Assembly: GCF_004217565.1 (NCBI RefSeq)
Contig: NZ_SHLA01000001.1
Coordinates: 3,162,001 to 3,226,000, forward strand
Direction of reading: 5' to 3'
DNA: 64,000 bases
Origin: Zhihengliuella halotolerans
GTDB taxonomy: Bacteria; Actinomycetota; Actinomycetes; Actinomycetales; Micrococcaceae
The notes below the pieces were generated by a model. The model was not told the DNA's origin, searched no databases, and was given only the letters and a program-made list of their open reading frames with translations. The translations under genes and the position numbers were made by a program. Of this stretch, positions 1 through 64,000 are shown in pieces; within the stretch, counting starts at the first letter, position 1, and every line of letters begins with the position of its first letter.

Positions 1-740
1 GGAACGACCTCGTCGATCATCTGAGCGGTCAGTCGGCCGACCATGCCCTGCCATGTCCCGGTCACACTGCGATCTCCGAGGGAGTAGTACACCTTGATCC
101 GGGAGTCGACGGACGCGAGGTGCTCCAGCTCCCGCGAGAAGGCGAACGCGCCTGGTTCGGCGCCGTGGTAGAGCATGACGACGTCGGCGCGGCCGGGCAG
201 CGAGTGAATCGTCCGGATCATCGACATCAAGGGCGTGACGCCTGCGCCGGCGGCGAGAAACAGGTACCGGGCCCGCCGGTCCATGTCGGGCAGGTGGAAC
301 GCGCCGACGGGGCCGAGCATGTCGAGGACCATGCCGGGGCGGACGTTTTCATGGACCCACTGGGAGACGCGGCCGCCCTCCTCGCGCTTGACGGTGATCG
401 CGAAGGTCCAGGGCTGTGTCGGCGCACTGGAGATCGAATAGCTGCGGTTCACCGGTTCCGCGTCGGGACCGTCCACGGGGAAGGCGATGTTGAGGTACTG
501 GCCCGACCGGAAGGCCAGCGGTGCGCCGTCGATCCTGCGCAGGACGATGGTGAGCATGTCGCCGGCCTCGGGCACCGTCTCGACGCATTCCGCGAGGAAT
601 TCCTGCGGGTACCACGGCCACAGCGCCCGCGCCGCCCCCGCGGGTTCGGGAGTGCTCTGGAACACTCGGTTCCACGGCATCTCCAGCCCGCGAATGCGCT
701 GGACGTCGGGAATCGCGGTGAGGGTGGTGCTGACTGTCAT
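1..740 (-). CDS. Ferredoxin/FAD reductase of a Rieske demethylase (partial, 3' end outside window)
   Basis: Reductase that passes NAD(P)H electrons through FAD and a plant-type 2Fe-2S ferredoxin domain to the Rieske oxygenase encoded just upstream. The visible 246 or so residues show the flavin-binding motif RSYSISS (near residue 100), then the nucleotide-binding stretch FLAAGAGVTPLMSM (near 165). The C-terminal ferredoxin domain expected of this family lies beyond base 1 and cannot be seen. The ATG at 738-740 overlaps the oxygenase stop as ATGA, implying translational coupling. By homology the pair resembles glycine betaine demethylase GbcAB or stachydrine demethylase. The exact substrate is inferred, not shown. 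Confidence 0.85.
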   Translation of the reverse strand, partial: MTVSTTLTAIPDVQRIRGLEMPWNRVFQSTPEPAGAARALWPWYPQEFLAECVETVPEAGDMLTIVLRRIDGAPLAFRSGQYLNIAFPVDGPDAEPVNRSYSISSAPTQPWTFAITVKREEGGRVSQWVHENVRPGMVLDMLGPVGAFHLPDMDRRARYLFLAAGAGVTPLMSMIRTIHSLPGRADVVMLYHGAEPGAFAFSRELEHLASVDSRIKVYYSLGDRSVTGTWQGMVGRLTAQMIDEVV

Positions 741-2038
741 CCGAGGTGCTCCTGCATGCGCTGCGTGTACCAGTTGATGAACGCCTCGACCTGGTACTCG
801 CTCTTCATGTACGGACCGGGCTCGTAGGCGGGGCTGGCCGCGCCCTGCTGGCACATCTCGACGAAGTTCTTGTCCTGGACGTTGGTCTGCTTCCAGGTGT
901 AGGTCAGCGACTCGAGGTCGTAGTCGACTCCCTCGACGGCGTCGTCGGCCACGAGCCACGTGGTGCGCACGAGCGTCTGGTGCTCGTTGATCGGGAACGC
1001 GGCGAACGTGATGACATGGTCGGAGAGCAGGTGGAACCAGCAGTTCGGCTGCAGGTGCATCGAGCACCGACCGAGCCGGAAGTCGCGCAGGTCGCCGAGC
1101 AGCTTCTTGGAGAGGCGGCGGCCCGTGGCGGAGAAGGACTCACCCGCGCCGTCCAGCGGTTCCCGGGAGATGCGGATTCCGGCGATGCGGGTGTCGAGCT
1201 CCTCGACGACCTCATAGGGGAGGCCGTAGCGGTTGCAGCGTTCCTGCAGCGCGGTCTCGGCGGTGACGTTGCGCTGCCACGCGTCCTCGAGGTGCGGGGG
1301 GACGAGTTCCTCGGTGAGGCCCCAGGTCGGGAACAGCGAACAGGCGAGCTCGGGGTGGCCGTCGCAGTGGTAGCACTCGCGGTTGTTCTCCATGACGAGC
1401 TTCCAGTTGCCCTCTTCGATGAGCTCCTGCTGGAAGGCCACCTTCGCGTTCGCGATCTCGTGCGGGGCCACGTAGGGCTCGAAGATCTTGGAGACCTCGT
1501 CGAAGTCTGCGGGCGGCTCGGCGGCCAGGCAGACGAAGACGAGACCGGCGACGACGCGGCTGTGCGCCCGCTTCAGGGAGAAGCACGCCTTGTCGAAGTT
1601 GATCTCGCCGGGCGACGACGCGTGGATCAGCGAACCCTCCGCGTCGTACGTCCAGGAGTGGTAACCGCACACGAGGTTGCCCGTGGTGCCGGCGGGCTCG
1701 GTGAGGACCCTCGCGCCGCGGTGGCGACACACGTTGTGCAGCGCGTTCACGCCTTCGTCCGTGCGGAGGATGATCAGGGAGTAGGGGCCGTAGTCGATGG
1801 TGACGTAGTCCCCCGGCTCGGGGATCTCGGCGAGGCTCGCGGCGAACAGCCAGTGCTGCCCGAAGATGCCCTTCATGTCGGCCGCGAAGACTTCGGGGTC
1901 CGTGTAGAAGGGGGCGTCGAGGGAGTAGCCGGCCCGTCGGTTCTCGAAGAGGGTGCGGACGGCCGCGAACTGATCCTCAGAGCGAGCGGGGCTGACCTTG
2001 CCCCGCGAGCTGGTCTTCGTCTTGACGGCTTGAGCCAT
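737..2038 (-). CDS. Rieske 2Fe-2S oxygenase, glycine betaine/stachydrine demethylase type
   Basis: Oxygenase component that hydroxylates, and so removes, an N-methyl group from a quaternary amine; the candidate substrates are glycine betaine and proline betaine. The 433-residue length is normal for the family. The Rieske cluster ligands are Cys104/His106 and Cys124/His127 (CRH and CGYH). The catalytic mononuclear iron site is recognisable at NNRECYHC followed by HPE (His224, His228), a signature shared by GbcA and Stc2-type demethylases rather than by aromatic-ring dioxygenases. It forms a two-gene operon with the reductase and is divergent from a LysR gene that probably controls it. Which betaine is used cannot be decided from sequence. 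Confidence 0.88.
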   Translation of the reverse strand: MAQAVKTKTSSRGKVSPARSEDQFAAVRTLFENRRAGYSLDAPFYTDPEVFAADMKGIFGQHWLFAASLAEIPEPGDYVTIDYGPYSLIILRTDEGVNALHNVCRHRGARVLTEPAGTTGNLVCGYHSWTYDAEGSLIHASSPGEINFDKACFSLKRAHSRVVAGLVFVCLAAEPPADFDEVSKIFEPYVAPHEIANAKVAFQQELIEEGNWKLVMENNRECYHCDGHPELACSLFPTWGLTEELVPPHLEDAWQRNVTAETALQERCNRYGLPYEVVEELDTRIAGIRISREPLDGAGESFSATGRRLSKKLLGDLRDFRLGRCSMHLQPNCWFHLLSDHVITFAAFPINEHQTLVRTTWLVADDAVEGVDYDLESLTYTWKQTNVQDKNFVEMCQQGAASPAYEPGPYMKSEYQVEAFINWYTQRMQEHLG

Positions 2039-2195
2039 GGGGATGTCTTCCTCCGGGTCGTTCTGAACTTGGTGGGGCGGGTGTCGCCCAACGCCAGTGT
2101 CGCGTCATTGCGAACGGGCTGGTCCATTCAGGTTAGAGCCGCAGAACGTGCGAAAAAAGCATGAATTTGTGGCGAATACAGTGCAGAATATATGC

Positions 2196-3128
2196 ATGAT
2201 CGATCACCGTCTGACGACCCTGCGGGCCTTCGCCTCCTGCGGGACCATAGCTGCCACGGCGGAACTCACGGGGTACTCCCCGTCGGCAGTCTCCGCCCAA
2301 CTGCGGGAGCTGCAGAATTCGCTCGGTATGAGACTCCTTGTGAAGGAGGGGCGGGGGTTGCAGCTGACGTCAGCGGGACGCTCCCTAGTCCTGCGGAGCG
2401 ACGCGCTCGTCGCCGAGTGGGAGCGCATCAAGGCGACCGCCATGTCGGAGTCCGGTGAGGCGCCGACCGACTTCGGCCTCGGCGGCTTTTCGACGGCGGC
2501 CTCGAACCTGCTCGTCCCGCTCGCCGCGGATATGCGTCGGACACGTCCGGAGGTTCGCGTACACGTCGCCGAAGCGAGTCCGTCCCGGTGCCTCGAGCTG
2601 TTGGCGGCCGAACGCATCGATCTAGCCGTCGTGGTGGCCACGGAGGCGGAAGCGAGTCTGGGCAGCGACGCGCGCTTCCAAGAGACGACGCTGCTCAATG
2701 ACCCGCTGGACGTGATGATTCCGGCGGATCACGAGCATGCCGGCCGCGAGTCGATCTCCCTGACCGAGCTCGCCGGCGAGGCCTGGATTTCAGACGCAGT
2801 GGGCACGCCCTATCGGTCCCTCTTCGCCGCGGCCTTCACGGCCGTGGGCGTGACGCCGAGGGTCGAGCACGAGGCGACCGAATGGGAGACCGCGACGGCC
2901 CTCGTGGGCGCGGGCATGGGCCTCGGGCTGATTCCCCGACTGGCGAGCCTCGGCGGGGCCGAGAACGTCACGCGCCTGCCGATCTCGGGTCTGGGGCGTC
3001 CGACGCGGCGGATCGTCGCGACCATCCGCCGGGGGACCGAAGGCGCGCCGCTTATCGCGGACTCCCTCGGGTTCCTGCGCACGACGGCGCGGCGGCTTCT
3101 CTCCGAGCGTCTGGACGAGTCCACCTAG
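2196..3128 (+). CDS. LysR-family transcriptional regulator, divergent from the demethylase operon
   Basis: A 310-residue LTTR. The N-terminal winged HTH covers roughly residues 5-63 (FASCGTIAATAEL...SAVSAQLREL), and a periplasmic-binding-protein-like effector domain follows from about residue 90. In-frame codons exist further upstream, but the ATG at 2196 places the HTH at the usual distance from the N-terminus and lies outside the AT-rich promoter region. The gene is divergent from the Rieske demethylase, with about 157 bases between the two starts, the usual arrangement for LTTR control of the neighbour. Its stop is four bases from the end of the convergent arsenic operon. The effector is unknown; a betaine is a reasonable guess. 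Confidence 0.88.
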   Translation: MIDHRLTTLRAFASCGTIAATAELTGYSPSAVSAQLRELQNSLGMRLLVKEGRGLQLTSAGRSLVLRSDALVAEWERIKATAMSESGEAPTDFGLGGFSTAASNLLVPLAADMRRTRPEVRVHVAEASPSRCLELLAAERIDLAVVVATEAEASLGSDARFQETTLLNDPLDVMIPADHEHAGRESISLTELAGEAWISDAVGTPYRSLFAAAFTAVGVTPRVEHEATEWETATALVGAGMGLGLIPRLASLGGAENVTRLPISGLGRPTRRIVATIRRGTEGAPLIADSLGFLRTTARRLLSERLDEST

Positions 3129-3132
3129 AGTG

Positions 3133-3807
3133 TCAGCGGTTGCGGAGCTCTTCCCAGAGCGCGGTCACGCGGCGTTCGATGTCCTCCGCGACCGCCTCGG
3201 CGCCGGCTTCGTCGACCGCGCGGAGGTCGTCGAGATCCCAGTCGGTGTACTGCTTGTCCGGATAGATCGGGCAGGCGTCGCCGCAGCCCATTGTCACGAC
3301 GACGTCGGCAGCCCGCACGACGTCGTCCGTCAGCGGCTTCGGGTACAAGCCTTCGGTCGGCAACCCGCGTTGCTGCATGAGGTACAGGGTGACGGGGTGC
3401 AACTCGGCGGATGGGTTCGACCCTGCGGAGCGAACGGAGATGGCGTCGCCGCCGATCTTCCGCATGAACGCGGCGGCCAGCTGCGATCGACCGGCGTTCT
3501 CGACGCACACGAACAGGACCTCCGGCTGGTCCTTCGGGGCCGCGCCCATCGACTGTGCAAGGGCGTGCAGCCGGTCCGCAGTGAAGTGCGTCGCGGTCGC
3601 CGCCAAGTAGGTGCGCACGCGCGCGCTGCGGCTGAGCGTGGTGTACGACTCGAACAGGTAGCGCTCGATCATCTCCGGTGCGAAGATCCCGCGATACCGC
3701 GCGGCCAGGTGGTTGACCTCCCGCATCAGGACGTGGCGGTCCATGGTCGAGCGGTCATTACCCGAGTTCGGTGTCGAAGTGTTCCGGGCGGGAGTCTCGT
3801 TGCTCAT
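3133..3807 (-). CDS. arsC: Arsenate reductase/LMW phosphatase with N-terminal three-helix domain
   Basis: Cytoplasmic arsenate reductase of the low-molecular-weight phosphatase fold, 224 residues. Residues 22-90 form an all-helical extension (DRHVLMREVNHLAARYRGIF...) as found in the longer Corynebacterium ArsC1'-like enzymes. The catalytic P-loop CVENAGRS starts at Cys101, and GCGDACP carries the redox cysteines Cys175 and Cys179. The start at 3807 is chosen because GAAAGG sits five bases upstream; an upstream extension would run into the preceding arsC. It is the last gene of an acr3-arsC-arsC operon. The reductant (thioredoxin or mycoredoxin) cannot be told from sequence. Confidence 0.86.
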   Translation of the reverse strand: MSNETPARNTSTPNSGNDRSTMDRHVLMREVNHLAARYRGIFAPEMIERYLFESYTTLSRSARVRTYLAATATHFTADRLHALAQSMGAAPKDQPEVLFVCVENAGRSQLAAAFMRKIGGDAISVRSAGSNPSAELHPVTLYLMQQRGLPTEGLYPKPLTDDVVRAADVVVTMGCGDACPIYPDKQYTDWDLDDLRAVDEAGAEAVAEDIERRVTALWEELRNR

Positions 3808-3836
3808 GACGGCCTTTCGTTGCGGACCGGTCGGCC

Positions 3837-4247
3837 CTAGAAGGAGGCGGGGACGAGGGACGCGATGAGCGCTTCGATGCGTCGTTTGATGTCGTCGCGG
3901 ATGGGGCGGACGGCGTCGACGCCCTGCCCGGCGGGATCCTCGAGCTTCCAGTCCTCGTAGCGCTTGCCCGGGAAGAACGGGCACTCGTCGCCGCAGCCCA
4001 TCGTGATGACGACGTCGGATGCCGCAACCGCGTCGGTCGTCAGAATCTTGGGGACCTCGGTCGACATGTCGATGCCGAGCTCGGCCATCGCCTCCACGGC
4101 AGCCGGGTTGACCGTCTCCGCCGGCGCCGAACCGGCGGAGCGCACGTCGATCTGGTCCCCGGCGAGGCTCGTCAGGAAGGCTGCGGCCATCTGGGAGCGT
4201 CCGGCATTGTGGACGCAGACGAACAGGACGGAGGGTTTGCTGCTCAT
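3837..4247 (-). CDS. arsC: Arsenate reductase, thioredoxin-like-coupled ArsC type
   Basis: A 136-residue low-molecular-weight-phosphatase-fold arsenate reductase that converts As(V) to As(III) for export by the adjacent Acr3. The P-loop CVHNAGRS begins at Cys11. The MGCGDECP motif provides Cys85 and Cys89, and RYEDWKLEDPAG holds the general-acid loop. Three cysteines in this arrangement are typical of ArsC that resolves through an internal disulfide. It starts five bases after the acr3 stop, so the two are almost certainly co-transcribed. Confidence 0.9.
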   Translation of the reverse strand: MSSKPSVLFVCVHNAGRSQMAAAFLTSLAGDQIDVRSAGSAPAETVNPAAVEAMAELGIDMSTEVPKILTTDAVAASDVVITMGCGDECPFFPGKRYEDWKLEDPAGQGVDAVRPIRDDIKRRIEALIASLVPASF

Positions 4248-4252
4248 GGGTA

Positions 4253-5359
4253 CTACCTCTCGATCGGTGCGGGGCTGGCGGTGAAGAACTTGCGGGCCCA
4301 GAGGGCCACGTAGACGAGGGCCACGAGGATCGGGACCTCGATCAGCGGCCCGACGACGCCGGCCAGGGCCTGACCGCTCGTCGCCCCGAACGTCGCGATC
4401 GCCACGGCGATCGCCAGCTCGAAGTTGTTGCCCGATGCAGTGAAGGACAGTGTGGTCGTGCGTGCGTAACCGAGCTTAAGCACGTAGCCGATCAGCATCG
4501 AGGCGAAGAACGTGACGAGGAAGTAAACAATCAGGGGCAGCGCGATCCGCGCGACGTCGAGCGGGCGGCTCGCGATCTGCTCGCCCTGCAGCGCGAAGAG
4601 CACGACGATCGTGAACAAGAGGCCGTAGAGGGCCCATGGGCCGATCTTCGGCAGCAGCTTCGCCTCGTACCACTCCCTCCCGCGGGCGCGCTCGCCGAGG
4701 GTGCGCGTCAGGTAGCCGGCGACGAGCGGGATGCCGAGGAAGACCAAGACGGAGATCGTGATGGCCCAGATGGAGAACTCTGCGCTCGTCGTCGGCAGGC
4801 CGAGCCAGCTGGGCAGCAGCTGCAGGTAGAACCAGCCGAGGATGCCGAACATGAAGACCTGGAAGACGGAGTTCACGGCGACGAGGACGGCGGCGGCTTC
4901 GCGGTCGCCGCAGGCGAGATCGTTCCAGATCAGCACCATCGCGATGCAGCGCGCCAGGCCCACGATGATCAGGCCGGTCCGGTACTCCGGCAGGTCGGCG
5001 AGGAAGATCCAGGCGAGCACGAACATGAAGGCCGGAGCCAGCACCCAGTTGATCACGAGGGACGTGATCATGAGCTTCCTGTCGCCAATGACGCGCTGCG
5101 TCTCGTTGTAACGGACCTTCGCCAGCACGGGGTACATCATGACCAGCAGGCCGATGGCGATGGGCAGGGAGACCCCGGCGATCTGCACGGCCTCGAGGGC
5201 TTCGCCGAAGCCCGGGACCACCGCGCCGAGTCCGAGGCCGACGGCCATGGCGGCCACAATCCAGACGGGCAGGAAGCGGTCGAGCACGGACAGTTTCGCG
5301 ACGACGTGAGCGGTCTCGTCGAGCGGCGGGGCGGGGGCGCGGGTGTCGGCCTGGGGCAC
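4253..5359 (-). CDS. acr3: Arsenite efflux permease Acr3
   Basis: Inner-membrane exporter of arsenite, about 368 residues and ten hydrophobic segments. The family hallmark RCIAMVLIWNDLACGD in the fourth helix carries the conserved cysteine (about Cys138), and PLIEVPILVALVYVALW closes the last helix. A GTG at 5357-5359 is preferred because GGAG lies eight bases upstream and an operator-like repeat lies just before it. An in-frame TTG at 5410 would add 17 residues but would put that repeat inside the coding region. It heads the acr3-arsC-arsC operon. Confidence 0.9.
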   Translation of the reverse strand: MPQADTRAPAPPLDETAHVVAKLSVLDRFLPVWIVAAMAVGLGLGAVVPGFGEALEAVQIAGVSLPIAIGLLVMMYPVLAKVRYNETQRVIGDRKLMITSLVINWVLAPAFMFVLAWIFLADLPEYRTGLIIVGLARCIAMVLIWNDLACGDREAAAVLVAVNSVFQVFMFGILGWFYLQLLPSWLGLPTTSAEFSIWAITISVLVFLGIPLVAGYLTRTLGERARGREWYEAKLLPKIGPWALYGLLFTIVVLFALQGEQIASRPLDVARIALPLIVYFLVTFFASMLIGYVLKLGYARTTTLSFTASGNNFELAIAVAIATFGATSGQALAGVVGPLIEVPILVALVYVALWARKFFTASPAPIER

Positions 5360-5379
5360 GAGGGGTTCTCCGAATCTTG

Positions 5380-5401
5380 TATCGATGATTATCGATGCAT
5401 T
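5380..5401. promoter_or_regulatory. Candidate ArsR operator upstream of acr3
   Basis: TATCGATG occurs twice with a 10-base period (5380-5387 and 5390-5397). The 13-base stretch TTATCGATGCATT (5389-5401) recurs exactly, in inverted orientation, at 7067-7079 ahead of arsR. Sharing between the two ars control regions suggests a common ArsR binding site. This is inference from the repeat only. Confidence 0.6.
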
Positions 5402-5457
5402 GCTGGTCAATCATCGCGCCGTAGATCGACGGATGTCAATATATGGCTCCGGGCGGT

Positions 5458-6972
5458 TTATTCTGCACCCTGCCGGCCGTGCGCGAGACCGGTCGGGACT
5501 CCGATGAGCACCGGCTCCGGGGTGGGGCAGCACCCGGCGGCGCCGTCGTCGTCGGCCGCTTCCTGTTCGGCCGGGGCGGGTGCGTCGCAGCTGCTGCCGG
5601 CGCCCGCCGAGCAGACTCCGGTCTCTGGCAGTTCGAGTTCGAGGCGCTCGGCGCCCTCGGCATCGCCGGCGAGGGCTGCGGCGATCGAGCGCACTTGCTC
5701 GTACCCGGTTGCCATCAAGAACGTCGGCGCGCGGCCGTAGCTCTTCATGCCCACGATGTAGAAGTCCTTCTCGGGGTGTGCCAGGAGGCGCGCGCCGTGC
5801 GGCTCGACCGTCCCGCAACTGTGGAACTCCGGGTCGATGAGCGGGCCGAGCGCGCGCGGAGCTTCGACCGCCGGGTCGAGATCCAACCGCAACTCGCGCA
5901 GCACGTCCAGGTCCGGGCGGAATCCGGTGGCGGGCACGAGCGAGTCCACGGTCAGGACCTCCTCGCCGTCAGGCGTGCGTGCGAGCACGTCCAGACGGCC
6001 GCCGGCGGGCAGGGTCTCAGCGACGGAGAAAGAGGTGCGCAGCTCGATCCGGCCCGTGTCCACCATGTTCTTCAGGCGCGCACCGAGCGCGCCGCGAGCC
6101 GGCAGCCCGTCCGCATCGCCGCCGCCGTAGACCCGCGCCGGGTCGGCCGCGCGCAGTGCCCACGTGACCCGCGTTCCCGGCTCCGCGTCGGCCAGGCGGC
6201 CGAGCAGGAGTAGCGTGTTCGCCGCCGAGTGACCTGCGCCGACGACCAGCGTATGGCGACCGGCGAACCGCTCGAGATCGGCGCCGAGCACGTCCGGCAG
6301 CGCCGAGGTGATCAGCCCGGCCCCGCGGGCCTCGCGCTCGCCGGGGGCCTCGAGCCCCGCCGGGCCGACGGGGTTCGGCTGCTCCCACGTGCCTGACGCA
6401 TCGATCACGGCCCGTGCGTACAGCGTCTTCTGTACGACGACGGCGTCGCGGCTGCCCGCGCCGGTCGCGCCGTCCGCTGCGGTTGCGTCCTGTGCGCCGG
6501 TTGCCGCGATGCGCAGCAGGAAAGGTGAGTCGTCCCGGCCCCGTGAGTGCGTCTTGTCGAGCCCGCGCCCGTCGGTCCCCGCCCGGGAAACGGCCGTGAC
6601 CCGGTGGCTGAGGTGCAGGGCGCGGGCGATGGGTGCGGTTGCGGCGAGCGGGGCGAGGTACTGCTCGACCAGATCCGCGCCGGTCGGCAGGCGCTTGGGC
6701 TTCGGGGCTTCCCACCCTGCCGCGTCCAACAGCCTGCGCGCGGCGGCGTCGATGTTGTACTGCCACGTCGAGAAGGTCTTGACATGACCCCAGGCCGACA
6801 CGGTCGCGCCGACGGAGGCTGCTGCCTCGAGTACGACGACGGGGAGGCCGCGTTCGAGCAGGTGGGCCGCGGTCGCCAGGCCGATCGGCCCGGCCCCGAT
6901 GACCGCGACGGGAAGCGCGTCGTCGTCGTGCTGGTTCATGGGAAGCGAGGCGGTGGTGACGGCGGTGTCCAC
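5458..6972 (-). CDS. ArsO-like FAD/NAD(P)-dependent monooxygenase with cysteine-rich tail
   Basis: A flavoprotein of 504 residues. An FAD-binding Rossmann motif GAGPIG lies at residues 26-31. A second nucleotide-binding motif, VVGAGHSAANT, lies near the middle (about 230). The body resembles the flavin-monooxygenase-like proteins often encoded in ars operons (ArsO group), whose reaction is not firmly established. The C-terminal 50 residues carry four cysteines (454, 462 and the pair 481-482) in a low-complexity Ala/Asp/Glu segment, plausibly an As(III)-binding tail. GTG at 6970-6972 is chosen because AGGAG lies six bases upstream. It is divergent from arsR across a region with two inverted repeats. 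Confidence 0.78.
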   Translation of the reverse strand: MDTAVTTASLPMNQHDDDALPVAVIGAGPIGLATAAHLLERGLPVVVLEAAASVGATVSAWGHVKTFSTWQYNIDAAARRLLDAAGWEAPKPKRLPTGADLVEQYLAPLAATAPIARALHLSHRVTAVSRAGTDGRGLDKTHSRGRDDSPFLLRIAATGAQDATAADGATGAGSRDAVVVQKTLYARAVIDASGTWEQPNPVGPAGLEAPGEREARGAGLITSALPDVLGADLERFAGRHTLVVGAGHSAANTLLLLGRLADAEPGTRVTWALRAADPARVYGGGDADGLPARGALGARLKNMVDTGRIELRTSFSVAETLPAGGRLDVLARTPDGEEVLTVDSLVPATGFRPDLDVLRELRLDLDPAVEAPRALGPLIDPEFHSCGTVEPHGARLLAHPEKDFYIVGMKSYGRAPTFLMATGYEQVRSIAAALAGDAEGAERLELELPETGVCSAGAGSSCDAPAPAEQEAADDDGAAGCCPTPEPVLIGVPTGLAHGRQGAE

Positions 6973-7034
6973 GGGGTGCTCCTGTCGCGGGTGGGCTGCG
7001 GTCGGCGGCCCGCCCGGGGTGGTCGGGTTCAGGT

Positions 7035-7079
7035 ATCGACGTTTGTCGATGTCTCGAGTATGATGTAATGCATCGATAA
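7035..7079. promoter_or_regulatory. arsR / flavoprotein divergent control region
   Basis: Holds a perfect inverted repeat ATCGAC-GTTT-GTCGAT (7035-7050) and the element AATGCATCGATAA (7067-7079), which is an exact inverted copy of the one ahead of acr3. A TATGAT hexamer at 7059-7064 could be the arsR -10. ArsR autorepression and control of both divergent transcripts is the likely role. Confidence 0.55.
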
Positions 7080-7124
7080 CTGTCAATCTTTGCCGGGAGT
7101 GTCCGGCGGATGAGGGGAGAGGTC

Positions 7125-7496
7125 ATGGCGGAAGCACTTGCGGAGGTCGCAGAGAAGACCGCCGACGGCGCCTGCTGCCTGCCGTCGGTGGAGACTCCCG
7201 GCCTGAGCGCAGCGGATTCGTCGGTGCTGGCTGCGCGGTTCAAGGCGCTCGCCGACCCGAACCGGCTGCGCCTGCTCTCACTCGTGGCGGCCGGGGACTC
7301 GGGTGAGGCCTGCGTGTGCGACTTGACCGGTCCGCTCGATCTCGGCCAGCCGACCGTTTCCCACCACCTGAAGATCCTCGTCGACGCCGGCCTGCTCGCC
7401 CGCGAGAAGCGCGGCGTCTGGGCGTACTACTCCGTGGTGCCCGGCGCGCTCGACGACCTGGCCGGCGCCCTGGGCGCATTCGGCGCCAACGCCTGA
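7125..7496 (+). CDS. arsR: ArsR-type arsenic-responsive repressor
   Basis: A 123-residue winged-helix metalloregulator that leaves DNA on binding As(III). The HTH spans about residues 60-100 (PTVSHHLKILVDAGLL). Candidate ligands are the N-terminal pair Cys17-Cys18 plus Cys63/Cys65 in EACVCDL. That matches the Corynebacterium ArsR layout, where two N-terminal cysteines join one from the other subunit. The ATG at 7125 has GAGGGGAG five bases upstream, better than the in-frame ATG at 7110, which would place that sequence inside the gene. It is followed after 15 bases by an arsC. Confidence 0.92.
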   Translation: MAEALAEVAEKTADGACCLPSVETPGLSAADSSVLAARFKALADPNRLRLLSLVAAGDSGEACVCDLTGPLDLGQPTVSHHLKILVDAGLLAREKRGVWAYYSVVPGALDDLAGALGAFGANA

Positions 7497-7511
7497 GAAC
7501 AAGGAGATCCC

Positions 7512-7922
7512 ATGACCGTCAAGCCCGCAGTCCTGTTCGTCTGCTCGAAGAACGGCGGCAAGTCCCAGATGGCCGCCGGCCTGATGACGCTCGAGGCCGG
7601 TGACGACGTCGTGGTGACGAGTGCGGGCACCAAGCCCGCCGAGAAGATCAACACGCTTTCCGCCGAGGTCCTGCTCGACGCCGGCGTCGACATCCGTGCC
7701 GAGGTCCCCAAGCCGCTCACCGTGGAGAACATGCGCGCCGCCGGGCTCGTGGTCGTGCTCGGGGCAGAGGCGCAGGTCGAGCCGGTCGACGGCGTCGTGA
7801 TCGAGCGCTGGGAGACCGACGAGCCGAGCGCGCGCGGCATCGCGGGGCGGGAACGCATGGAGCTCGTCCGCGACGACATCCACGCGCGCGTGAAGGAGTT
7901 GAAGGCCCGCCTGCTCGGTTAG
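7512..7922 (+). CDS. arsC: Arsenate-mycothiol transferase (ArsC1/ArsC2 type)
   Basis: A 136-residue low-molecular-weight-phosphatase fold of the mycothiol-dependent class: it joins arsenate to mycothiol, and mycoredoxin then releases As(III). The P-loop is CSKNGGKSQ (Cys11, with Lys17 where other ArsC proteins have Arg), followed by VVVLGAEAQV in place of the GCGDECP redox loop and ERWETDEP near residue 98. These are the features of Corynebacterium glutamicum ArsC1/ArsC2. It therefore keeps only one of the cysteines used by the other two ArsC proteins here. It is in an operon with arsR (AAGGAG upstream) and its stop overlaps the convergent gene by four bases. Confidence 0.88.
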   Translation: MTVKPAVLFVCSKNGGKSQMAAGLMTLEAGDDVVVTSAGTKPAEKINTLSAEVLLDAGVDIRAEVPKPLTVENMRAAGLVVVLGAEAQVEPVDGVVIERWETDEPSARGIAGRERMELVRDDIHARVKELKARLLG

Positions 7923-8446
7923 ACGGTAGTCGACTGGTCGACCGGTGAGATCTTCCGGCGCAGCGTCAGCAGCGCCTCACGGTAGGCCTCCGGGTCGAAC
8001 GAAAGCGTCTCGGCACCCGCGATCGGCGTCGTGCGCGCCGAGCCGGCGACCGTGTCCTCCCAGCCGAAGCGGGTCCAGGTCACGGCGTCGTCCTGGAGGT
8101 CGATCTCGCAGGAGAGGTAGCCGCAGGCCTCGTTGCGGCAGATCGGGCAGAACAGCAGGCCGACCCGCTGGGTCCCGGGGCCCTGCTCGAGCCCGAGCAG
8201 GTGGTCAATACGCAGGAGGCCGGCGGCGGGGAATGACGAATGCAGGTCCGCCATCTCGGCCGGCGCGTCCTGGGCCCCGGTCCAGTCGCGGATCCACCCC
8301 TGGAGCGGCTTGCCGTCGACCTGGATGTTCCAGACCGACTCCCGCATCTCCACGGCTTTGCGGCGACGGAGGACGCCGACGCGCCGCACTCCGCGGCGCG
8401 TGACGATCGTCTCCGTAAAGGAGAGCACGTTCGGCCCGGCATTCAT
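7919..8446 (-). CDS. Conserved hypothetical protein with a CxxC cluster
   Basis: I do not recognise a characterised family. The 175-residue product is soluble with no signal peptide. A cysteine cluster (CPIC, then C and C within CGYLSC, about residues 100-114) could bind zinc. The sequence around it alternates charged and aromatic residues (WTRFGWED, WIRDWTG), as in a small globular domain. It ends inside the 3' end of the convergent arsC (four-base overlap) and its start is followed by a 100-base gap carrying a hairpin. Nothing in it points to arsenic, so the neighbourhood may be accidental. Confidence 0.7.
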   Translation of the reverse strand: MNAGPNVLSFTETIVTRRGVRRVGVLRRRKAVEMRESVWNIQVDGKPLQGWIRDWTGAQDAPAEMADLHSSFPAAGLLRIDHLLGLEQGPGTQRVGLLFCPICRNEACGYLSCEIDLQDDAVTWTRFGWEDTVAGSARTTPIAGAETLSFDPEAYREALLTLRRKISPVDQSTTV

Positions 8447-8503
8447 CCCCCAATTATCAGCATGATTCGCGCTCAGGCGCGGATATTACGACGACGGGTC
8501 ATA

Positions 8504-8544
8504 CGCGCCGCGCCCGGCACCCGTTTCCGGGCCGGCACGGCGCG
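8504..8544 (-). terminator. GC-rich hairpin after the carboxyltransferase gene
   Basis: Arms CGCGCCG (8504-8510) and CGGCGCG (8538-8544), with an inner CCCGG/CCGGG, just past the stop of the minus-strand operon. There is no clear T-run, so termination is only probable. Confidence 0.4.
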
Positions 8545-8547
8545 CGA

Positions 8548-10074
8548 TCAGAGGGGCAGTCCGATGCGGGCGTACTTGTGTTCTCGGCCCGCCAGCAGCG
8601 ACGCCAGCGGCAGCGCCGACACCTCAGCCAGGGCCGCGGCGACGGCGTCGGCCATATCGCGCGAGAACTCCCGTGGGCGCTCGTCGGCTGGTCCCGGCTC
8701 GGGCACCACGGTGTCGACGATCCCGGCCGCGAACAGCGACGCGGAGTCGACGTGCTGCTCGGCGGCCAGTTGCGCGGCGTGCTCCGTGTCGCGGTAGACG
8801 ATCGCGCTGGCACCCTCCGGCGGCAGCGGCGAGAGCCACGCGTTGGCCGCGGCGATCGTGCGGTCCGCTGGCAGCAGCGCGAGCGCCCCGCCGCCTGTGC
8901 CCTGGCCCAGGAGCACTGAGACCGTCGCGGTGCGCAACCCGATCAGCTCCGTGATCGACCGGGCGATCTCCCCGGCCAGCCCACCCTCCTCCGCTTCACG
9001 GGAGAGCGCGGCGCCCTCGGTGTCGATGACGGTGACGAGCGGGATCGAGAGCTGCTCGGCCAGGCGCATTCCGCGCCGGGCCTCGCGCAGGAACGCCGGC
9101 CCCAACGGCTCGGAACGCTCGGGCCGCCGGTCCTGCCCGACGACGACGCACGCGCGCCCGCCGAGCCGCGCGAGGGCCAGGAACATGCTCGGGTCGCGTT
9201 CTCCCTGCGCCGTGCCGGAGAGCGGCAGGATGTCGGAGGCGCCGTACTTGAGCAGGTGTCGCACCGAGGGTCGGCGCGTCGCGCGCGTCGCCTCGATCGA
9301 CCGCCACACGTCCTCGGGGCCGGCCGGCGCGGGCGGTGTGGGCGGTGTGGCGGCCGGGGCGCCGCCGTCGTGCCGCTGGGAATCGGCGGGGGCGAGGATC
9401 CGCAGGGCGCGGTCGACCACCCCGGCGAGCTCGCTCAGCGGGACGACTGCGTCGATCAGCCCCTTGGCCTGCAGGTTCTCGGCGACCTGCACGCCGGCGG
9501 GGAACGGGCGGCCGTAGATCGTCTCGTAGACGCGCGGGCCGAGGAACCCGAGCAGCGCGCCCGGCTGCGCGACGGTGACGTGGCCCTGCGATCCCCACGA
9601 GGCCATGACGCCGCCGGTGGTCGGGTCGCGCAGGTACACGAGATACGGCAGCCCCGCGAGCCGGTGGCGACGCACCGCGGCCGAGATGCCGACCATCGAA
9701 ACGAACGCCGGCGTGCCTTCCTGCATGCGCGTGCCGCCCGAGGCCGGGCTCGCGAGCACGGCGAGCCCCTCGGTGGCGGCCCGGTCGAACAGGCGCACGA
9801 GGCGGTCGGCGGCTGCCATGCCGATGGATCCGCCCAGGAAGCCGAACTCGCTCACGGCGACCGCCACGCGACGCCCGTTGACCCGGCCCTCGCCCGTGAT
9901 GATGGACTCGTCCGTCCCGCTCTTCGCGGCAGCGGCCGCGAGCTCGTCCCGGTACGACGGCGGCAGGTGCCCGGTCTCGGGGGTGCGGTCCCACGAGACG
10001 AACGTGCCGCCGTCGAGCACCTCCGCGATCAGTTCGCGCGCCGTGGTGCGGCGGGGGCGGGGCGTGGCGGTCAT
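8548..10074 (-). CDS. Fused acyl-CoA carboxyltransferase (AccD-AccA-like single chain)
   Basis: A 508-residue protein joining a beta-type carboxyltransferase half (about 1-250) to an alpha-type half (about 270-508). The first half has the AccD motifs SGGTRMQEGTPAF and DPTTGGVMASWGSQG; the zinc ribbon of bacterial AccD is absent. The second half has GQGTGGGALALLPAD and ANAWLSPLPPEGASAI, as in AccA. Such fusions transfer a carboxyl group between biotin and an acyl-CoA. No biotin carboxylase or biotin carrier gene is nearby, so it either borrows these or acts in another direction. The start overlaps the CoA-transferase stop as ATGA. Confidence 0.85.
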   Translation of the reverse strand: MTATPRPRRTTARELIAEVLDGGTFVSWDRTPETGHLPPSYRDELAAAAAKSGTDESIITGEGRVNGRRVAVAVSEFGFLGGSIGMAAADRLVRLFDRAATEGLAVLASPASGGTRMQEGTPAFVSMVGISAAVRRHRLAGLPYLVYLRDPTTGGVMASWGSQGHVTVAQPGALLGFLGPRVYETIYGRPFPAGVQVAENLQAKGLIDAVVPLSELAGVVDRALRILAPADSQRHDGGAPAATPPTPPAPAGPEDVWRSIEATRATRRPSVRHLLKYGASDILPLSGTAQGERDPSMFLALARLGGRACVVVGQDRRPERSEPLGPAFLREARRGMRLAEQLSIPLVTVIDTEGAALSREAEEGGLAGEIARSITELIGLRTATVSVLLGQGTGGGALALLPADRTIAAANAWLSPLPPEGASAIVYRDTEHAAQLAAEQHVDSASLFAAGIVDTVVPEPGPADERPREFSRDMADAVAAALAEVSALPLASLLAGREHKYARIGLPL

Positions 10075-11312
10075 CGGCCGCCCCCCGTGGCTGGCGCCGG
10101 GGCAGCGCCGGCTCCCGCGTCGGCGGCGCCGCGGGCTGCGGCGCGGATTGCGGCCCCGTGCTGGTCGAGGGTGGGCGGCGGGGTGTGCTCGAGCCGGGTC
10201 GTCTCGGCGCCGTTCGTACCGAAAAAGCGCACGGCCGGCCCCGGCAGGGTCACAGGCCCCAGGACGGGGTGGTCGACGTCGACCCGCAGGTGCTGCGAGG
10301 CGACCTGCTCCCACGCGTAGACCTCGTCGAGGGTGCGGACCTTGCCGGCGGGGACGCCGGCGGCGTCGAGCCGCGCCAGCAGGTCCGCGGGGCCGTAGGC
10401 CGCGAACGCCTCCTCCACGATGCGGATGACGTCCTCACGCCGGTGCACGCGCTCCGCGTTGGTTTCGAGTCCCTCGACGCGGTCGCCCAGGCCGAACGCC
10501 TCGACGAAGGAGGCCCACAGCTTCTCACTGCCCACGCTGATCTGCACCTGCCCGCCGGCGCACCGGAACAGCCCGTAGGGGGCGATCGAGGGGTGGTGGT
10601 TGCCCTGCGCGCGCGGGACCTCGTGCGCGACCGTGGCCCGCGTGCCCTGGAAGGCGTGCACCCCGACGACGGCGGCCAGAAGCGAAGTCCGCACGACTTG
10701 GCCGCGGCCCGTGCGCTCCCGCTCGGCCAGCGCAGCGGCGACTCCATAGGCCCCGTACATCCCGGCCAGCAGGTCCGCGATCGGGACGCCGACTCGCTGG
10801 GGATCGTCCGGGCCTGACCCAGTGAGGGACATCAGGCCGGCCTCGCCCTGCAGGATCTGGTCGTATCCGCTGCGGTGGGACTCCGGGCCGTCGTGCCCGA
10901 ACCCCGAGATCGACAGGATCACCAGGGCCGGGTTGAGCGCGTGCAGCCGCTCGAAACCGAGCCCGAGGCGGTCCATGACGCCCGGGCGGAAGTTCTCGAT
11001 CAGCACGTCCGCGTCGGCGACGAGCGCCTCGAGGGTGGCCCGGCCGTCGTCGTCCTTGAGATCGAGCGACACGGACTCCTTGTTGCGGTTGCAGGAGAGG
11101 AAGTAGGTGGCCTGCGGGTCGTCCTCGGGCCCGACGAACGGCGGTCCCCAGCGGCGGGTGTCGTCGCCGGCGGCGCTCTCGACCTTGATGACGCGTGCGC
11201 CCAGATCTCCGAGCATCATGCCCGCGTGCGGGCCGGCCAGGGCGCGGCTGAGGTCCAGAACCGTCGTTCCGGTCAGCGGGCCGGTGGCCGGGGGAGTCGC
11301 GGGGCCGCTCAT
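10071..11312 (-). CDS. Type III CoA-transferase (CaiB/BaiF family)
   Basis: A 413-residue class III CoA-transferase, which moves CoA between carboxylic acids through an aspartyl-CoA anhydride. Family features are the N-terminal VLDLSRALAGPHAGMMLGDLGA, the stretch VLIENFRPGVMDRLGLG (about 104-119) and the probable catalytic Asp180 in VPIADLLAGMYGAYG. It overlaps the genes on both sides by ATGA, so it is translationally coupled to the M20 amidohydrolase upstream and the carboxyltransferase downstream. It probably activates the acid released by the hydrolase. The actual acid is unknown. Confidence 0.9.
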   Translation of the reverse strand: MSGPATPPATGPLTGTTVLDLSRALAGPHAGMMLGDLGARVIKVESAAGDDTRRWGPPFVGPEDDPQATYFLSCNRNKESVSLDLKDDDGRATLEALVADADVLIENFRPGVMDRLGLGFERLHALNPALVILSISGFGHDGPESHRSGYDQILQGEAGLMSLTGSGPDDPQRVGVPIADLLAGMYGAYGVAAALAERERTGRGQVVRTSLLAAVVGVHAFQGTRATVAHEVPRAQGNHHPSIAPYGLFRCAGGQVQISVGSEKLWASFVEAFGLGDRVEGLETNAERVHRREDVIRIVEEAFAAYGPADLLARLDAAGVPAGKVRTLDEVYAWEQVASQHLRVDVDHPVLGPVTLPGPAVRFFGTNGAETTRLEHTPPPTLDQHGAAIRAAARGAADAGAGAAPAPATGGGR

Positions 11313-12547
11313 GCGGTGGCCTCCTCGTCGTCGGAGCCGACCCAGGCGAGCACGCCGGCGACGGCAGCGCGCGCCGCGGTCGTGAGGGTCGGTTCGGGCA
11401 CGGGGCCGAAGAAGGGGGAGTGGTTCATGGGCACGTCCTCGTCGCGGTCGAAGCCGCCGAACATCCAGTAGACCGTGGGAACGCCGATGGCAGACCCGAG
11501 GTGGCCGAAGTCCTCCGACCCCATGAGGGGGCCCGTGGCGTTCACGTTCTCGGCGCCGATGGCGTGTTCGAGCGCGGTGGTCACGCGGGCGGCCGCAGCG
11601 GGATCGTTGTAGTTCTCCGGGAAGTCGTAGAGCTTCTCGATCGTCGGTTCGGGGGCGGCCGCGGCGGCGGCCTCGGCTTTCACGATGCGTTCGACGGCGG
11701 CCAGCACCTGCTCGCGCACGGGCGGCGTCAGCGTGCGGATGTTGAGCGTGAACTCTGCCCGGTCCGGGATGATGTTCTCCTTCAGGCCGGCGTGGAAGGT
11801 GCCGACCGTGACGACGGCGGGATCCATCGGATCCAGCTCACGGGAGACGATCGTCTGCAGGCGGGTCACGATGGACGAGGCGAGGACGATCGGGTCGATC
11901 GCGTGCTGGGGCTGCGAGCCGTGCGACTGCTTGCCGCGCACGGTCACGCGCAGGGCGTCGGCCATGGCCATTGCGGTCCCGCTGCTGATCGCGATCGTCC
12001 CGGCCCGCAGCGGCATGACGTGCTGGCCCAGCACCGCTTCGGGGCGGGGAGCTCTGTCCCAGAGGCCGTCGTCGACCATGGCGCGGGCGCCCGCTGCCGT
12101 CTCCTCACCGGGCTGGAAGAGCAGCACGATCGTCCCGGCCCAGCCGTCGCGGGACGCGTCGAGCATCCGGGCGGCGGCGAGCAGTGCGGCCACGTGGGTG
12201 TCGTGCCCGCACCCGTGCATGACGGGGACCTCCGTGCCGTCGGCCAGTGTGCCGGTCGCCGTCGACGCGTAGTCTAGTCCCGTGTCCTCGGCGATGGGCA
12301 GGCCGTCGGTGTCGGCGCGGAAGGCGACGACGGGGCCCTCGCCGTTGCGCAGGATGCCGACGACGCCGGTGCCGCCGCAGCGGAAGTTCTCGACGCCCAG
12401 CGCGTCCAGCTCCGCGGCGATGAAGTCGGCGGTGGCGTGCTCCTGCATGCTCAACTCGGGGTGGGCGTGCAGGTGCCGGTAGAGGGCGTGCACGTGCTCC
12501 TGGGCCGCGGCGTCGAGCGGCCGGATCCGGTCGATGGCGTGTGTCAT
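11309..12547 (-). CDS. M20-family metal-dependent amidohydrolase
   Basis: A 412-residue zinc or manganese amidohydrolase of the hippurate hydrolase/N-acyl-amino-acid hydrolase group. Metal-site motifs are VMHGCGHDTHVA (Cys113, His115), PGEETAAGA and AVLGQHVMP, with GSEDFGHL near the C-terminus. The start at 12547 is preferred because an AAAGAGA stretch precedes it; the in-frame ATG at 12562 shares a base with the upstream stop and has no ribosome site. Its position between the membrane pair and the CoA-transferase suggests it cleaves an imported N-acyl compound. Confidence 0.88.
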   Translation of the reverse strand: MTHAIDRIRPLDAAAQEHVHALYRHLHAHPELSMQEHATADFIAAELDALGVENFRCGGTGVVGILRNGEGPVVAFRADTDGLPIAEDTGLDYASTATGTLADGTEVPVMHGCGHDTHVAALLAAARMLDASRDGWAGTIVLLFQPGEETAAGARAMVDDGLWDRAPRPEAVLGQHVMPLRAGTIAISSGTAMAMADALRVTVRGKQSHGSQPQHAIDPIVLASSIVTRLQTIVSRELDPMDPAVVTVGTFHAGLKENIIPDRAEFTLNIRTLTPPVREQVLAAVERIVKAEAAAAAAPEPTIEKLYDFPENYNDPAAAARVTTALEHAIGAENVNATGPLMGSEDFGHLGSAIGVPTVYWMFGGFDRDEDVPMNHSPFFGPVPEPTLTTAARAAVAGVLAWVGSDDEEATA

Positions 12548-12561
12548 GGTGTTCTCTTTCA

Positions 12562-13254
12562 TCAGTCGCGTTTGCGGGCGAACCAGGAGATCAGCACCGT
12601 CGCGAGGACGCCGATCGCTGTTGCGTAGTACGTGAGGGCCGGGACGGCGGGGATGACGGCGAAGACGAGGACGACGGCCACCGCCAGCGCGATCACCGTC
12701 GGCCGCGCCTGCTTGACGGCGGCGATCGCCTGGATCAGGACGGCCCCGACGATCGAGGGCAGGATGTAGAGGCGTGTGACCTCGGTGACGGACTCCGGGA
12801 TGATGGTCAGCAGCCACGTCCCGAAGATGCCCACGAAGATCAGCAGCGAGGTCAAGTGCACGATCGCGGCGCCGCAGATGCCCATGACGGCCGCGAGGTC
12901 GCCCTGTTTGCTGCCCGGCTTCGCGTCGATCCTGCTCTGCGCGCACAGGGCCGCCGGCAGCAGCTTGTTGGAGATGTTGCCGATCATGAAGGCCTGGTAC
13001 ATGGCGGCCTGGCCGAGGATCGGGAAGTAGGTGACGGGTTCGACGACCGCGAAGATGAGGAACGTGGCCGCGACGGCGGTGTAGGCGGTGATGATGTGCG
13101 TCAGGGTGACCCCGACGTCCATGAACAGGGCCACGTAGAGCGGTCCCGCCAAGGAGATGAGCAGACCAGCCAGCATCGTGAGCCGACCCCAGCGAGACGT
13201 CGTGCGTTCGAAGGCCTGCATACCGGTCGGGGATTCCGAGATGATCGTTGACAT
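12562..13254 (-). CDS. Integral membrane protein, partner of the DUF5058-like protein
   Basis: A 230-residue protein with six or so hydrophobic segments (for example about 27-45, 52-72, 120-140, 150-165, 175-215) and a basic C-terminus. The segment FPILGQAAMYQAFMIGNISNKLLPAAL is unusual for ordinary permeases. It follows the DUF5058-like gene by 25 bases with AGGAA before its ATG, and abuts the M20 gene. The consistent pairing of two short membrane proteins with an amidohydrolase suggests a two-subunit importer. That function is inferred from context alone. Confidence 0.7.
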   Translation of the reverse strand: MSTIISESPTGMQAFERTTSRWGRLTMLAGLLISLAGPLYVALFMDVGVTLTHIITAYTAVAATFLIFAVVEPVTYFPILGQAAMYQAFMIGNISNKLLPAALCAQSRIDAKPGSKQGDLAAVMGICGAAIVHLTSLLIFVGIFGTWLLTIIPESVTEVTRLYILPSIVGAVLIQAIAAVKQARPTVIALAVAVVLVFAVIPAVPALTYYATAIGVLATVLISWFARKRD

Positions 13255-13279
13255 GGGGGTTCCTTCTCTAGCGGTCTCG

Positions 13280-14035
13280 TCAGGCGACGGTGGCCGTGTG
13301 GGCGAAGTAGGCGAACGTCAGGGCGACGATGATCGAGATGCCGAGGGCCCACTCCTTGATCCAGCCGGCGTTGAGTTTCTTCGCCGTGAAGAGGAGTCCA
13401 GCCATGATGATCGCCGAGATGCCGATCGTGAGCGCGCCGAGGCCGGACTTGGGCAGCTCAGCGACCGTCAGGGTCGTGAACGCTCCCAGCAGCGCGGCGC
13501 CCGGGATGAGCGCCATCGCGGCCGGGTTCACCTCGGAGAGCTTGTTCCCGCCGCGCTTGAGCAGCGGGGTCAGGATGAGGGTCGCCAGCATCCAGGCACC
13601 ACCGCTGAGGCACATCGCGATGAAGGCGATAGCGAAAACCTGCTGCGTGTAGTCGGGCCCGCCGAGGTCCGCGCCGAGCGACGAGGCGGCGATGGACGCT
13701 GAGGCGACCTCGGTCGACACCGAGCCGATGAGGCCGATCCGGACCAGCACCGCGGGTGTCCCGAAGAGCGCCAGCAGTGCGATTGCCACGATGACGACGG
13801 CGAGCGACGGACCCACTGAGGCGATGGCGCCGGAGCGGAAGGCCCGCGTCAGGTCCTTCTTGTCCAGATCGACGGACGAACCGGCCGTGCGGGCCGCTTT
13901 CATGTAGATCGCCGTCTGGACGAAGATGATGGCGAAGACGCCGAGTGCGCAGATCCACAGGACCGGCGAGTTGGCCACCGCGGCGATGTCGGTGGATGCG
14001 CCGCTCGCGGCGACGACCGCTGATGTGCTGCTCAT
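13280..14035 (-). CDS. DUF5058-like membrane protein, first gene of the catabolic operon
   Basis: A 251-residue polytopic membrane protein. An N-terminal helix (VLWICALGVFAIIFVQTAIYMKAA) is followed by KKDLTRAFRSGAIASVGPSLA, then five further helices, a layout I associate with the DUF5058 family. The start at 14035 has AAGGA upstream. It opens the five-gene minus-strand operon ending at 8548; the spacing or overlaps between members are -4 to 25 bases. The divergent amidase starts 228 bases away. A transport role is inferred. Confidence 0.7.
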   Translation of the reverse strand: MSSTSAVVAASGASTDIAAVANSPVLWICALGVFAIIFVQTAIYMKAARTAGSSVDLDKKDLTRAFRSGAIASVGPSLAVVIVAIALLALFGTPAVLVRIGLIGSVSTEVASASIAASSLGADLGGPDYTQQVFAIAFIAMCLSGGAWMLATLILTPLLKRGGNKLSEVNPAAMALIPGAALLGAFTTLTVAELPKSGLGALTIGISAIIMAGLLFTAKKLNAGWIKEWALGISIIVALTFAYFAHTATVA

Positions 14036-14262
14036 GGAATTTCCTTCCGGTGCCAAATGTGATGTCCATAACATTCACACTCCTCGCGGCCCGGTTCAAT
14101 GATTGGCGGAATCGGACCGCGATCTGTCCATATCCGCCACCAGCGGGGTTTTTGTCGCCCGCGCTTCCCTGCGACCGTGACGTCGAACACACTCGAGGGG
14201 AGATGTGAGGTGCCGGCGACGTCGTCGCACACGGACGCCGCCAGCCGAACCGAGGAGAGAAC

Positions 14263-15741
14263 ATGACCGACCTGCACGAGAAGTCCGCGACCGAACTCGT
14301 CGCCCTGATGACCGCGGGCGAACTGTCCTCGCGGGAGGCGACGCGGGCCCATCTCGACCGCATCGAAGCGGTCAACGGTCCGATCAATGCGATCGTCACC
14401 ATCGACGCCGAGGGCGCGATGCAGCGGGCCGCGGAGGCGGACCGTCGATTCGCGGAGTCCGGTCCGACGGGCGCACTGCACGGGCTGCCCATGACGCACA
14501 AGGACACGCACCAGGTGGCCGGGATGCGTTCGACCAACGGCTCGCCGGCTTTCGCCGAGCACGTCCCCGATCGCGACGACCTCATCGTCGCCCGGCTGCG
14601 CGCGGCCGGCGTCGTCGCCACCGGCAAGTCCAACGTGCCCGAGTTCGGTGCCGGGTCGCACACCTTCAACGAGGTCTTCGGGACAACCACCAACCCGTAC
14701 GCGCCGACGCGCAGCGCCGGCGGATCCAGCGGAGGTCTGGCCGCAGCCCTGGCCGCGCGGATCCAGCCGCTCGGCGAGGGCAGCGACATGGGCGGCTCGG
14801 TGCGCATCCCGGCGTCGTTCTGCAATGTGTTCGGGCTCCGCCCCTCGCTCGGCGTCATCCCGATGCCGGGCGAGCGCAACGCGTGGGCCTGGCTCGGCAG
14901 GGTCGGCCCGATGGCCCGCACGGTCGAAGACATCGAGCTTTTCATGCGGGCGGCCTCGGGGCCCGCGGCCGAGCTGCAGTTGCAGGCCCCGCTGGACGCG
15001 TCGGCCTTCGGCGGCGAGGCGCCGGCCGACCTGCGTGGCGTCCGGATCGGAGTCAGCCGCGACTTCGGCCTGGGCGTGCCCGTGGAGGCGCCCATGCTCG
15101 CGGCCCTGGACCGCGCGGTCGCTGTCTTCGAATCCCTCGGCGCGACCGTTGAGGAGGCAACGATCGACCTGTCCGAGGCCGACCGGGTCTTCGGCGACAC
15201 CAGAGCGATCGACTTCGCCACCGGCCTGGGCGCCCTCGTCGATTCCCAGCCGGAGCTCGTCAAGCCCGAGGTCATCTGGAACGTCGAGAAGGGGTGGGCG
15301 CTCGACGCGCGGACCCTGATCGAGACGACGGCGGCCGCGACGCGGCTGCAGCAGCGGGTCCGCGCCTACTTCGAGTCGTACGACCTGTTCCTGACTCCGG
15401 GGGCGCAGGTCCTCCCGTTCGACGCGACGCTGCGCTACCCGTCGGACGTGGACGGAGTCGAGTCGATGACATACCTGGACTGGATGCGTTCAGCCTGCCT
15501 GCTCTCGGCGACGGGGCTGCCCACGCTCGCCATGCCGGCCGGGTTCAGCGACTCCGGCCTGCCGACGGGGGTGCAGTTGAGCGCATTCCACTACCGTGAC
15601 CCGCAGCTGCTGCGCGTCGCGCGCGTCTTCGAAGCGGCGACGGGCTACGCCCGGACCGCGCCGGAGATCTCAGGCGACGGACGGATCGTTCAGACGGCCC
15701 CCGCGTTTGCGGGCGCGCACGACCATCGTGATGTCGAATGA
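14263..15741 (+). CDS. Amidase-signature family hydrolase
   Basis: A 492-residue amidase that hydrolyses a carboxamide to acid and ammonia. The Ser-Ser-Lys triad is visible: Lys80 in MTHKDTH, the glycine-rich SAGGSSGG (about 150-157), and the nucleophile Ser178 in GSDMGGSVRIPAS. No signal peptide is seen, so it is cytoplasmic. AGGAG precedes the ATG. It is divergent from the M20/CoA-transferase operon, and its last 72 bases overlap the 3' end of the opposing AsnC gene. The pairing of two amide hydrolases in one locus points to breakdown of an amide or N-acyl substrate. Confidence 0.9.
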   Translation: MTDLHEKSATELVALMTAGELSSREATRAHLDRIEAVNGPINAIVTIDAEGAMQRAAEADRRFAESGPTGALHGLPMTHKDTHQVAGMRSTNGSPAFAEHVPDRDDLIVARLRAAGVVATGKSNVPEFGAGSHTFNEVFGTTTNPYAPTRSAGGSSGGLAAALAARIQPLGEGSDMGGSVRIPASFCNVFGLRPSLGVIPMPGERNAWAWLGRVGPMARTVEDIELFMRAASGPAAELQLQAPLDASAFGGEAPADLRGVRIGVSRDFGLGVPVEAPMLAALDRAVAVFESLGATVEEATIDLSEADRVFGDTRAIDFATGLGALVDSQPELVKPEVIWNVEKGWALDARTLIETTAAATRLQQRVRAYFESYDLFLTPGAQVLPFDATLRYPSDVDGVESMTYLDWMRSACLLSATGLPTLAMPAGFSDSGLPTGVQLSAFHYRDPQLLRVARVFEAATGYARTAPEISGDGRIVQTAPAFAGAHDHRDVE

Positions 15742-16629
15742 TTCGACTTCGGAGGACCACTCGGATTCGGTGACGAAGCGGTAGAGGTCGTCGCCCGTCG
15801 GCAGGGTCACGTCGACGACGATCTGCGAGCTGCCGGCCAGTGCGGCCGCGTACCGGACGCGGGTGTCACGGCGCAGGGACTCGCCGATCGCGCTGATCTT
15901 CGCGGGGGCGATACGCAGCCACACGAGCGCCTCCAGCGGCAGGCCGACGGCGGCCGGTTCCACGAGAAGACGCAGCTGGACGGCCTCGCTGCTCAGGATC
16001 CACTCGACCCGCCGCCGGGCCGTGGTCTCCGATACGCCGGCCCGGCGGGCGATCTCCTCGAAACTCATGCGCGCGTTGGCGACGAGGCAGTCGACGATGT
16101 CCTTGTCCTGCGCGGAGAGGTCAAGGTCCACGAACGGCGCGCCGTCGCGGGCCAGCCGGGGTCCCCCCAGCTCTTCGACCTCGCGCGGGGTGAGCGCGCC
16201 GATGCGCCACGACCGGATGGTGCGGAAGTACTTCAACACCGGCAGCGTCTCCGCATGCGCGATGCCCGGGGTGGTCGCGAGGTCGACGGAGACCAGATGC
16301 GCCAGCTGGTCGCGGGTCGTGAGGATCTCCGCGACGACGTCGGTCGAGCCGGTCACCATGTAGGAGAAGCTGGTGTCCGCCCGCGTCGCCAGCGCCTCGG
16401 ACGTGACGGGGGCGGAACCCGGCGTGCACCGGGCACGCACCAGCAGGGAGGCAGGGCGCGAGCGGATTCCGACGGCGGCGATCCGCCCGACCGAGAGCAG
16501 GTCCGTGCCGCGGCGGGCCACCGTGCGTTCGTGCTCGTCGAGCGCGTGAGCCACGGTTCGCCACGACGCACGGGGGTTGATCTGCAGCGCGGCGGCGATA
16601 CGGCGTTCGAGGTCGTCGAGGACTTCCAT
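15670..16629 (-). CDS. Double-length Lrp/AsnC-family regulator
   Basis: A 319-residue regulator containing two Lrp/AsnC units. An N-terminal HTH (about 1-50: LDDLERRIAAALQINPRASW) is followed by a first effector-binding domain. A second HTH (about 172-222: LSAQDKDIVDCLVANARMSFEEIARRAGVSETTARRRVEW) is followed by a second effector domain. Such tandem forms are common in actinobacteria. The start at 16629 has GGGAG upstream. It lies between the amidase and the APC permease, so it probably senses the amino acid or amine derived from this locus. The tail-to-tail overlap with the amidase could allow antisense interference. Confidence 0.88.
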   Translation of the reverse strand: MEVLDDLERRIAAALQINPRASWRTVAHALDEHERTVARRGTDLLSVGRIAAVGIRSRPASLLVRARCTPGSAPVTSEALATRADTSFSYMVTGSTDVVAEILTTRDQLAHLVSVDLATTPGIAHAETLPVLKYFRTIRSWRIGALTPREVEELGGPRLARDGAPFVDLDLSAQDKDIVDCLVANARMSFEEIARRAGVSETTARRRVEWILSSEAVQLRLLVEPAAVGLPLEALVWLRIAPAKISAIGESLRRDTRVRYAAALAGSSQIVVDVTLPTGDDLYRFVTESEWSSEVESFDITMVVRARKRGGRLNDPSVA

Positions 16630-16709
16630 GCTGTGTTCTCCCTCCCGTGGCCGCAGTACCTCTGGAAGCCTAGCGGACGACCACCAGGCCTCGTCGTGGC
16701 GTTCGCCTC

Positions 16710-18140
16710 CTAGCGCGCGTTGCGGGTGCGCACGGCGGCGAGAACCTTCTCCTCGGCATCCACGCCCGGAGTGATGCCCGCGGGGACGCGGAAGAAGAAT
16801 ACGGCGCCGAGCGCCCACCACACGGCGAAGATCAGCCACGGCTCCCACGTGAGCGAGGCCGGCATGCCGGGCATGTAGAGGCTGAAAAGGGCTGCAGTGA
16901 GGATGACCGAGATCCAGCCGATGGCCTCGCCTCCGCGGCCGACACCACCGATGCGCAGTGGGCGGTCCATCCCTGGTTCGCGTCGTCGCAGCACCAGGAA
17001 CGTCACCGAGACCAGGAAGTAGGCCACGATGATGCTCGGCGCGCCGGAGTCGACGAGCCAGCCGAGCATCTGTGCCCCGAAGAACGGGGCCAGCATCGAG
17101 ATGCCGCCGATGAACATCAGCGCCTTGTACGGTGTGCGGTATTTGGGGTGCAGGTCGGCGAACCACTCGGGCAGCATGCCGCTGCGCGCCAGCGAGTAGA
17201 TGAGGCGCGAGGCGCCGAGCAGGAGGGAGTTCCATGAGGTGAGGATGCCGGCGATGCCGCCGGCGATCATGACTTTCGACATGAACGCGGAACCGAACAT
17301 CGCGCCGAACGCGTCCGCCGTCGCGATGTCGGCTCCGGCGAGATCCGCCGCGGGCATCGCCGTCGACGTCGTCAGGACCACCATGACGTACCAGGCGGTC
17401 GCGAGTACGACGGACAGGACCACGAGCGCACCGATCCTGCGCGCCGGGATGTTGACCTCCTCAGCGGACTGGGGGATCACGTCGAAGCCGATGAAGAGGA
17501 ACGGCACGGCCACGAGCACCGCGAAGAATCCGGCCATCCCGCCGCTGAAGAGTGGCTGCATGTTCTGCGCTTCGCCGCCGGCGAACGAGCCGAAGATCAG
17601 GAGCAACCCGATGATCAGCAGGAACAGGACTGTGAACGTCTGGACCACACCGGCCTGTTTGGCGCCGCGGATGTTGATCCACGTCAGGGCCACGGCCGCC
17701 GCCACCCCGACGAGCGCCCACGTCAGATGGACCTCGAATCCCGCGACCGTCCACAGGGGGATCTGGCTGACGCCCGGGAAGATGTACTCGACCGTGCGTG
17801 GAAGGGCCACCGCCTCGAACGCCACGATCGTGACGTAGCCGCCGGTGATGCCCCAGGAGCCGATGAACGAGGGGCGTGGCCCGAGTGCCCGGAGGATGAA
17901 GTTGTGCTCGCCGCCGGCCTTCGGCATGGAGCCCGTGAGCTCGGCGTAGGTCAGGCCGACGACGGCCATGATTCCACCGCCGACGAGCATTGCGGCCGTC
18001 GCCCCGAGCGTTCCGGCGCTCTCGAGCCAGCCGCCGGTCAGCACCACCCAGCCGAAGCCGATCATGGCTCCGAACCCGAGCGCGAGGGCGTCGATGTTTC
18101 CAAGGGACTTCGCGAGCGTGCGCGGCTCGGTACTGCTCAT
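16710..18140 (-). CDS. APC-superfamily amino acid/amine permease
   Basis: A 476-residue, 12-helix secondary transporter of the amino acid-polyamine-organocation superfamily. The first helix carries LGFGAMIGFGWVVLTGGWL, equivalent to the GSGIF substrate-binding break; AELTGSMPKAGGEHNFI and LTSWNSLLLGASRLIYSLARSGMLP are further family blocks. AAAGG precedes the ATG at 18140. It is on the same strand as the AsnC gene, 80 bases upstream of it. It probably imports the substrate or exchanges a product of the 8.5-16.6 kb pathway. The substrate is unknown. Confidence 0.88.
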   Translation of the reverse strand: MSSTEPRTLAKSLGNIDALALGFGAMIGFGWVVLTGGWLESAGTLGATAAMLVGGGIMAVVGLTYAELTGSMPKAGGEHNFILRALGPRPSFIGSWGITGGYVTIVAFEAVALPRTVEYIFPGVSQIPLWTVAGFEVHLTWALVGVAAAVALTWINIRGAKQAGVVQTFTVLFLLIIGLLLIFGSFAGGEAQNMQPLFSGGMAGFFAVLVAVPFLFIGFDVIPQSAEEVNIPARRIGALVVLSVVLATAWYVMVVLTTSTAMPAADLAGADIATADAFGAMFGSAFMSKVMIAGGIAGILTSWNSLLLGASRLIYSLARSGMLPEWFADLHPKYRTPYKALMFIGGISMLAPFFGAQMLGWLVDSGAPSIIVAYFLVSVTFLVLRRREPGMDRPLRIGGVGRGGEAIGWISVILTAALFSLYMPGMPASLTWEPWLIFAVWWALGAVFFFRVPAGITPGVDAEEKVLAAVRTRNAR

Positions 18141-18397
18141 GGGGTGGCCTTTCCGTGTCTGAGCTGCGACGACGGATCCGTTGCCGACAGCGATGCTGGC
18201 TGGGGGAAGATTTTCGCACCCTGATGGGGCGGACAAGGGCAACGTCGCTCTTGCGTCCGCTTTGTTACGCGGCGGGCTCCGGTACGGGCGCGCCCGGCCC
18301 TCTCGTGACCATCCGCGTCGACGACGGGCACGCGCTGATCGCGACTTGCGACAACCTGACGACCGCGGACCTCGTCGTCAGGTGAAGCCCGGTCGGC

Positions 18398-18427
18398 AGC
18401 CCGTAGAATTGGCTGGTCCTACGGGCT
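18398..18427. promoter_or_regulatory. Inverted repeat over the yjdM promoter
   Basis: AGCCCGTAG (18398-18406) and CTACGGGCT (18419-18427) are a perfect 9-base inverted repeat with a 12-base loop. It overlaps a TAGAAT hexamer at 18404-18409 that fits a -10. It could be an operator or a 5' leader hairpin. Confidence 0.4.
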
Positions 18428-18462
18428 CCTGCCGGCTCGACGTCCGTCCGAGAAAGAAGACC

Positions 18463-18810
18463 ATGAGCGATTCGCTTCCGCCCTGCCCGGAGTGCCGCGG
18501 CGCCTACACCTACGAGATGGGCGCTCTCCTGGTCTGCCCCGAGTGCGCCCACGAGTGGAGCCCGGAGGCTGAAACGGCCGCCGAGTCGGAGCGCGTGGTC
18601 AAGGACGCCGTCGGCAACGTCCTCGCCGACGGGGACACGGTCTCGATCGTCAAGACCATGAAGGTCAAAGGAGCGCAGAGTGCGCTGAAGGCGGGCACCA
18701 AGGTCCGGAACATCCGGCTCGTCGACGGCAGCGGCGATCACGACATCGCGGCCAAGGTGGACGGGTTCGGGCCGATGGAACTCAAGTCGTCCATCGTCAA
18801 GAAGATCTGA
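18463..18810 (+). CDS. yjdM: YjdM/PhnA-type zinc-ribbon protein
   Basis: A 115-residue protein of the YjdM (old name PhnA) family. The N-terminal zinc ribbon has CPEC and CPEC pairs (residues 8-11 and 25-28). The conserved basic domain follows: [25 protein letters not shown] and [12 protein letters not shown]. Despite the old name it is not phosphonoacetate hydrolase, and its cellular role is unclear. An AGAAAGAAGA stretch precedes the ATG. It is monocistronic and convergent with mutY. Confidence 0.92.
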
Positions 18811-18841
18811 GCCCTGCGAGGATCATCTGACCTGCGGGGCG

Positions 18842-19807
18842 TCAGTGCGGCAAGCTGATTCCGTGCGCGCCCTCGTGGGCCAGCCCGTCCGCGAGCAGCG
18901 ACGCCAGACACCGCTCCAGCTGGTCGGCCTTCGCGTCCGTCGCGAGCACGACGTCGGCGGCCACCAGCTCGTCCCGACCCAAGGGGGCATCCGCCCCGCG
19001 GAGCACCGCCATGAACGCCCCGCGCACCTGCCGGTCCGTGCCGGCCCACGGCTGGCCCTTCGGCGTGTAGTGCGGGGCCGGCTGGCCGGCCTCGATCCAC
19101 GCGCAGGACGACGCCACCGGGCACGCGTCGCACTTCGGGTTTCGCGCCGTGCACACCAGCGCGCCCAGCTCCATGACCGCGGCGTTCCAGCGACACGCGA
19201 GCGCGCCGTCGTCGTACTCGCCCCACGGGCCGGGAAGTCGCGGGTCCGCCGCGTCGCGCGGTGGCATGAGCGCCGCCGCGAGGCGCGCTTCGGCGGCGGT
19301 GTAGCTGGGTTCGGGTAGGGCATTGCCGGTGATGGCGCGGGCGTGCACGCGGCGGATGTTGGTGTCGACGACGGTTTCCGGGGCACCGAACGCGAAGCAC
19401 GCGATCGCGGCGGCCGTGTAGTCGCCGACTCCGGGCAGCGAGATGAGTTCGTCGAACGAGCCGGGGACTTCGCCGTCGTGGTCCTCGACGATCCGCTGGG
19501 CCGCCGCGTGCAGGCGCAGAGCTCGCCGCGGATAGCCGAGCTTGCCCCACGCGCGCAGCGCCTCGCCGGACGGCTCCGCCGCGAGATCCGCGGGCGTCGG
19601 CCAGCGCTCCATCCACTCGTGCCACACCGGCAACACGCGCACGACCGGGGTCTGCTGCAGCATGTATTCGCTGACCATCACGCCCCACGCGCCGGCCTCG
19701 GGGCGCCGCCAGGGCAGGTCGCGCCCGTGGACGTCGAACCAGTGCGTTATCTGCGTGTGCAGCCGGTGCAGGTCGGCAGGGGCGGGGGTCAGGGTTGTCT
19801 TCTGCAC
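18842..19807 (-). CDS. mutY: A/G-specific adenine glycosylase MutY
   Basis: Base-excision repair glycosylase that removes adenine mispaired with 8-oxoguanine. The catalytic Glu47 is in VSEYMLQQT, the helix-hairpin-helix is LPGVGDYTAAAI (124-135) and the catalytic Asp148 is in VVDTNIRRV. The 4Fe-4S ligands Cys219, Cys226, Cys229 and Cys235 show the C-x6-C-x2-C-x5-C spacing. At 321 residues it is shorter than E. coli MutY and shows no clear NUDIX-like C-terminal domain. It is divergent from the membrane-anchored protein at 19870. Confidence 0.94.
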   Translation of the reverse strand: MQKTTLTPAPADLHRLHTQITHWFDVHGRDLPWRRPEAGAWGVMVSEYMLQQTPVVRVLPVWHEWMERWPTPADLAAEPSGEALRAWGKLGYPRRALRLHAAAQRIVEDHDGEVPGSFDELISLPGVGDYTAAAIACFAFGAPETVVDTNIRRVHARAITGNALPEPSYTAAEARLAAALMPPRDAADPRLPGPWGEYDDGALACRWNAAVMELGALVCTARNPKCDACPVASSCAWIEAGQPAPHYTPKGQPWAGTDRQVRGAFMAVLRGADAPLGRDELVAADVVLATDAKADQLERCLASLLADGLAHEGAHGISLPH

Positions 19808-19869
19808 CCGAATACCCTAACGCGGCGCGCGTTCCGCGCTCACCGGCCGCGCGGTTATACGCTTGCAGC

Positions 19870-20532
19870 ATGCCAACCCCTCGTCGTCGATCCAGCCCGG
19901 CCGTCTACCGCCGCCGGCGCCTGGTCGTGCTGCTCGCGATGCTCGTTGTCGTCGGCCTCATCGTCTGGGGATCCATCGCCGCGGTCGGTGCGCTTCGCGC
20001 TGCGACGACAGCGGACCCGGACGTGACGGCCAACCCGCCTGAAGGCGGCGGAGGCGACGACGGATCGCCGTCGGAGGGTGACGGTGCGGGCGCCTCGAAG
20101 AGCCCGGAGTCGACGGAGGAACCGACGAGCTGCCAGCCGCGCGACGTCGTTGTGAAGGCTTCGACCGAGCAGCGGAGGTACGGGCCCGAGGAGAACCCGG
20201 TGCTGGTCATGACCGTGGAGAATTCGGGCGGATTCGACTGCGAGGTCAACGTCGGCACGGGGGAGCAGGAGTTCCTGGTCACAAGCGGCAAGGACACTGC
20301 GACGTCCACCGCAGACCGCATCTTCTCGACCGCCGACTGCCTCGCGGATCCGGCGGATCTGCACATCACCTTGAAGCCCGGGCAGCAGGAGACGGCCCGT
20401 TTCACGTGGGAGCGCGAACGCAGCGCACCGGGCTGCCAGGCCGTGTCGGCGAAGCCGCGACCGGGCACGTACCTCTTTCAGGCGAAGCTCGGGAACCGCG
20501 AGTCCAGTGTCGCCGTCTTCGAGCTTCAGTAG
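19870..20532 (+). CDS. Membrane-anchored extracytoplasmic protein, function unknown
   Basis: A 220-residue protein with a basic N-terminus (PRRRSSPAVYRRRR), one membrane helix (about 18-45), a disordered Gly/Ser/Pro/Glu linker (about 50-82), and an outer domain with four cysteines that could pair. The outer domain has beta-strand character (VLVMTVENSGGFDCEVNV...ETARFTWERE), resembling an Ig-like or DUF4232-like fold. The ATG at 19870 fits a leaderless transcript (TATACG shortly upstream). I cannot name a function. Confidence 0.8.
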   Translation: MPTPRRRSSPAVYRRRRLVVLLAMLVVVGLIVWGSIAAVGALRAATTADPDVTANPPEGGGGDDGSPSEGDGAGASKSPESTEEPTSCQPRDVVVKASTEQRRYGPEENPVLVMTVENSGGFDCEVNVGTGEQEFLVTSGKDTATSTADRIFSTADCLADPADLHITLKPGQQETARFTWERERSAPGCQAVSAKPRPGTYLFQAKLGNRESSVAVFELQ

Positions 20533-20545
20533 TCGCCGCCACCCA

Positions 20546-20575
20546 TTGACAGGCAAGCACATACTTGCATAATCT
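20546..20575 (+). promoter_or_regulatory. Leaderless promoter with operator for the ArsR/VOC operon
   Basis: TTGACA (20546-20551), an 18-base spacer and TAATCT (20570-20575) place the transcription start on or beside the ATG at 20582. The spacer contains the inverted repeat GCAAG-N6-CTTGC (20553-20568), a good candidate site for the encoded repressor. Confidence 0.7.
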
Positions 20576-20581
20576 CGGGCC

Positions 20582-20875
20582 ATGGCAGGAGACGTCTTCA
20601 AGGCCTTGGCTGACCCGACTCGCCGCTGCATTCTGGACGAACTCGTCGAACGCGACGGGCAGACGCTTTTCGAGCTGTGTACTCGTCTGGTCTCCAAGCA
20701 CGGCCTCGATCTGTCACGACAGGGCGTCAGCCAGCACCTGGCGGTCCTCGAGGAGGCTGGCCTGGTCCGCACTCGTCGCAGTGGCCGATACAAGTTCCAC
20801 GACCTGAATATCGAACCCCTCGAGACCCTGGCCACTCGGTGGCTGCGGCCTCCGAAGCCAGGAGGAGAAGCATGA
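20582..20875 (+). CDS. ArsR/SmtB-family repressor (non-arsenic type)
   Basis: A 97-residue winged-helix regulator. VFKALADPTRRCILDEL opens the fold, and the recognition helix is RQGVSQHLAVLEEAGLV. It lacks the paired-cysteine metal site of the ArsR at 7125; only single Cys residues are present. It therefore probably belongs to the group that regulates an adjacent enzyme or transporter by other signals. It is likely read from a leaderless mRNA. Its stop overlaps the start of the VOC gene as ATGA, and the operator in the promoter suggests autoregulation. Confidence 0.88.
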   Translation: MAGDVFKALADPTRRCILDELVERDGQTLFELCTRLVSKHGLDLSRQGVSQHLAVLEEAGLVRTRRSGRYKFHDLNIEPLETLATRWLRPPKPGGEA

Positions 20876-21258
20876 GAATTCACCAGTTGAGCGTTTTCGT
20901 CGAGGACCAGGAGGCGGCCCTCCGCTTCTACACGGACGTCCTCGATTTCGTGAAGCGGCACGACATCCCGCTCGGCGCGGACCGGTGGCTCACCGTCGTC
21001 GCTCCGGACGAGCAGGACGGGCCGGAGGTTCTGCTCGAGCCCAATCGTCACCCTGCCGCACGCCAATACCAGGAGGCGCTTGCCGCCGATGGCATCCCGG
21101 TCGTCTCGTTCGCCGTGGACGATGTGGAGGCCGAGTTCGAGCGGCTCAAAGGCCTGGGGGTCAAGTTCACCCAGGATCCGCTGACGATGGGCCCGGCCAC
21201 GACTGCCGTCTTCGACGATACCTGCGGCAATCTCGTGCAGATCATCCACGTCAACTAG
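20872..21258 (+). CDS. VOC-superfamily (glyoxalase/bleomycin-resistance) protein
   Basis: A 128-residue vicinal-oxygen-chelate fold protein. It has two beta-alpha-beta-beta-beta modules: HQLSVFVEDQEAALRFYTDVLDFVK at the start and VVSFAVDDVEAEFERLKGLGVKF in the middle, with the metal-ligand-type ending DDTCGNLVQIIHV. Members include glyoxalases, dioxygenases and antibiotic-binding proteins, and sequence alone does not choose among them. It is translationally coupled to the ArsR-family repressor, so a small-molecule stress response is likely. Confidence 0.85.
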   Translation: MRIHQLSVFVEDQEAALRFYTDVLDFVKRHDIPLGADRWLTVVAPDEQDGPEVLLEPNRHPAARQYQEALAADGIPVVSFAVDDVEAEFERLKGLGVKFTQDPLTMGPATTAVFDDTCGNLVQIIHVN

Positions 21259-21384
21259 TCCGAGTCGGCGTCCTCGGCGTCGCTCTGGTGGGCTCGCCGG
21301 ATCTCGACCTGTTCCAGCGTCCTTGACCGCACTCGGTCGCGGCGGCTCCGCGGTTCCCGATGCGCTACTGCAGTTCCGGAGGGT

Positions 21385-23322
21385 TCACCAGGGTGGTTCG
21401 TCGTCTGCTGCGTTCCATCGTCGCCGGCGTTCCTCGGCGGCCTCTTCGAGGCTCCGCCCTGTGGCAGGGTCCCAGCGGGTCGGGGAGCCTTCTTCGAGCG
21501 TGAAGGGGCGTGCGGTCTCGCTCGGGTTCCAGCCCGGCGGGCTGTTCTCGTCGCTGCCGCCCGCGCTCGTTCCCGTGTCCACTGCAGGTCTCGTGTTCGG
21601 GGCAGAGTCCGGTAGCACGTCCCGTTTCGGTGTGGTCTTGGCTTCGGGTGCCACTGGTGGTGGTGGTTCGGGTCGGTGGTGTCGGCCGCGGCGGGTGAGG
21701 ACGTTGACTGTTGGGCGGTATGTGCCGGTCGGGTCGTACCAGGGTGGTGCTTTCACGTGTGGGACTCCGTCGGTGATGCTGATGTCCCAGCCGGAGTTTT
21801 CGAGGTGGTGGTGGTGGAACCAGCAGAGCAGCACTCCGTTGTCGGTGTGCGTCGGACCGTCCTCGGCGTGCGCGTGCACGTGGTGGATTTCGCACCAGGA
21901 GGCCGGGATCGTGCACCCGGGGATCACGCACCCGCCGTCACGGGCCGTGATGGCCCGGCGCTGGTGGGCGTTGAAGACTCGTTCCTTCGTCCCGAGGGCC
22001 ACGATGCGGCCAGCACGGTCGAAGAGGACTTTCTGCACGGCCCCGGCGCACGCGATGCGGTGGGCGATCCGGGCGGTTGCGGGGATGTCGATGCCGTCCA
22101 GGGTCGCGCTCCCGGCCGGATCGGTGAGGTCTTCGGCGGTGATGTGCACGAGCAGGGTCGCGGCGTCCCCGCCCAGTGTTGGGGTTTCGGCGGAGCGGGC
22201 GGCAGCGGTGAGGATGGAGGCGAGTACGTCGTGGCGTTTCTGCGCGGGCGTGCGCTCATCCACGACCGCCGGCGTCCCGGAGGTCGTGCCGGTCTCAGCA
22301 GTAGTGCCGCCAGCAGTGCTGGCCTCACCTGCGGCTTCGGAACCGGCGACATTGTCGCCGTCCGCGCCGCCGTGCGTGGCTGCAGCATCCTCAGCGCCGG
22401 TAGCGCCGGCGTGGGTTTCTGGGTTCGGGTCGGTGCCGTGGTGGCGGGCCGCGGGATTCAGATACGCCGCGAGGAGCCGGGTGAGTTGGGCGGCGGTTTC
22501 GGGCATCAAGTTCCCGCGGACAGGGATCAGCCCGTCCCGGGCCGACCCGAGAGTCAGGCCGCGGCGTGCGGCGGCACGGGTGGCCTCGGGATCGGGTCCG
22601 TCCTGATCCAGGTGCGCTTCCCAGACCTGGGAGTGGATCTTGACCTCCGCGAACGTCGCCGCCGGCATCCCGCCGGCGCCTTTGTCGGTGGAGCCGTCCG
22701 GAGTGCCGGTGCCGTCGTCCGGGCCGCTGCTGGAGCTGTCGTCGGCATCGGCCGCCGAGTCCTGTGTCGCGAAGTCTCTTCCGGTGGTGGCGGTGGCGGT
22801 GGCCACGAGCGCCGCCTCGGCCGCGGCCGCCGCACCCGGGTCCGCCCGCGGGCCGACGCGGGTAAGCATCCCGGTGAGCAGTTCCGCGGTCTCGATGCCC
22901 AGGCTCCCGGCGTGCAGGGCGTCCGCGATGTCGGGGAACCGCGCGGGAAGCTCTTCACCGGTCAATGAGACACCGGCCCGGGTCCGCGCGTCCAGTCCGG
23001 CCCGGCGGCGGACCTCGCGCCCCGGGGCGCCGGTGAGACGCTCGAGCAGCTCACTACCGGTCCGGCACCCGTACCGGGCCGAAAGCCGGTCCTCACCCAG
23101 ACCCTGACTGGAGCGGTCCTCGATCTCCCCGGCGGCACGTACGCGCAGGGCGTCGACGAGCCGGCCCAGGGCCTCGACCGCACCCGCGGCGTGCACGAGG
23201 TCCGCGTCACTCAGGGACCCGACCTCGGGGCAGAGTCCGGTCAGGTGCTCGGCGGCCTCGCGGACCCGGCCCGCGGCGCCGGAAGCGGCGGCGGGGGTCT
23301 CCGTGGGGTGCGTGATGGCCAT
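21385..23322 (-). CDS. HNH endonuclease with DUF222 domain
   Basis: A 645-residue protein of the DUF222/13E12 repeat type that is abundant in actinobacteria. The DUF222 region occupies the first 400 or so residues, broken by a long Gly/Thr/Ser/Asp-rich insert. An HNH nuclease motif lies near residues 465-515 (CVIPGCTIPASWCEIHHVHAH ... LLCWFHHHHLE) with zinc-ligand cysteines. The biological role of the family is not established; multicopy members in one genome recombine and vary. The promoter side (23323-23400) is markedly AT-richer than its surroundings. Confidence 0.88.
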   Translation of the reverse strand: MAITHPTETPAAASGAAGRVREAAEHLTGLCPEVGSLSDADLVHAAGAVEALGRLVDALRVRAAGEIEDRSSQGLGEDRLSARYGCRTGSELLERLTGAPGREVRRRAGLDARTRAGVSLTGEELPARFPDIADALHAGSLGIETAELLTGMLTRVGPRADPGAAAAAEAALVATATATTGRDFATQDSAADADDSSSSGPDDGTGTPDGSTDKGAGGMPAATFAEVKIHSQVWEAHLDQDGPDPEATRAAARRGLTLGSARDGLIPVRGNLMPETAAQLTRLLAAYLNPAARHHGTDPNPETHAGATGAEDAAATHGGADGDNVAGSEAAGEASTAGGTTAETGTTSGTPAVVDERTPAQKRHDVLASILTAAARSAETPTLGGDAATLLVHITAEDLTDPAGSATLDGIDIPATARIAHRIACAGAVQKVLFDRAGRIVALGTKERVFNAHQRRAITARDGGCVIPGCTIPASWCEIHHVHAHAEDGPTHTDNGVLLCWFHHHHLENSGWDISITDGVPHVKAPPWYDPTGTYRPTVNVLTRRGRHHRPEPPPPVAPEAKTTPKRDVLPDSAPNTRPAVDTGTSAGGSDENSPPGWNPSETARPFTLEEGSPTRWDPATGRSLEEAAEERRRRWNAADDEPPW

Positions 23323-23504
23323 GCCTCTATTTTAGTACAGGACAGCGATTTGTAGTATGGGCTGTGGGTACTTTTGGAAGATGTATTCGATTTGTGGACA
23401 GAGAGTGCGAGGCCCTGCGGCCGGGCTCCGCGGGACCTTGATCCGCGGGCTGTAGCGGGGGTGGAGGGACGGGGTGTTGCGAGGTGTCGCGGTGGTTGAC
23501 CGGG

Positions 23505-24581
23505 TCAGGAGAAACGGTCGAGCAGGCTCGACTCCGCGACCTTCGAGAGATTCTCCCGGACGGTCCTGGCTCGCTGCTCGCCGATGCCGTCCACGTGCAT
23601 CAGGTCGGTGATGTCGGCGGCCATCAGCTTCTGCAGGTCGTCGAAGTTCTCCACGAGTCGGCCGGCGACCGCCCGGGGGAGCGCCTTGATGCCCGCGAGT
23701 AGACGGTGGCCTTTGGGACGCAGGGGCGACTCGAGGGTGTCGGGGTGGGCGCTGCACCCGAGGACTACCGCGATCTTGTTCAGGTCGATGATCTCCGCTG
23801 ATGAGAAGTGGCGCAGCTTCGACAGGGCGACGTCGATGGCCTCCGCCGTCGTGCCGTTCTTGGAGTAGTCCTTGAGCAGGATGTCGCTGCCCGGGCCGAG
23901 GCCGGCCGTGAGCTCGTCGAGCTGGAGGGACAGCAGGCGGCCGTCGACGCCGAGCTCGAGCACGTACTGGGCGATCTCCTCCGAGATGCGCCGGACCATC
24001 TCCTGGCGCTGGAGGACGACGGCGACGTCGCGCACGGTGACCATGGCCTCGATCTCCAGCGATGAGAGCTGGCTCGTGACCTGATCGAGTCGCATCCGGT
24101 ACCGCTCGAGGGTGGCGAGCGCCTGGTTCGCCCGGGCGAGGATCGGCTCCGAGCCCTCAAGGACGTGGCGGATCCCCTGGACGTAGATCGCGATCGTCTG
24201 CATGGACTGCGAGACGGAGATGACCGGGAAGCCCGTCTGGATGGCGACGCGCTCGGCGGTGCGGTGGCGGGTGCCCGATTCCTGCGTCGGGATCGTGTGG
24301 TCCGGAACCAGCTGCACTGCGGCACGCAGGATGTTGGAGGAGTCCTTGTCGCACACGATGGCGCCGTCCATCTTCGCGAGCTCGCGCAGGCGGGTGGGGG
24401 AGAAATGGATGTTGATGTCGAATCCGCCGGAGCAGATGGAGTCCACTGTCTTGTCGAACCCGAGGACGATCAGGCCGCCCGTGCGCCCGCGCAGGATCCG
24501 CTCCAGCCCGTCCCGCAGCTGGGTTCCGGGCGCGACGCGGGCCAGCGTCGCGCGGAGCGCGTCTTCGGGGCTCTTGGTCAT
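23505..24581 (-). CDS. disA: DNA-integrity scanning diadenylate cyclase DisA
   Basis: Makes cyclic di-AMP from two ATP and slows on branched DNA. The 358-residue protein has the DAC domain at about 1-145, with Asp72-Gly73-Ala74 (MDGA) and the ATP-binding GTRHRT (Arg105-His106-Arg107). A helical linker follows, then C-terminal helix-hairpin-helix DNA-binding elements (about 295-350: LVENFDDLQKLMAADITDLMHVDGIGEQRARTVRE). The start has AGAGGAA upstream. It follows radA by 69 bases on the same strand, the conserved actinobacterial and Bacillus arrangement. Confidence 0.96.
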   Translation of the reverse strand: MTKSPEDALRATLARVAPGTQLRDGLERILRGRTGGLIVLGFDKTVDSICSGGFDINIHFSPTRLRELAKMDGAIVCDKDSSNILRAAVQLVPDHTIPTQESGTRHRTAERVAIQTGFPVISVSQSMQTIAIYVQGIRHVLEGSEPILARANQALATLERYRMRLDQVTSQLSSLEIEAMVTVRDVAVVLQRQEMVRRISEEIAQYVLELGVDGRLLSLQLDELTAGLGPGSDILLKDYSKNGTTAEAIDVALSKLRHFSSAEIIDLNKIAVVLGCSAHPDTLESPLRPKGHRLLAGIKALPRAVAGRLVENFDDLQKLMAADITDLMHVDGIGEQRARTVRENLSKVAESSLLDRFS

Positions 24582-24650
24582 GGAGGGTTCCTCTGCGGCG
24601 GTGGTGAGTGGTCAGCCCAGTTTATGCCCCGTACGACGACGGCGGGTGGC

Positions 24651-26027
24651 CTACTTCCTCGGGAATACGGTCTGCAGGGCCTCGGCCAGAGTGGTGACCT
24701 CTCGGACTTTGAAGCCACTGGGGATGCCCGTGAGGGGCTCTGGGCTCGGCGGCACGATCGCGTGGGTGAAGCCGAGCCGTTCGGCCTCATGGAGGCGCCG
24801 CGAGATCTCGGGCACCCGCCGGACCTCGCCCGCGAGGCCGACTTCCCCGAAGGTCACGAGCCTGCGCGACAGGGGTTGATCGGCGTAGGCGCTGGCCAGC
24901 GCCATCGCGGCAGCCAGGTCGACCGCCGGTTCCGTGAGTTTCACGCCGCCGACGGTCGCGACGTAGGTGTCCCGTTCCATGAGGAATACGCTGGCGCGCG
25001 CCTGCAGGACCGCCAGCAGCATCGACATGCGCGAGCTGTCGAGGCCGGTGACCGAGCGCCGTGCCTGTCCGCCGGAGGTGGGGGAGACCAGCGCCTGGAT
25101 CTCGGCGAGGAGGGGACGGCGCCCCTCCAGCGAGACGGTGACACAGGTGCCGGAGACCTGCTGTTCCGTGCCGGCGATGAACAGGCCGCTCGGATCGGCG
25201 AGGCCGATGATGCCGTTCTCCGTCAGGTCGAAGCAGCCGACCTCGTCCGTCGGGCCGTAGCGGTTCTTGATCGCCCGCAGTAGGCGCAGGCGGGAGTGCC
25301 GCTCGCCGTCGAACTGGCACACGACGTCGACGAGGTGCTCGAGCAGGCGGGGCCCCGCGATCGAGCCCTCCTTGGTCACGTGGCCGACGAGGATCGCGGT
25401 CATGTTCCGCTTCTTCGCCGCGCTGATGAGCGACGAAGCGACCTCGCGGATCTGGGTCACGCCCCCGGCGGCGCCGTCGACCTCTGTGGAGGAGAGGGTC
25501 TGCACGGAGTCGACGATGAGCACGTCCGGAGACAGCGCCTCGACCTGCCCCAGAGCCTGCGCCAGGTCGGTCTCGGCCGTCAGGTGCAGGGTGTCCGCGA
25601 TGGCGCCGATCCGGTCCGCACGGAGCTTGACCTGCGCCGCCGACTCCTCGCCCGTGACGTAGAGGACGCGGTTGCCGCTGACGGCTGCCCGCGACGCGAC
25701 GTCGAGCAGCAGGGTCGACTTGCCGACGCCGGGCTCGCCGGCGAGGAGGATCACCGCCCCGGGCACGAGGCCGCCGCCGAGCACGCGATCGAGTTCGCCG
25801 ACGTAGGTGGGCCGGAACTGCGCGGCGGAGGCGTCGACGTCGGCGATGATCGGAGCCGGTTCGGCCACCGACGCGGCCTGGGTCCGGGCGCCGACCGGGC
25901 CGTTGTCGCCGATGCTGCCCCACGCTTGGCATTCGCCGCAGCGGCCGACCCACTTCACGGTGGTCCAGCCGCACTCGGCGCAGCGGTATCCGGGGGTCTT
26001 GCCGCGTGATGATGTCTTGCTCGCCAT
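24651..26027 (-). CDS. radA: DNA repair protein RadA
   Basis: ATP-dependent branch-migration helicase of recombination (Sms). The 458-residue chain begins with a zinc finger (Cys16, Cys19, Cys30, Cys33). Then follow the RecA-like ATPase with Walker A GEPGVGKST (near 95), the family-specific KNRYG motif and a C-terminal Lon-like domain (GLAGEVRRVPEISRRLHEAERLGF). The start at 26027 is set by the zinc finger; longer in-frame reading would run into the FUSC-like gene. It is probably co-transcribed with disA. Confidence 0.96.
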   Translation of the reverse strand: MASKTSSRGKTPGYRCAECGWTTVKWVGRCGECQAWGSIGDNGPVGARTQAASVAEPAPIIADVDASAAQFRPTYVGELDRVLGGGLVPGAVILLAGEPGVGKSTLLLDVASRAAVSGNRVLYVTGEESAAQVKLRADRIGAIADTLHLTAETDLAQALGQVEALSPDVLIVDSVQTLSSTEVDGAAGGVTQIREVASSLISAAKKRNMTAILVGHVTKEGSIAGPRLLEHLVDVVCQFDGERHSRLRLLRAIKNRYGPTDEVGCFDLTENGIIGLADPSGLFIAGTEQQVSGTCVTVSLEGRRPLLAEIQALVSPTSGGQARRSVTGLDSSRMSMLLAVLQARASVFLMERDTYVATVGGVKLTEPAVDLAAAMALASAYADQPLSRRLVTFGEVGLAGEVRRVPEISRRLHEAERLGFTHAIVPPSPEPLTGIPSGFKVREVTTLAEALQTVFPRK

Positions 26028-26056
26028 GGCCCCGACTCTAGCCGCTGCCACCCGCA

Positions 26057-27178
26057 TTAGAGCCTCGGCAGATAGCCGCGTGCCTCCTCGTGGTCGAGGC
26101 CTGCGGCCTCCAGCAGGTCCACGGTCATCGGCCGCAGGATCATGACGAGCGATTCGCATTCGAGGCCCGTGACCCCGAACTCGCGCGGATCCAGCTCGGC
26201 CGCGCAGGCGGCCAGCTCGACGCGCGCCGCGTGCTCGGCCCGCGACCGCGCGGCGGCGCTCGTCTCCGCGATCGACGCCCTGAGCGGGGTGATCGCGTCG
26301 GCCAGCGAGTCGAAGTAGGTCGACAGCGCTTCCGCGTCGGCGGTCCCCACGGCCCCGTGGGTGATCGCCGCGGCGAGTCTGCGCGCGATGACCCGCACGT
26401 TGCGCACGGCGAGGTCGGTCTGCTCGGCGACGCGCGCGATCCGCTTGAGTTCGCCGCGCTGCCCACGATAAGCGGGCGACATCGTCGCGATCTCCTTGGC
26501 CCCGCGCAGCATGACGGGCAATTCGTCGACGCGCTTCTGCGTGCCGCGTGCCCGCACGAGGGCGTGCCACGCGAGGGTCGAATCGAAGGTGCGCACCGCC
26601 GTCGCACTCTCCCGCAGGACCGCGGCGAATTCGTCGAGCAGGCTCTCGAGTTGGGTCGCGGGCTCGTGCCGCGGATTGCGCGGCGTCAGGACGGCGATCA
26701 GCAGCGCGAACAGCCCGCCGACGACGGCGTCGGCGCTGCGCGTGAAGACGCCGCCGTCCGGCGCCGGCAGGAGCACGACGAGTAGGGACTGGAGTCCCAG
26801 CTGGGTGCTGAAGATCGTTCCGGAGTCCAGGAACCTCGCGATGATCAAGGAGATCAGCACGACGACGGCGGCCTGCCACAGCCCTGAGCCCACCGCGTGC
26901 ACCAGCAGGTCACCGACGAGGATCCCCAAAGTGCAGCCGCCGGCGACCTCGAGGGTGCGGCGCAAGTGTGTATCGTGGCCGAAACCGAGGGCGATCATGG
27001 CGCTCGTCGCGGCGAATAGGGGCCCTTCGTGGCCGAGTAGTTCCTCGGCGATCCAGTAGGCGCCCACGGCGCACACTGTGATCTGCAGGATCTTCCAGGC
27101 CGAGGACCTCACGCGCAGCACACCGACTCGTGCGCGGCGCTGGGTGAAGCGCGCGCTGCGGCCTAGATGTTCGGACAT
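26057..27178 (-). CDS. FUSC-like membrane protein
   Basis: A 373-residue protein with about six hydrophobic segments between residues 30 and 165 (ILQITVCAVGAYWIAEELLG, TLGILVGDLLVHAVG, AAVVVLISLIIARF, ADAVVGGLFALLIAVLTPRN). A long cytoplasmic alpha-helical domain follows. This is the layout of FUSC/aromatic-acid exporter-like half proteins. TATACG seven bases before the ATG at 27176-27178 suggests a leaderless transcript; a GTG two codons earlier is the alternative. It is upstream of radA on the same strand. The transported substrate is unknown. Confidence 0.8.
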   Translation of the reverse strand: MSEHLGRSARFTQRRARVGVLRVRSSAWKILQITVCAVGAYWIAEELLGHEGPLFAATSAMIALGFGHDTHLRRTLEVAGGCTLGILVGDLLVHAVGSGLWQAAVVVLISLIIARFLDSGTIFSTQLGLQSLLVVLLPAPDGGVFTRSADAVVGGLFALLIAVLTPRNPRHEPATQLESLLDEFAAVLRESATAVRTFDSTLAWHALVRARGTQKRVDELPVMLRGAKEIATMSPAYRGQRGELKRIARVAEQTDLAVRNVRVIARRLAAAITHGAVGTADAEALSTYFDSLADAITPLRASIAETSAAARSRAEHAARVELAACAAELDPREFGVTGLECESLVMILRPMTVDLLEAAGLDHEEARGYLPRL

Positions 27179-27250
27179 TCCCACACGTATAGTCTCGCAT
27201 GCAGGGGTTTCGTGTGATCTGCGTCTCCAAAGGTGGAAGATGCAAGTGCC

Positions 27251-27272
27251 GTTAACCTTCCGTTCACCTTTA
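27251..27272 (+). promoter_or_regulatory. PHO box upstream of pstS
   Basis: Two direct repeat units, GTTAACC (27251-27257) and GTTCACC (27262-27268), are spaced exactly 11 bases apart. This is the actinobacterial PhoP-binding arrangement. It predicts induction of pstSCAB in phosphate starvation. Confidence 0.82.
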
Positions 27273-27350
27273 ACGGTCGGGGGCTTTACCTCGGGGCCCT
27301 AGTTTCGAGAGCGGTCCTGATTAGAACCCAATCATCCAAGGGGAATGCAC

Positions 27351-28463
27351 GTGAAGAAGCTCAGCTTCGCCAAGTCTGCAGTAGTCCTGTCCGTTGCAGC
27401 ACTGGCACTGTCCGCCTGTGGCGGCTCGAACAACCCGACGGCCGACGGCGGCGAGAGCGCTGCCGCAGGCGGCGGCGAGCTGTCCGGCACCATCAGCGGC
27501 GGCGGCGCCTCCTCGCAGGAAGCAGCCATGACCGCCTGGGTCGACGGTTTCCGCGGCGTCCAGGCCGGTGCCACCGTTCAGTACAACCCGGTCGGCTCCG
27601 GTTCCGGTCGCGAGGGCTTCCTCGCCGGCCAGTACGTCTTCGCCGGCTCCGACGCCGCGATGGACGCCGAGGAGCTCGAGTCCTCGCAGGACCAGTGCGG
27701 GCCGAACGGCGCCTTCCACATCCCGGGTTACATCTCCCCGGTCGCCGTGGCCTTCAACCTGGAGGGTGTCGACACCCTGAACCTCGATGCCGAGACCATC
27801 GCCGCGATTTTCACCGGCGAGATCACCACCTGGGACGACGAGGCCATCGCCTCCCAGAACGACGGCGTTGAGCTGCCCGACACGCCGATCACTGTGGTTC
27901 ACCGCGCCGACTCCTCGGGCACTACCGAGAACTTCACGGATTATCTCGCCGCGGCCGCACCCGAGAACTGGACCTACGACGTCGTCGAGGACTGGCCGGA
28001 GGAGATCGTGGCCGAGAACGCCCAGGGCACGCAGGGCGTCGTCGGCCAGGTCACCGCCACCGATGGTGCCATCACCTACTCCGACGCCTCCGCAGTCGGC
28101 GATCTGGGCACGGTGGCCGTCAAGGTCGGCGACGAGTACGTCCCGTACTCGGCCGAGGCCGCCTCCAAGGCTGTTGAGAACGCCAACCCGGTCGAGGGCG
28201 CCGCTGAGAACGACATGGCTGTCGAGCTGGACCGCGATACGGATGAGGCCGGCACCTACCCGATCGTCCTCGTGTCGTACCACATCTACTGCAACGACTA
28301 CGCCGACCAGGAGACTGCTGACCTGGTCAAGGCCTTCGCCGAGTACGTGGTCTCCGAAGACGGCCAGTCGACCGCCGAAGGCTCCGCTGGCAACGCCCCG
28401 ATCTCCGAGTCGCTCCGCGAGCGCGCACTCGAGTCCATCTCCGGAATCGGCGTCCAAGGCTAA
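27351..28463 (+). CDS. pstS: Phosphate ABC transporter, substrate-binding lipoprotein PstS
   Basis: High-affinity phosphate-binding protein, 370 residues, lipid-anchored at Cys23 (lipobox LSAC). A low-complexity linker is followed by the binding domain with GAGGASSQEAAM-like phosphate-loop residues (GGGASSQEAAM), SGSGREGFLAG and HRADSSGTTENFTDYL. GTG at 27351 is preferred because AGGGGA lies six bases before it; the ATG at 27345 would sit on top of that site. It is preceded by a PHO box and followed by a strong hairpin before pstC, which would let pstS mRNA exceed the rest. Confidence 0.95.
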   Translation: MKKLSFAKSAVVLSVAALALSACGGSNNPTADGGESAAAGGGELSGTISGGGASSQEAAMTAWVDGFRGVQAGATVQYNPVGSGSGREGFLAGQYVFAGSDAAMDAEELESSQDQCGPNGAFHIPGYISPVAVAFNLEGVDTLNLDAETIAAIFTGEITTWDDEAIASQNDGVELPDTPITVVHRADSSGTTENFTDYLAAAAPENWTYDVVEDWPEEIVAENAQGTQGVVGQVTATDGAITYSDASAVGDLGTVAVKVGDEYVPYSAEAASKAVENANPVEGAAENDMAVELDRDTDEAGTYPIVLVSYHIYCNDYADQETADLVKAFAEYVVSEDGQSTAEGSAGNAPISESLRERALESISGIGVQG

Positions 28464-28499
28464 GCAAGCGGTCATTCCGACGCCGAGCGCCTCACGCAC

Positions 28500-28540
28500 G
28501 AATGGTCTCCGCGGCAGTCCCTCCGCCACGGAGGCCATTC
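28500..28540 (+). terminator. Intercistronic hairpin between pstS and pstC
   Basis: A 12-base-pair stem (28500-28511 with 28529-28540), including one U-G pair, closes a 17-base loop. There is no T-run, so partial termination or 3'-end protection of pstS mRNA is more likely than full termination. Confidence 0.6.
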
Positions 28541-28620
28541 CGTGCGCGCAGTAGTGTAGGACCCGGGCCCTATGGGCCGGTCCCTCTGACAACGTCACTC
28601 CTACCGTTCGAAGGAATCCT

Positions 28621-29571
28621 GTGACAACCACGACTCAGCAGTCCGCACTGCATGACCCCAAGTCAGCAGGCGGTCGCGCCGGAGATAAGATCTTCTCCGG
28701 CATCACGCTGACGGCGGGCATCGTGATCCTGGCCATTCTGGCCTTTGTCGCGCTCTACCTCGTCATCGAATCCCTGCCCGCGCTCACTGCGGGCGAAGGC
28801 GAGCTGGCCAACGGCAAGACGAGCTTCTGGAGCTACGTCGGCCCGATGATGGTCGGCACGCTCATCGCCTCCGGCGTCGCCCTGTTGATCGCCACGCCGG
28901 TCGCCGTCGGCGTCGCACTCTTCATCTCTCACTACTCCCCGAAGAAGCTCAGCCAGCCGATCGGCTACGTCATCGATCTGCTCGCCGCGATCCCGTCGGT
29001 CGTGTATGGCGCCTGGGGCATGACCTTCCTGGGTCCGCTCCTGGTCCCCGCCTACCGGTGGCTGTCCGAGAATGCGGGCTGGATCCCGATCTTCGCCGGC
29101 GGCTACTCCCAGACCGGCCGCACGCTCTTCACCGCCTCCGTGGTGCTGGCCGTGATGGTGCTGCCGATCATCACGAGCATGTGCCGCGAGATCTTCGTGC
29201 AGACCCCGAAGCTCCACGAAGAAGCGGCGCTGGCCCTTGGCGCGACGCGCTGGGAGATGGTCAAGATGGCCGTCTTCCCGTTCGCCCGCGCTGGCATCGT
29301 CTCCGCTGTCATGCTCGGCCTCGGACGCGCCCTCGGTGAAACCATGGCCGTGGCGCTCGTGCTCTCCCCGGGCGTGCTGTCGGCCAACCTGATCTCGGCC
29401 GGCAACCAGACGATTCCGGCCGAAATCGCTCTCAACTTCCCCGAGGCCTTCGGGATGCGCCAGAACGAGCTCATCGCGGCCGGCCTGGTCCTCTTCGTCA
29501 TCACCCTCGTGGTCAACATGATCGCGCGCTGGATCGTCAGCCGCCACAAGGAATTCTCGGGAGCTAACTGA
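28621..29571 (+). CDS. pstC: Phosphate ABC transporter permease PstC
   Basis: One of the two membrane subunits of the Pst importer, 316 residues and six helices. The cytoplasmic coupling segment EEAALALGATRWEMVKMAVFPFARAGIVSA (about 200-228) contacts PstB. GTG start with AAGGA upstream. The stop shares one base with the pstA ATG (TGATG), so the two permease subunits are translationally coupled. Confidence 0.95.
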   Translation: MTTTTQQSALHDPKSAGGRAGDKIFSGITLTAGIVILAILAFVALYLVIESLPALTAGEGELANGKTSFWSYVGPMMVGTLIASGVALLIATPVAVGVALFISHYSPKKLSQPIGYVIDLLAAIPSVVYGAWGMTFLGPLLVPAYRWLSENAGWIPIFAGGYSQTGRTLFTASVVLAVMVLPIITSMCREIFVQTPKLHEEAALALGATRWEMVKMAVFPFARAGIVSAVMLGLGRALGETMAVALVLSPGVLSANLISAGNQTIPAEIALNFPEAFGMRQNELIAAGLVLFVITLVVNMIARWIVSRHKEFSGAN

Positions 29572-30695
29572 TGACCGCCAACGTGAAAACCGAACTCGAG
29601 AACAAGGGCCGTTCCCGCCTGACGGTGGGGCAGAAGCCCCGATGGACGTGGGCGGCATGTCTCGCGGGGTCCGCCATCGTCGCCGCCGCGGTCTTGGCAC
29701 TGATCGGCTTCAATGTCGCCGGCTGGGCCGTTCTGACTGCCGTCCTCTACGTCATCTCGATGTACGTCGCGACGCTGACCATCGAGAACCGACGCAAGGC
29801 CACGGACGGAATGTGGACCAACCTCGTAGTTGGTGCGTTCCTGGTGGCCTTGCTCCCCCTGATCTCTGTCATCTGGACAGTGCTTTCCATCGGGCTTCCC
29901 GGCCTCCTGGCTCCGGGATTCCTGGCCTCCGACATGCTGGGTGTCACGGGCGCCGTCGACCAGCAGAGCGTGGCGGAGGGAACCGGCGTGCTCGGCGGCG
30001 TGAAGCACGCGCTGATCGGCTCACTGCTGATCACACTCGGCGCCACCGTCATCTCGGTCCCGATCGGACTGCTGACCTCCATCTACCTTGTCGAGTACAG
30101 CCGAGGCGGCGTCTTCTCGAAGGCCATCACCTTCTTCGTCGATGTCATGACGGGTATTCCGTCGATCGTCGCCGGTCTTTTCGCTGCGGGTCTGATGATG
30201 ACCCTCGTCGGCCCCGGTACCAACGTCATGGGGTTCTCAGCGGTCCTCGCGCTTTCCGTGCTGATGATCCCCGTCGTCGTCCGCTCCACCGAGGAGATGC
30301 TCCGCGTGGTGCCCAATGAACTGCGCGAGGCGTCCTACGCACTCGGCGTCCGCAAATGGCGCACCATTCTGAAGGTCGTCATTCCGACGTCGATTTCGGG
30401 TATCGCCTCCGGCGTCACTCTGGCCATCGCCCGCGTGATCGGAGAGACGGCACCGATCCTGGTCACCGCGGGTGTCGCGATCCAGACCAACTGGAACCTC
30501 TTCCAGGACTGGATGATGTCGCTGCCGGTCTACATCTACCGGCAGATGATGTTCCCGACGGCCCCGTCGGCCCCCGATCCCTCGGAACAGCGTGCCTGGG
30601 CGGCAGCGCTGGTTCTGATCATTATCGTCATGCTGCTGAACCTGATCGCACGTATCGTCGCCAAGACTTTCGCGCCGAAGAAGTCCGGCCGCTAA
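29571..30695 (+). CDS. pstA: Phosphate ABC transporter permease PstA
   Basis: Second membrane subunit of the Pst importer. It has 374 residues, longer than usual because of an N-terminal extension with two extra helices (about 25-45 and 48-65) before the six-helix core. The coupling loop is REASYALGVRKWRTILKVVIPTSISGIASG. A predicted loop of about 90 residues separates the extension from the core. It overlaps pstC by one base and precedes pstB by 30 bases. Confidence 0.95.
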   Translation: MTANVKTELENKGRSRLTVGQKPRWTWAACLAGSAIVAAAVLALIGFNVAGWAVLTAVLYVISMYVATLTIENRRKATDGMWTNLVVGAFLVALLPLISVIWTVLSIGLPGLLAPGFLASDMLGVTGAVDQQSVAEGTGVLGGVKHALIGSLLITLGATVISVPIGLLTSIYLVEYSRGGVFSKAITFFVDVMTGIPSIVAGLFAAGLMMTLVGPGTNVMGFSAVLALSVLMIPVVVRSTEEMLRVVPNELREASYALGVRKWRTILKVVIPTSISGIASGVTLAIARVIGETAPILVTAGVAIQTNWNLFQDWMMSLPVYIYRQMMFPTAPSAPDPSEQRAWAAALVLIIIVMLLNLIARIVAKTFAPKKSGR

Positions 30696-30725
30696 GCACC
30701 CCTCGAGATTTCAAGAAGGAACATC

Positions 30726-31505
30726 ATGTCCAAGCGCATCGACGCCATCGACCTGAACGTCTACTACGGCAAATTCCTTGCCGTTTCAGACGTCAACATC
30801 AATATCGAGCCGAAGTCCGTGACTGCCTTCATCGGCCCGTCCGGCTGCGGAAAGACGACCTTCCTGCGGACGCTCAATCGCATGCACGAGGTGCTCCCGG
30901 GTGCCCGCGTGGAGGGCAAGCTGCTGCTCGACGGCGACAACATCTACGCCCCGGGCGTGGACCCCGTCGCTGTCCGCTCCAACGTCGGCATGGTCTTTCA
31001 GCGGCCGAACCCGTTCCCGACCATGACCATCCGCGAGAACGTGCTGGCCGGGCTCAAGCTCAACGGCAAGCGCATCTCCAAGGGCGACGCGGACGCGATT
31101 GTCGAGAAGTCCCTACGCGGGGCGAACCTCTGGAATGAGGTTAAGGACCGGCTCGAGAAGCCGGGCTCCGGCCTCTCCGGCGGCCAGCAGCAGCGCCTCT
31201 GCATCGCGCGGACCATCGCGGTGGAGCCGGAGGTAATCCTCATGGACGAGCCGTGCTCCGCGCTCGATCCGATTTCGACGCTCGCCGTCGAGGACCTCAT
31301 TTCCGAACTGAAGGACGACTACACGGTGGTCATCGTGACGCACAACATGCAGCAGGCGGCACGCGTCTCCGACAAGACGGCGTTCTTCAACATCGCCGGA
31401 ACGGGCAAGCCGGGCAAGCTGATCGAGTACGCGGAGACGTCGCAGATCTTCAACAACCCGCAGGAGAAGTCGACGGAAGACTACGTCTCCGGCCGATTCG
31501 GATAA
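30726..31505 (+). CDS. pstB: Phosphate ABC transporter ATPase PstB
   Basis: Energising subunit of the Pst importer, 259 residues. Walker [10 protein letters not shown] is at residues 37-45, the signature is LSGGQQQRL, Walker B is [13 protein letters not shown], and the switch His is in [14 protein letters not shown] precedes the ATG. No phoU lies next to it; the DUF47 protein on the opposite strand belongs to the Pit transporter. The operon ends in a series of hairpins. Confidence 0.96.
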
Positions 31506-31524
31506 GCCCGGCGGATTCCATTCT

Positions 31525-31580
31525 TCCCTGCGGTGGCGAACGGGCTCCGCAGGGAGTGGGCCTGGAGGGCGACCTCCAGG
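31525..31580 (+). repeat. Two stem-loops after pstB
   Basis: TCCCTGCGG/CCGCAGGGA (31525-31533 with 31547-31555) is followed immediately by the perfect CCTGGAGG-GCGA-CCTCCAGG (31561-31580). Neither has a T-run, so they may protect or pause the transcript ahead of the terminator downstream. Confidence 0.55.
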
Positions 31581-31597
31581 GGATCTTGAGGGGGATC

Positions 31598-31642
31598 AAC
31601 GGCGGGTGCCGGCTTCGTGCTGGCGCCCGCCGTTCCGTTTTC
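31598..31642 (+). terminator. Terminator of the pst operon
   Basis: A 12-base-pair stem (31598-31609 with 31623-31634, one U-G pair) is followed by CCGTTTTC. It sits between the convergent pst and pit transcripts and may serve both. Confidence 0.72.
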
Positions 31643-31726
31643 GCTGGTGTTTTCCGCTACCCATCCGCCTGTTTCACGGCACCGAGCCCGAGGAAACGGG
31701 TTGCTCAGCGTCGAACCCCAGCTCGA

Positions 31727-32746
31727 TCAGCCAAGCAGCGGATGCATTGCCAGGTAGAGCAGCCAGCCCAGCCCCAGGCAGATGACCGGCCCCGTCAGCC
31801 AGTAGGTGGCTACACGCAGGACGTTCGCCCAGATGACGGACTCGAACCGTTGATTGGCACCCGCGCCGACGATCGAGCTCGTGACGGCCTGCGTAGTCGA
31901 AAGCGGCAGATGGAGCACCAGTGCCCCGGCGAACAGCAGCAGCGCGGAGACGCCTTGGGCCGTCGCGCCGCGCAGCGGGTCGAAGCGCACCAGCCGGTAC
32001 CCGATCGTGTGGGTGATCCGCCAGCCGCCACCGAGGGCGCCGAGCCCCATGCAGAGGGCCGCCGTCAAGGGGGCCCACCACGGGATGGAATCGGTCGTCT
32101 CCGTGCCGGTGTAGATCACGAAGGCGAAGGTGAGGAGGGCGGCGTTTCGCTGTCCGTCCTGCAGGCCGTTGCCCAGTGAGACGGCGAGTGACGTGACCGC
32201 CTGCGCGCCGCGACTGACCCGGGTGACGCGCGACGAGGTCGAGTGGCGCATGAACCACGTGGCCGGGATCGTCACGGCGAAGGACACGATGTACGCGACG
32301 ACCGGAGTGACGATCGTCGGGATGAGGACGCCGCCGAGGATCAGGAGCGGGACGCCGATCGGGTCCTCAGGGTGCAGCAGGGCCGAGGCGAGCAGGGCGC
32401 CGGCCAGCCCGGCGAAGAGCGCGTGTGTCGACGAGTGCGGAATACCGCGGAACCATGTCCAGAGCAGCCACGCCGTCGCGGAGATTATCGCCGCCAGCAG
32501 CAGACCGAGTCCCGAGGCGGGGGAGTGGTAGTGGAAGGAGGCCCGGTCCAGCAGCGCGAGCGAGAACGACGTCGAGAGCAGGGTTCCGATGAACGCGAAG
32601 GCCGCGGCCCCGACGACGGCGATGCGCGGCTGCAGCGCGCCGGTGCGGACCGCTCCTGCGATCGCGTTCGCGACGTCACGGAACCCGTTGAGGACGGTGA
32701 ATCCGCAGGCTCCGGCGATGACCAGAACAAAGACGAAAGTGTCCAT
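31727..32746 (-). CDS. pit: Low-affinity inorganic phosphate transporter (PiT family)
   Basis: A 339-residue proton- or cation-coupled phosphate transporter with the two PiT signature repeats, GFRDVANAIAGAVRTGAL near the N-terminus and SLGNGLQDGQRNAALL in the second half. Ten or so helices are present. It starts seven bases after the DUF47 stop, so the two form an operon. Convergence with pstSCAB puts the high- and low-affinity phosphate systems tail to tail. Confidence 0.92.
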   Translation of the reverse strand: MDTFVFVLVIAGACGFTVLNGFRDVANAIAGAVRTGALQPRIAVVGAAAFAFIGTLLSTSFSLALLDRASFHYHSPASGLGLLLAAIISATAWLLWTWFRGIPHSSTHALFAGLAGALLASALLHPEDPIGVPLLILGGVLIPTIVTPVVAYIVSFAVTIPATWFMRHSTSSRVTRVSRGAQAVTSLAVSLGNGLQDGQRNAALLTFAFVIYTGTETTDSIPWWAPLTAALCMGLGALGGGWRITHTIGYRLVRFDPLRGATAQGVSALLLFAGALVLHLPLSTTQAVTSSIVGAGANQRFESVIWANVLRVATYWLTGPVICLGLGWLLYLAMHPLLG

Positions 32747-32752
32747 CGAGGA

Positions 32753-33370
32753 CTAGGACTCTTTGACGAGCACGCGGCCCAGATGATCGGCCACGGCGTG
32801 CAGGCGCGTGCTGGCGGCGAGCATCTGGTCGGCGACGGCCCGGTGCCGGATGATCGTCGACGAGCGCTGTAGATCTGCTGTCTCTCCGACCCAGGCGTGG
32901 TGGGTGCGGCCGACCCGCTTGTTCAGGCGCATGAGCTGCAGCCAGGTGTCCTCGAGGTCGTCCAGCCGGTCCAGGCTGCCCAGCGCCGACGTCGTCAGGG
33001 TGGCCTGGCGGCCGACGAGTTCGAGCTGATCGGCGGCGCGGTGGGAAATCCACGTGAGGTCGCCGCTCGTCATGAGTTCGCCGACGCTGCGCAGCTCGCC
33101 GACGGTGTCGTGCAAGAGGCGGGAGAACGTGTACAGGTCCTCGCGCGGGACCGGGGTGACGTAGCTCGTCCGCAGTTGCGTCAGGAGTGCGTAGTGCGTG
33201 TCGAGGGCCTGCATCTCGGCCCGCTCGAGCGCGTCGAGCTGCTCCTGGTTGTCCTCGGTGAGGACGCCGAGGATCTCGGAGAGTACCTGCACGCAATCCT
33301 GGATGTTGGTGCAGAGGTCGCCCAGCAGCTGTAGGCCGCGGGTCTCCTGAGGGAACAGACTGAATTTCAC
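32753..33370 (-). CDS. DUF47/PhoU-like phosphate transport regulator
   Basis: A 205-residue all-helical protein of the DUF47 family that partners Pit transporters. The start is set at the GTG at 33370 because the resulting N-terminus (KFSLFPQETRGLQLLGDL) matches the conserved KxxLFPxE opening. Upstream ATGs at 33415-33418 fall in an AT-rich TATGAT that looks like a promoter. Long helices follow: QLDALERAEMQALDTHYALL, LYTFSRLLHDTVGEL, STRLHAVADHLGRVL. It probably adjusts Pit activity or folding. No DNA-binding domain is present. Confidence 0.85.
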   Translation of the reverse strand: MKFSLFPQETRGLQLLGDLCTNIQDCVQVLSEILGVLTEDNQEQLDALERAEMQALDTHYALLTQLRTSYVTPVPREDLYTFSRLLHDTVGELRSVGELMTSGDLTWISHRAADQLELVGRQATLTTSALGSLDRLDDLEDTWLQLMRLNKRVGRTHHAWVGETADLQRSSTIIRHRAVADQMLAASTRLHAVADHLGRVLVKES

Positions 33371-33640
33371 TGGATAAGACCGCCGAAGGGGACGAGGGGA
33401 GCAATCGGTCAACATCATACGTGCCGAAGATGTCCCGCCGCCGAGGGGGCGGAGAATTGCGTGAAACCCGCTCCAGGGGCGATCGCCTGCGGGAAGTGGA
33501 GTGAACGGCGCCGAACCGGGAACGCCTCTCGGCGGAAGGCCGCTCGAAGCGGCTTAATGTTGAAGCCCGGGGGTCACCGCAGTCCGGCGCCGATCTCCAG
33601 TCTTCTCCTCCACGCGCCACGTGTCAACATTTCGGCGGGA

Positions 33641-34300
33641 TCAGTCGAGTTCTCCGCGCCGCCACATCTTCGCCGAGGACTCGAGATCTTCCGCGGTCTT
33701 GAGGAGCTGGCCGGCGTCGCGGGTGAGCCGTCTCGCGTGCTTGTCGTTGCTTGGCTCGAGGTCGTGCGCGTGTTCGGCCTGCCCGAGAGCGATCACCCGG
33801 CAGAAAGCGGCCGTCCGCTCGAGGGCGACGTCGAACTCGCCGTCGAACGCGCCCGAGAGGATCGAATCCGCCATGGCCCGGAGTTCGTTCGCTCCGGGCG
33901 GTTCGGCGGCGCCCGCCACAGCGTGCGCGACCTGGGCGGTCCGGCGGCCCGCTGCGAAGTACGAGGCCATGCGGTCCGGATCATTGACGACGGCGGCGCG
34001 CAGCGCGTACAGCCTCCAGAGGGCGCCGGGCAGGGTGTGCGCGGGGCTCTCGGACCAGAGTTCGGCGACCGCCTCCAGACCCTCCTTGTCGGCGAGCTTC
34101 ACGAGCCGCTCCGTGACCTGCGGATCCTCGGAACCGCGGCCGTGGTGCACCAAAGCCTGGGCGGCGAGATGCGCGGCTTCGGAGACGCGGGCCGGGTCCG
34201 GGCCGCCGGCGAACGGCTCGAAGTCGATGGGCGCGAACGGCTTCGGCTTGTGGTGCCGGAACGGTGCGGCCTGATGCTGGCGTGCTGGGTTCGCGTTCAT
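33641..34300 (-). CDS. Hypothetical protein, helical
   Basis: A 219-residue soluble protein without a recognised family. The first 40 residues are rich in His, Pro and Lys (HQAAPFRHHKPKPFAP) and likely disordered; the rest is helical and Ala-rich (LAAQALVHHG...VAELWSESPAHTLPGALWRLYALRAAVV). No signal peptide, membrane helix or metal motif is seen. It is alone on its strand, between the DUF47 promoter region and the tRNA. Confidence 0.75.
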   Translation of the reverse strand: MNANPARQHQAAPFRHHKPKPFAPIDFEPFAGGPDPARVSEAAHLAAQALVHHGRGSEDPQVTERLVKLADKEGLEAVAELWSESPAHTLPGALWRLYALRAAVVNDPDRMASYFAAGRRTAQVAHAVAGAAEPPGANELRAMADSILSGAFDGEFDVALERTAAFCRVIALGQAEHAHDLEPSNDKHARRLTRDAGQLLKTAEDLESSAKMWRRGELD

Positions 34301-34575
34301 GCGGCTCAGGATACTCCCGTGGCCGGATACTTGCGATGGGTGCGGTCCGGGTGTGGACGGAAACGCAGTGTGCCGTCGTCGTCGCCCTGCGAAACGTCTT
34401 GCTCGAGCCATGCGAATGGTAGCGTTCCCGGCCTGCGAAACGTATGGTTCGCGACCTGTGGACCGTAGCGTCCGGGCGGTGTCGTCCGCGCGGTTGGATG
34501 CTGCGCAGCGGCGGATCGACGCGGGTGGTGGTGGACGTGCGGTAGCATGGATCGCGGTTCTTTTCGAAGGACCAC

Positions 34576-34648
34576 GGGCCTTTAGCTCAGTTGGTAGAGC
34601 ACTGGACTTTTAATCCATTGGTCGCGGGTTCGAGCCCCGCAGGGCCCA
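34576..34648 (+). tRNA. tRNA-Lys (anticodon UUU)
   Basis: A 73-base cloverleaf. The acceptor GGGCCTT pairs with AGGGCCC, the D-stem is GCTC/GAGC, and the anticodon loop CTTTTAA has TTT at 34609-34611. The T-arm is GCGGG-TTCGAGC-CCCGC, and A73 is the discriminator. The top of the anticodon stem (C27-U43) is unpaired. The full CCA is not encoded (ACCG follows). Confidence 0.97.
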
Positions 34649-34654
34649 CCGCCG

Positions 34655-34706
34655 ACGCCCCGGCCGGAACCGTTTCGTGCGGTTTTCGGCCGGGGCGTTC
34701 TTTGTC
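34655..34706 (+). terminator. Rho-independent terminator of tRNA-Lys
   Basis: A perfect 12-base-pair stem ACGCCCCGGCCG (34655-34666) with CGGCCGGGGCGT (34687-34698), followed by TTCTTTGT. The loop carries a second AACCG/CGGTT stem. It is one of the strongest terminators in the window. Confidence 0.92.
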
Positions 34707-34762
34707 CCACTGGGTTTTGGCCTCAATGCTTGCTACCCCGATGTGCGGGGTGCAGATTGCGG

Positions 34763-35938
34763 TCAGCCGATCAACAATTTCATTATGCGTTTCCACCATG
34801 GCTCGCGAGTTGCGACGGGCGAGACAAAAGGCTGCGCATCGGGCTCTGGGGGCACGCGGGCAGGCGGCGCCGTGTGAGGAGTATCCTCAGAAGCCTCGGT
34901 CCGTTCGTCTCGGATTCGCGCGTCGTCCACAGCGGCTTGTTCGGCGTCCGCGTGCTCCCCTGCGGCACGATTGAGTTCTTCCAGATCCGCGCAATCTGCA
35001 TTGGTCTTCTTTTCAGTCGTCTCGCGACGCTGACGTTCCTCGTCTGCGGCTTGGATGGCCGCCTCGTATTTGGCGACGTCAGCGTTCAGCAGCCAGCCGG
35101 CCCACATTCCCCCCTGGCGTCCGCGGATCAACCGTGCTTTGTACCATCGTCGCTCGTCATTGAGGACTTGACTGATGAACTTCGTTAACGGTAACTGCGT
35201 TGATGTGAATGAACGACGGTCGGGGCTGAGTTTTCCTATGGTCACGCCCACATGCAATTGAACTTCGCATCGGCTGTCGCCTTGCCAGATAGAACGGAGC
35301 TGGTTGGCGGTCGGGACTTCCGAACTGCCGCTGACCCGATATCCGAGTCGCACGCAAGGCTCGGTAAATAGTGGGTCACCATGGTTCTTGCCTTTCCCGG
35401 TGTTCTTCTGTCGGGCTGACTCTGGAAGGAACCACAGTGTTTGCATACCATTCCACTCACGTGCCTTCCGGCGAGCGGTGAAGTTCGTGGATACTCGCTG
35501 CACCTCGAATGCGTAGGGTGGGGTTGAGTCAACGTGTAAGTCGACGCAGGCACCACTGAAGCCCACCTCAAGCCGGGCTGCAAACCCGAGCTCACGGCAT
35601 ATCTCGAGTAGCTTTTGCTGTAGCCACAGGTGCTCGTCCGTCATCGGCCCTCCGCCACCCGCCGAAACGAAGTGATTGCAGCTGCTGCCTGATACATCAG
35701 AGAGGAATCTCCTCTTCTTCTGGCTCATCTTGGCGCTGAGTCGCTGAGTGCATTGATCGTCTGGGCAAACTAAGATACGTCCAGTGCGGTGGACGTGCGT
35801 CCAGTCCTCATCGTTGTGGATAGAGCGCACGAATGGCTCACCCTGAACGCGCAGAAAGCGCTTTCTCACTTTGTCACGCTGAGCAGCGTTCGTCGGTCTG
35901 TGGTTTTTCCCGGAATGGTTCTGGCGCCGTTGCGACAT
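34763..35938 (-). CDS. Orphan CoiA-like nuclease with zinc motif and charged tail
   Basis: A 391-residue protein resembling competence protein CoiA. An N-terminal possible zinc site (Cys58, Cys63, Cys87, His89) precedes a restriction-endonuclease-like core: DEHLWLQQKLLEI (101-113), Glu124, Asp133 in CVDLHVD, then FEVQ (144-147) and TARRKAREW. Glu/Asp...Asp...ExQ fits a PD-(D/E)xK nuclease. A region beginning WYKARLIRGRQGGMW follows, then a probable coiled coil (YEAAIQAADEERQRRETTEKK) and a C-terminal WWKRIMKLLIG that could touch the membrane. No other competence gene is nearby. Base composition is clearly lower in GC than its neighbours, and it sits just past a tRNA terminator, both signs of transfer. 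Confidence 0.72.
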   Translation of the reverse strand: MSQRRQNHSGKNHRPTNAAQRDKVRKRFLRVQGEPFVRSIHNDEDWTHVHRTGRILVCPDDQCTQRLSAKMSQKKRRFLSDVSGSSCNHFVSAGGGGPMTDEHLWLQQKLLEICRELGFAARLEVGFSGACVDLHVDSTPPYAFEVQRVSTNFTARRKAREWNGMQTLWFLPESARQKNTGKGKNHGDPLFTEPCVRLGYRVSGSSEVPTANQLRSIWQGDSRCEVQLHVGVTIGKLSPDRRSFTSTQLPLTKFISQVLNDERRWYKARLIRGRQGGMWAGWLLNADVAKYEAAIQAADEERQRRETTEKKTNADCADLEELNRAAGEHADAEQAAVDDARIRDERTEASEDTPHTAPPARVPPEPDAQPFVSPVATREPWWKRIMKLLIG

Positions 35939-36228
35939 GCCCTTAATTATCCATGTGAGGCCGACATTTTGGGTTGCAGGGAGGACATTTCACTCTAGAG
36001 AGACGCAAGAAAAGGCTAGGACGTTTGAGTTCGGTCCGGCGCCCCAACGAACCTCCGGAAGGCGAGGGCAGTAATAACGACCGGACTGAAGCGGGGTGCG
36101 GGCAAGACGGGCGAACGCACGACCCGGGCAGCTCCCATTGATTGCAGACCCAGACGTACGAGCCGTTCCTACCGTGCTAAGGAGGCCGCTATCGCCAGGC
36201 CTTTCAGGGCCGGGATTCCTGCGGCGTC
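35939..36228. other. Gene-free stretch upstream of metH with a long inverted repeat
   Basis: About 290 bases of below-average GC at its left end. A 10-base inverted repeat, TTCGGTCCGG (36030-36039) and CCGGACTGAA (36081-36090) with one wobble, encloses 41 bases that hold further short complementary segments. No open frame with a ribosome site is apparent. I could not match it to a cobalamin, SAM or SAH riboswitch by eye. It may be a leader of metH, a small RNA, or debris of the adjacent island. Confidence 0.4.
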
Positions 36229-39200
36229 ATGAGCCGCGACACCTGGGGCCCGTCGGTTTATTCTGATGCGGTGATCCCAACGCTTGAAGGCCGCGCCGCC
36301 GAACTCCTGCACGCCATCCGCACCCGCGTCGTCGTCGCCGACGGCGCCATGGGCACGATGATCCAGGAGGCCGAGCCGACACTCGACGACTACGAGCAGC
36401 ACGAGGGCTGCAACGAGGTCCTCAACGCGACCCGGCCGGACATCATCGCCGCGGTGCACGACGCCTATCTCGAGGTCGGCGTCGACGCGATCGAGACCAA
36501 CACCTTCGGCGCCAACTGGTCCAACCTCTCCGACTACGGGATCGACGACCGCATCCGCGAGCTCGCCCGCGCGGGCGCGGCCCTGGCGCGGGAGCGCGCC
36601 GACGCTTATACGACGGCGGAGCACCCCCGCTGGGTGCTCGGCGCGATGGGCCCCGGAACCAAGCTGCCGTCGCTGGGGCACACCACCTACGTGCACTTGC
36701 GCGACACGTTCGCCGAGCAGGCCGTCGGACTCATCGAGGGCGGCGTGGACGCCCTGCTCATCGAGACCAGCCAGGACCTGCTGCAGACCAAGTCCGCCGT
36801 CAACGGCTGCCGCGCCGCGATCGAGCAGACCGGACGCGCGGTCCCGATCATCACCTCGGTCACCGTCGAGACCACGGGCACGATGCTCATGGGCTCCGAG
36901 ATCGGGGCGGCCCTGACGACGCTGCAGTCCCTCGGCGTCGACGTCATCGGCCTCAACTGTGCAACCGGGCCGGACCTGATGAGCGAACACCTGCGCGTCC
37001 TGGCCCATCACTCCGAGACGCCGCTCGTGTGCATGCCGAACGCGGGCCTGCCCGAGCTGGGCCCGAAAGGTGCGGTCTATCCGCTTCAGCCGGCCGAACT
37101 CGCCGCCGCGCACGCGCAGTTCGTCAAGGAGTTCGGTCTCGGTCTGGTCGGCGGCTGTTGCGGCACGACGCCGGAGCATATGCGCCAGGTCGTCGAGGCC
37201 GTGCGCGGCCAGCAGCTGCCCGAGCGCACCCCGGAACGGCAGAACGGAGTCGCGTCCCTGTACTCGCACACCGACCTCTCGCAGGAGGCCTCCTACCTGG
37301 CGATCGGTGAGCGCACCAACTCCAACGGCTCCAAGGCCTTCCGGGACGCGCTGCTCGAGTCCCGGTGGGATGACATCGTCGACATCGCCCGCGCCCAGAC
37401 CCGCGAGGGTGCTCACCTGCTCGACGTGTGCGTCGACTACGTGGGCCGCGACGGCGTGACCGACGTGCGCGAGGTCGTCTCGCGGCTCGCAAGCGCGTCG
37501 ACCCTGCCGCTCGTGATCGACTCGACGGAACCCGAGGTCATCCGGGCCGGCCTCGAGCTGGTCGGCGGCCGCGCCGTCGTGAACTCGGTGAACTTCGAGG
37601 ACGGCGACGGGCCGGCCTCGCGTTTCCAGCGCATCATGCCGGCGGTCAAGGAGCACGGCGCCGCCGTCATCGCGCTGACGATCGACGAGGAGGGGCAGGC
37701 GCGCACGGCCGAGGGCAAGGTGCGCATCGCCTCCCGCCTCATCGATACGCTCGTCGAGCAGTGGGGCATGCGGGTCGACGACATCATCGTCGACGCGCTG
37801 ACCTTCCCCATCGCGACGGGCCAGGAGGAGACGCGCCGCGACGCGATCGAGACGATCGACGCGATCCGCCAGATCACCGCCCGCTACCCGGGCGTGCACA
37901 CGACCCTCGGGGTCTCCAACGTGTCCTTCGGCCTGAACCCGGCCGCACGCACCGTGCTGAACTCGGTGTTCCTGCACGAGGCCACGGCCGCCGGTCTCGA
38001 CTCGGCGATCGTGCACGCGGCGAAGATCCTGCCGCGCACCGCGATCCCCGACGAGCAGTGGCAGGCCGCCGAGAACCTCGTGTGGGACCGGCGGGAGTAC
38101 GACGACGAGGGGAACCTCACGCACGATCCGCTCTCCCATCTGCTGGAGACGTTCTCGGGCGTCGACTCGGCCGCGCTGCGCGATCAGCGGGCCGCGGAGC
38201 TCGAGGCCCTGCCCGTGGGGGAGCGGCTCGAGCGCCGCATCATCGACGGCGCCCGCAAGGGTCTCGAGGCGGACATCGAGACGGCGCTCGCCGACGGGAT
38301 GGCCGCGCTCGACATCGTGAACACGCACCTGCTCGGCGGCATGAAGGTCGTCGGTGAGCTGTTCGGGTCCGGTGAGATGCAGCTGCCGTTCGTGCTGCAG
38401 TCCGCAGAGGTCATGAAGGCCGCCGTCGCGCTGCTCGAGCCGCACATGGAGCGAGTCGAGGGCGAGGAAGACGCCTCGAAGGGCGTGATCGTGCTCGCGA
38501 CCGTACGCGGGGACGTGCACGACATCGGCAAGAACCTGGTAGACATCATCCTCACCAACAACGGTTACACGGTCATCAACATCGGCATCAAGCAGCCGAT
38601 CACCGCAATGATCGAGGCGGCCGCGGAGCACAACGCGGACGTCATCGGCATGTCGGGGCTTCTCGTGAAGTCGACTGTCGTGATGAAGGAGAACCTCGAG
38701 GAGCTGGCCTCGCGCGGCCTGGCCGAGAAGTGGCCGATCCTGCTCGGCGGTGCCGCTCTGACCCGCACGTTCGTCGAGGACGACCTCGCCTCGCAGTTCC
38801 CCGGGGTCGTCCGCTACGCCCGCGACGCGTTCGAGGGCCTGCGCCTCATGGAACCCCTCGTCGCCGTCGCGCGCGGGGCGGATCCGGAGTCCGTGGGGCT
38901 GCCCGCACTGAAGAAGCGCCGCCACAACGTGGTGACCGTGACGCAGACCCCGGACGAGGAGCTGCCGGCTCGCTCCGACGTCGTCGCCGACAACCCCGTG
39001 CCGACGCCGCCGTTCTGGGGCACGCGCATCGTCAAGGGCATCCAGCTCGCCGACTACGCCGCATTCCTCGACGAGCGGGCCACATTTATGGGCCAGTGGG
39101 GGCTCAAGCCCGGCCGCGGTGCCGACGGGGCCTCCTACGAGGAGCTCGTCGAGACGGAGGGACGCCCGCGGCTCGCAGAATGGCTCGAGCGCGTCGCCAC

Positions 39201-39852
39201 GGATCGGATCATGGACCCGACGGTCATCTACGGGTACTTCCCGGCCTGGTCGGAGGGGAACGACGTCGTCATCGCCCACCACGGTGCCACGATGGGCGGC
39301 CTCGGCGCGCCCGACGGCGGCTCGGGCGGCGAGCCCGGCACGGAGCGGCTGCGGTTCACGTTCCCCCGGCAGCGCCGCGACCGGCACCTGTGCGTCGCGG
39401 ACTTCATCCGGCCGCGCGAGTGGGTGGAGGAGACGGGCCAGTTCGACGTCTTCCCGGTCCAGCTCGCGACGGTCGGCGACGACGTCTCCGGGCACACCGC
39501 GAAACTGTTCGAGGCCAACCGCTACCGCGAGTACATGGAGCTGCACGGGCTGTCCGTCCAGCTCACGGAGGCGCTTGCGGAGTTCTGGCACTCGCGGGTG
39601 CGCGACGAGCTCGGCTTCGCCGGCGAGGACCCGGACGACGTCGACGGCATGTTCAAGCTCGACTACCGGGGCTGCCGGCTCTCGCTCGGCTACCCGGCCT
39701 GCCCGGACATGGAGGACCGGCACAAGGTCGTGGAGCTGCTGCGGCCCGAGCGTGTAGGAGTCACGTTGAGCGAGGAACTGCAGCTGCACCCGGAGCAGTC
39801 GACGGACGCGTTCGTGCTGCACCACCCGGAGGCCACGTACTTCTCCGTGTAG
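36229..39852 (+). CDS. metH: Cobalamin-dependent methionine synthase MetH
   Basis: Transfers a methyl group from methyltetrahydrofolate to homocysteine through methylcobalamin. The 1207-residue chain has all four modules. The homocysteine domain has zinc ligands Cys244 and Cys310-Cys311 (GGCCGTTPEH). The pterin domain runs to about 620 (AIGERTNSNGSKAFRD). The B12 domain has DVHDIG, with cobalt-ligand His764. The reactivation domain (about 900-1207) ends in RLSLGYPACPDMEDR, binding S-adenosylmethionine. A GTG at 36271, preceded by TATTCT, could be a leaderless start 14 codons later. The whole gene also carries a long antisense open frame, which is a composition artefact. Confidence 0.96.
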   Translation: MSRDTWGPSVYSDAVIPTLEGRAAELLHAIRTRVVVADGAMGTMIQEAEPTLDDYEQHEGCNEVLNATRPDIIAAVHDAYLEVGVDAIETNTFGANWSNLSDYGIDDRIRELARAGAALARERADAYTTAEHPRWVLGAMGPGTKLPSLGHTTYVHLRDTFAEQAVGLIEGGVDALLIETSQDLLQTKSAVNGCRAAIEQTGRAVPIITSVTVETTGTMLMGSEIGAALTTLQSLGVDVIGLNCATGPDLMSEHLRVLAHHSETPLVCMPNAGLPELGPKGAVYPLQPAELAAAHAQFVKEFGLGLVGGCCGTTPEHMRQVVEAVRGQQLPERTPERQNGVASLYSHTDLSQEASYLAIGERTNSNGSKAFRDALLESRWDDIVDIARAQTREGAHLLDVCVDYVGRDGVTDVREVVSRLASASTLPLVIDSTEPEVIRAGLELVGGRAVVNSVNFEDGDGPASRFQRIMPAVKEHGAAVIALTIDEEGQARTAEGKVRIASRLIDTLVEQWGMRVDDIIVDALTFPIATGQEETRRDAIETIDAIRQITARYPGVHTTLGVSNVSFGLNPAARTVLNSVFLHEATAAGLDSAIVHAAKILPRTAIPDEQWQAAENLVWDRREYDDEGNLTHDPLSHLLETFSGVDSAALRDQRAAELEALPVGERLERRIIDGARKGLEADIETALADGMAALDIVNTHLLGGMKVVGELFGSGEMQLPFVLQSAEVMKAAVALLEPHMERVEGEEDASKGVIVLATVRGDVHDIGKNLVDIILTNNGYTVINIGIKQPITAMIEAAAEHNADVIGMSGLLVKSTVVMKENLEELASRGLAEKWPILLGGAALTRTFVEDDLASQFPGVVRYARDAFEGLRLMEPLVAVARGADPESVGLPALKKRRHNVVTVTQTPDEELPARSDVVADNPVPTPPFWGTRIVKGIQLADYAAFLDERATFMGQWGLKPGRGADGASYEELVETEGRPRLAEWLERVATDRIMDPTVIYGYFPAWSEGNDVVIAHHGATMGGLGAPDGGSGGEPGTERLRFTFPRQRRDRHLCVADFIRPREWVEETGQFDVFPVQLATVGDDVSGHTAKLFEANRYREYMELHGLSVQLTEALAEFWHSRVRDELGFAGEDPDDVDGMFKLDYRGCRLSLGYPACPDMEDRHKVVELLRPERVGVTLSEELQLHPEQSTDAFVLHHPEATYFSV

Positions 39853-40953
39853 CTACTGCACCGCGGCGAACAGCTGCATGATCTCCGGGCCCATCTCCAC
39901 CTGCGTGAGCAGGACCAGGAAGGAGCCGTCGGGGTCGGCGTGCATCGTGGTGCCCAGGCCGCCGGACCAGCCGAACCGGCCCGCGTGCGGGCCCGAAGTC
40001 TGTACGGAGACACCGAAACCCCAGCCGGTGCCCTCCCAGAAGCCGGGGAAGAAACTGTCCGGTGTCTTGGCGGCGGACGGCACCTGATCGGCGGTCATCG
40101 CTGCGACCAGGCCGGGCTCGAGGAACGCCCGACCCTCGTGGCGGCCGCCGGCGGCGAGCATGCGGGCGAAGCCCGCGTAGTCGCGGATGGTGGAGACCAG
40201 CTCCGAGTGGCTGAGGTCGAAGGGCTCGGGCGCGACGTAGAACCCCGCACCGGCCGGTTCGATCTCGACCAGGGCGGCGCCGACGTCGTGCCGGTACGCT
40301 GCGGGGAGCCGGTGGGCCGCCTCCGGCGGGACGGCGTAGCCGGTGTCGACCATGCCGAGCGGACCGAACACGTCGCCGCGCAGGTGCTCCTCCAGGGAAC
40401 CGCCGACGAGGCGGCCGAGCAGGATGCCGAGCAGGCCGAAGGAGTGGTGGTACCGCCAGCCGGTGCCAGGTTGGAAGGCGAGCGGCAGCTGCCCGAGCGC
40501 GTCCAGCCATGCCTGGGCGCCGACGTCGAGCGGTTCCTGGCCGGCCTGGGTGCCGTTGGCGATCATCGCCTCCTGCAGCGGGCACGGCGAGGTCATCATG
40601 CCGTAGCCGGAGGTGTTGGTCAGCAGGTGCCGGACGGTGATCGGGCTGTCCGCGGGGACGGTGTCGTCGAGGGGAGATTCGGGCGTGCGCAGGACCCGCC
40701 GGTTCGCGAGTTCGGGCAGCCAGGCGGCGACGTCGTCGTCCAGATCCAGGTGCCCGGCCTGGACCAGCCGCAGCGCGGCGATCGCGAGGACGGGCTTGGT
40801 CATCGACTGGATGCGCACGATCGCGTCGAGCGGCAGGTCCCCGGCCGCGACGTACTCGGTGGGACCGCCGGCGGTGCCGAACGCCGCGAGGGCGCCGGGG
40901 ACCGTGCCCCGGGCGACGTGTTCTTCCAGGACCTGTCCGAGTCTGTTGGCCAT
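39853..40953 (-). CDS. Serine hydrolase, class C beta-lactamase/esterase fold
   Basis: A 366-residue member of the beta-lactamase-related serine hydrolases. The nucleophile motif is SMTK (near residue 50, RIQSMTKPVLAIAAL). The Tyr motif is WRYHHSFGLLG, and the third motif is GWSGGLGTT instead of KTG, which points to an EstB-like esterase or peptidase rather than a true lactamase. No signal peptide is visible, so it is probably cytoplasmic. It is convergent with metH, and its stop immediately follows that gene's end. The physiological substrate is unknown. Confidence 0.88.
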   Translation of the reverse strand: MANRLGQVLEEHVARGTVPGALAAFGTAGGPTEYVAAGDLPLDAIVRIQSMTKPVLAIAALRLVQAGHLDLDDDVAAWLPELANRRVLRTPESPLDDTVPADSPITVRHLLTNTSGYGMMTSPCPLQEAMIANGTQAGQEPLDVGAQAWLDALGQLPLAFQPGTGWRYHHSFGLLGILLGRLVGGSLEEHLRGDVFGPLGMVDTGYAVPPEAAHRLPAAYRHDVGAALVEIEPAGAGFYVAPEPFDLSHSELVSTIRDYAGFARMLAAGGRHEGRAFLEPGLVAAMTADQVPSAAKTPDSFFPGFWEGTGWGFGVSVQTSGPHAGRFGWSGGLGTTMHADPDGSFLVLLTQVEMGPEIMQLFAAVQ

Positions 40954-40991
40954 GACCCGATCGTAGCCGGGCGGCCAGCGCGCGGACAGGC

Positions 40992-41591
40992 CTACGCGCG
41001 GACGGGGGCGGTGCTGACCGCGTGCGCGCGCTCGAATCGTTCGACGAGCGAGAGCAGGCCGGCCGCGAGGGGCAGGAGCACCAGATTGCCGATCAGCATC
41101 GTGCGCAGGAACGGCAGGCCCGCGGCGTAGCTGGCGAGCAGCCCGTCGAGCCCGGCCGGGTAGAAGGTCCCGCGGCCCTGCAGCCAGACGCCGACGTTGG
41201 TCCACAGGTAGAACCCGATCGAACTCCCCGCTCCGAACATGAGCGACGTCGCCACGCGGCGCGCGCCCGTGCTGCGCCGCGTCCACAGGGCCCCGAGGCC
41301 GATGAGCAGCCACGCGGACCACGTGAACACGAAGATCCACGAGTTGCCCAGCACGACGTCGCTCACCGCGACGACCGCCAGGGGCGCGAGCGCCGCCAGC
41401 CGATGCCGCAGCAGGCCCGCCGCAGCGAACGCGGCGAAGGTCGAGAACTCGAGATTCGGTGGGGCGCCGAGGTCGTTCTTGACGAGCCGCCAGACGACAG
41501 CCGCGGCGACGAGCAGCACCGCGGTGACGGGGCGCCACCAGCGGGCCGCGAGGTCCTGCAGGGTCAGATCGCGTGGCCGGACCGGGCTCAT
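40992..41591 (-). CDS. S-component-like membrane protein (DUF6580-like)
   Basis: A 199-residue protein with five or six helices (about 22-40, 48-64, 68-85, 90-105, 120-140, 165-190). The block APPNLEFSTFAAFAAAGLLRHR, followed by VVAVSDVVLGN, is the DUF6580 pattern. That family looks like the substrate-binding S components of ECF vitamin transporters. The ATG overlaps the stop of the DUF4430 lipoprotein gene as ATGA, tying the two together. No ECF ATPase or T-component gene is nearby. Its closeness to metH makes a corrinoid the natural guess for the substrate; this is inference. Confidence 0.75.
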   Translation of the reverse strand: MSPVRPRDLTLQDLAARWWRPVTAVLLVAAAVVWRLVKNDLGAPPNLEFSTFAAFAAAGLLRHRLAALAPLAVVAVSDVVLGNSWIFVFTWSAWLLIGLGALWTRRSTGARRVATSLMFGAGSSIGFYLWTNVGVWLQGRGTFYPAGLDGLLASYAAGLPFLRTMLIGNLVLLPLAAGLLSLVERFERAHAVSTAPVRA

Positions 41592-42022
41592 TCGAACGTG
41601 TCCAGCTTCCACTCGATCTCCTGGCCGTCCTCGGTTTCGAGCGTGCCGGCGCCCTCCTGGGCGAACTCGCCGTCGACGTAGAGGGCCCAGAACTCGTTCG
41701 CGTCCGCGTCCACCGCCCGGCCGTCGATGCCGGTCACGAACGCCATCTCGCCTTCACCCGAGACCTCCGCCTCGGGGTCGTTCTCCAGCAGGAGCTCGAG
41801 CACGGTCTTCCCGTCCTCGCCCTCGTAGGTGAAGGTCTCGCTGGCGCTTTCGCTGGCGGGCGCGGTGGCGGTTTCCGACGCCGCGGGCGACGTCGTGGTT
41901 CCGGGGTCGCCGGTCCCGCCGGAGCAGCCGGTCAGGAGGGCGAGGGACAGGAGGCCTGCGGCCAGAGCGGCGGCATGGCTCTTCGGGATCGTGCGGAAGT
42001 CTGTGGTCACGCCGTTAATCAT
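41588..42022 (-). CDS. DUF4430 lipoprotein, possible vitamin-capture protein
   Basis: A 144-residue exported lipoprotein. The lipobox LLTGC follows a short signal peptide, then a Ser/Thr/Ala linker, then a DUF4430 domain (VLELLLENDPEAEV ... FVTGIDGRAVD ... EFWALYVDGEFAQEGAGTLETEDGQEIEWKLD). DUF4430 corresponds to a C-terminal domain found in transcobalamin-like proteins and in bacterial surface proteins. The ATG at 42022 is taken; a GTG at 42010 would give a tidier signal peptide. It is co-translated with the S-component-like protein, so it probably captures a ligand for it. Confidence 0.75.
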   Translation of the reverse strand: MINGVTTDFRTIPKSHAAALAAGLLSLALLTGCSGGTGDPGTTTSPAASETATAPASESASETFTYEGEDGKTVLELLLENDPEAEVSGEGEMAFVTGIDGRAVDADANEFWALYVDGEFAQEGAGTLETEDGQEIEWKLDTFE

Positions 42023-42131
42023 GCTGTATGGCCAAACCCGTCGACAAGCAGTGTTTCGTGTGAGTCCCCGTGCGACGGAATGCGTCGCGCGGACGACGAC
42101 GGCCGGCCGAGGCACGAGACGGATCGCTCAT

Positions 42132-43226
42132 TCAGTCGGACGGGCTCGCGGGCTGATCCGTATCGACGGCGATGACGCGGTCGTCTCCGGAGGAGGGTGC
42201 GCCGCGGCCGTCCGTGTTGTTGGTGAGCAGCCACAGCTCGCCGTCGGGTCCGAGGACGGTGTCGCGCAACCGCCCGTGTTCGCCGGCGAAGTGCTCGGTT
42301 GAGGTCTCGGCATCTTCCAGCGGGACCTCGCGGAGCCGCTCGCCGCGCAGGTTCGCGATGAACAGCGAGCCGCCCGTGAACGCCATGCCGGAAGGGCTCG
42401 CGTCGGCCGGCCGCCACTGCTGGACGGGGTCGACGAAGCCCTCTCGGCCCGCGATACCCTCGACCTCCGGCCACCCGTAGTTCGCGCCGGCCTCGATGAC
42501 GTTGAGCTCGTCCCACGTGTTCTGACCGAACTCGCTCGCGTACAGCGTGCCGTCGTCGTCCCACGCGAGCCCCTGGGGGTTGCGATGGCCGTAGCTGTAC
42601 ACCGGGGAGCCGGCGAACGGGTTGTCGTCCGGCACACTCCCGTCGGCTCGCAGGCGCAAGATCTTCCCGCCCAGCGAATCCGGATCCTGCGCGTGCGCGC
42701 CGTTGCCGGCGTCGCCCGTCGTGGCGTAGAGCATCCCGTCCGGGCCGAACGCGATCCGGCCCCCGTTGTGGATCCGGGCCGCGGGGATGCCCCCGAGCAG
42801 GGGTTCGGGTGGGCCGAGCCCGAGGCTTCCGGGCCCGCCCGTGAGCTCGTACCGCTCGATCCGGTTCTCCCCGTCGGCCGTCGAGTAGGCGTAGAGGAGA
42901 CCGTCGCGCACGGCGATCCCGAGCAGCCCGCCTTCGCCGCGGGGCGCGACGCCGGCGATCGTGCCGACCGTCCGCGTCTCGCCGTCCGCGCCGAGCTCCA
43001 GGATCCGCGCGGTATCCCGCTCGCTGATGAGCGGCGTCTCACCGTGGAACGCGATCGCCCAGGGCGCGTCCAGCCCTTCGGCGACCACGCGCGTCTCCGC
43101 GGGGCCGGACGACGACGGCGGCGCCGTCGTCGTGTCCGGAGTCTCCGGCTCGGGGCCGGGCGCGCACGCCGCGAGTGCGCCCAGCACCGCTGCGGCGCCG
43201 ACGAGCAGTCTCAGGCGACGTTCCAT
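42132..43226 (-). CDS. PQQ-type glucose/sorbosone dehydrogenase-like lipoprotein
   Basis: A 364-residue exported protein with an N-terminal lipobox (LAACAPG) and a six-bladed beta-propeller of the soluble aldose sugar dehydrogenase family. Recognisable family blocks are GLDAPWAIAF, GGLLGIAV, RIHNGGRIAFGPDGMLYATTGD, GSPVYSYGHRNPQGLAWD and GANYGWPEVEG, where the conserved His and Arg line the quinone pocket. It would oxidise aldoses at the outer face of the membrane. No PQQ synthesis genes are in the window, so cofactor supply is an open question. Confidence 0.88.
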   Translation of the reverse strand: MERRLRLLVGAAAVLGALAACAPGPEPETPDTTTAPPSSSGPAETRVVAEGLDAPWAIAFHGETPLISERDTARILELGADGETRTVGTIAGVAPRGEGGLLGIAVRDGLLYAYSTADGENRIERYELTGGPGSLGLGPPEPLLGGIPAARIHNGGRIAFGPDGMLYATTGDAGNGAHAQDPDSLGGKILRLRADGSVPDDNPFAGSPVYSYGHRNPQGLAWDDDGTLYASEFGQNTWDELNVIEAGANYGWPEVEGIAGREGFVDPVQQWRPADASPSGMAFTGGSLFIANLRGERLREVPLEDAETSTEHFAGEHGRLRDTVLGPDGELWLLTNNTDGRGAPSSGDDRVIAVDTDQPASPSD

Positions 43227-43296
43227 GCCTCCAGTGTGCCCGGCTGCGCCGGACGTGTCAGGGGGGAGCTGCGGCTGATCGCCCGCGCGGGAGCCG

Positions 43297-43947
43297 TCAC
43301 GCGGGCGTTTCCGCCGTCTCGGCGACCGTGAAGTGGGTGTCTGTGCCGGGTCGTTCGATCTCGTCGAGAGCGGCGACCGCGAGGTCCTCGACGCTGATGC
43401 GCGACGAGCCGTCCGGGGCCGTGAGCAGCGTGGTGGTGCCGCGCCGGTAGCGGCCCGTGCGGGTGCCCGGCTCCAGAACGGCCGGCGGGCTCAGGTAGGT
43501 CCAGCGCCCGTTGGGGTGCTCGGTGCACGCGCGCAGCTGATCGGTGCTCGCGTGTGCGACCGCGCGCCAGGCGGGCGGGACGCGGGCCGGGTCGTCGATC
43601 ACCAGGAGGTCTGGGTTGTGCGGCGATCGCAGCGGCCCGGCCCCGCCGATCACGAGCACGGGCACGTCCGCTGCCGCGGCGGCGTCGAGAGCCGCGGTGG
43701 TTGCGCCGGCGATGCCCGCCTCCCGCCCAGCGGCGGCGCGGATCGAGAGGATGACGACGTCGGTGCCCAGCAGCGCCGCCTCCAGGCTCGCCTGCGCCGA
43801 GGTGTCGACGCGCGCGGAGGTGGCCCCGTCGTCGTGCCGGGGTTCGGGGTTGCGCGAGCCGGCCACGACGCGGTGACCGCGGGAGAGCGCCTCGGCGGTG
43901 AGGCGCGAGCCGACCATGCCCGTCGCGCCGATGATGGTGATGTTCAC
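43297..43947 (-). CDS. NAD(P)-binding NmrA/SDR-a-type protein
   Basis: A 216-residue atypical short-chain dehydrogenase-like protein. The N-terminal glycine motif GATGMVGSRL binds NAD(P); GTDVVILSIRAAAG and VLVIGGAGPL continue the Rossmann fold. The Tyr-x3-Lys pair of classical SDRs is not evident, so it may be a redox sensor or epimerase-like enzyme. The GTG at 43945-43947 overlaps the EamA stop as GTGA and has AAGGA upstream. It forms an operon with the exporter and lies under a divergent LysR gene. Confidence 0.85.
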   Translation of the reverse strand: MNITIIGATGMVGSRLTAEALSRGHRVVAGSRNPEPRHDDGATSARVDTSAQASLEAALLGTDVVILSIRAAAGREAGIAGATTAALDAAAAADVPVLVIGGAGPLRSPHNPDLLVIDDPARVPPAWRAVAHASTDQLRACTEHPNGRWTYLSPPAVLEPGTRTGRYRRGTTTLLTAPDGSSRISVEDLAVAALDEIERPGTDTHFTVAETAETPA

Positions 43948-44897
43948 GAGGGGAGTCCTTTGATGCGGAAGTGGCCGGGGGTGAGCTGCCCCGCGGCGAG
44001 GGCCGCGAGTGCGAGGGCGAATCCCGCGAGCTGGACGGGGGAGAGGGCCTCGTCGGCGAAGACCGCGCCCAGGGCGGCGGCCACGAGGGGCGAGAGCAGC
44101 CCGAGCAGGGCGGTGGCGGTGACGGGCAGCCGGCGCAGCCCGCTGAACCAGAGTGTGTAGGCGATCAGCCCGCCGAAGAGCCCCAGCCAGAGGTAGCCGG
44201 CGGCGCCCTGGACCCCGATTCCGGTGGGGACGCCCTCGAGCAGCAGCGCGGGTGCCAGCAGGACCAGGCCACCGGCGGTGAGCTGCCAGCCGGCGAAGCC
44301 CACGGCGCTGACGCCGGCCGGCCGGCCCCACCGCTTGGTGAGGACGACGCCGACGCCCATCGAAGCGGCACCAGCGATGCCGGCGGCCACGCCGATCGGG
44401 TCGAGCGCCGCGCCCGGGCCGAGGACCACGAGGCCCACGCCGACGACGCCGACGATGCCCCACGCCAGCCGCCAGCGCGAGAGGCGTTCGGAGAGGACCA
44501 GTACGGCGAGGAACACGATCAGGATGGGCTGAGTCGCCCCCAGCGTGGCGGCGACGCCGCCCGGAAGTCGTTCGGCGGTCAGGAAGAGGAGAGGAAAGAA
44601 CAAGCCGATGTTGAGCGTGCCCAGGACTGCGGCTTTCCACCACCAGTCGCCGACGGGCAGCTGGCGGGCGATCAGCAGCGCCACGATTCCCGCGGGCAGC
44701 GCGCGCATCAGCGCGGCGAAGAGCGGGTGTCCGGCGGGGAGAAGTTCCGTGGTGACGATGTAAGTGGTGCCCCAGACCGCAGGGGCCAGGGCGGTCAGGA
44801 GGGTCAGCCCGGTGCGCGATGCTCCGGGTGCCGCAGGCGCGGACTGCGGCGGCGAGGTGAGCGGCGAAGTCGGCGGGGGTGGTGTCGAAGTGGTCAT
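43944..44897 (-). CDS. EamA/DMT-family exporter
   Basis: A 317-residue drug/metabolite transporter with ten helices in two EamA repeats (LTALAPAVWGTTYIVTTELLP opens the first; GAASMGVGVVLTKRWGRP opens the second). Such proteins export amino acids or metabolites. It is the first gene of a two-gene operon with an NAD(P)-binding protein and is divergent from a LysR regulator, which probably controls it. The substrate is unknown. Confidence 0.9.
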   Translation of the reverse strand: MTTSTPPPPTSPLTSPPQSAPAAPGASRTGLTLLTALAPAVWGTTYIVTTELLPAGHPLFAALMRALPAGIVALLIARQLPVGDWWWKAAVLGTLNIGLFFPLLFLTAERLPGGVAATLGATQPILIVFLAVLVLSERLSRWRLAWGIVGVVGVGLVVLGPGAALDPIGVAAGIAGAASMGVGVVLTKRWGRPAGVSAVGFAGWQLTAGGLVLLAPALLLEGVPTGIGVQGAAGYLWLGLFGGLIAYTLWFSGLRRLPVTATALLGLLSPLVAAALGAVFADEALSPVQLAGFALALAALAAGQLTPGHFRIKGLPS

Positions 44898-44976
44898 GAG
44901 ACCACTGTGTGGCCGACTCTATTCATGAGTCCAACACATAGTTGTCATTCTAGCGATCTATAGACATGATCAATCC

Positions 44977-45867
44977 ATGGAACTTCAGCAGCTGCGTTAC
45001 GTCCTCGCCGTCGCCGAGACCCGGAACTTCACCCGCGCCGCGGAGCGGTGCTTCGTGGTGCAGTCGGCACTGAGCCACCAGATCAAGGCACTCGAAGGCG
45101 AGCTCGGATTGCAGCTCTTCGCCCGGACCAGCCGGCGGGTCGAGCTCACGGAGGCCGGCGCTGCGTTCCTGCCGGCGGCACGGGCCGCGCTGGAGGCGGC
45201 CGAGCGGGCCGTCGCGGAGGCGTCCGCGGCGACCGGCCGACTGCGCGGCACGCTGAGGATCGGCGCGATCCCGACCGTCACGGCCCTGGACCTGCCGGCC
45301 GCGCTCGGGGCGTTCCGCGACGCGCATCCCGAAGTGCGGATCAGCCTGCGTGGGGGAGGCAGTGACGAGTTCATGGAGCAGATCGCGGCGGGCACCCTCG
45401 ACGTCGCCGTTCTTGGGCTCTCGGAGTCCGTGCACCCGAACCGCGTCGACTCCCGGGTGCTGGCCCGGGAGCGACTGGTCGCCGTGTTGCCTGCCGGTCA
45501 CCGTCTTGCGGCTCGCCGGCGGCTGCACCTGCGCGACCTGGCCGAGGAGGCCTTCGTCGACTTCCCCGCCGGGGCGCCGGGCCGTGTTCCGTCGGATGCG
45601 GCGTTCGCCAAGGCCGGCGTCGCCCGGGAGGTGGTCTTCGAAGCCGCCGGCGTCGAGCTGTTCCTCGGGCTGGTCAGGGAGCGGTTGGCCATCGCGCTGC
45701 TGTCTGACGCCGTGGTCGGGGACCGCAGCGGGCTGGTCACCATCCCTGTGGCGGACGGTCCGCTGCGCGTGCAGCACCTGGCGTGGAGCGAGTTCAACCC
45801 CAGCCCGGCAGCCCTCGCGTTCGTTGACGTCGCGCGGGGCCACGCCCTCGCCGAGACCGTCAGCTGA
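44977..45867 (+). CDS. LysR-family regulator divergent from the EamA operon
   Basis: A 296-residue LTTR with an HTH at about residues 3-60 (LRYVLAVAETRNFTRAAERCFVVQSALSHQIKALEGELGLQLF) and an effector domain from about 90. The 79-base intergenic region with the EamA gene is AT-rich and contains CTATAG (44957-44962), part of a possible LTTR site. Control of the divergent exporter is the expected role. Confidence 0.9.
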   Translation: MELQQLRYVLAVAETRNFTRAAERCFVVQSALSHQIKALEGELGLQLFARTSRRVELTEAGAAFLPAARAALEAAERAVAEASAATGRLRGTLRIGAIPTVTALDLPAALGAFRDAHPEVRISLRGGGSDEFMEQIAAGTLDVAVLGLSESVHPNRVDSRVLARERLVAVLPAGHRLAARRRLHLRDLAEEAFVDFPAGAPGRVPSDAAFAKAGVAREVVFEAAGVELFLGLVRERLAIALLSDAVVGDRSGLVTIPVADGPLRVQHLAWSEFNPSPAALAFVDVARGHALAETVS

Positions 45868-45911
45868 AGTTCACCCGACTGCAGTGGACGGCCCGTCCCG
45901 CGTCGGCGAAG

Positions 45912-47153
45912 ATGAACCTGATGAGCGCAGACACCGCGGGCAGCACGCCCGGAGACGAGAGCCCCGGCACCGCACACCCCGGCACGGTCCGCGAGGTATT
46001 CGCCGCGTTCCTGAAACTGGGCTTGACCTCGTTCGGCGGCCCCGTTGCCCACCTCGGTTATTTTCGTGAGGCGTTCGTCGAGCGTCGCCGCTGGCTCTCC
46101 GACGCGGCCTACGCCGACCTCGTCGCGCTCTGCCAGTTCCTGCCCGGGCCCGCCTCCAGCCAGGTCGGCATGGCGCTCGGGCTGCAGCGGGCCGGGATTG
46201 GCGGGCTGATCGCCGCCTGGTTCGCGTTCACGATGCCCTCGGCGATCATCCTGATCGCCTTCGCGTTTGGGGTGGCGTCCTTCGGTGACGCCGCCGGCAC
46301 CGGTTGGCTGCAGGGGCTCAAGGCCGCGGCCGTGGCCGTGGTCGCGCAGGCCGTGCTCGGCATGGCGAAAACCCTGACGCCCGACGCGCGGCGGGCCACC
46401 ATCGCGGCGGCCGGCGCCGTCGTCGTACTACTCGTCCCGAGCCCGGCGGTGCAGGTCGCCGTGATCGCCGCGGGCGCCCTCGTAGGGCTCGCATGGCTGC
46501 GGCCCGGCCCGGTGGACGACGGCGGCGGGCTCGGCATCCGCGTCAGCCGGCGGGTCGGCGCGGGTGCCCTCGCGCTTTTCGCGGCGCTGCTCATCGGACT
46601 GCCCATCGCCGCGGCCGCGACCGGCGACGCCGCGCTCAGACTCGCCGACACGTTCTACCGCGCCGGCGCCCTCGTCTTCGGTGGCGGCCACGTGGTGCTG
46701 CCGCTGCTCGAAGCGGAGACGGTGCCGAACGGTCTCGTCGCGCACGATACGTTCCTCGCCGGATACGGCGCCGCCCAGGCCGTGCCCGGCCCGCTGTTCA
46801 CGTTCGCGGGCTACCTCGGCGCCAGCACGACGACGGGGCCCGCCGGGCTGCTCGGCGCCGCGATCGCGCTGCTCGCCATCTTCCTGCCGGCCGCGCTGCT
46901 GGCCGTCGGGGCGCTGCCGTTCTGGGACCGGCTGCGCCGCGCGACGTCCGCCCGGTCCGCGCTGATGGGCGTCAATGCGGCCGTCGTCGGGATCCTCGCC
47001 GCCGCGCTGTACGACCCGGTGTTCACCCAGGGGGTGACCTCCACGGGGTCGCTGGCCGTGGCGATCGCCGTGTTCGTGGCTCAGCGGGCGTGGAACGTGC
47101 CGGCGTGGGCGGCGGTCATCGCCGCCGGCGTCGTCGGCTACTTCGTGCTGTAG
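45912..47153 (+). CDS. chrA: Chromate transporter ChrA (two-domain)
   Basis: A 413-residue long-form CHR protein. The first half has FLKLGLTSFGGPVAHLGYFRE ... LCQFLPGPASSQVGMALG, and the second repeats the motif as FYRAGALVFGGGHVVLPLLEAE ... GYGAAQAVPGPLFTFAGYLGA, as expected for antiparallel duplicated domains. It expels chromate from the cytoplasm. An alternative ATG lies three codons downstream. It follows the LysR gene by 44 bases and might be co-transcribed with it. Confidence 0.93.
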   Translation: MNLMSADTAGSTPGDESPGTAHPGTVREVFAAFLKLGLTSFGGPVAHLGYFREAFVERRRWLSDAAYADLVALCQFLPGPASSQVGMALGLQRAGIGGLIAAWFAFTMPSAIILIAFAFGVASFGDAAGTGWLQGLKAAAVAVVAQAVLGMAKTLTPDARRATIAAAGAVVVLLVPSPAVQVAVIAAGALVGLAWLRPGPVDDGGGLGIRVSRRVGAGALALFAALLIGLPIAAAATGDAALRLADTFYRAGALVFGGGHVVLPLLEAETVPNGLVAHDTFLAGYGAAQAVPGPLFTFAGYLGASTTTGPAGLLGAAIALLAIFLPAALLAVGALPFWDRLRRATSARSALMGVNAAVVGILAAALYDPVFTQGVTSTGSLAVAIAVFVAQRAWNVPAWAAVIAAGVVGYFVL

Positions 47154-47240
47154 CGGGGCGTCGACGCCAGGTCGGTTGGCGCCTCGATTTAGGCCACCTG
47201 GCCGATGTGCGGGGGGCGGGTGCCCGCGCAGGATGAGCGC

Positions 47241-47924
47241 ATGGATACGAAACGACGTTCACTGCGCCGCGAACGGCTCCTCGCTGCGGCCCTCATTTTC
47301 CTCGCTCTCGTCCCCTCGCTGGCCGGCGCCGTGCGCCTCGGCGATGTCGTCTCCGGTGGCGAGGTCACCGCGGCGAATGCCCGCTTCCACGCGCTGCCGG
47401 TGCCCATCCTCCTGCACATCGTCGGGGCGCTGGCGTACTCGATCCTCGGCGCGTTCCAGTTCCTGCCCGCGCTGCGTGCCCGGCACCCGCGCTGGCATCG
47501 GCGGGTGGGGCGCTACGTTGTGGTTCCCGCCGGATTTCTGGTGTCCGCGACCGGCCTCTGGATGACGGCGGTGTACGAGATGCCGCCTGTCGACGGAGCG
47601 GCACTCGCTGCGGCGCGCTATGCGGTCGGTGTGCTCATGGGCGTTTTTCTTCTCCTCGGGATCGCCGCGATCGCCCGGAAGGACATCCCGGCCCACGGCG
47701 CGTGGATGATCCGCGCCTATGCCCTGGCGTTGGGTGCCGGAACGCAGGTCTTCACGTCAGCCCCCTTCCTTCTGATCTTCGGCGAACCCGGCGTCACGGC
47801 GCGGGCCGTGCAGATGATCGCCGGGTGGCTCATCAATGCAGCGGTCGCCGAGTGGGTCATCCGACGACGGCGGGCCGGAGCGGTCCGCCCGCGGCGGGCG
47901 GCGGAGGCGAGCCCGGTACGATGA
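47241..47924 (+). CDS. DUF2306 membrane protein
   Basis: A 227-residue protein with five to seven helices. Conserved features are RFHALPVPILLHIVGALAYSILGAFQFLPALR and HRRVGRYVVVPAGFLVSATGLWM, with histidines that could bind heme or metal, then KDIPAHGAWMIRAYALALGAGTQVF. This is the DUF2306 pattern. The stop overlaps the histidine-kinase start as ATGA, so it belongs to the same operon and may be sensed or regulated by that kinase. Confidence 0.85.
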   Translation: MDTKRRSLRRERLLAAALIFLALVPSLAGAVRLGDVVSGGEVTAANARFHALPVPILLHIVGALAYSILGAFQFLPALRARHPRWHRRVGRYVVVPAGFLVSATGLWMTAVYEMPPVDGAALAAARYAVGVLMGVFLLLGIAAIARKDIPAHGAWMIRAYALALGAGTQVFTSAPFLLIFGEPGVTARAVQMIAGWLINAAVAEWVIRRRRAGAVRPRRAAEASPVR

Positions 47925-49066
47925 GGCGCGTGCGAAGGTCTTGGGGCGGGTGGACCGGGCCCGCCGCCGACGGGGCGGAGGGCCCCGGGGTGCGCGACGT
48001 CGTCGTCGTCGCGGTGCTGGCGGCCGTTGTCCTGGGCGAGGCGCTGCTGCGGGACGATCTCGCGTGGCCGGCGCCCACGGCTCTTGTGACGCTCGCGGCT
48101 CTGGCCGTGCTGCCGTGGCGCCGCAGCCGTCCGCTGGCGGTCGTGTTCGTCTTCGTCGCGACGACCACAGGGTTCGCGGTGGTCCAGGCAGCCGCCGGTG
48201 TCGGGCGCGACGCGCTGGTGGCCATGTTCGCCCTGCTTGCCGTCCCGTATGCCCTCTTTCGCTGGGGGTCCGGCCGAGCCCGGATCGTCGGCGGCGCCGT
48301 GCTGGGGGCGGGTGCCCTGATCTCCGCGGCCGCCGGGCCGAACGGTGTCGCGGATGTGGTCACGGGGTTCGCGTTCTTCGGTGCCGCCTGCCTGGCCGGC
48401 GCCCTGCGGCGCGAGCGGGTCGCCGCGCACGCCCGGGAACTCGACGCCGCCCGGTCCCGGGAGCGCGAGGCCCTGGCCCGCGACCTGCACGACACCGTTG
48501 CCCACCACGTTTCCGTCATCGCCATTCGCGCGCAGGCGGCGGCCGCGCTCCCGCCGGACGCCGAGCGGAATGCCGAGTCTTTCGCCGTCATCGAGTTGCG
48601 GGCGCGCACTGTGCTGGCCGAGATGCGATCCCTCGTGCGCGCGCTCCGTGCACCGAGCCCGTACGCGCCGTCCGCCGGCGTCAGCGACATCCGCGGGCTG
48701 GCAGATCCCGGGCCGCCCGCTGTGCACGTGCGCGTGGACGGCCCCGTGGACGACATCGATGGCGTGCTCGCCTCGACGCTGCACCGCATCGCCCAGGAGG
48801 GCGTGACGAACGCCCGCCGCCACGCCCGCGGCGTCTCCGCGATTGAAGTTCGCGTCAGCGTCGACGCGGCGGCGGCGCGCGTTGAGGTGCACGACGACGG
48901 CGCCCGTCCGGCCGCGCCGGCCGACGGTCCCGCGCGGGTCGGCGGGCTGGGTCTGATCGGCGTTGCGGAGCGCGCCGCCCTCCTCGGTGGGGAGGCGGCC
49001 GCGGGCCCCGACGACGCCGGCGGCTGGACGGTGCGTGCTTCACTGCCGCTGCGGGAGCGACCGTGA
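47921..49066 (+). CDS. NarL-type sensor histidine kinase
   Basis: A 381-residue membrane kinase. Five or so N-terminal helices (about 25-160) are followed by a HisKA_3 dimerisation domain with phospho-acceptor His190 in ARDLHDTVAHHVSVIAI, then an HATPase_c domain with the N box (EGVTNARRHARG) and a C-terminal glycine-rich GGLGLIGVAERAALLGG. No extracytoplasmic sensor domain is present, so it probably senses a membrane signal. It is linked by ATGA to the DUF2306 gene and by GTGA to its response regulator. Confidence 0.93.
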   Translation: MRRVRRSWGGWTGPAADGAEGPGVRDVVVVAVLAAVVLGEALLRDDLAWPAPTALVTLAALAVLPWRRSRPLAVVFVFVATTTGFAVVQAAAGVGRDALVAMFALLAVPYALFRWGSGRARIVGGAVLGAGALISAAAGPNGVADVVTGFAFFGAACLAGALRRERVAAHARELDAARSREREALARDLHDTVAHHVSVIAIRAQAAAALPPDAERNAESFAVIELRARTVLAEMRSLVRALRAPSPYAPSAGVSDIRGLADPGPPAVHVRVDGPVDDIDGVLASTLHRIAQEGVTNARRHARGVSAIEVRVSVDAAAARVEVHDDGARPAAPADGPARVGGLGLIGVAERAALLGGEAAAGPDDAGGWTVRASLPLRERP

Positions 49067-49707
49067 TCCGGGTCCTCGTCGCCGACGACCAGGAGGCCGT
49101 GCGTACGGGCCTGCGTATGCTGCTCGCCGCCCAACCGGGCATCGCCGTCGCAGCCGAAGCGGGAGACGGGGCCGAAGCAGTGCGGCTCGCCCGCCGGCTG
49201 CGCCCCGACGTGGTGCTGATGGACGTCCGGATGCCGCGCCTGGACGGCATCGAGGCTACCCGGCTCCTCGCCGGCGCCGATGTCGCGGACCCCCTCGCCG
49301 TCGTCGTCATCACGACCTTTGACCTGGACGAGTACGTGTATGGGGCCCTGCGGGCCGGCGCGCGCGGCTTCCTCCTCAAGGATGCGGGCGCCCGGCTCCT
49401 GGCGGAGGCCGTCCGGGCCGCCGCGGCTGGCGACGCGCTCGTGTCTCCGCAGATTACGGTGCGCCTGCTTGAGGAGTTCGCGCGGCCGCGGCGCCGGTCT
49501 CGGGCGCCGCGGGAGGCACTGACGGCCCGCGAGGAGGACGTGCTAGTCCTGCTTGCGGCGGGCCTGACGAACAACGAGATCGGCGAACGGCTGCATCTGG
49601 CGCTCGGCACCGTGAAGACCCACGTCGCGGCGATCCTTGCCAAGATCGGCGTGCGGAACCGCGTGGAGGCTGCGATGTGGGCCGTCGAATCGGGACGTCG
49701 AGGCTAG
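49063..49707 (+). CDS. NarL/FixJ-family response regulator
   Basis: A 214-residue regulator. The receiver domain has the acidic pair Asp8-Asp9, phospho-acceptor Asp54 (LMDVRMP), the conserved Thr in VVITTFD and Lys in FLLKDAG. The LuxR-type HTH near the C-terminus is LTAREEDVLVLLAAGLTNNEIGERLHLALGTVKTHVAAILAKIG. The GTG start lies inside the kinase stop (GTGA), guaranteeing coupled synthesis with its partner. Its targets are unknown. Confidence 0.94.
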   Translation: MIRVLVADDQEAVRTGLRMLLAAQPGIAVAAEAGDGAEAVRLARRLRPDVVLMDVRMPRLDGIEATRLLAGADVADPLAVVVITTFDLDEYVYGALRAGARGFLLKDAGARLLAEAVRAAAAGDALVSPQITVRLLEEFARPRRRSRAPREALTAREEDVLVLLAAGLTNNEIGERLHLALGTVKTHVAAILAKIGVRNRVEAAMWAVESGRRG

Positions 49708-49831
49708 ACGGACTGGAACCGTGGCCACTGAATCCGAATTGGACCTTCTCCAGGGGGCCAATCTGCTGGATCGTTGATTCTCGACAGCATTCGCCGGGCC
49801 GCGGGTCGGCCCCGGACTTCGGGAGCACCTC

Positions 49832-50005
49832 ATGGAACTGATCGTCCTGACCGTCATCGCCGCGATGCTCGGCCTGCTCTTCTACCTGGTCGGCCGCTTC
49901 GGGGCGGCGGGCGCCGGCGCGAACGACCACGTGCCGGCGATCATCGGGCGCGGCTGGCGGATGCTCGCAGCCTGCGGTCGCACCCCGCAGATCCCCGGCC
50001 GGTAG
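49832..50005 (+). CDS. Small membrane protein (57 residues)
   Basis: A short reading frame with GGGAG seven bases before its ATG. The first 22 residues form a clear membrane helix (MELIVLTVIAAMLGLLFYLV), followed by a Gly/Ala turn and a basic, amphipathic cytoplasmic tail (GRGWRMLAACGRTPQIPGR). I do not recognise it. It lies 124 bases after the response-regulator gene, possibly as a target or partner of that system. Codon use is compatible with a real gene. Confidence 0.5.
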   Translation: MELIVLTVIAAMLGLLFYLVGRFGAAGAGANDHVPAIIGRGWRMLAACGRTPQIPGR

Positions 50006-50075
50006 GGGCGGGCGTCGGGAGATCAGTCGAGAACGGGCGCTGGAATGCTGAGGCGGGCAGTGCTGCAGAACAGGG

Positions 50076-50399
50076 CTAGAGAACTGGGTCCGGGCGGCGG
50101 GTGAGGACTTTGAATTCGGGTGCGCCGGCGCCGGGCGCCATCAGCTCCAGTTCCCATACGCGCGCCGGAATCTCGGTCCCGGCGGCCGTGCGGTACGACT
50201 CCACGGAGAGCATCCAGGCCGGTGTCCCCTCCGCCCGGCGCAGCTCGGCCCCGGCATCGGAGAAGTCGGCGAAGACCACGCGCACATCGGCCGGGTCCGC
50301 GAAATGAGCGGTGCCCGGCGCCCGCAGCCTGGCCCCGCGGAACAGATGGCTGTGCGAGGCGTGCAGCAGGACGCCATCCACGTTCGTCGTCTGTCCCAT
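50076..50399 (-). CDS. Small hypothetical protein at the end of the siderophore operon
   Basis: A 107-residue soluble protein of unknown family, probably beta-rich (VDGVLLHASHSHLFRG, RVVFADFSDAGAEL, WELELMAP). It starts six bases after the ATPase stop and so belongs to the iron operon. It contains no cysteines; three histidines lie near residues 13-18. An accessory role in siderophore use is only a contextual guess. Confidence 0.65.
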   Translation of the reverse strand: MGQTTNVDGVLLHASHSHLFRGARLRAPGTAHFADPADVRVVFADFSDAGAELRRAEGTPAWMLSVESYRTAAGTEIPARVWELELMAPGAGAPEFKVLTRRPDPVL

Positions 50400-50405
50400 C
50401 GCCGG

Positions 50406-51209
50406 CTACCCCTGCAGAGCGGGCGCGGGGCAGCGGCTGGAGAGCACGGCGGGCTCGAAGGAGATGACCACCCGGCCGCGGGCGTCGTCGTACGCGACCT
50501 CCGCGTCCACCTCGTAGACGTCGCGGATCAGCTCGGGCGTGAGCACCTCGCGCGGCGTGCCCGCGGCGACGACCGATCCGCCGTGCAGCACCACCAGGTG
50601 GTCGCAGAACATCGCGGCCAGGTTGAGGTCGTGCATCGCGACGACCGTGGTCATCGGCAGCCGGGTGACGAGCGTGAGCAGCTCGAGCTGGTGCCGGATG
50701 TCCAGGTGGTTGGTCGGCTCGTCGAGCAGCAGCTCGCGCGGTTCCTGCGCCAGCGCGCGCGCGATCTGCGCCCGCTGCCGCTCGCCGCCGGAGAGCGTGT
50801 GCCAGAGCCGGTCGGCCTTGTCGCTCAGGCCGGTCTGCTCGAGGGCGCGCACGACGGCGGCGCGGTCGGCGACCGCGTCCCCACCCCACGTGCCGCGGTG
50901 CGGGATGCGGCCGAGGCGGACGACGTCCTCGACGAGGATGTCCATGTCGGTCTGCGCGTGCTGGCTGACGACCGCAACCGTGCGCGCGATGTTCCGGCGC
51001 GGGATCGAGGAGAGGGGCTCGCCGTCCAGTTCGATCGCGCCCGCGGAGGGCTTGGTGACGCCCTGCATGAGGCGCAGGAGCGAGGACTTGCCCGAGCCGT
51101 TGGGCCCGAGCAGGCCGACGGTGGCCCCCTGTTCGGGGCGGAGGGTGACGCCGTCGACGATGAGCGCGCCCTCGCGCGCCCAGCTGACGTTCTCGGCGGT
51201 GAGGCTCAT
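50406..51209 (-). CDS. Iron-siderophore ABC transporter, ATPase
   Basis: A 267-residue FecE/FhuC-like ATPase. Walker A is GPNGSGKSS, the Q-loop lies in AVVSQHAQTD, the signature is LSGGERQRAQIARAL, Walker B is ELLLDEPTNHLD, and the switch His is in VVAMHDLNLAAMF. The ATG overlaps the permease stop as ATGA. It energises import of the ferric siderophore bound by the lipoprotein encoded at 52287. Confidence 0.93.
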   Translation of the reverse strand: MSLTAENVSWAREGALIVDGVTLRPEQGATVGLLGPNGSGKSSLLRLMQGVTKPSAGAIELDGEPLSSIPRRNIARTVAVVSQHAQTDMDILVEDVVRLGRIPHRGTWGGDAVADRAAVVRALEQTGLSDKADRLWHTLSGGERQRAQIARALAQEPRELLLDEPTNHLDIRHQLELLTLVTRLPMTTVVAMHDLNLAAMFCDHLVVLHGGSVVAAGTPREVLTPELIRDVYEVDAEVAYDDARGRVVISFEPAVLSSRCPAPALQG

Positions 51210-52270
51210 GCGGCCCTCCTGCGTCGGGCGAGCAGCGCGATGAAGACCGGGACGCCGATCAGTGCGGTGCCGACGCCCACGGGCAGCGGGGTGGGTGCGA
51301 AGACGACGCGGGAGCCGGCGTCGACCCAGACCATGAAGATCGCGCCGAGGACCGCCGTCGCCGGGACCACGCGGGTGTGCCGCGAGCCGAAGAGCAGGCG
51401 CGCGGCGTGGGGCAGCACGAGGCCGACGAAGCCGATCGCGCCGGCCACGCTCACGAGGGTGGCCGTGATGAGCGCGGTCATGAGCAGCAGCAGCAGGCGC
51501 ACGCGGCGCACGTTCAGCCCGAGCGAGGAGGCGACCTCGTCGCCGAACGCGAACGCGTCGAGAGCGTGCGCGTAGCGCAGGCAGATCAGCGTGCCCGCGG
51601 CGACGACGGCCAGGCACAGGCCGACGTCGTGCCAGCGCACGCCCTCGAGCGAGCCGAGCAGCCAGAACATGACGCCGCGGGTCTCGTCGGAATCGGCGAA
51701 CGCGAAGATGATGAGCGAGGTCAGGGCCGCGAAAAGCTGGGTGCTGGCGACGCCGGCGAGGACCACGCGGTCGTTGCCGCCGCCGGACAACCGGGCCAGC
51801 CCCAGCACGAGCGCGAAGGCGACGATGGCGCCGATGAACGCGCCGCCCGAGAGCCCCAGGCCCGCGCCGCCGAGGCCGAGCACGCCGATCGCGACGGCGC
51901 CCGTCGAGGCGCCGGAGGATACGCCGAGCACGTACGGGTCGGCCAGCGGGTTGCGCAGCAGCGACTGCATGATCGCCCCGCACAGGCCGAGCCCGGCGCC
52001 GCACGCCGCGGCGACGAGGGCGCGCGGCAGCCGCTCCTGCCAGACGATCGCGTCTTCGGTCAGGCGGACCGGGATCTGGGCGTTGGCCAGGTGGTTGAGG
52101 ACCACGTCGCGGACGTTCACGAGGGAGACGTCGGCGGGGCCGAGCGTGATGGCCACCCCCACCGAGAGCACCAGGAGGAACAACCCGGCGAGCGTGAGGG
52201 CGGTCGCGGCGAGGATCGAGCGCGCACGACGACGGCCGCCCGCCGCCGGCGCGGCGGGCGCCACGCGCAC
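51206..52270 (-). CDS. Iron-siderophore ABC transporter, FecCD-type permease
   Basis: A 354-residue permease with about ten helices. Family blocks are ERLPRALVAAACGAGLGLCGAIMQSLLRNPLADPYVLGVSSGAS (about 75-118) and GAIGFVGLVLPHAARLLFGSRH. Only one permease gene is present, so it presumably works as a homodimer. It starts at a GTG 16 bases after the binding-protein stop, with no ATG available in frame before it. It is translationally coupled to the ATPase. Confidence 0.93.
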   Translation of the reverse strand: MRVAPAAPAAGGRRRARSILAATALTLAGLFLLVLSVGVAITLGPADVSLVNVRDVVLNHLANAQIPVRLTEDAIVWQERLPRALVAAACGAGLGLCGAIMQSLLRNPLADPYVLGVSSGASTGAVAIGVLGLGGAGLGLSGGAFIGAIVAFALVLGLARLSGGGNDRVVLAGVASTQLFAALTSLIIFAFADSDETRGVMFWLLGSLEGVRWHDVGLCLAVVAAGTLICLRYAHALDAFAFGDEVASSLGLNVRRVRLLLLLMTALITATLVSVAGAIGFVGLVLPHAARLLFGSRHTRVVPATAVLGAIFMVWVDAGSRVVFAPTPLPVGVGTALIGVPVFIALLARRRRAA

Positions 52271-52286
52271 GCTGGTCGTGATGGTG

Positions 52287-53342
52287 CTAGTCAGCGTCCT
52301 TTTCCTTCCAGAAGTCGCCGATCTTCTCGAGCCCGTCGACGAGGCGGATCGAGGGGTTCATCTCGGCGCCGTGCAGCGAGATGTAGCGCTCGTTCTTCAC
52401 GGCGTCGAGGTTCTTGGTCAGCGGGTCCGACTCGAGGAACTCGATTTTGTCTTCCAGAAGGTCGCCCGGGAAGCGGTTGCGCTGCAGGTCGCCGAGGACG
52501 AGCACTTCCGGGTCCCGATCGACAACGGTCTCCCAGCCGGCGGCCGTCCAGTCGTCGGGGATGTCGTCGAAGACGTTCTCCATGCCCGACATCTCGGCGA
52601 GCAGCCCCGGCGAGCCGAAGGAGCCGGCGAAGTACGGGGTGGTCGTGTCGGCGAACCAGAAGGCCACGGTGGCGCCGTCGGCGTCCGCACCGTCGAGCGC
52701 TGCCGCGGTGCGCTCCTCGAGGTCGGCGACGAGCGCCTCACCGCGGGAGGGCACGTCGAAGACGGCCGCGAGCTCGCGGATCTCGGTGTAGAGCGAATCG
52801 ATCTCGAGGAGCTTGGTGCGGGTGCCGCCGCCGTTGATCGTCGTCGATCCCTCGCAGTCCGTCGGGGAGAGGTAGGTTTCGATGGCGGTCTCCGCGAAGC
52901 GATCGCGGGTCGCGATGCCGCCTTCCTCGTTGAAGTGACGGCCGAAGGAGGCGGTGATGAAGTCGGGGTCCGCGTCGAGGACGACTTCGTAGCTCGGAGC
53001 ATTGTCGGACAGGCGCGGAACCGACTCGTCGACGTCCTCGAATTCCGCCAGGATCGGATCCGTCCACGACGCCGTGCCGGCGATGCGGTCCTGGAGCCCG
53101 AGCGAGTAGAGGATCTCGGTGGAGTTCTGGTCGAGGGAGACGACGCGCTCCGGCGGGGCCTCCACCGTGACCTCGACGCCGCAGTTGTCGAGCACGAGGG
53201 GGTACTCGGTGGCCCCCTCGCCGCCTTCCGCTGCGGAGCCGGAGGCCGACGAATCAGGCACGGGCTCGGACGCGCCGCATCCGGTGACGGTCAGGGCCAG
53301 GGTCGCCGCGACGGCGGCCCAGGCGGCAGAACGAATCTTCAT
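52287..53342 (-). CDS. Iron-siderophore-binding lipoprotein
   Basis: A 351-residue cluster-8/FepB-type binding protein with a lipobox (VTGCG, Cys near residue 22) and a Ser/Gly/Glu linker. Its domain begins VEAPPERVVSLDQNSTEILYSLGLQDRIAG, the hallmark of helical-backbone siderophore binders. GGGAG precedes the ATG at 53342. It heads the binding protein-permease-ATPase operon, which is under a DtxR/IdeR box 51 bases upstream. Confidence 0.93.
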   Translation of the reverse strand: MKIRSAAWAAVAATLALTVTGCGASEPVPDSSASGSAAEGGEGATEYPLVLDNCGVEVTVEAPPERVVSLDQNSTEILYSLGLQDRIAGTASWTDPILAEFEDVDESVPRLSDNAPSYEVVLDADPDFITASFGRHFNEEGGIATRDRFAETAIETYLSPTDCEGSTTINGGGTRTKLLEIDSLYTEIRELAAVFDVPSRGEALVADLEERTAAALDGADADGATVAFWFADTTTPYFAGSFGSPGLLAEMSGMENVFDDIPDDWTAAGWETVVDRDPEVLVLGDLQRNRFPGDLLEDKIEFLESDPLTKNLDAVKNERYISLHGAEMNPSIRLVDGLEKIGDFWKEKDAD

Positions 53343-53392
53343 CAACTACTCCCGTGGTTCTCGGCGGCGGACAGAGGCGCCGCACCGGGGAG

Positions 53393-53411
53393 TCAGTTTA
53401 GCCTGACCTAA
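53393..53411 (-). promoter_or_regulatory. DtxR/IdeR iron box
   Basis: Read on the minus strand it is TTAGGTCAGGCTAAACTGA, matching 16 of 19 positions of the palindromic TTAGGTTAGGCTAACCTAA consensus. It lies directly before the siderophore operon and predicts iron repression. Its last bases overlap the stop codon of the neighbouring EamA gene. Confidence 0.85.
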
Positions 53412-54367
53412 GTTGATTTGGTCAACGAATCGTCATGAATCCCGGCGGGTGTTCGTGGAGGCGGACCGGCGGCCGGTGGGGCGGATCGGCGCTGAGGCAG
53501 GCGTGGTCGGCGGGCTGCGCCGATCAGCACCCCGGAGACGATCATCACACCGCCGGCCAATTCGCCGGCGCTGGGCCGCTCCCCCAGGGCGAGCCATGCT
53601 GCGCTCATCCCGAAGACGGGCACGAGCAGGGTGAAGGGCGCGACGACTCCGGCCGGGTGGCGAGACATGAGCCAGGTGAAGACGCCCGAGCCGAGGATCG
53701 TCCCGATCGCCACCGTGTAGGCCAGGCCGGCCAGTGCCGCAAGTCCCGCCGCGCTGCCGAGTCCGGTGAAGGACGCGGCGATAGCGGTCGGTCCCTCGAA
53801 GTGCAGGGACAACGCGAGCATCGGCAGCGGCGGGACCACGGACATCCACAATGTCAGGTGCAACGGGTTCGAGGGGCGGGCGCGGCGGTTGCAGATGTTG
53901 CCGAGCGCCCAGCCGAACGCGCCGGCCAGTGTCAGGAGGAACGGCAGCAGGCTGGCGGACTCCCAGCGCTGCCAGCCGACGACTGTGAGGCCGCCGACGG
54001 CGATCGTGATGCCGGCGATGCCGAGCGGGCCGATCCGCTCGCGGAGGAAGAGGGCGCCGAGCAGGACGGTGAACGGCGCTGAGGCCTGCAGCACGAGCGA
54101 GGCCAGTCCGGCGGGCATCCCGATGGACATCCCCCAGTAGAGGAACAGGAACTGGAGGGTGCCGAAGCCGAGGCCGTAGCCGAGCAGCCATCGGACCGGG
54201 ACGTCGGGGCGCGGGACCAGCAGGATCGTCGGCACCGCGAGCAGCGCGAAGCGCAGCGCGACGAGGAAGAGGGGCGGGAAGACCTGGAGGGACGCGTCGA
54301 TGGCGATGAAATTCAGGCCCCACATGAGGGCGACGGAGACGGCGAGCAGGCGGTGGCGTGGCGGCAT
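53408..54367 (-). CDS. EamA-family transporter
   Basis: A 319-residue DMT exporter with ten helices in two EamA repeats (RLLAVSVALMWGLNFIAIDASLQVFPP; FLLTLAGAFGWALGNICNRRA). The start at 54367 opens directly into the first helix; an earlier ATG would add a non-hydrophobic leader. It is divergent from the LysR gene at 54439. Its stop codon lies inside the iron box of the downstream operon, so read-through into the siderophore genes is conceivable. Confidence 0.9.
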   Translation of the reverse strand: MPPRHRLLAVSVALMWGLNFIAIDASLQVFPPLFLVALRFALLAVPTILLVPRPDVPVRWLLGYGLGFGTLQFLFLYWGMSIGMPAGLASLVLQASAPFTVLLGALFLRERIGPLGIAGITIAVGGLTVVGWQRWESASLLPFLLTLAGAFGWALGNICNRRARPSNPLHLTLWMSVVPPLPMLALSLHFEGPTAIAASFTGLGSAAGLAALAGLAYTVAIGTILGSGVFTWLMSRHPAGVVAPFTLLVPVFGMSAAWLALGERPSAGELAGGVMIVSGVLIGAARRPRLPQRRSAPPAAGPPPRTPAGIHDDSLTKST

Positions 54368-54438
54368 GCACCCATCTTCGCGAGTGCTTCCCTTTAGGAC
54401 AATCGACAATTCTCGAATCTATTGTGTAGGTTGCCTTC

Positions 54439-55359
54439 ATGGAATTTCGCCACCTCGAGCTGCTGCGCGAATTCGCCGACCGCGGCAGTGTCACCGCCGT
54501 CGCCGAAGCCACCTATCGGACGCCCTCGGCCGTCTCCCAGCAGCTCAAGACCGCGCAGCGCGAGGCCGGCATGGCGCTCGTCGAGCCTCACGGCCGCGGG
54601 CTCCGGCTGACGGAGGCGGGCCGCCTCCTAGCTGCAGGAGGGGCCGACGTCGCGGCCGCTCTGGCCCGGGTGGAGGCGAGGTGGGACGCGTTCCGGGGCG
54701 AGCCGGCCGGCGTCGTCCGCATCGCCTCGCTGCCGAGCGCGGCGACGTTCCTGATGCCCCCGGTACTGGCCGCGCTGGCCGGGAGCGGGATCGAGGTGGC
54801 CGTCAGCGACTACGACGTCGCTGAGGCCGAATACGCGGACCTCACCGCTGACAACGACATCGTCGTCGCGCACAGCCTGACGAGCGCCCGGCCCGCCGGG
54901 ACGCGCAGTGAGGCTGTGGTGCCGCTCGCCCGCGAGCCCCTCGACGTCGCGATGAGCTCCGCGCACCCGCTTGCCGCGCGCGGGCACGTCACCGCCACCG
55001 AGGCAGCCGGGTGCGCGTGGATCGGCGTTCCGGTCGGCTACCCCTTCGACACCGTGCTCCAATCGCTCAGCGCCGTGACCAGCGTCGAGCTGGATGTGCG
55101 GCAGCGGATCCGCGACAACCGGCTCATCGAGGCGCTCGTGGCCGAGAGCTCTCTGGTGGCGATCCTCCCGAGGTTCACGACGCCCTCGGGCGGAGGGCTC
55201 GTGCTGCGCGAATTGCGCGGCGTGCCGTCCCTGCGCCACGTCTGCGCGGTCATGCGTCCGGACCGCGCCGAGCGGCTCGCGGTCCGACGGGTCGTGGCGG
55301 CCCTGCGGGCTGCCGGTGCCGCCGCGGAGGAGAGGGGCGTCCCTGAGCGCAGGTGCTAG
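54439..55359 (+). CDS. LysR-family regulator divergent from the EamA gene
   Basis: A 306-residue LTTR. The HTH is at residues 2-60 (FRHLELLREFADRGSVTAVAEATYRTPSAVSQQLKTAQREAG), followed by an effector-binding domain from about 90 to 290. A 71-base AT-rich space separates it from the divergent exporter start. Its last four bases overlap the convergent DeoR gene. It probably controls the exporter. Confidence 0.9.
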   Translation: MEFRHLELLREFADRGSVTAVAEATYRTPSAVSQQLKTAQREAGMALVEPHGRGLRLTEAGRLLAAGGADVAAALARVEARWDAFRGEPAGVVRIASLPSAATFLMPPVLAALAGSGIEVAVSDYDVAEAEYADLTADNDIVVAHSLTSARPAGTRSEAVVPLAREPLDVAMSSAHPLAARGHVTATEAAGCAWIGVPVGYPFDTVLQSLSAVTSVELDVRQRIRDNRLIEALVAESSLVAILPRFTTPSGGGLVLRELRGVPSLRHVCAVMRPDRAERLAVRRVVAALRAAGAAAEERGVPERRC

Positions 55360-56117
55360 GGTCCCGTCTCCACGAGTTCGACGCCGGCTGCGGCCAGCCA
55401 CGCGCGGGCCTCGGCCGGGGCGCGGCTCGTGATCACCGTGTCGACGGCGCCCGACGCGCACACGGCGAAGGTGGCTGTCATGCCGAACTTCTCCGGCGTC
55501 GTCACCGCGATCACGCGGCGAGCTGAGACCAGCGCCGCCTTCTTGAAGTCGGCGTCCTGCATGGTGGAGGCCGTGAGTCCCGGGTCCTCGTCCCACGCGC
55601 ACACGCCGAGGATGGCGACGTCGGCCCGGAAGTCCAGCACGTCGCGTGCCGCGCGGTGGCCCGTCCACGAGAGCTCGTCGCCGTTGAGCTCCCCGCCCGG
55701 AGTCACGATGCGGGTGCCGGGCCGCTCGCCCAGGGCGGCAGCCCCGTGGATCGAGAGAGCCATGGCCGTTACCTCGCGGCCCGCGAGAGCGCGGGCGACG
55801 GCCGTGCAGGTCGTGCCGTCGTCGACGATGACGCTCGACTCGTCCGCGACGAGGTTCGCGGCGGCCGCCCCGATCCGCTGCTTGAGTCCCGTGTTCGTCT
55901 CGAGCCGCAGGGAATAAGGCAGGCGCGTCCCCCTCGCTGGCAGTGCGACGGCCCCGCCGTGGGTGCGGCGCAGCACGCCCTGCAGCGCGAGCTCGTCCAG
56001 GTCGCGCCGCAACGTCATGGCCGAGGCGCCGGTGGCGCGGGTGAGGTCCGCGATGCGCGCCTCGCTCGAGCCGCGCACGGCGTTGATGATCGTTTTATGC
56101 CGAATCGCACGTTGCAT
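55356..56117 (-). CDS. DeoR-family transcriptional regulator
   Basis: A 253-residue DeoR protein. The HTH lies at residues 6-55 (IINAVRGSSEARIADLTRATGASAMTLRRDLDELALQGVLRRTHGG). The sugar-phosphate sensor domain includes ESSVIVDDGTTCTAVARAL and the family ending DADFKKAALVSARRVIAVTTPEKFG. The start at 56117 gives the typical N-terminus. Only 30 bases separate it from the divergent MFS gene, so the promoters overlap and the regulator very likely controls that operon. Confidence 0.9.
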   Translation of the reverse strand: MQRAIRHKTIINAVRGSSEARIADLTRATGASAMTLRRDLDELALQGVLRRTHGGAVALPARGTRLPYSLRLETNTGLKQRIGAAAANLVADESSVIVDDGTTCTAVARALAGREVTAMALSIHGAAALGERPGTRIVTPGGELNGDELSWTGHRAARDVLDFRADVAILGVCAWDEDPGLTASTMQDADFKKAALVSARRVIAVTTPEKFGMTATFAVCASGAVDTVITSRAPAEARAWLAAAGVELVETGP

Positions 56118-56147
56118 GTGTTCGATTTCATCGCAAGACTGCTGCTT

Positions 56148-57329
56148 ATGCAATCCTCGCCCTCGCTGCGCCGCGCCCGCGCCTCCGCCATGCTGGCCTT
56201 CGCCACCAACGGCGCCCTGCCCGCGACACTGCTGGCCCGCTACGCGGAGGTCCAGGAGCTGCTCGGAGTCGGTGCCGGTCTCTTCGGCCTGCTCGTCGTC
56301 GGCGCGACCCTCGGCGGGGCCGGTGCTTTCAACCTGCCCGGCGTCGTCCTGCGCCGCTTCGGGATGCGCAACACCACGACGGTCGGCACCGCGTGGGTGG
56401 CGACCGCCGTTTTTCTGGCGACCGTCGGCATCGTGACGGGCCAGCCGTGGCTCTTCTTCCTCTGCCTGGTCCTCGCCGGTGCCGGGGACGCGTGCGTGGA
56501 CGTCGGGCAGAACGCCCAGGGGCTGAAGGTCCAGCAGGCGTACGGCCGCTCCCTGCTGAACTTCATGCACGCCGGCTGGAGCATCGGAGCGGCAGTCGGC
56601 GGCGTCGTCGGCACGATCATGGCGATGACCGGCGTGCCGCTGCTGGCGCACCTCGGCCTCTGGGGCGCGGTCTGCATCGGATCCATGTGGTGGGCCTCCC
56701 GCGGGTTCCTGACAGACGGTGCGGTTGCCGCCGACGACGCACCGGCCGAGTCCCTGCGCGGGCGCCATGTGATGAAGGTGCTGATCCCGCTGGCCCTCGT
56801 CGCGCTCGCCGGCATCAGTGTTGAGGAGATCGGCAACAACTGGTCCGCGATCCTGCTCGCCACCGAGCGCGGAGTCCCGCTCGAATCGGCCGGCATCGGG
56901 CTGAGCGTCCTGCTCGGCGCGCAGTTCGTCGGCCGCCTGCTCGGCGACCGCTTCATCGACGCTCTCGGCTCGCACCGCGCCCTGCTGATCAGCCTCGCGA
57001 CCGTCGCGGCCGGTCTGCTCGCCGCGGCGTGGGCGCCGAACGCCGCGACGACCCTGATCGGACTCGCGCTCGCGGGCCTGGGCTGCGCGGTGACCGTGCC
57101 GGTGGCCTTCGCCGAGGCCGACGCCGTGCCCGGGCTGCCGCCGCACGCGGGCGTGACCTGGATCAGTTGGGCGATGCGGGCCGCGACGATCACGCTCGCG
57201 CCGACCATCGGCGGCGTGACGGCCCTGGCGTCGCTGCCCGTCGCGCTGACCGCGGTGACCGGCATCGCCGTCGTCGCACTGGTGCTGCAGTTCGGCAAGC
57301 GGCCCCGTCGAGGAGTGGAGAACGCGTGA
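56148..57329 (+). CDS. MFS transporter
   Basis: A 393-residue major-facilitator protein with 12 helices. The N-half loop shows VLRRFGMRNTTTVGTAW and the D-x-G-type AGAGDACVDVGQNAQGLKVQQAYGRSLLNFMHAGWSIGAAVGG, a pattern of the sugar/nucleoside-like MFS group. The start at 56148 is the first that leaves room for a promoter after the divergent DeoR. The stop overlaps the methyltransferase GTG (GTGA). The substrate is unknown; DeoR control hints at a sugar or its derivative. Confidence 0.88.
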   Translation: MQSSPSLRRARASAMLAFATNGALPATLLARYAEVQELLGVGAGLFGLLVVGATLGGAGAFNLPGVVLRRFGMRNTTTVGTAWVATAVFLATVGIVTGQPWLFFLCLVLAGAGDACVDVGQNAQGLKVQQAYGRSLLNFMHAGWSIGAAVGGVVGTIMAMTGVPLLAHLGLWGAVCIGSMWWASRGFLTDGAVAADDAPAESLRGRHVMKVLIPLALVALAGISVEEIGNNWSAILLATERGVPLESAGIGLSVLLGAQFVGRLLGDRFIDALGSHRALLISLATVAAGLLAAAWAPNAATTLIGLALAGLGCAVTVPVAFAEADAVPGLPPHAGVTWISWAMRAATITLAPTIGGVTALASLPVALTAVTGIAVVALVLQFGKRPRRGVENA

Positions 57330-58120
57330 GGACTTTCGAAGAGAAGGTGGCCGCGGCGGCCGCCGCCGACGTGACCGGCTGGGGGTTCGGTTTCCTCGAC
57401 GGCCGCGCCACGGAGGAGCGCCCGCCGTGGGGGTACGTGCGGCGGCTGGCCGATGCGCTCTCAAGTGCCGACGCGGCGCTCGATCTCGACACGGGAGGCG
57501 GGGAGGTGCTCGCTGAGGCGCTCGACCTGTCCGCCCGGCGCCCGGTCCGCGCCGCGGCCACCGAGGGGTGGGAGCCGAACCTGGTGCGGGCGCGCGAGCG
57601 GCTCCATCCCCTCGGCGTGGAGGTCATGGCAGCGGGCCCGGGGGCGCCCCTGCCGTTCGCCGCGGGGTCCTTCGATCTCGTCACGAGCCGGCACCCGGTG
57701 GCGCCGGACTGGGCGGAGATCGCGCGCGTGCTGAGGCCCGGCGGCGGCTATCTGGCCCAGCATGTTGGTCCGGCTTCGGCATTCGAGCTCGTCGAATACT
57801 TCCTCGGGCCGCAGCCTGAAGCGCGCAAGGGACGGGACCCCGAACGCGAAGCGGAGCAGGCCCGGGGCTCCGGGCTGGACGTGGACGAGCTGCTCACGGC
57901 GCGCTGCCGGATGGAGTTCTTCGATATCGGGGCCGTGGTTTGGATCCTGCGCAAGTGCCCGTGGTGGGTCCCCGACTTCACCCCCGCGCGGTACGAGGCG
58001 AAGCTGCGCCAGCTCGACGCGCAGCTGCGCAGCGAGCCCTTCGTCGCCCACTCGACGCGGCACCTGATTCGGGCGACACGCGTCGGCCCCGCCGAGCGTC
58101 GCGGACGGGCAGCGCGCTGA
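57326..58120 (+). CDS. Class I SAM-dependent methyltransferase
   Basis: A 264-residue methyltransferase. The SAM-binding motif I is degenerate (LDLDTGGGEVLAEAL, about 49-63), followed by the acidic end of beta2, LPFAAGSFDLVTSRH and IARVLRPGGGYLAQHVG (motif after beta5). The protein ends in a basic tail. Start GTG with GAGG upstream, overlapping the MFS stop. Its coupling to a transporter suggests that it modifies the transported compound, but methyl acceptors cannot be predicted. Confidence 0.85.
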   Translation: MRTFEEKVAAAAAADVTGWGFGFLDGRATEERPPWGYVRRLADALSSADAALDLDTGGGEVLAEALDLSARRPVRAAATEGWEPNLVRARERLHPLGVEVMAAGPGAPLPFAAGSFDLVTSRHPVAPDWAEIARVLRPGGGYLAQHVGPASAFELVEYFLGPQPEARKGRDPEREAEQARGSGLDVDELLTARCRMEFFDIGAVVWILRKCPWWVPDFTPARYEAKLRQLDAQLRSEPFVAHSTRHLIRATRVGPAERRGRAAR

Positions 58121-58133
58121 CGCCGCCAGCGCG

Positions 58134-58919
58134 CTATGTCAGGCCCAGGCCACCGAGGGCGTTGAGACCCAGCAGCAACCCGAGGATCCCCACGACCCAT
58201 CCGATAGTCGCCCCGGCGTGCCGGCTCAACCAGACCTCGAGACGCCGCAGCGGAGCGTCGACGAGCCGGTGCGCCACGAGTCGACCCGTCAGGACTAGGC
58301 ACGCTGGCACCAGCATGACCGCACAGTAGAACAGGATCAGCGCCGAGCTGCCCGGCCAGGCCGGCCCGGTGCCGGCGACCAGACCGATGCCCGCCAGATA
58401 GGGCAGAAGGGTCGGCAGTTCGAGGCCCACCGCGACGACGGCCAGCCCCATGAGCGCGCCGAAGCCCCCGGCGCCGGATCCGACGGCCCGCTCCCGAAAT
58501 CGGTTCATCCGTCCCGCGGTTCCGCGCCGTTCCTCACGCTGACGCTTGGCCGCCTTGCCAGCCTCCGTCATCGGGTCGATCCGGAAGCTGTAGGCGAGCA
58601 GACCCGCACCCGCCGCCAGCTGCGCGAGCAGGAACGGGGAGGATTGGCGGGCCCCCTCGAGCCACTGCACGACGCCGTCGCCGACGAACGTCAGCGCACC
58701 GAGCAGGGCGATGCCGATGGCCGCGTAGGCACCGCCGACGACCGCGAGGTAGGCGAGGATCCGGCCGCCGCGCAGTCGACCTGGTGCCAGAGTCAGCCAG
58801 AGCGGGATGAGCAGCGTGCCGAAGCTCGTGGAGTCCAGCAGGGCCAGCAGGGCGAGCACGCCTAGTAGCGGCGCATCGGAATCGCCGCCGGAGAGAAAAG
58901 TCAGGTCGACACCGGTCAT
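58134..58919 (-). CDS. GAP/Sap-like six-helix membrane protein
   Basis: A 261-residue protein with six helices in two groups of three around a cytoplasmic linker (EAGKAAKRQREERRGTAGRMNRFRERAVG). The opening VLALLALLDSTSFGTLLIPLWLTLAPGRLR is typical of the GAP (sulfolipid-addressing, LysE-related) family of actinobacteria. Export of a lipid or small molecule is the family guess. It is convergent with the methyltransferase gene, 13 bases apart. Confidence 0.75.
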   Translation of the reverse strand: MTGVDLTFLSGGDSDAPLLGVLALLALLDSTSFGTLLIPLWLTLAPGRLRGGRILAYLAVVGGAYAAIGIALLGALTFVGDGVVQWLEGARQSSPFLLAQLAAGAGLLAYSFRIDPMTEAGKAAKRQREERRGTAGRMNRFRERAVGSGAGGFGALMGLAVVAVGLELPTLLPYLAGIGLVAGTGPAWPGSSALILFYCAVMLVPACLVLTGRLVAHRLVDAPLRRLEVWLSRHAGATIGWVVGILGLLLGLNALGGLGLT

Positions 58920-59036
58920 GCCTGCATTCTCGCGCCAGGTTGTTCGCGGGCGCATCGGCCCGAAGAGGGAGGTGGACGACGTCGGTCAGCCTTAAGGCGG
59001 AGGGCGCGGGCTGTCCGGCCGTGGTCGAATAGAGAT

Positions 59037-60248
59037 ATGGCCACCCCGCTGCCCGGCAAACACCTGCAGACCGTCGTGACGCTGACGCTGTCCAGTCTGC
59101 TCGTGGCCGCCGGCTGGACGGGCGTCTTTAATTTCGGCTGGTGGGCCCCGGAAGATCGGCCCGCCGTGTGGTGGCACCTGGTGCCCCTGGCTTTCATGGC
59201 CCTGCCGATGCTCGGCAAGCACCGGCGGCCCGTCACCTGTCTCGTGGCCACCGTCCCCATCGTCATGGCGGACGTGGCGTTGGGAGGCAGCGTCGGGATC
59301 TGGCTCTGCGTGGCGGACCTGATCTACCACGTGGGGCTCCGGGCGTCACCGCGGGCCGTCCGGGTGGTCGCGACCGTCTTCGCGCTGTGCTGCGCGGCCG
59401 TCGTCGTCGCGTCCGGGGCGGTCCAAGGTTTGCAAGCGGCGGTCGGCGCGGGGGTGACCGTGGTGGCCCTGCTGTTGATGCCGCTGTGGTGGGCGGCCGA
59501 GGTTCGCCGTGGCTACCCGCTGTGGCCGCAGGCGTACGCGCGTGACGAACTGGAGGCTGAACGGAACGCGGCGCTGAAGGAACTGCACAAACGCGAGCGT
59601 CACGCAGCGATCGAGGCGGAGCGGCGCGGCATGGCCCGGGAGTTGCACGACACCGTCTCGGCGGAGATCTCCGCCATCGCGCTCACGGCGGGGGCCGCGC
59701 TCGCCGGCGGCGCGGACGAGGCGCGGGACCGTCGGGCCCTCGGCACGATTCGCATCGCGAGTGTGGCTGCGCTCGAGTCCCTGCGGTCGATGGTCAACCT
59801 TCTGCGCGGTTCGGAACTGAAGGAGACGGCTGCGGACCTGCTGGCCGAGCCCGGCCCGGACTGGGACGAAACGCTCCGCCGGGCCGAGCGGCTGGGCCTG
59901 GACGTCGTCCACCGTGGCCGCCCGCCCGCGGACCTGCATCCACGCGTACAGCACGCTCTGACGCGCGCCGCGGGCGAAGCCCTGCACAATGCGGCCAAAC
60001 ACGGGACCGGGGACGCCGCCGTCGTCGTCACTGCGGATGAGGAGTCCGTCTCGCTCTCGGTGGACAACGGGTTGGCGGAATCTGGCGCGGCCACCGCGGA
60101 CGGGACGGGCTTGATCGGGATGCGCGAGCGCGTGACCGCCGTCGGTGGTGTGATGACGGCGGGCCCCGCCGGGGACGGGGCGCGGCGATGGCGAGTCGAG
60201 ATCGAAGTGCCCAGTACGACGACGGGTCCCGGCGGGGGCGCGGCATGA
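59037..60248 (+). CDS. NarL-type sensor histidine kinase
   Basis: A 403-residue membrane kinase with five or six N-terminal helices (about 10-160) and a short coiled segment (DELEAERNAALKELHKRERHAAIEAERRG). The HisKA_3 box has His204 (ARELHDTVSAEISAIAL), and the HATPase_c domain has AGEALHNAAKHG and GTGLIGMRERVTAVGG. The stop overlaps the regulator ATG as ATGA. It is a paralogue of the kinase at 47921, with the same lack of an outer sensor domain. Confidence 0.93.
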   Translation: MATPLPGKHLQTVVTLTLSSLLVAAGWTGVFNFGWWAPEDRPAVWWHLVPLAFMALPMLGKHRRPVTCLVATVPIVMADVALGGSVGIWLCVADLIYHVGLRASPRAVRVVATVFALCCAAVVVASGAVQGLQAAVGAGVTVVALLLMPLWWAAEVRRGYPLWPQAYARDELEAERNAALKELHKRERHAAIEAERRGMARELHDTVSAEISAIALTAGAALAGGADEARDRRALGTIRIASVAALESLRSMVNLLRGSELKETAADLLAEPGPDWDETLRRAERLGLDVVHRGRPPADLHPRVQHALTRAAGEALHNAAKHGTGDAAVVVTADEESVSLSVDNGLAESGAATADGTGLIGMRERVTAVGGVMTAGPAGDGARRWRVEIEVPSTTTGPGGGAA

Positions 60249-60904
60249 GCGGGGCGGTGATCCGCGTGCTGATCGCAGACGATCACGCGAGCGTGCGGGC
60301 GGGCCTGAGATTGTTGCTCGGCATGGCGGGAGACATCGAAGTCGTCGGAGAGGCGGCCGACGGGGACGTCGCCGTCGCGCAGGAGCGGGCGCTGCGCCCC
60401 GACGTCGTGCTCATGGACGCGCGCATGCCCGGCGTAGATGGGGTCGAGGCAACCCGGCGCATCGTCACCGCGGGCGGAGCGGATGTGCTGATGCTGACGA
60501 CCTTCGACCTCGACGAGATCGTTTTCGGCGGGCTGAAGGCGGGGGCGGCCGGGTTCCTGCTCAAGACCGTCGAGCCGCAGGACCTGTTCGACGCGATCCG
60601 CCGGGTCGCTGCCGGCGACGGGGTCGTGGCGCCGGAGGTCACCCGGCAGGTGCTGCGGCAGTTCGCGGCTGCCGCGACGCCTGAGCCGGAGCCGGAACCT
60701 GCTGCGGGGGACGTCGGCCTGACGCCGCGGGAGACCGATGTCCTCCGGGGTCTCGGACGCGGCAGGTCGAACGCGCAGATCGCGGCCGACCTGACGATTT
60801 CCCTGGCGACGGTCAAGACCCATGTCTCGAGCGTGCTCGCGAAGACCGGGACCTCCACTCGGATGCAGGCGGCGATCCACGCCCGCCGTGTCGGCCTCGT
60901 CTGA
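60245..60904 (+). CDS. NarL/FixJ-family response regulator
   Basis: A 219-residue regulator with receiver Asp58 (LMDARMPGVDG), Thr and Lys at LMLTTFD and FLLKTV, an acidic Glu/Pro linker (EPEPEPAAGD), and a LuxR HTH (LTPRETDVLRGLGRGRSNAQIAADLTISLATVKTHVSSVLAKTG). Coupled by ATGA to its kinase. Its stop is seven bases from the convergent DUF1801 gene. Targets are unknown. Confidence 0.94.
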   Translation: MSGAVIRVLIADDHASVRAGLRLLLGMAGDIEVVGEAADGDVAVAQERALRPDVVLMDARMPGVDGVEATRRIVTAGGADVLMLTTFDLDEIVFGGLKAGAAGFLLKTVEPQDLFDAIRRVAAGDGVVAPEVTRQVLRQFAAAATPEPEPEPAAGDVGLTPRETDVLRGLGRGRSNAQIAADLTISLATVKTHVSSVLAKTGTSTRMQAAIHARRVGLV

Positions 60905-60910
60905 CCGTTC

Positions 60911-61282
60911 CTACTTCCAGAGCACGCCCTCCTGCTCGTGCTCGTCGATGCGGTAACGGATCATCCGCGTGAGCAGGTCGACCGGCAGCGGTTCGTCGTA
61001 GGGGAGGCGCAGGGAGCCCTTGCCGGTCTTCCGGTCGGCCAGTTCCTCGCTGAACGCCTCGAGGGTGCTGGGGGTGAAGACCATGTTCGCGTGGGAGGCG
61101 TGCCCGGAGAACGTGAAGAGGATGGTCCCGCTCGAGTGGATGTAGGCGGGCTGGTTCCAGCGCACGTCCTCGACGGCGCCCACCGAGTCGTCGCGGCAGA
61201 GCGCCCGCAGGTCCGTCAGCATGGTCAGCGCTGGCCCGTCGAAGTCGGCCAGGTACGTTGCGTCGTCGTCTATTTTTGCCAT
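60911..61282 (-). CDS. DUF1801-family protein
   Basis: A 123-residue cytoplasmic protein of the DUF1801 (YdhG-like) fold. Conserved blocks are RWNQPAYIHSSGTILFTFSGHASHANMVF and TGKGSLRLPYDEPLPVDLLTRMIRYRIDE. No enzymatic function is established. It is a single gene, convergent with a response regulator and divergent from the VOC gene. Confidence 0.85.
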   Translation of the reverse strand: MAKIDDDATYLADFDGPALTMLTDLRALCRDDSVGAVEDVRWNQPAYIHSSGTILFTFSGHASHANMVFTPSTLEAFSEELADRKTGKGSLRLPYDEPLPVDLLTRMIRYRIDEHEQEGVLWK

Positions 61283-61350
61283 GGGACGATTCTGGATCTG
61301 CGGTAGGAGTATGTCGAGACCTGCGGGCGAATCGGGCGTAGCCTGTCGCC

Positions 61351-61800
61351 ATGACCGCCTTCGGCCAGAACATCCACTTCATCACGCTCTCCACACCCGA
61401 CCTGGACGCGGCCCGCGCGTTCTACGTCGACGGGCTCGGCTGGGAGCCGCTGCTCGACGTGCCCGGAGAGATCATCTTCTTCCAGTTCGCCCCGGGCTCC
61501 GTGCTGGGCCTCTTCGACGCCGAGAAGTTCGGCGAGGACCTCGGCGGGGCGGCTGCCATGCCCGCCGCCGGCGTCACGCTCGCCAGCAACGTGGGCGCCC
61601 GGGGCGAGGTGGCCGACGTCGTGCGCGCCATGGAGGCGGCCGGAGGCCGCGTGGTGACGCCGCCGGAGGACGGCCCGTTCGGCGGAGTCTTCCACGCGCA
61701 TGTGGCCGACCCCAACGGCGTCGTGTGGGAGATCGCGTACAACCCGGGCTGGCGCGTGAACGACGACGGCCGGGTCGAGTTCTTCGATCCCGCCGGCTGA
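61351..61800 (+). CDS. VOC-superfamily protein
   Basis: A 149-residue glyoxalase-fold protein: ITLSTPDLDAARAFYVDGLGWEPLLDV opens the first module, and VVRAMEAAGGRVVTPPEDGPFGGVFHAHVADPNGVVWEIAYNPGW forms the second. The metal-ligand His and Glu of the VOC ending (HVADPNG...WEI) are kept. It is distinct from the VOC protein at 20872. Substrate unknown. Confidence 0.88.
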   Translation: MTAFGQNIHFITLSTPDLDAARAFYVDGLGWEPLLDVPGEIIFFQFAPGSVLGLFDAEKFGEDLGGAAAMPAAGVTLASNVGARGEVADVVRAMEAAGGRVVTPPEDGPFGGVFHAHVADPNGVVWEIAYNPGWRVNDDGRVEFFDPAG

Positions 61801-61849
61801 CGCGGGGCCTGCCGGTCCGCGGCGCGGTTGTGCCGGGAAGCGGTGAGGC

Positions 61850-61866
61850 GTACAGTTTTCTGTACA
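61850..61866 (+). promoter_or_regulatory. YefM-type operator
   Basis: A perfect inverted repeat GTACAG-TTTT-CTGTAC (61850-61865) whose right arm extends to the core TGTACA (61861-61866). That hexamer is the known core of yefM-yoeB operators, so the toxin-antitoxin complex should repress here. Confidence 0.75.
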
Positions 61867-61884
61867 GAGTAGAAAGGTGGCGCT

Positions 61885-62142
61885 GTGAAGACGATGAGCT
61901 ACACGGAATCCCGGGCACGATATGCCGAGGTGCTGGATTCGGTCGTCGACGACCGCGAGGAGGTCGTCATCACCCGTGCCGGCCACGAGCCCGTCGTCAT
62001 CGTCTCCCTCGACGAGTTCGAGTCATTGCGCGAAACCGCCTACCTCATGCGCTCTCCCGCGAACGCGCGGCGGCTCCTCGACTCGATCGAGCGCCTCGAG
62101 GCCGGTGCCGGCGAAGAGCGCGGCCTGATCGAAGCAGACTGA
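61885..62142 (+). CDS. yefM: Antitoxin YefM
   Basis: An 85-residue Phd/YefM antitoxin. The N-terminal half folds as the DNA-binding domain (SYTESRARYAEVLDSVVDDREEVVITRAGHEPVVIVSLDEFESLRET). The acidic C-terminal tail (SPANARRLLDSIERLEAGAGEERGLIEAD) should wrap the toxin. GTG at 61885 has AAAGG five bases upstream; the ATG three codons later is the alternative. It is followed three bases later by yoeB and preceded by its operator. Confidence 0.93.
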   Translation: MKTMSYTESRARYAEVLDSVVDDREEVVITRAGHEPVVIVSLDEFESLRETAYLMRSPANARRLLDSIERLEAGAGEERGLIEAD

Positions 62143-62145
62143 TTC

Positions 62146-62406
62146 GTGAGGCTGGTCTGGGATGCCAACGCCTGGGAGGACTACCTCTGGTGGCAGGGGC
62201 AGGATCGAAAGCTGGTCAGGCGCATCAACCGGCTCGTTGAAGACATCATGCGCAACGGGAACGAAGGTATCGGCAAACCCGAGCCGCTCAAGCACGATTT
62301 CTCCGGATACTGGTCGCGCAGGATCACTGACGAGCACCGGATCGTCTACAAGGCTCTCGCCGACGAGGTGCGCATCGCGTCCTGCCGGTACCACTACGGG
62401 CGCTGA
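62146..62406 (+). CDS. yoeB: Toxin YoeB, ribosome-dependent mRNA endonuclease
   Basis: An 86-residue RelE-superfamily toxin that cuts mRNA in the ribosomal A site. The catalytic residues of E. coli YoeB are at identical positions: Glu46 (GKPEPL), Arg65 (DEHRIVY) and His83-Tyr84 in the C-terminal CRYHYGR. The length matches the family, so the toxin looks intact. GTG start three bases after the antitoxin stop. Confidence 0.95.
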   Translation: MRLVWDANAWEDYLWWQGQDRKLVRRINRLVEDIMRNGNEGIGKPEPLKHDFSGYWSRRITDEHRIVYKALADEVRIASCRYHYGR

Positions 62407-62420
62407 CGTCTCCCGGCCGA

Positions 62421-63512
62421 TCAGGTGATGAGGACCTCCGCGGCCGCCTCCACCGAGTCGACCAGGTGGATGTGCGCCTCCATGCTCCGCCCGGCCGCGA
62501 GCGAGCGCAGCAGCGGCCACGCCGGGAGTTGCTCGGTCCAGTACTCTCGCCCGACGAGAACCATCGGGGCGAGGGTTTCCTCGGTCGCGTAGTAGTTCTC
62601 GCACGCGTCCTGGAAGATCTCCTGCACGGTCCCGCCGGCGCCGGGCAGGAAGACGATCCCCCGGTTGCAGATCTGCAGCAAGATCGCCTCGCGCAGGGCG
62701 TTCCGGAAGTACTTCGCGATCGCCGTCGCGAAGAGGTTGGGCGGCTCGTGCCCGTAGTGCCACGTGGGAATGCCGAGCGACTCGCCGGGCGCCGCCGCCA
62801 CGGCCGGGTCCCGGAGCACCTCGCGTGCCGCTCCCGCCCAGGCGTCCACGGACGGGTGGTACGACGGCGTCGTCGCCACCGTTCCCAGCGCCTCGCGCAG
62901 GCGGTCTTCGCCCATCGCGCTGAGGCGCGCACCGAGATTGGCCGCCTCCATGGCGCCGGGGCCGCCGCCCGTGGCGACCGTGAACGTCCGGCCGAGGAGG
63001 TGCCCGAGGCGGGCGGCGTCGTCGTACGCCTCCTCCCCGCGGGAGGCCGCGTGGCCGCCCATGACGCCGACCAGGGCGCGGCCCGCGCTCCACTGGTCGA
63101 GGGCGGCGTCCACGGAGTAGTCGTGCAGGGCGCGTGCCATCGTCGAGCGCGGGCCCTGCGCCGTCTGCTGCCAGGCGAAGGCGCGCCCGTCGAGGCTGCG
63201 CGAATAGACGTCGTGGTCGTAGAGCTCCCCGGCCGTGTAGAGACTCGAACGGTGCACGTCGACGGGGGCGTTGGCGACGTTCGGCAGGATCAGCGCGCCG
63301 CGGCGGGTGTGCTCCGCGGCGACCTCGGGGTCGAGATCGCAGCCAGCGAACGTCGTGCGACCCGTCGCGCAGCGGGCGAGCACGTCGGCGTACCCGCGCA
63401 GGTCGAGCCCGATGAGCCGCCAGCCGGTCAGATCGCGGGTTCCGGCGGTGAGGCGGCGGTTGAGTTCGGCGAGCGAGTCGACCGCGACGAAGCGTCCGCG
63501 CGTGGGTTTCAT
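62421..63512 (-). CDS. LOG-family protein (Rossmann fold, TIGR00730-like)
   Basis: A 363-residue protein. The C-terminal half is a LOG-type Rossmann domain: ALVGVMGGHAASRG, VATGGGPGAMEAANLGA and NRGIVFLPGAGGTVQEIFQ. The PGAGGTVQE block stands where plant and bacterial LOG proteins have PGGxGTxxE. The long N-terminal domain of about 140 residues is extra compared with short LOG enzymes. Family members release nucleobases from nucleoside monophosphates. AGGAG precedes the ATG. It is convergent with the yefM-yoeB operon. Confidence 0.85.
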   Translation of the reverse strand: MKPTRGRFVAVDSLAELNRRLTAGTRDLTGWRLIGLDLRGYADVLARCATGRTTFAGCDLDPEVAAEHTRRGALILPNVANAPVDVHRSSLYTAGELYDHDVYSRSLDGRAFAWQQTAQGPRSTMARALHDYSVDAALDQWSAGRALVGVMGGHAASRGEEAYDDAARLGHLLGRTFTVATGGGPGAMEAANLGARLSAMGEDRLREALGTVATTPSYHPSVDAWAGAAREVLRDPAVAAAPGESLGIPTWHYGHEPPNLFATAIAKYFRNALREAILLQICNRGIVFLPGAGGTVQEIFQDACENYYATEETLAPMVLVGREYWTEQLPAWPLLRSLAAGRSMEAHIHLVDSVEAAAEVLIT

Positions 63513-63810
63513 GTCGTCTCCTGAGGGTCCATTTCGGCGGCTTTTTGTCCGTGCGATGGGGCTGATTGCGAGCCATGCGGGGGCAAAGTCACGGAACATA
63601 TCGATCACGCAACAATGGATGCCTTTCAATGTATGACTCACCTGACCGGCTGCTGAGAGCCTACCCACCACGCAGGCCCGGGGATCCGCATGATTCGGGG
63701 GAAGTCGCCTTTGGTCCACTTTTCATCCACAGGTGAATTGCTTCACAAGAAAAACCCACAAGGCACGCTGGCCCCTGTCGCAGCACATCTCGGTCACCTA
63801 CGCTGGTCCC
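63513..63810. other. Intergenic region before the secreted nuclease gene
   Basis: About 298 bases separating two divergent starts. The middle (63580-63770) is AT-richer, as expected of promoters, and TACGCT six bases before the ATG at 63811 suggests a leaderless transcript. No RNA gene, repeat array or small gene was seen. Confidence 0.5.
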
Positions 63811-64000
63811 ATGCGTTCACTCAAGCGGGCGGCCTTCGCCGTCGTGACGACCGTCGCCCTCGTGGCGTCCGCCGTCATGCCCGCGCACGCAGCGACCTTC
63901 CCCCCGGCCGATCATCGTCTGTCGCAGGAGAGAATCGTGGGCTCTGAGACGACGAGCGAGTCGGCTGTCCGGGTTGCGACCTACAACGCATCCCTCTTCC
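63811..64000 (+). CDS. Secreted endonuclease/exonuclease/phosphatase-family protein (partial)
   Basis: Only the first 63 residues are in the window. They show a classical signal peptide (MRSLKRAAFAVVTTVALVA then SAVMPAHA, cleavage after the last Ala near residue 28). A short linker follows, then VRVATYNASLF, the strand with the conserved Asn that opens the DNase I-like endonuclease/exonuclease/phosphatase fold. The catalytic part lies beyond base 64000. Confidence 0.78.
   Translation, partial: MRSLKRAAFAVVTTVALVASAVMPAHAATFPPADHRLSQERIVGSETTSESAVRVATYNASLF

Follow-up and report, generated by a model that had tools for sequence, protein, structure and literature searches.

A low-GC insert after a tRNA-Lys gene of Zhihengliuella halotolerans carries a single CoiA-like gene, probably for a mobile defence-type nuclease

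We analyzed a window of 64,000 nucleotides from the genome of Zhihengliuella halotolerans and found, just after a tRNA-Lys gene, a foreign insert whose only gene, encoding a CoiA-like protein, was horizontally acquired. This gene is probably a mobile, stand-alone defence-type gene for a metal-dependent PD-(D/E)xK DNA nuclease of the CoiA-like E-x-Q variant. Since its relatives are sporadic and lie in small islands, some beside anti-phage genes, an uncharacterised nuclease acting in defence against phages or plasmids is the most likely role; we infer this role and its target with less confidence than the nuclease activity itself. The coordinates of the features are given in Table 1.

Table 1. 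Features of the insert, of its borders, of the encoded protein, and of comparable islands in other genomes. Positions are those of the window unless preceded by a locus name.
Feature	Position	Strand	Evidence or remark
tRNA-Lys(ttt), adjoins the insert	34576-34650	+	ARAGORN and Rfam; left border conserved in 5/5 genomes of the genus
tRNA terminator hairpin with T-rich tail	34655-34698	+	Inverted repeat
Insert, ~1.5 kb, 58.4% GC	about 34697-36203		Absent from the closest congener, G002 (~10 bp there)
CoiA-like nuclease gene, 391 aa	34763-35938	-	ORF list, family alignments, structure model
Amphipathic Trp-rich basic C-terminal helix, residues ~380-391	34766-34801	-	Conserved in most relatives; hydrophobic moments
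Long predicted helix, residues 285-345, coiled-coil-like	34904-35086	-	Model
Predicted PD-(D/E)xK core, residues 101-173	35420-35638	-	Model, structural matches, invariant residues
Putative zinc cluster, Cys58/Cys63/Cys87/His89	35671-35767	-	Conservation in 18 relatives
Non-coding upstream part of the insert, 59% GC	35939-36203		Base composition, promoter and RNA scans
metH (cobalamin-dependent methionine synthase; name presumed from the sequence by eye), right border, accessory	36229-39852	+	2/5 genomes of the genus
DISARM-like island of G004, adjoining tRNA-Lys	L095 12722-18194 and L092 65-6721		DrmA, DrmB, Vsr, C5-methylase, UvrD-type helicase, two unassigned genes
mutM-3'-end islets bounded by a displaced 3'-end copy	L029 9615-12927; L018 4384-10714; L049 7507-11429; L096 4419-8637		Several actinobacterial families

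The limits of the insert come from the comparison with the closest congener (G002), which aligns with positions 32001-34345, 34536-34696, and 36204-42103 of the window at 90-94% identity. The left limit of the DNA in common with this genome is 34696 (blastn against L015, G002), and the tRNA-Lys terminator and metH are around 10 bp apart there, i.e., the site is empty. Hence, a block of 1.5 kb with one gene is present in the window and absent from G002, as expected from the possible single-gene island proposed in the initial annotation. The observation is more than chance, because a congener lacks exactly this stretch. The comparison of the tRNA-Lys locus among relatives, which had been suggested as a check, gave a congruent picture: a search of the other genomes of the genus for the CoiA-like gene found it in none (0/4), and the right side of the locus is variable.

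The composition of the insert had been described as poorer in GC than the flanks, and the GC content is indeed 0.584 over 34697-36203 against 0.699 for the whole window. Codon usage is also unusual. Among the 48 genes of the window with at least 150 aa, the CoiA-like gene has the lowest GC3 (0.64, for a mean of 0.856 and a standard deviation of 0.060) and the second lowest codon-usage likelihood. Besides its 391-aa ORF, no ORF of at least 80 aa in the insert resembles a gene, and neither a sigma-70-like site nor a known RNA was found in the upstream part (35939-36203). At the ends of the insert we found no direct repeats, no inverted repeats or TIRs, no duplication of the 3' end of the tRNA, and no integrase. 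The element thus has neither the duplicated tRNA 3' end nor the integrase gene of tRNA-integrated islands. The link with the tRNA made in the initial annotation is therefore correct only as a position: the tRNA, which has the usual sequence of the genus, shows no duplicated end, and an integrase is lacking. The same annotation considered a remnant of an integrated element, a reading that we do not favor given the intact ORF and the conserved active site.

The tRNA-Lys junction is variable across the genus. Its left side, with a pit-like and a DUF47-like gene, a third gene, and the tRNA-Lys, is common to the five genomes, and the DNA to the right of the tRNA is different in each of them. Only two of the five have metH, so the methionine synthase beside the insert is itself accessory. 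In one congener (G004), the same tRNA-Lys is followed by genes for Vsr, DrmB, DrmA, a UvrD-type helicase, and a C5-cytosine methylase, with PADLOC matches to DrmA (E=2e-197) and DrmB (E=8e-62). This DISARM-like island shows that the tRNA-Lys is the border of a hotspot that has defence cargo in one congener. It occupies the same chromosomal junction as the insert of the window, as an alternative defence cargo, but it is a multi-gene system and the two have no gene in common. No defence gene adjoins the copy in the window.

We rejected the idea that the tRNA was exchanged upon insertion. The window and G001 have identical sequences of this tRNA, that of G003 is one base away, and G002 is the odd one; as the window has the common version of the genus, the tRNA itself was not replaced. 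Compared with the genus version, the tRNA-Lys(ttt) of G002 (L015, 7688-7762) has several substitutions, among them paired ones in the anticodon stem, and it is similar to the version found in other genera. A second small variable spot lies at positions 34346-34535 of the window, where 190 bp upstream of the tRNA are replaced in G002 by around 42 bases.

The protein has the residues of a PD-(D/E)xK nuclease. Cys58, Cys63, Cys87, His89, Asp133, and F144-E-V-Q147 are all where they had been read in the initial annotation. In an alignment of 18 sequences, the invariant residues are D45, C58, C63, R77, C87, G96, G97, E102, H103, and W105, together with E124, E145, Q147, R156, R160, G164, and W169. 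H89, R148, and T151 are nearly invariant, His89 being present in at least 90% of the sequences, and D133 is invariant among the nearest six relatives. The AlphaFold2 model, made with 11 sequences, is of moderate quality (pLDDT 70.8, pTM 0.55). Its core (residues 101-172) has the order H-E-E-E-H-E, i.e., the alpha-beta-beta-beta-alpha-beta topology of PD-(D/E)xK enzymes, with elements assigned by DSSP at H101-116, E120-125, E132-137, E142-146, H153-162, and E166-172 and key residues E102, E124, D133, E145-x-Q147, R156, and R160. In this model the acidic residues expected to be catalytic (E124, D133, and E145-x-Q147) lie on adjacent predicted strands. Coiled coils aside, the best VIA-align rows are mostly PD-(D/E)xK nucleases with Z of 4-6.4, including Can2, Bax1, McrC, Holliday-junction resolvases, EndoMS, and VRR_NUC, matches that are weak taken singly and mutually consistent. 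The predicted topology, these structural matches, and the similarity of half of the relatives to CoiA_nuc all speak for the PD-(D/E)xK core that had been suspected initially. Taken together, fold and conservation suggest that the protein is a PD-(D/E)xK nuclease, probably active and with a putative zinc site.

The place of the protein among known families is less direct. The single sequence gave no credible match in Pfam, NCBIfam, PADLOC, or PHROGs, and its weak PHROG and NCBIfam matches involve mostly the coiled coil and the tail. No PADLOC-DB 2.0.0 model matches it at E up to 10, no solved structure was matched by sequence, and no match was found with PF06054 (CoiA_nuc, curated cut-off of 20.3 bits). 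Nine of the 18 relatives match CoiA_nuc weakly (E up to 1, the best being 1.2e-4) over the same core, and one of them (L016) scores 20.2 bits, just below the cut-off. CoiA has been described as a PD-EXQ active-site variant with a conserved arginine (PMC1189080). The protein of the window has E145-V-Q147, R156, and R160, of which E145, Q147, R156, and R160 are invariant in the 18 sequences. Hence, it is outside PF06054 by profile score and, as far as the model and the alignment tell, CoiA-like in fold and active site. The two families (PF06054 and COG4469 on the side of CoiA) have the same PD-(D/E)xK core, the same E-x-Q active site, and the conserved arginine. They differ in that the protein of the window has a C-terminal part with a long helix and an amphipathic tail, and in that its family is mobile, sporadic, and unlinked to competence genes.

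The long C-terminal extension that had caught attention at first is present in the model, as a helix at residues 285-345 and a C-terminal helix at 381-390. The intervening residues 346-380 form a linker of low confidence that is very variable between relatives. The last ~eleven residues of the protein, PWWKRIMKLLIG, combine aromatic, basic, and aliphatic residues. Versions of this tail such as PWWRRLLGFFVG, GSWWKAIADWFRRM, and GWFKRLINWFTS end other relatives, and most relatives have one even if the linker is not conserved; it is absent in the Arthrobacter pair (L017 and L030). In eight of ten tails, the hydrophobic moment is higher than in at least 95% of shuffles; the figure is 92% for the window and 70% for Brachybacterium. 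As 8% of the shuffles are equally amphipathic, the window's own tail helix is not exceptional. The arrangement is similar to that of short helices that target proteins to the membrane, e.g., in FtsA. The tail may perhaps tether the protein to the membrane, a hypothesis that we hold more weakly than the nuclease.

To gather relatives, we searched whole genomes (one per species), named contigs, plasmids, and phage records, and gene calls in the relatives were made with a simple ORF picker. A first scan of the contigs with the single protein of the window revealed no relatives, and the scan with the family alignment gave 12 loci. Five credible relatives were found among 394 other genomes of the family; in the order sample, 11 of 395 others have a relative (one fragmentary), as do 2 of 394 others of the class sample (one weak). 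They are thus rare (1-3% of the genomes at the family and order levels), and none was found in viral contigs. A match in G169 (8e-4) was discarded as due to chance, the frame at that place being a DJ-1/PfpI-like gene. A relative in a presumed phage (L096; MT835574.1, 56087-68971) was also set aside as viral: the record contains mutM, rnc, coaD, and AbiD and has 87-90% identity with Kocuria DNA, and this entry deposited as a bacteriophage is probably mislabelled bacterial DNA.

The phylogenetic tree of the relatives groups the gene of the window with those of Brachybacterium, a member of the Dermabacteraceae (100/100), and G504 (100/98). Members from the Micrococcaceae are in several separate places, and the copies of Propionibacteriaceae and Nakamurellaceae nest with Yaniella. 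This scattered placement points to horizontal transfer. The nearest relative, that of Brachybacterium, has 52% identity and keeps all catalytic and Cys/His residues. The dN/dS is 0.33-0.49 in the closer pairs and 0.18 between the window and Brachybacterium, a rough value since dS is saturated. This range (0.18-0.49) suggests purifying selection rather than decay.

Most relatives stand alone among ordinary genes, and several of these have no defence neighbor. A sister clade is found near mutM, in Yaniella, Nakamurella, Jonesia, Ruania, two Kocuria, and G521. Its members are usually between the full mutM and a displaced copy of the mutM 3' end, although in the Kocuria and Ruania loci the stretch analyzed covers only the 3' fragment and the displaced copy was not found in G521. 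The flanking repeats of mutM are 116 bp at 99% in Nakamurella, 236 bp at 95% in Yaniella, and 142 bp at 84.5% in Jonesia, and no integrase was seen in the small islets. Four of the seven mutM-associated relatives are accompanied by AbiD/Abi_2 (PADLOC E of ~5e-52 or better in the three that were scanned), and the Nakamurella islet has little beyond AbiD and the CoiA-like gene. Islets of 3-6 kb thus contain both AbiD and relatives of the gene of the window, but AbiD is a distinct protein family and the insert of the window has none. On a Rhodococcus linear plasmid, a relative lies close to AbiEi/AbiEii. Four Kocuria genomes (G194, G204, G117, and G286) have several copies of the mutM 3' end, ~1-50 kb apart, which suggests arrays of successive islands at mutM. 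Since three of the four (G204, G117, and G286) lack the CoiA-like gene, mutM is probably a general hotspot, in which the nuclease is cargo and not the mobility enzyme. A literature search with limited wording found no account of mutM islands in actinobacteria.

The DISARM-like island at the same tRNA and the AbiD islets at mutM place the family in hotspots with defence genes, an association that is partly ascertainment because the context was surveyed mainly at loci found through the CoiA-like gene. This context lends weight to the stand-alone defence nuclease offered in the initial annotation, if not to the point of proof. In such a role, the amphipathic Trp/Arg/Lys tail, which comes after the long helix and the flexible linker behind the core, would keep the enzyme on the inner side of the membrane, the Cys3-His putative zinc module in front of the core and the unassigned domain at 195-284 would recognize foreign DNA that is entering or replicating, and the PD-(D/E)xK core would cut it. 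There is one published precedent, an anti-phage system of E. coli with a CoiA domain, reported as a remote match by HHpred (Vassallo et al. 2022, PMC9519451), so that defence by CoiA-domain proteins is not categorically new. That system has the CoiA domain in phage defence, as proposed here, but the likeness is at the level of the CoiA domain and there is no PADLOC match to the protein of the window.

The AbiD genes beside members of the sister clade are also what one would expect from an abortive-infection or toxin-like effector, i.e., a nuclease kept inactive until an infection, perhaps sensed at the membrane, sets it to degrade the DNA of the host; the predicted long helix and tail could then be used for oligomerisation or sensing. 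We find this unlikely, since the insert of the window has no partner or antitoxin and the AbiD genes may be independent cargo. Quite unlikely is an accessory competence factor, which would process DNA from natural transformation like the pneumococcal CoiA. The E-x-Q nuclease core is that of CoiA, the similarity to CoiA_nuc is present if weak, and the genome has comEC, but comEC is in the five genomes of the genus and the CoiA-like gene in one, which makes such a role less likely. The gene is also low in GC and recently acquired, the protein itself is below CoiA_nuc detection, and linkage or co-occurrence with competence genes was not seen: none is beside the gene in the loci that we read. The absence of comEA, comEC, and dprA from the neighborhood, remarked on at the outset, holds, comEC being ~2.1 Mb away. 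It is very unlikely that the gene is an inert remnant of illegitimate recombination, devoid of selected function: flanking repeats and a recognisable promoter are absent and codon use is atypical, yet the 391-codon ORF is intact, all catalytic and Cys/His residues are kept at 52% identity to the nearest relative, and dN/dS is low both in the nearest pair, where it is rough, and in closer pairs. Least likely of all is a role in the mobility of a minimal selfish element, e.g., as a homing-type nuclease opening its own insertion site. In its favor, the gene is often alone in inserts, the small islets have no integrase, and one clade is mostly at a single site (mutM). Against it, the sites of different members are unrelated (between tRNA-Lys and metH, in an AAA ATPase gene, close to tRNA-Leu, and in many intergenic places) and the three Kocuria genomes above have several mutM-3'-end copies without the gene.

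The defence-type nuclease can be carried one step further, to a proposal that is possible but rather doubtful: CoiA-like nucleases encoded by single genes and tethered to the membrane would form a new family, present in several families of Actinomycetota, and would destroy entering phage or plasmid DNA, with CoiA and a class of immune nucleases sharing one ancestry. If confirmed, an actinobacterial family with no PADLOC match and weak Pfam similarity would join the single-gene immune systems, and the DNA-uptake factor CoiA would be linked to immunity. Two hotspots can be named for the search of defence genes: the site after the tRNA-Lys in this genus and the 3' end of mutM in several actinobacterial families.

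Two further loci have relatives in comparable settings. One relative lies inside a duplication of part of an AAA ATPase gene (L052, 9269-11446; 81 bp at 93%), apparently another insertion bounded by a gene fragment. Another (L051, 9088-10516) is found ~200 bp after a tRNA-Leu(gag), antisense to it, like the gene of the window after the tRNA-Lys.
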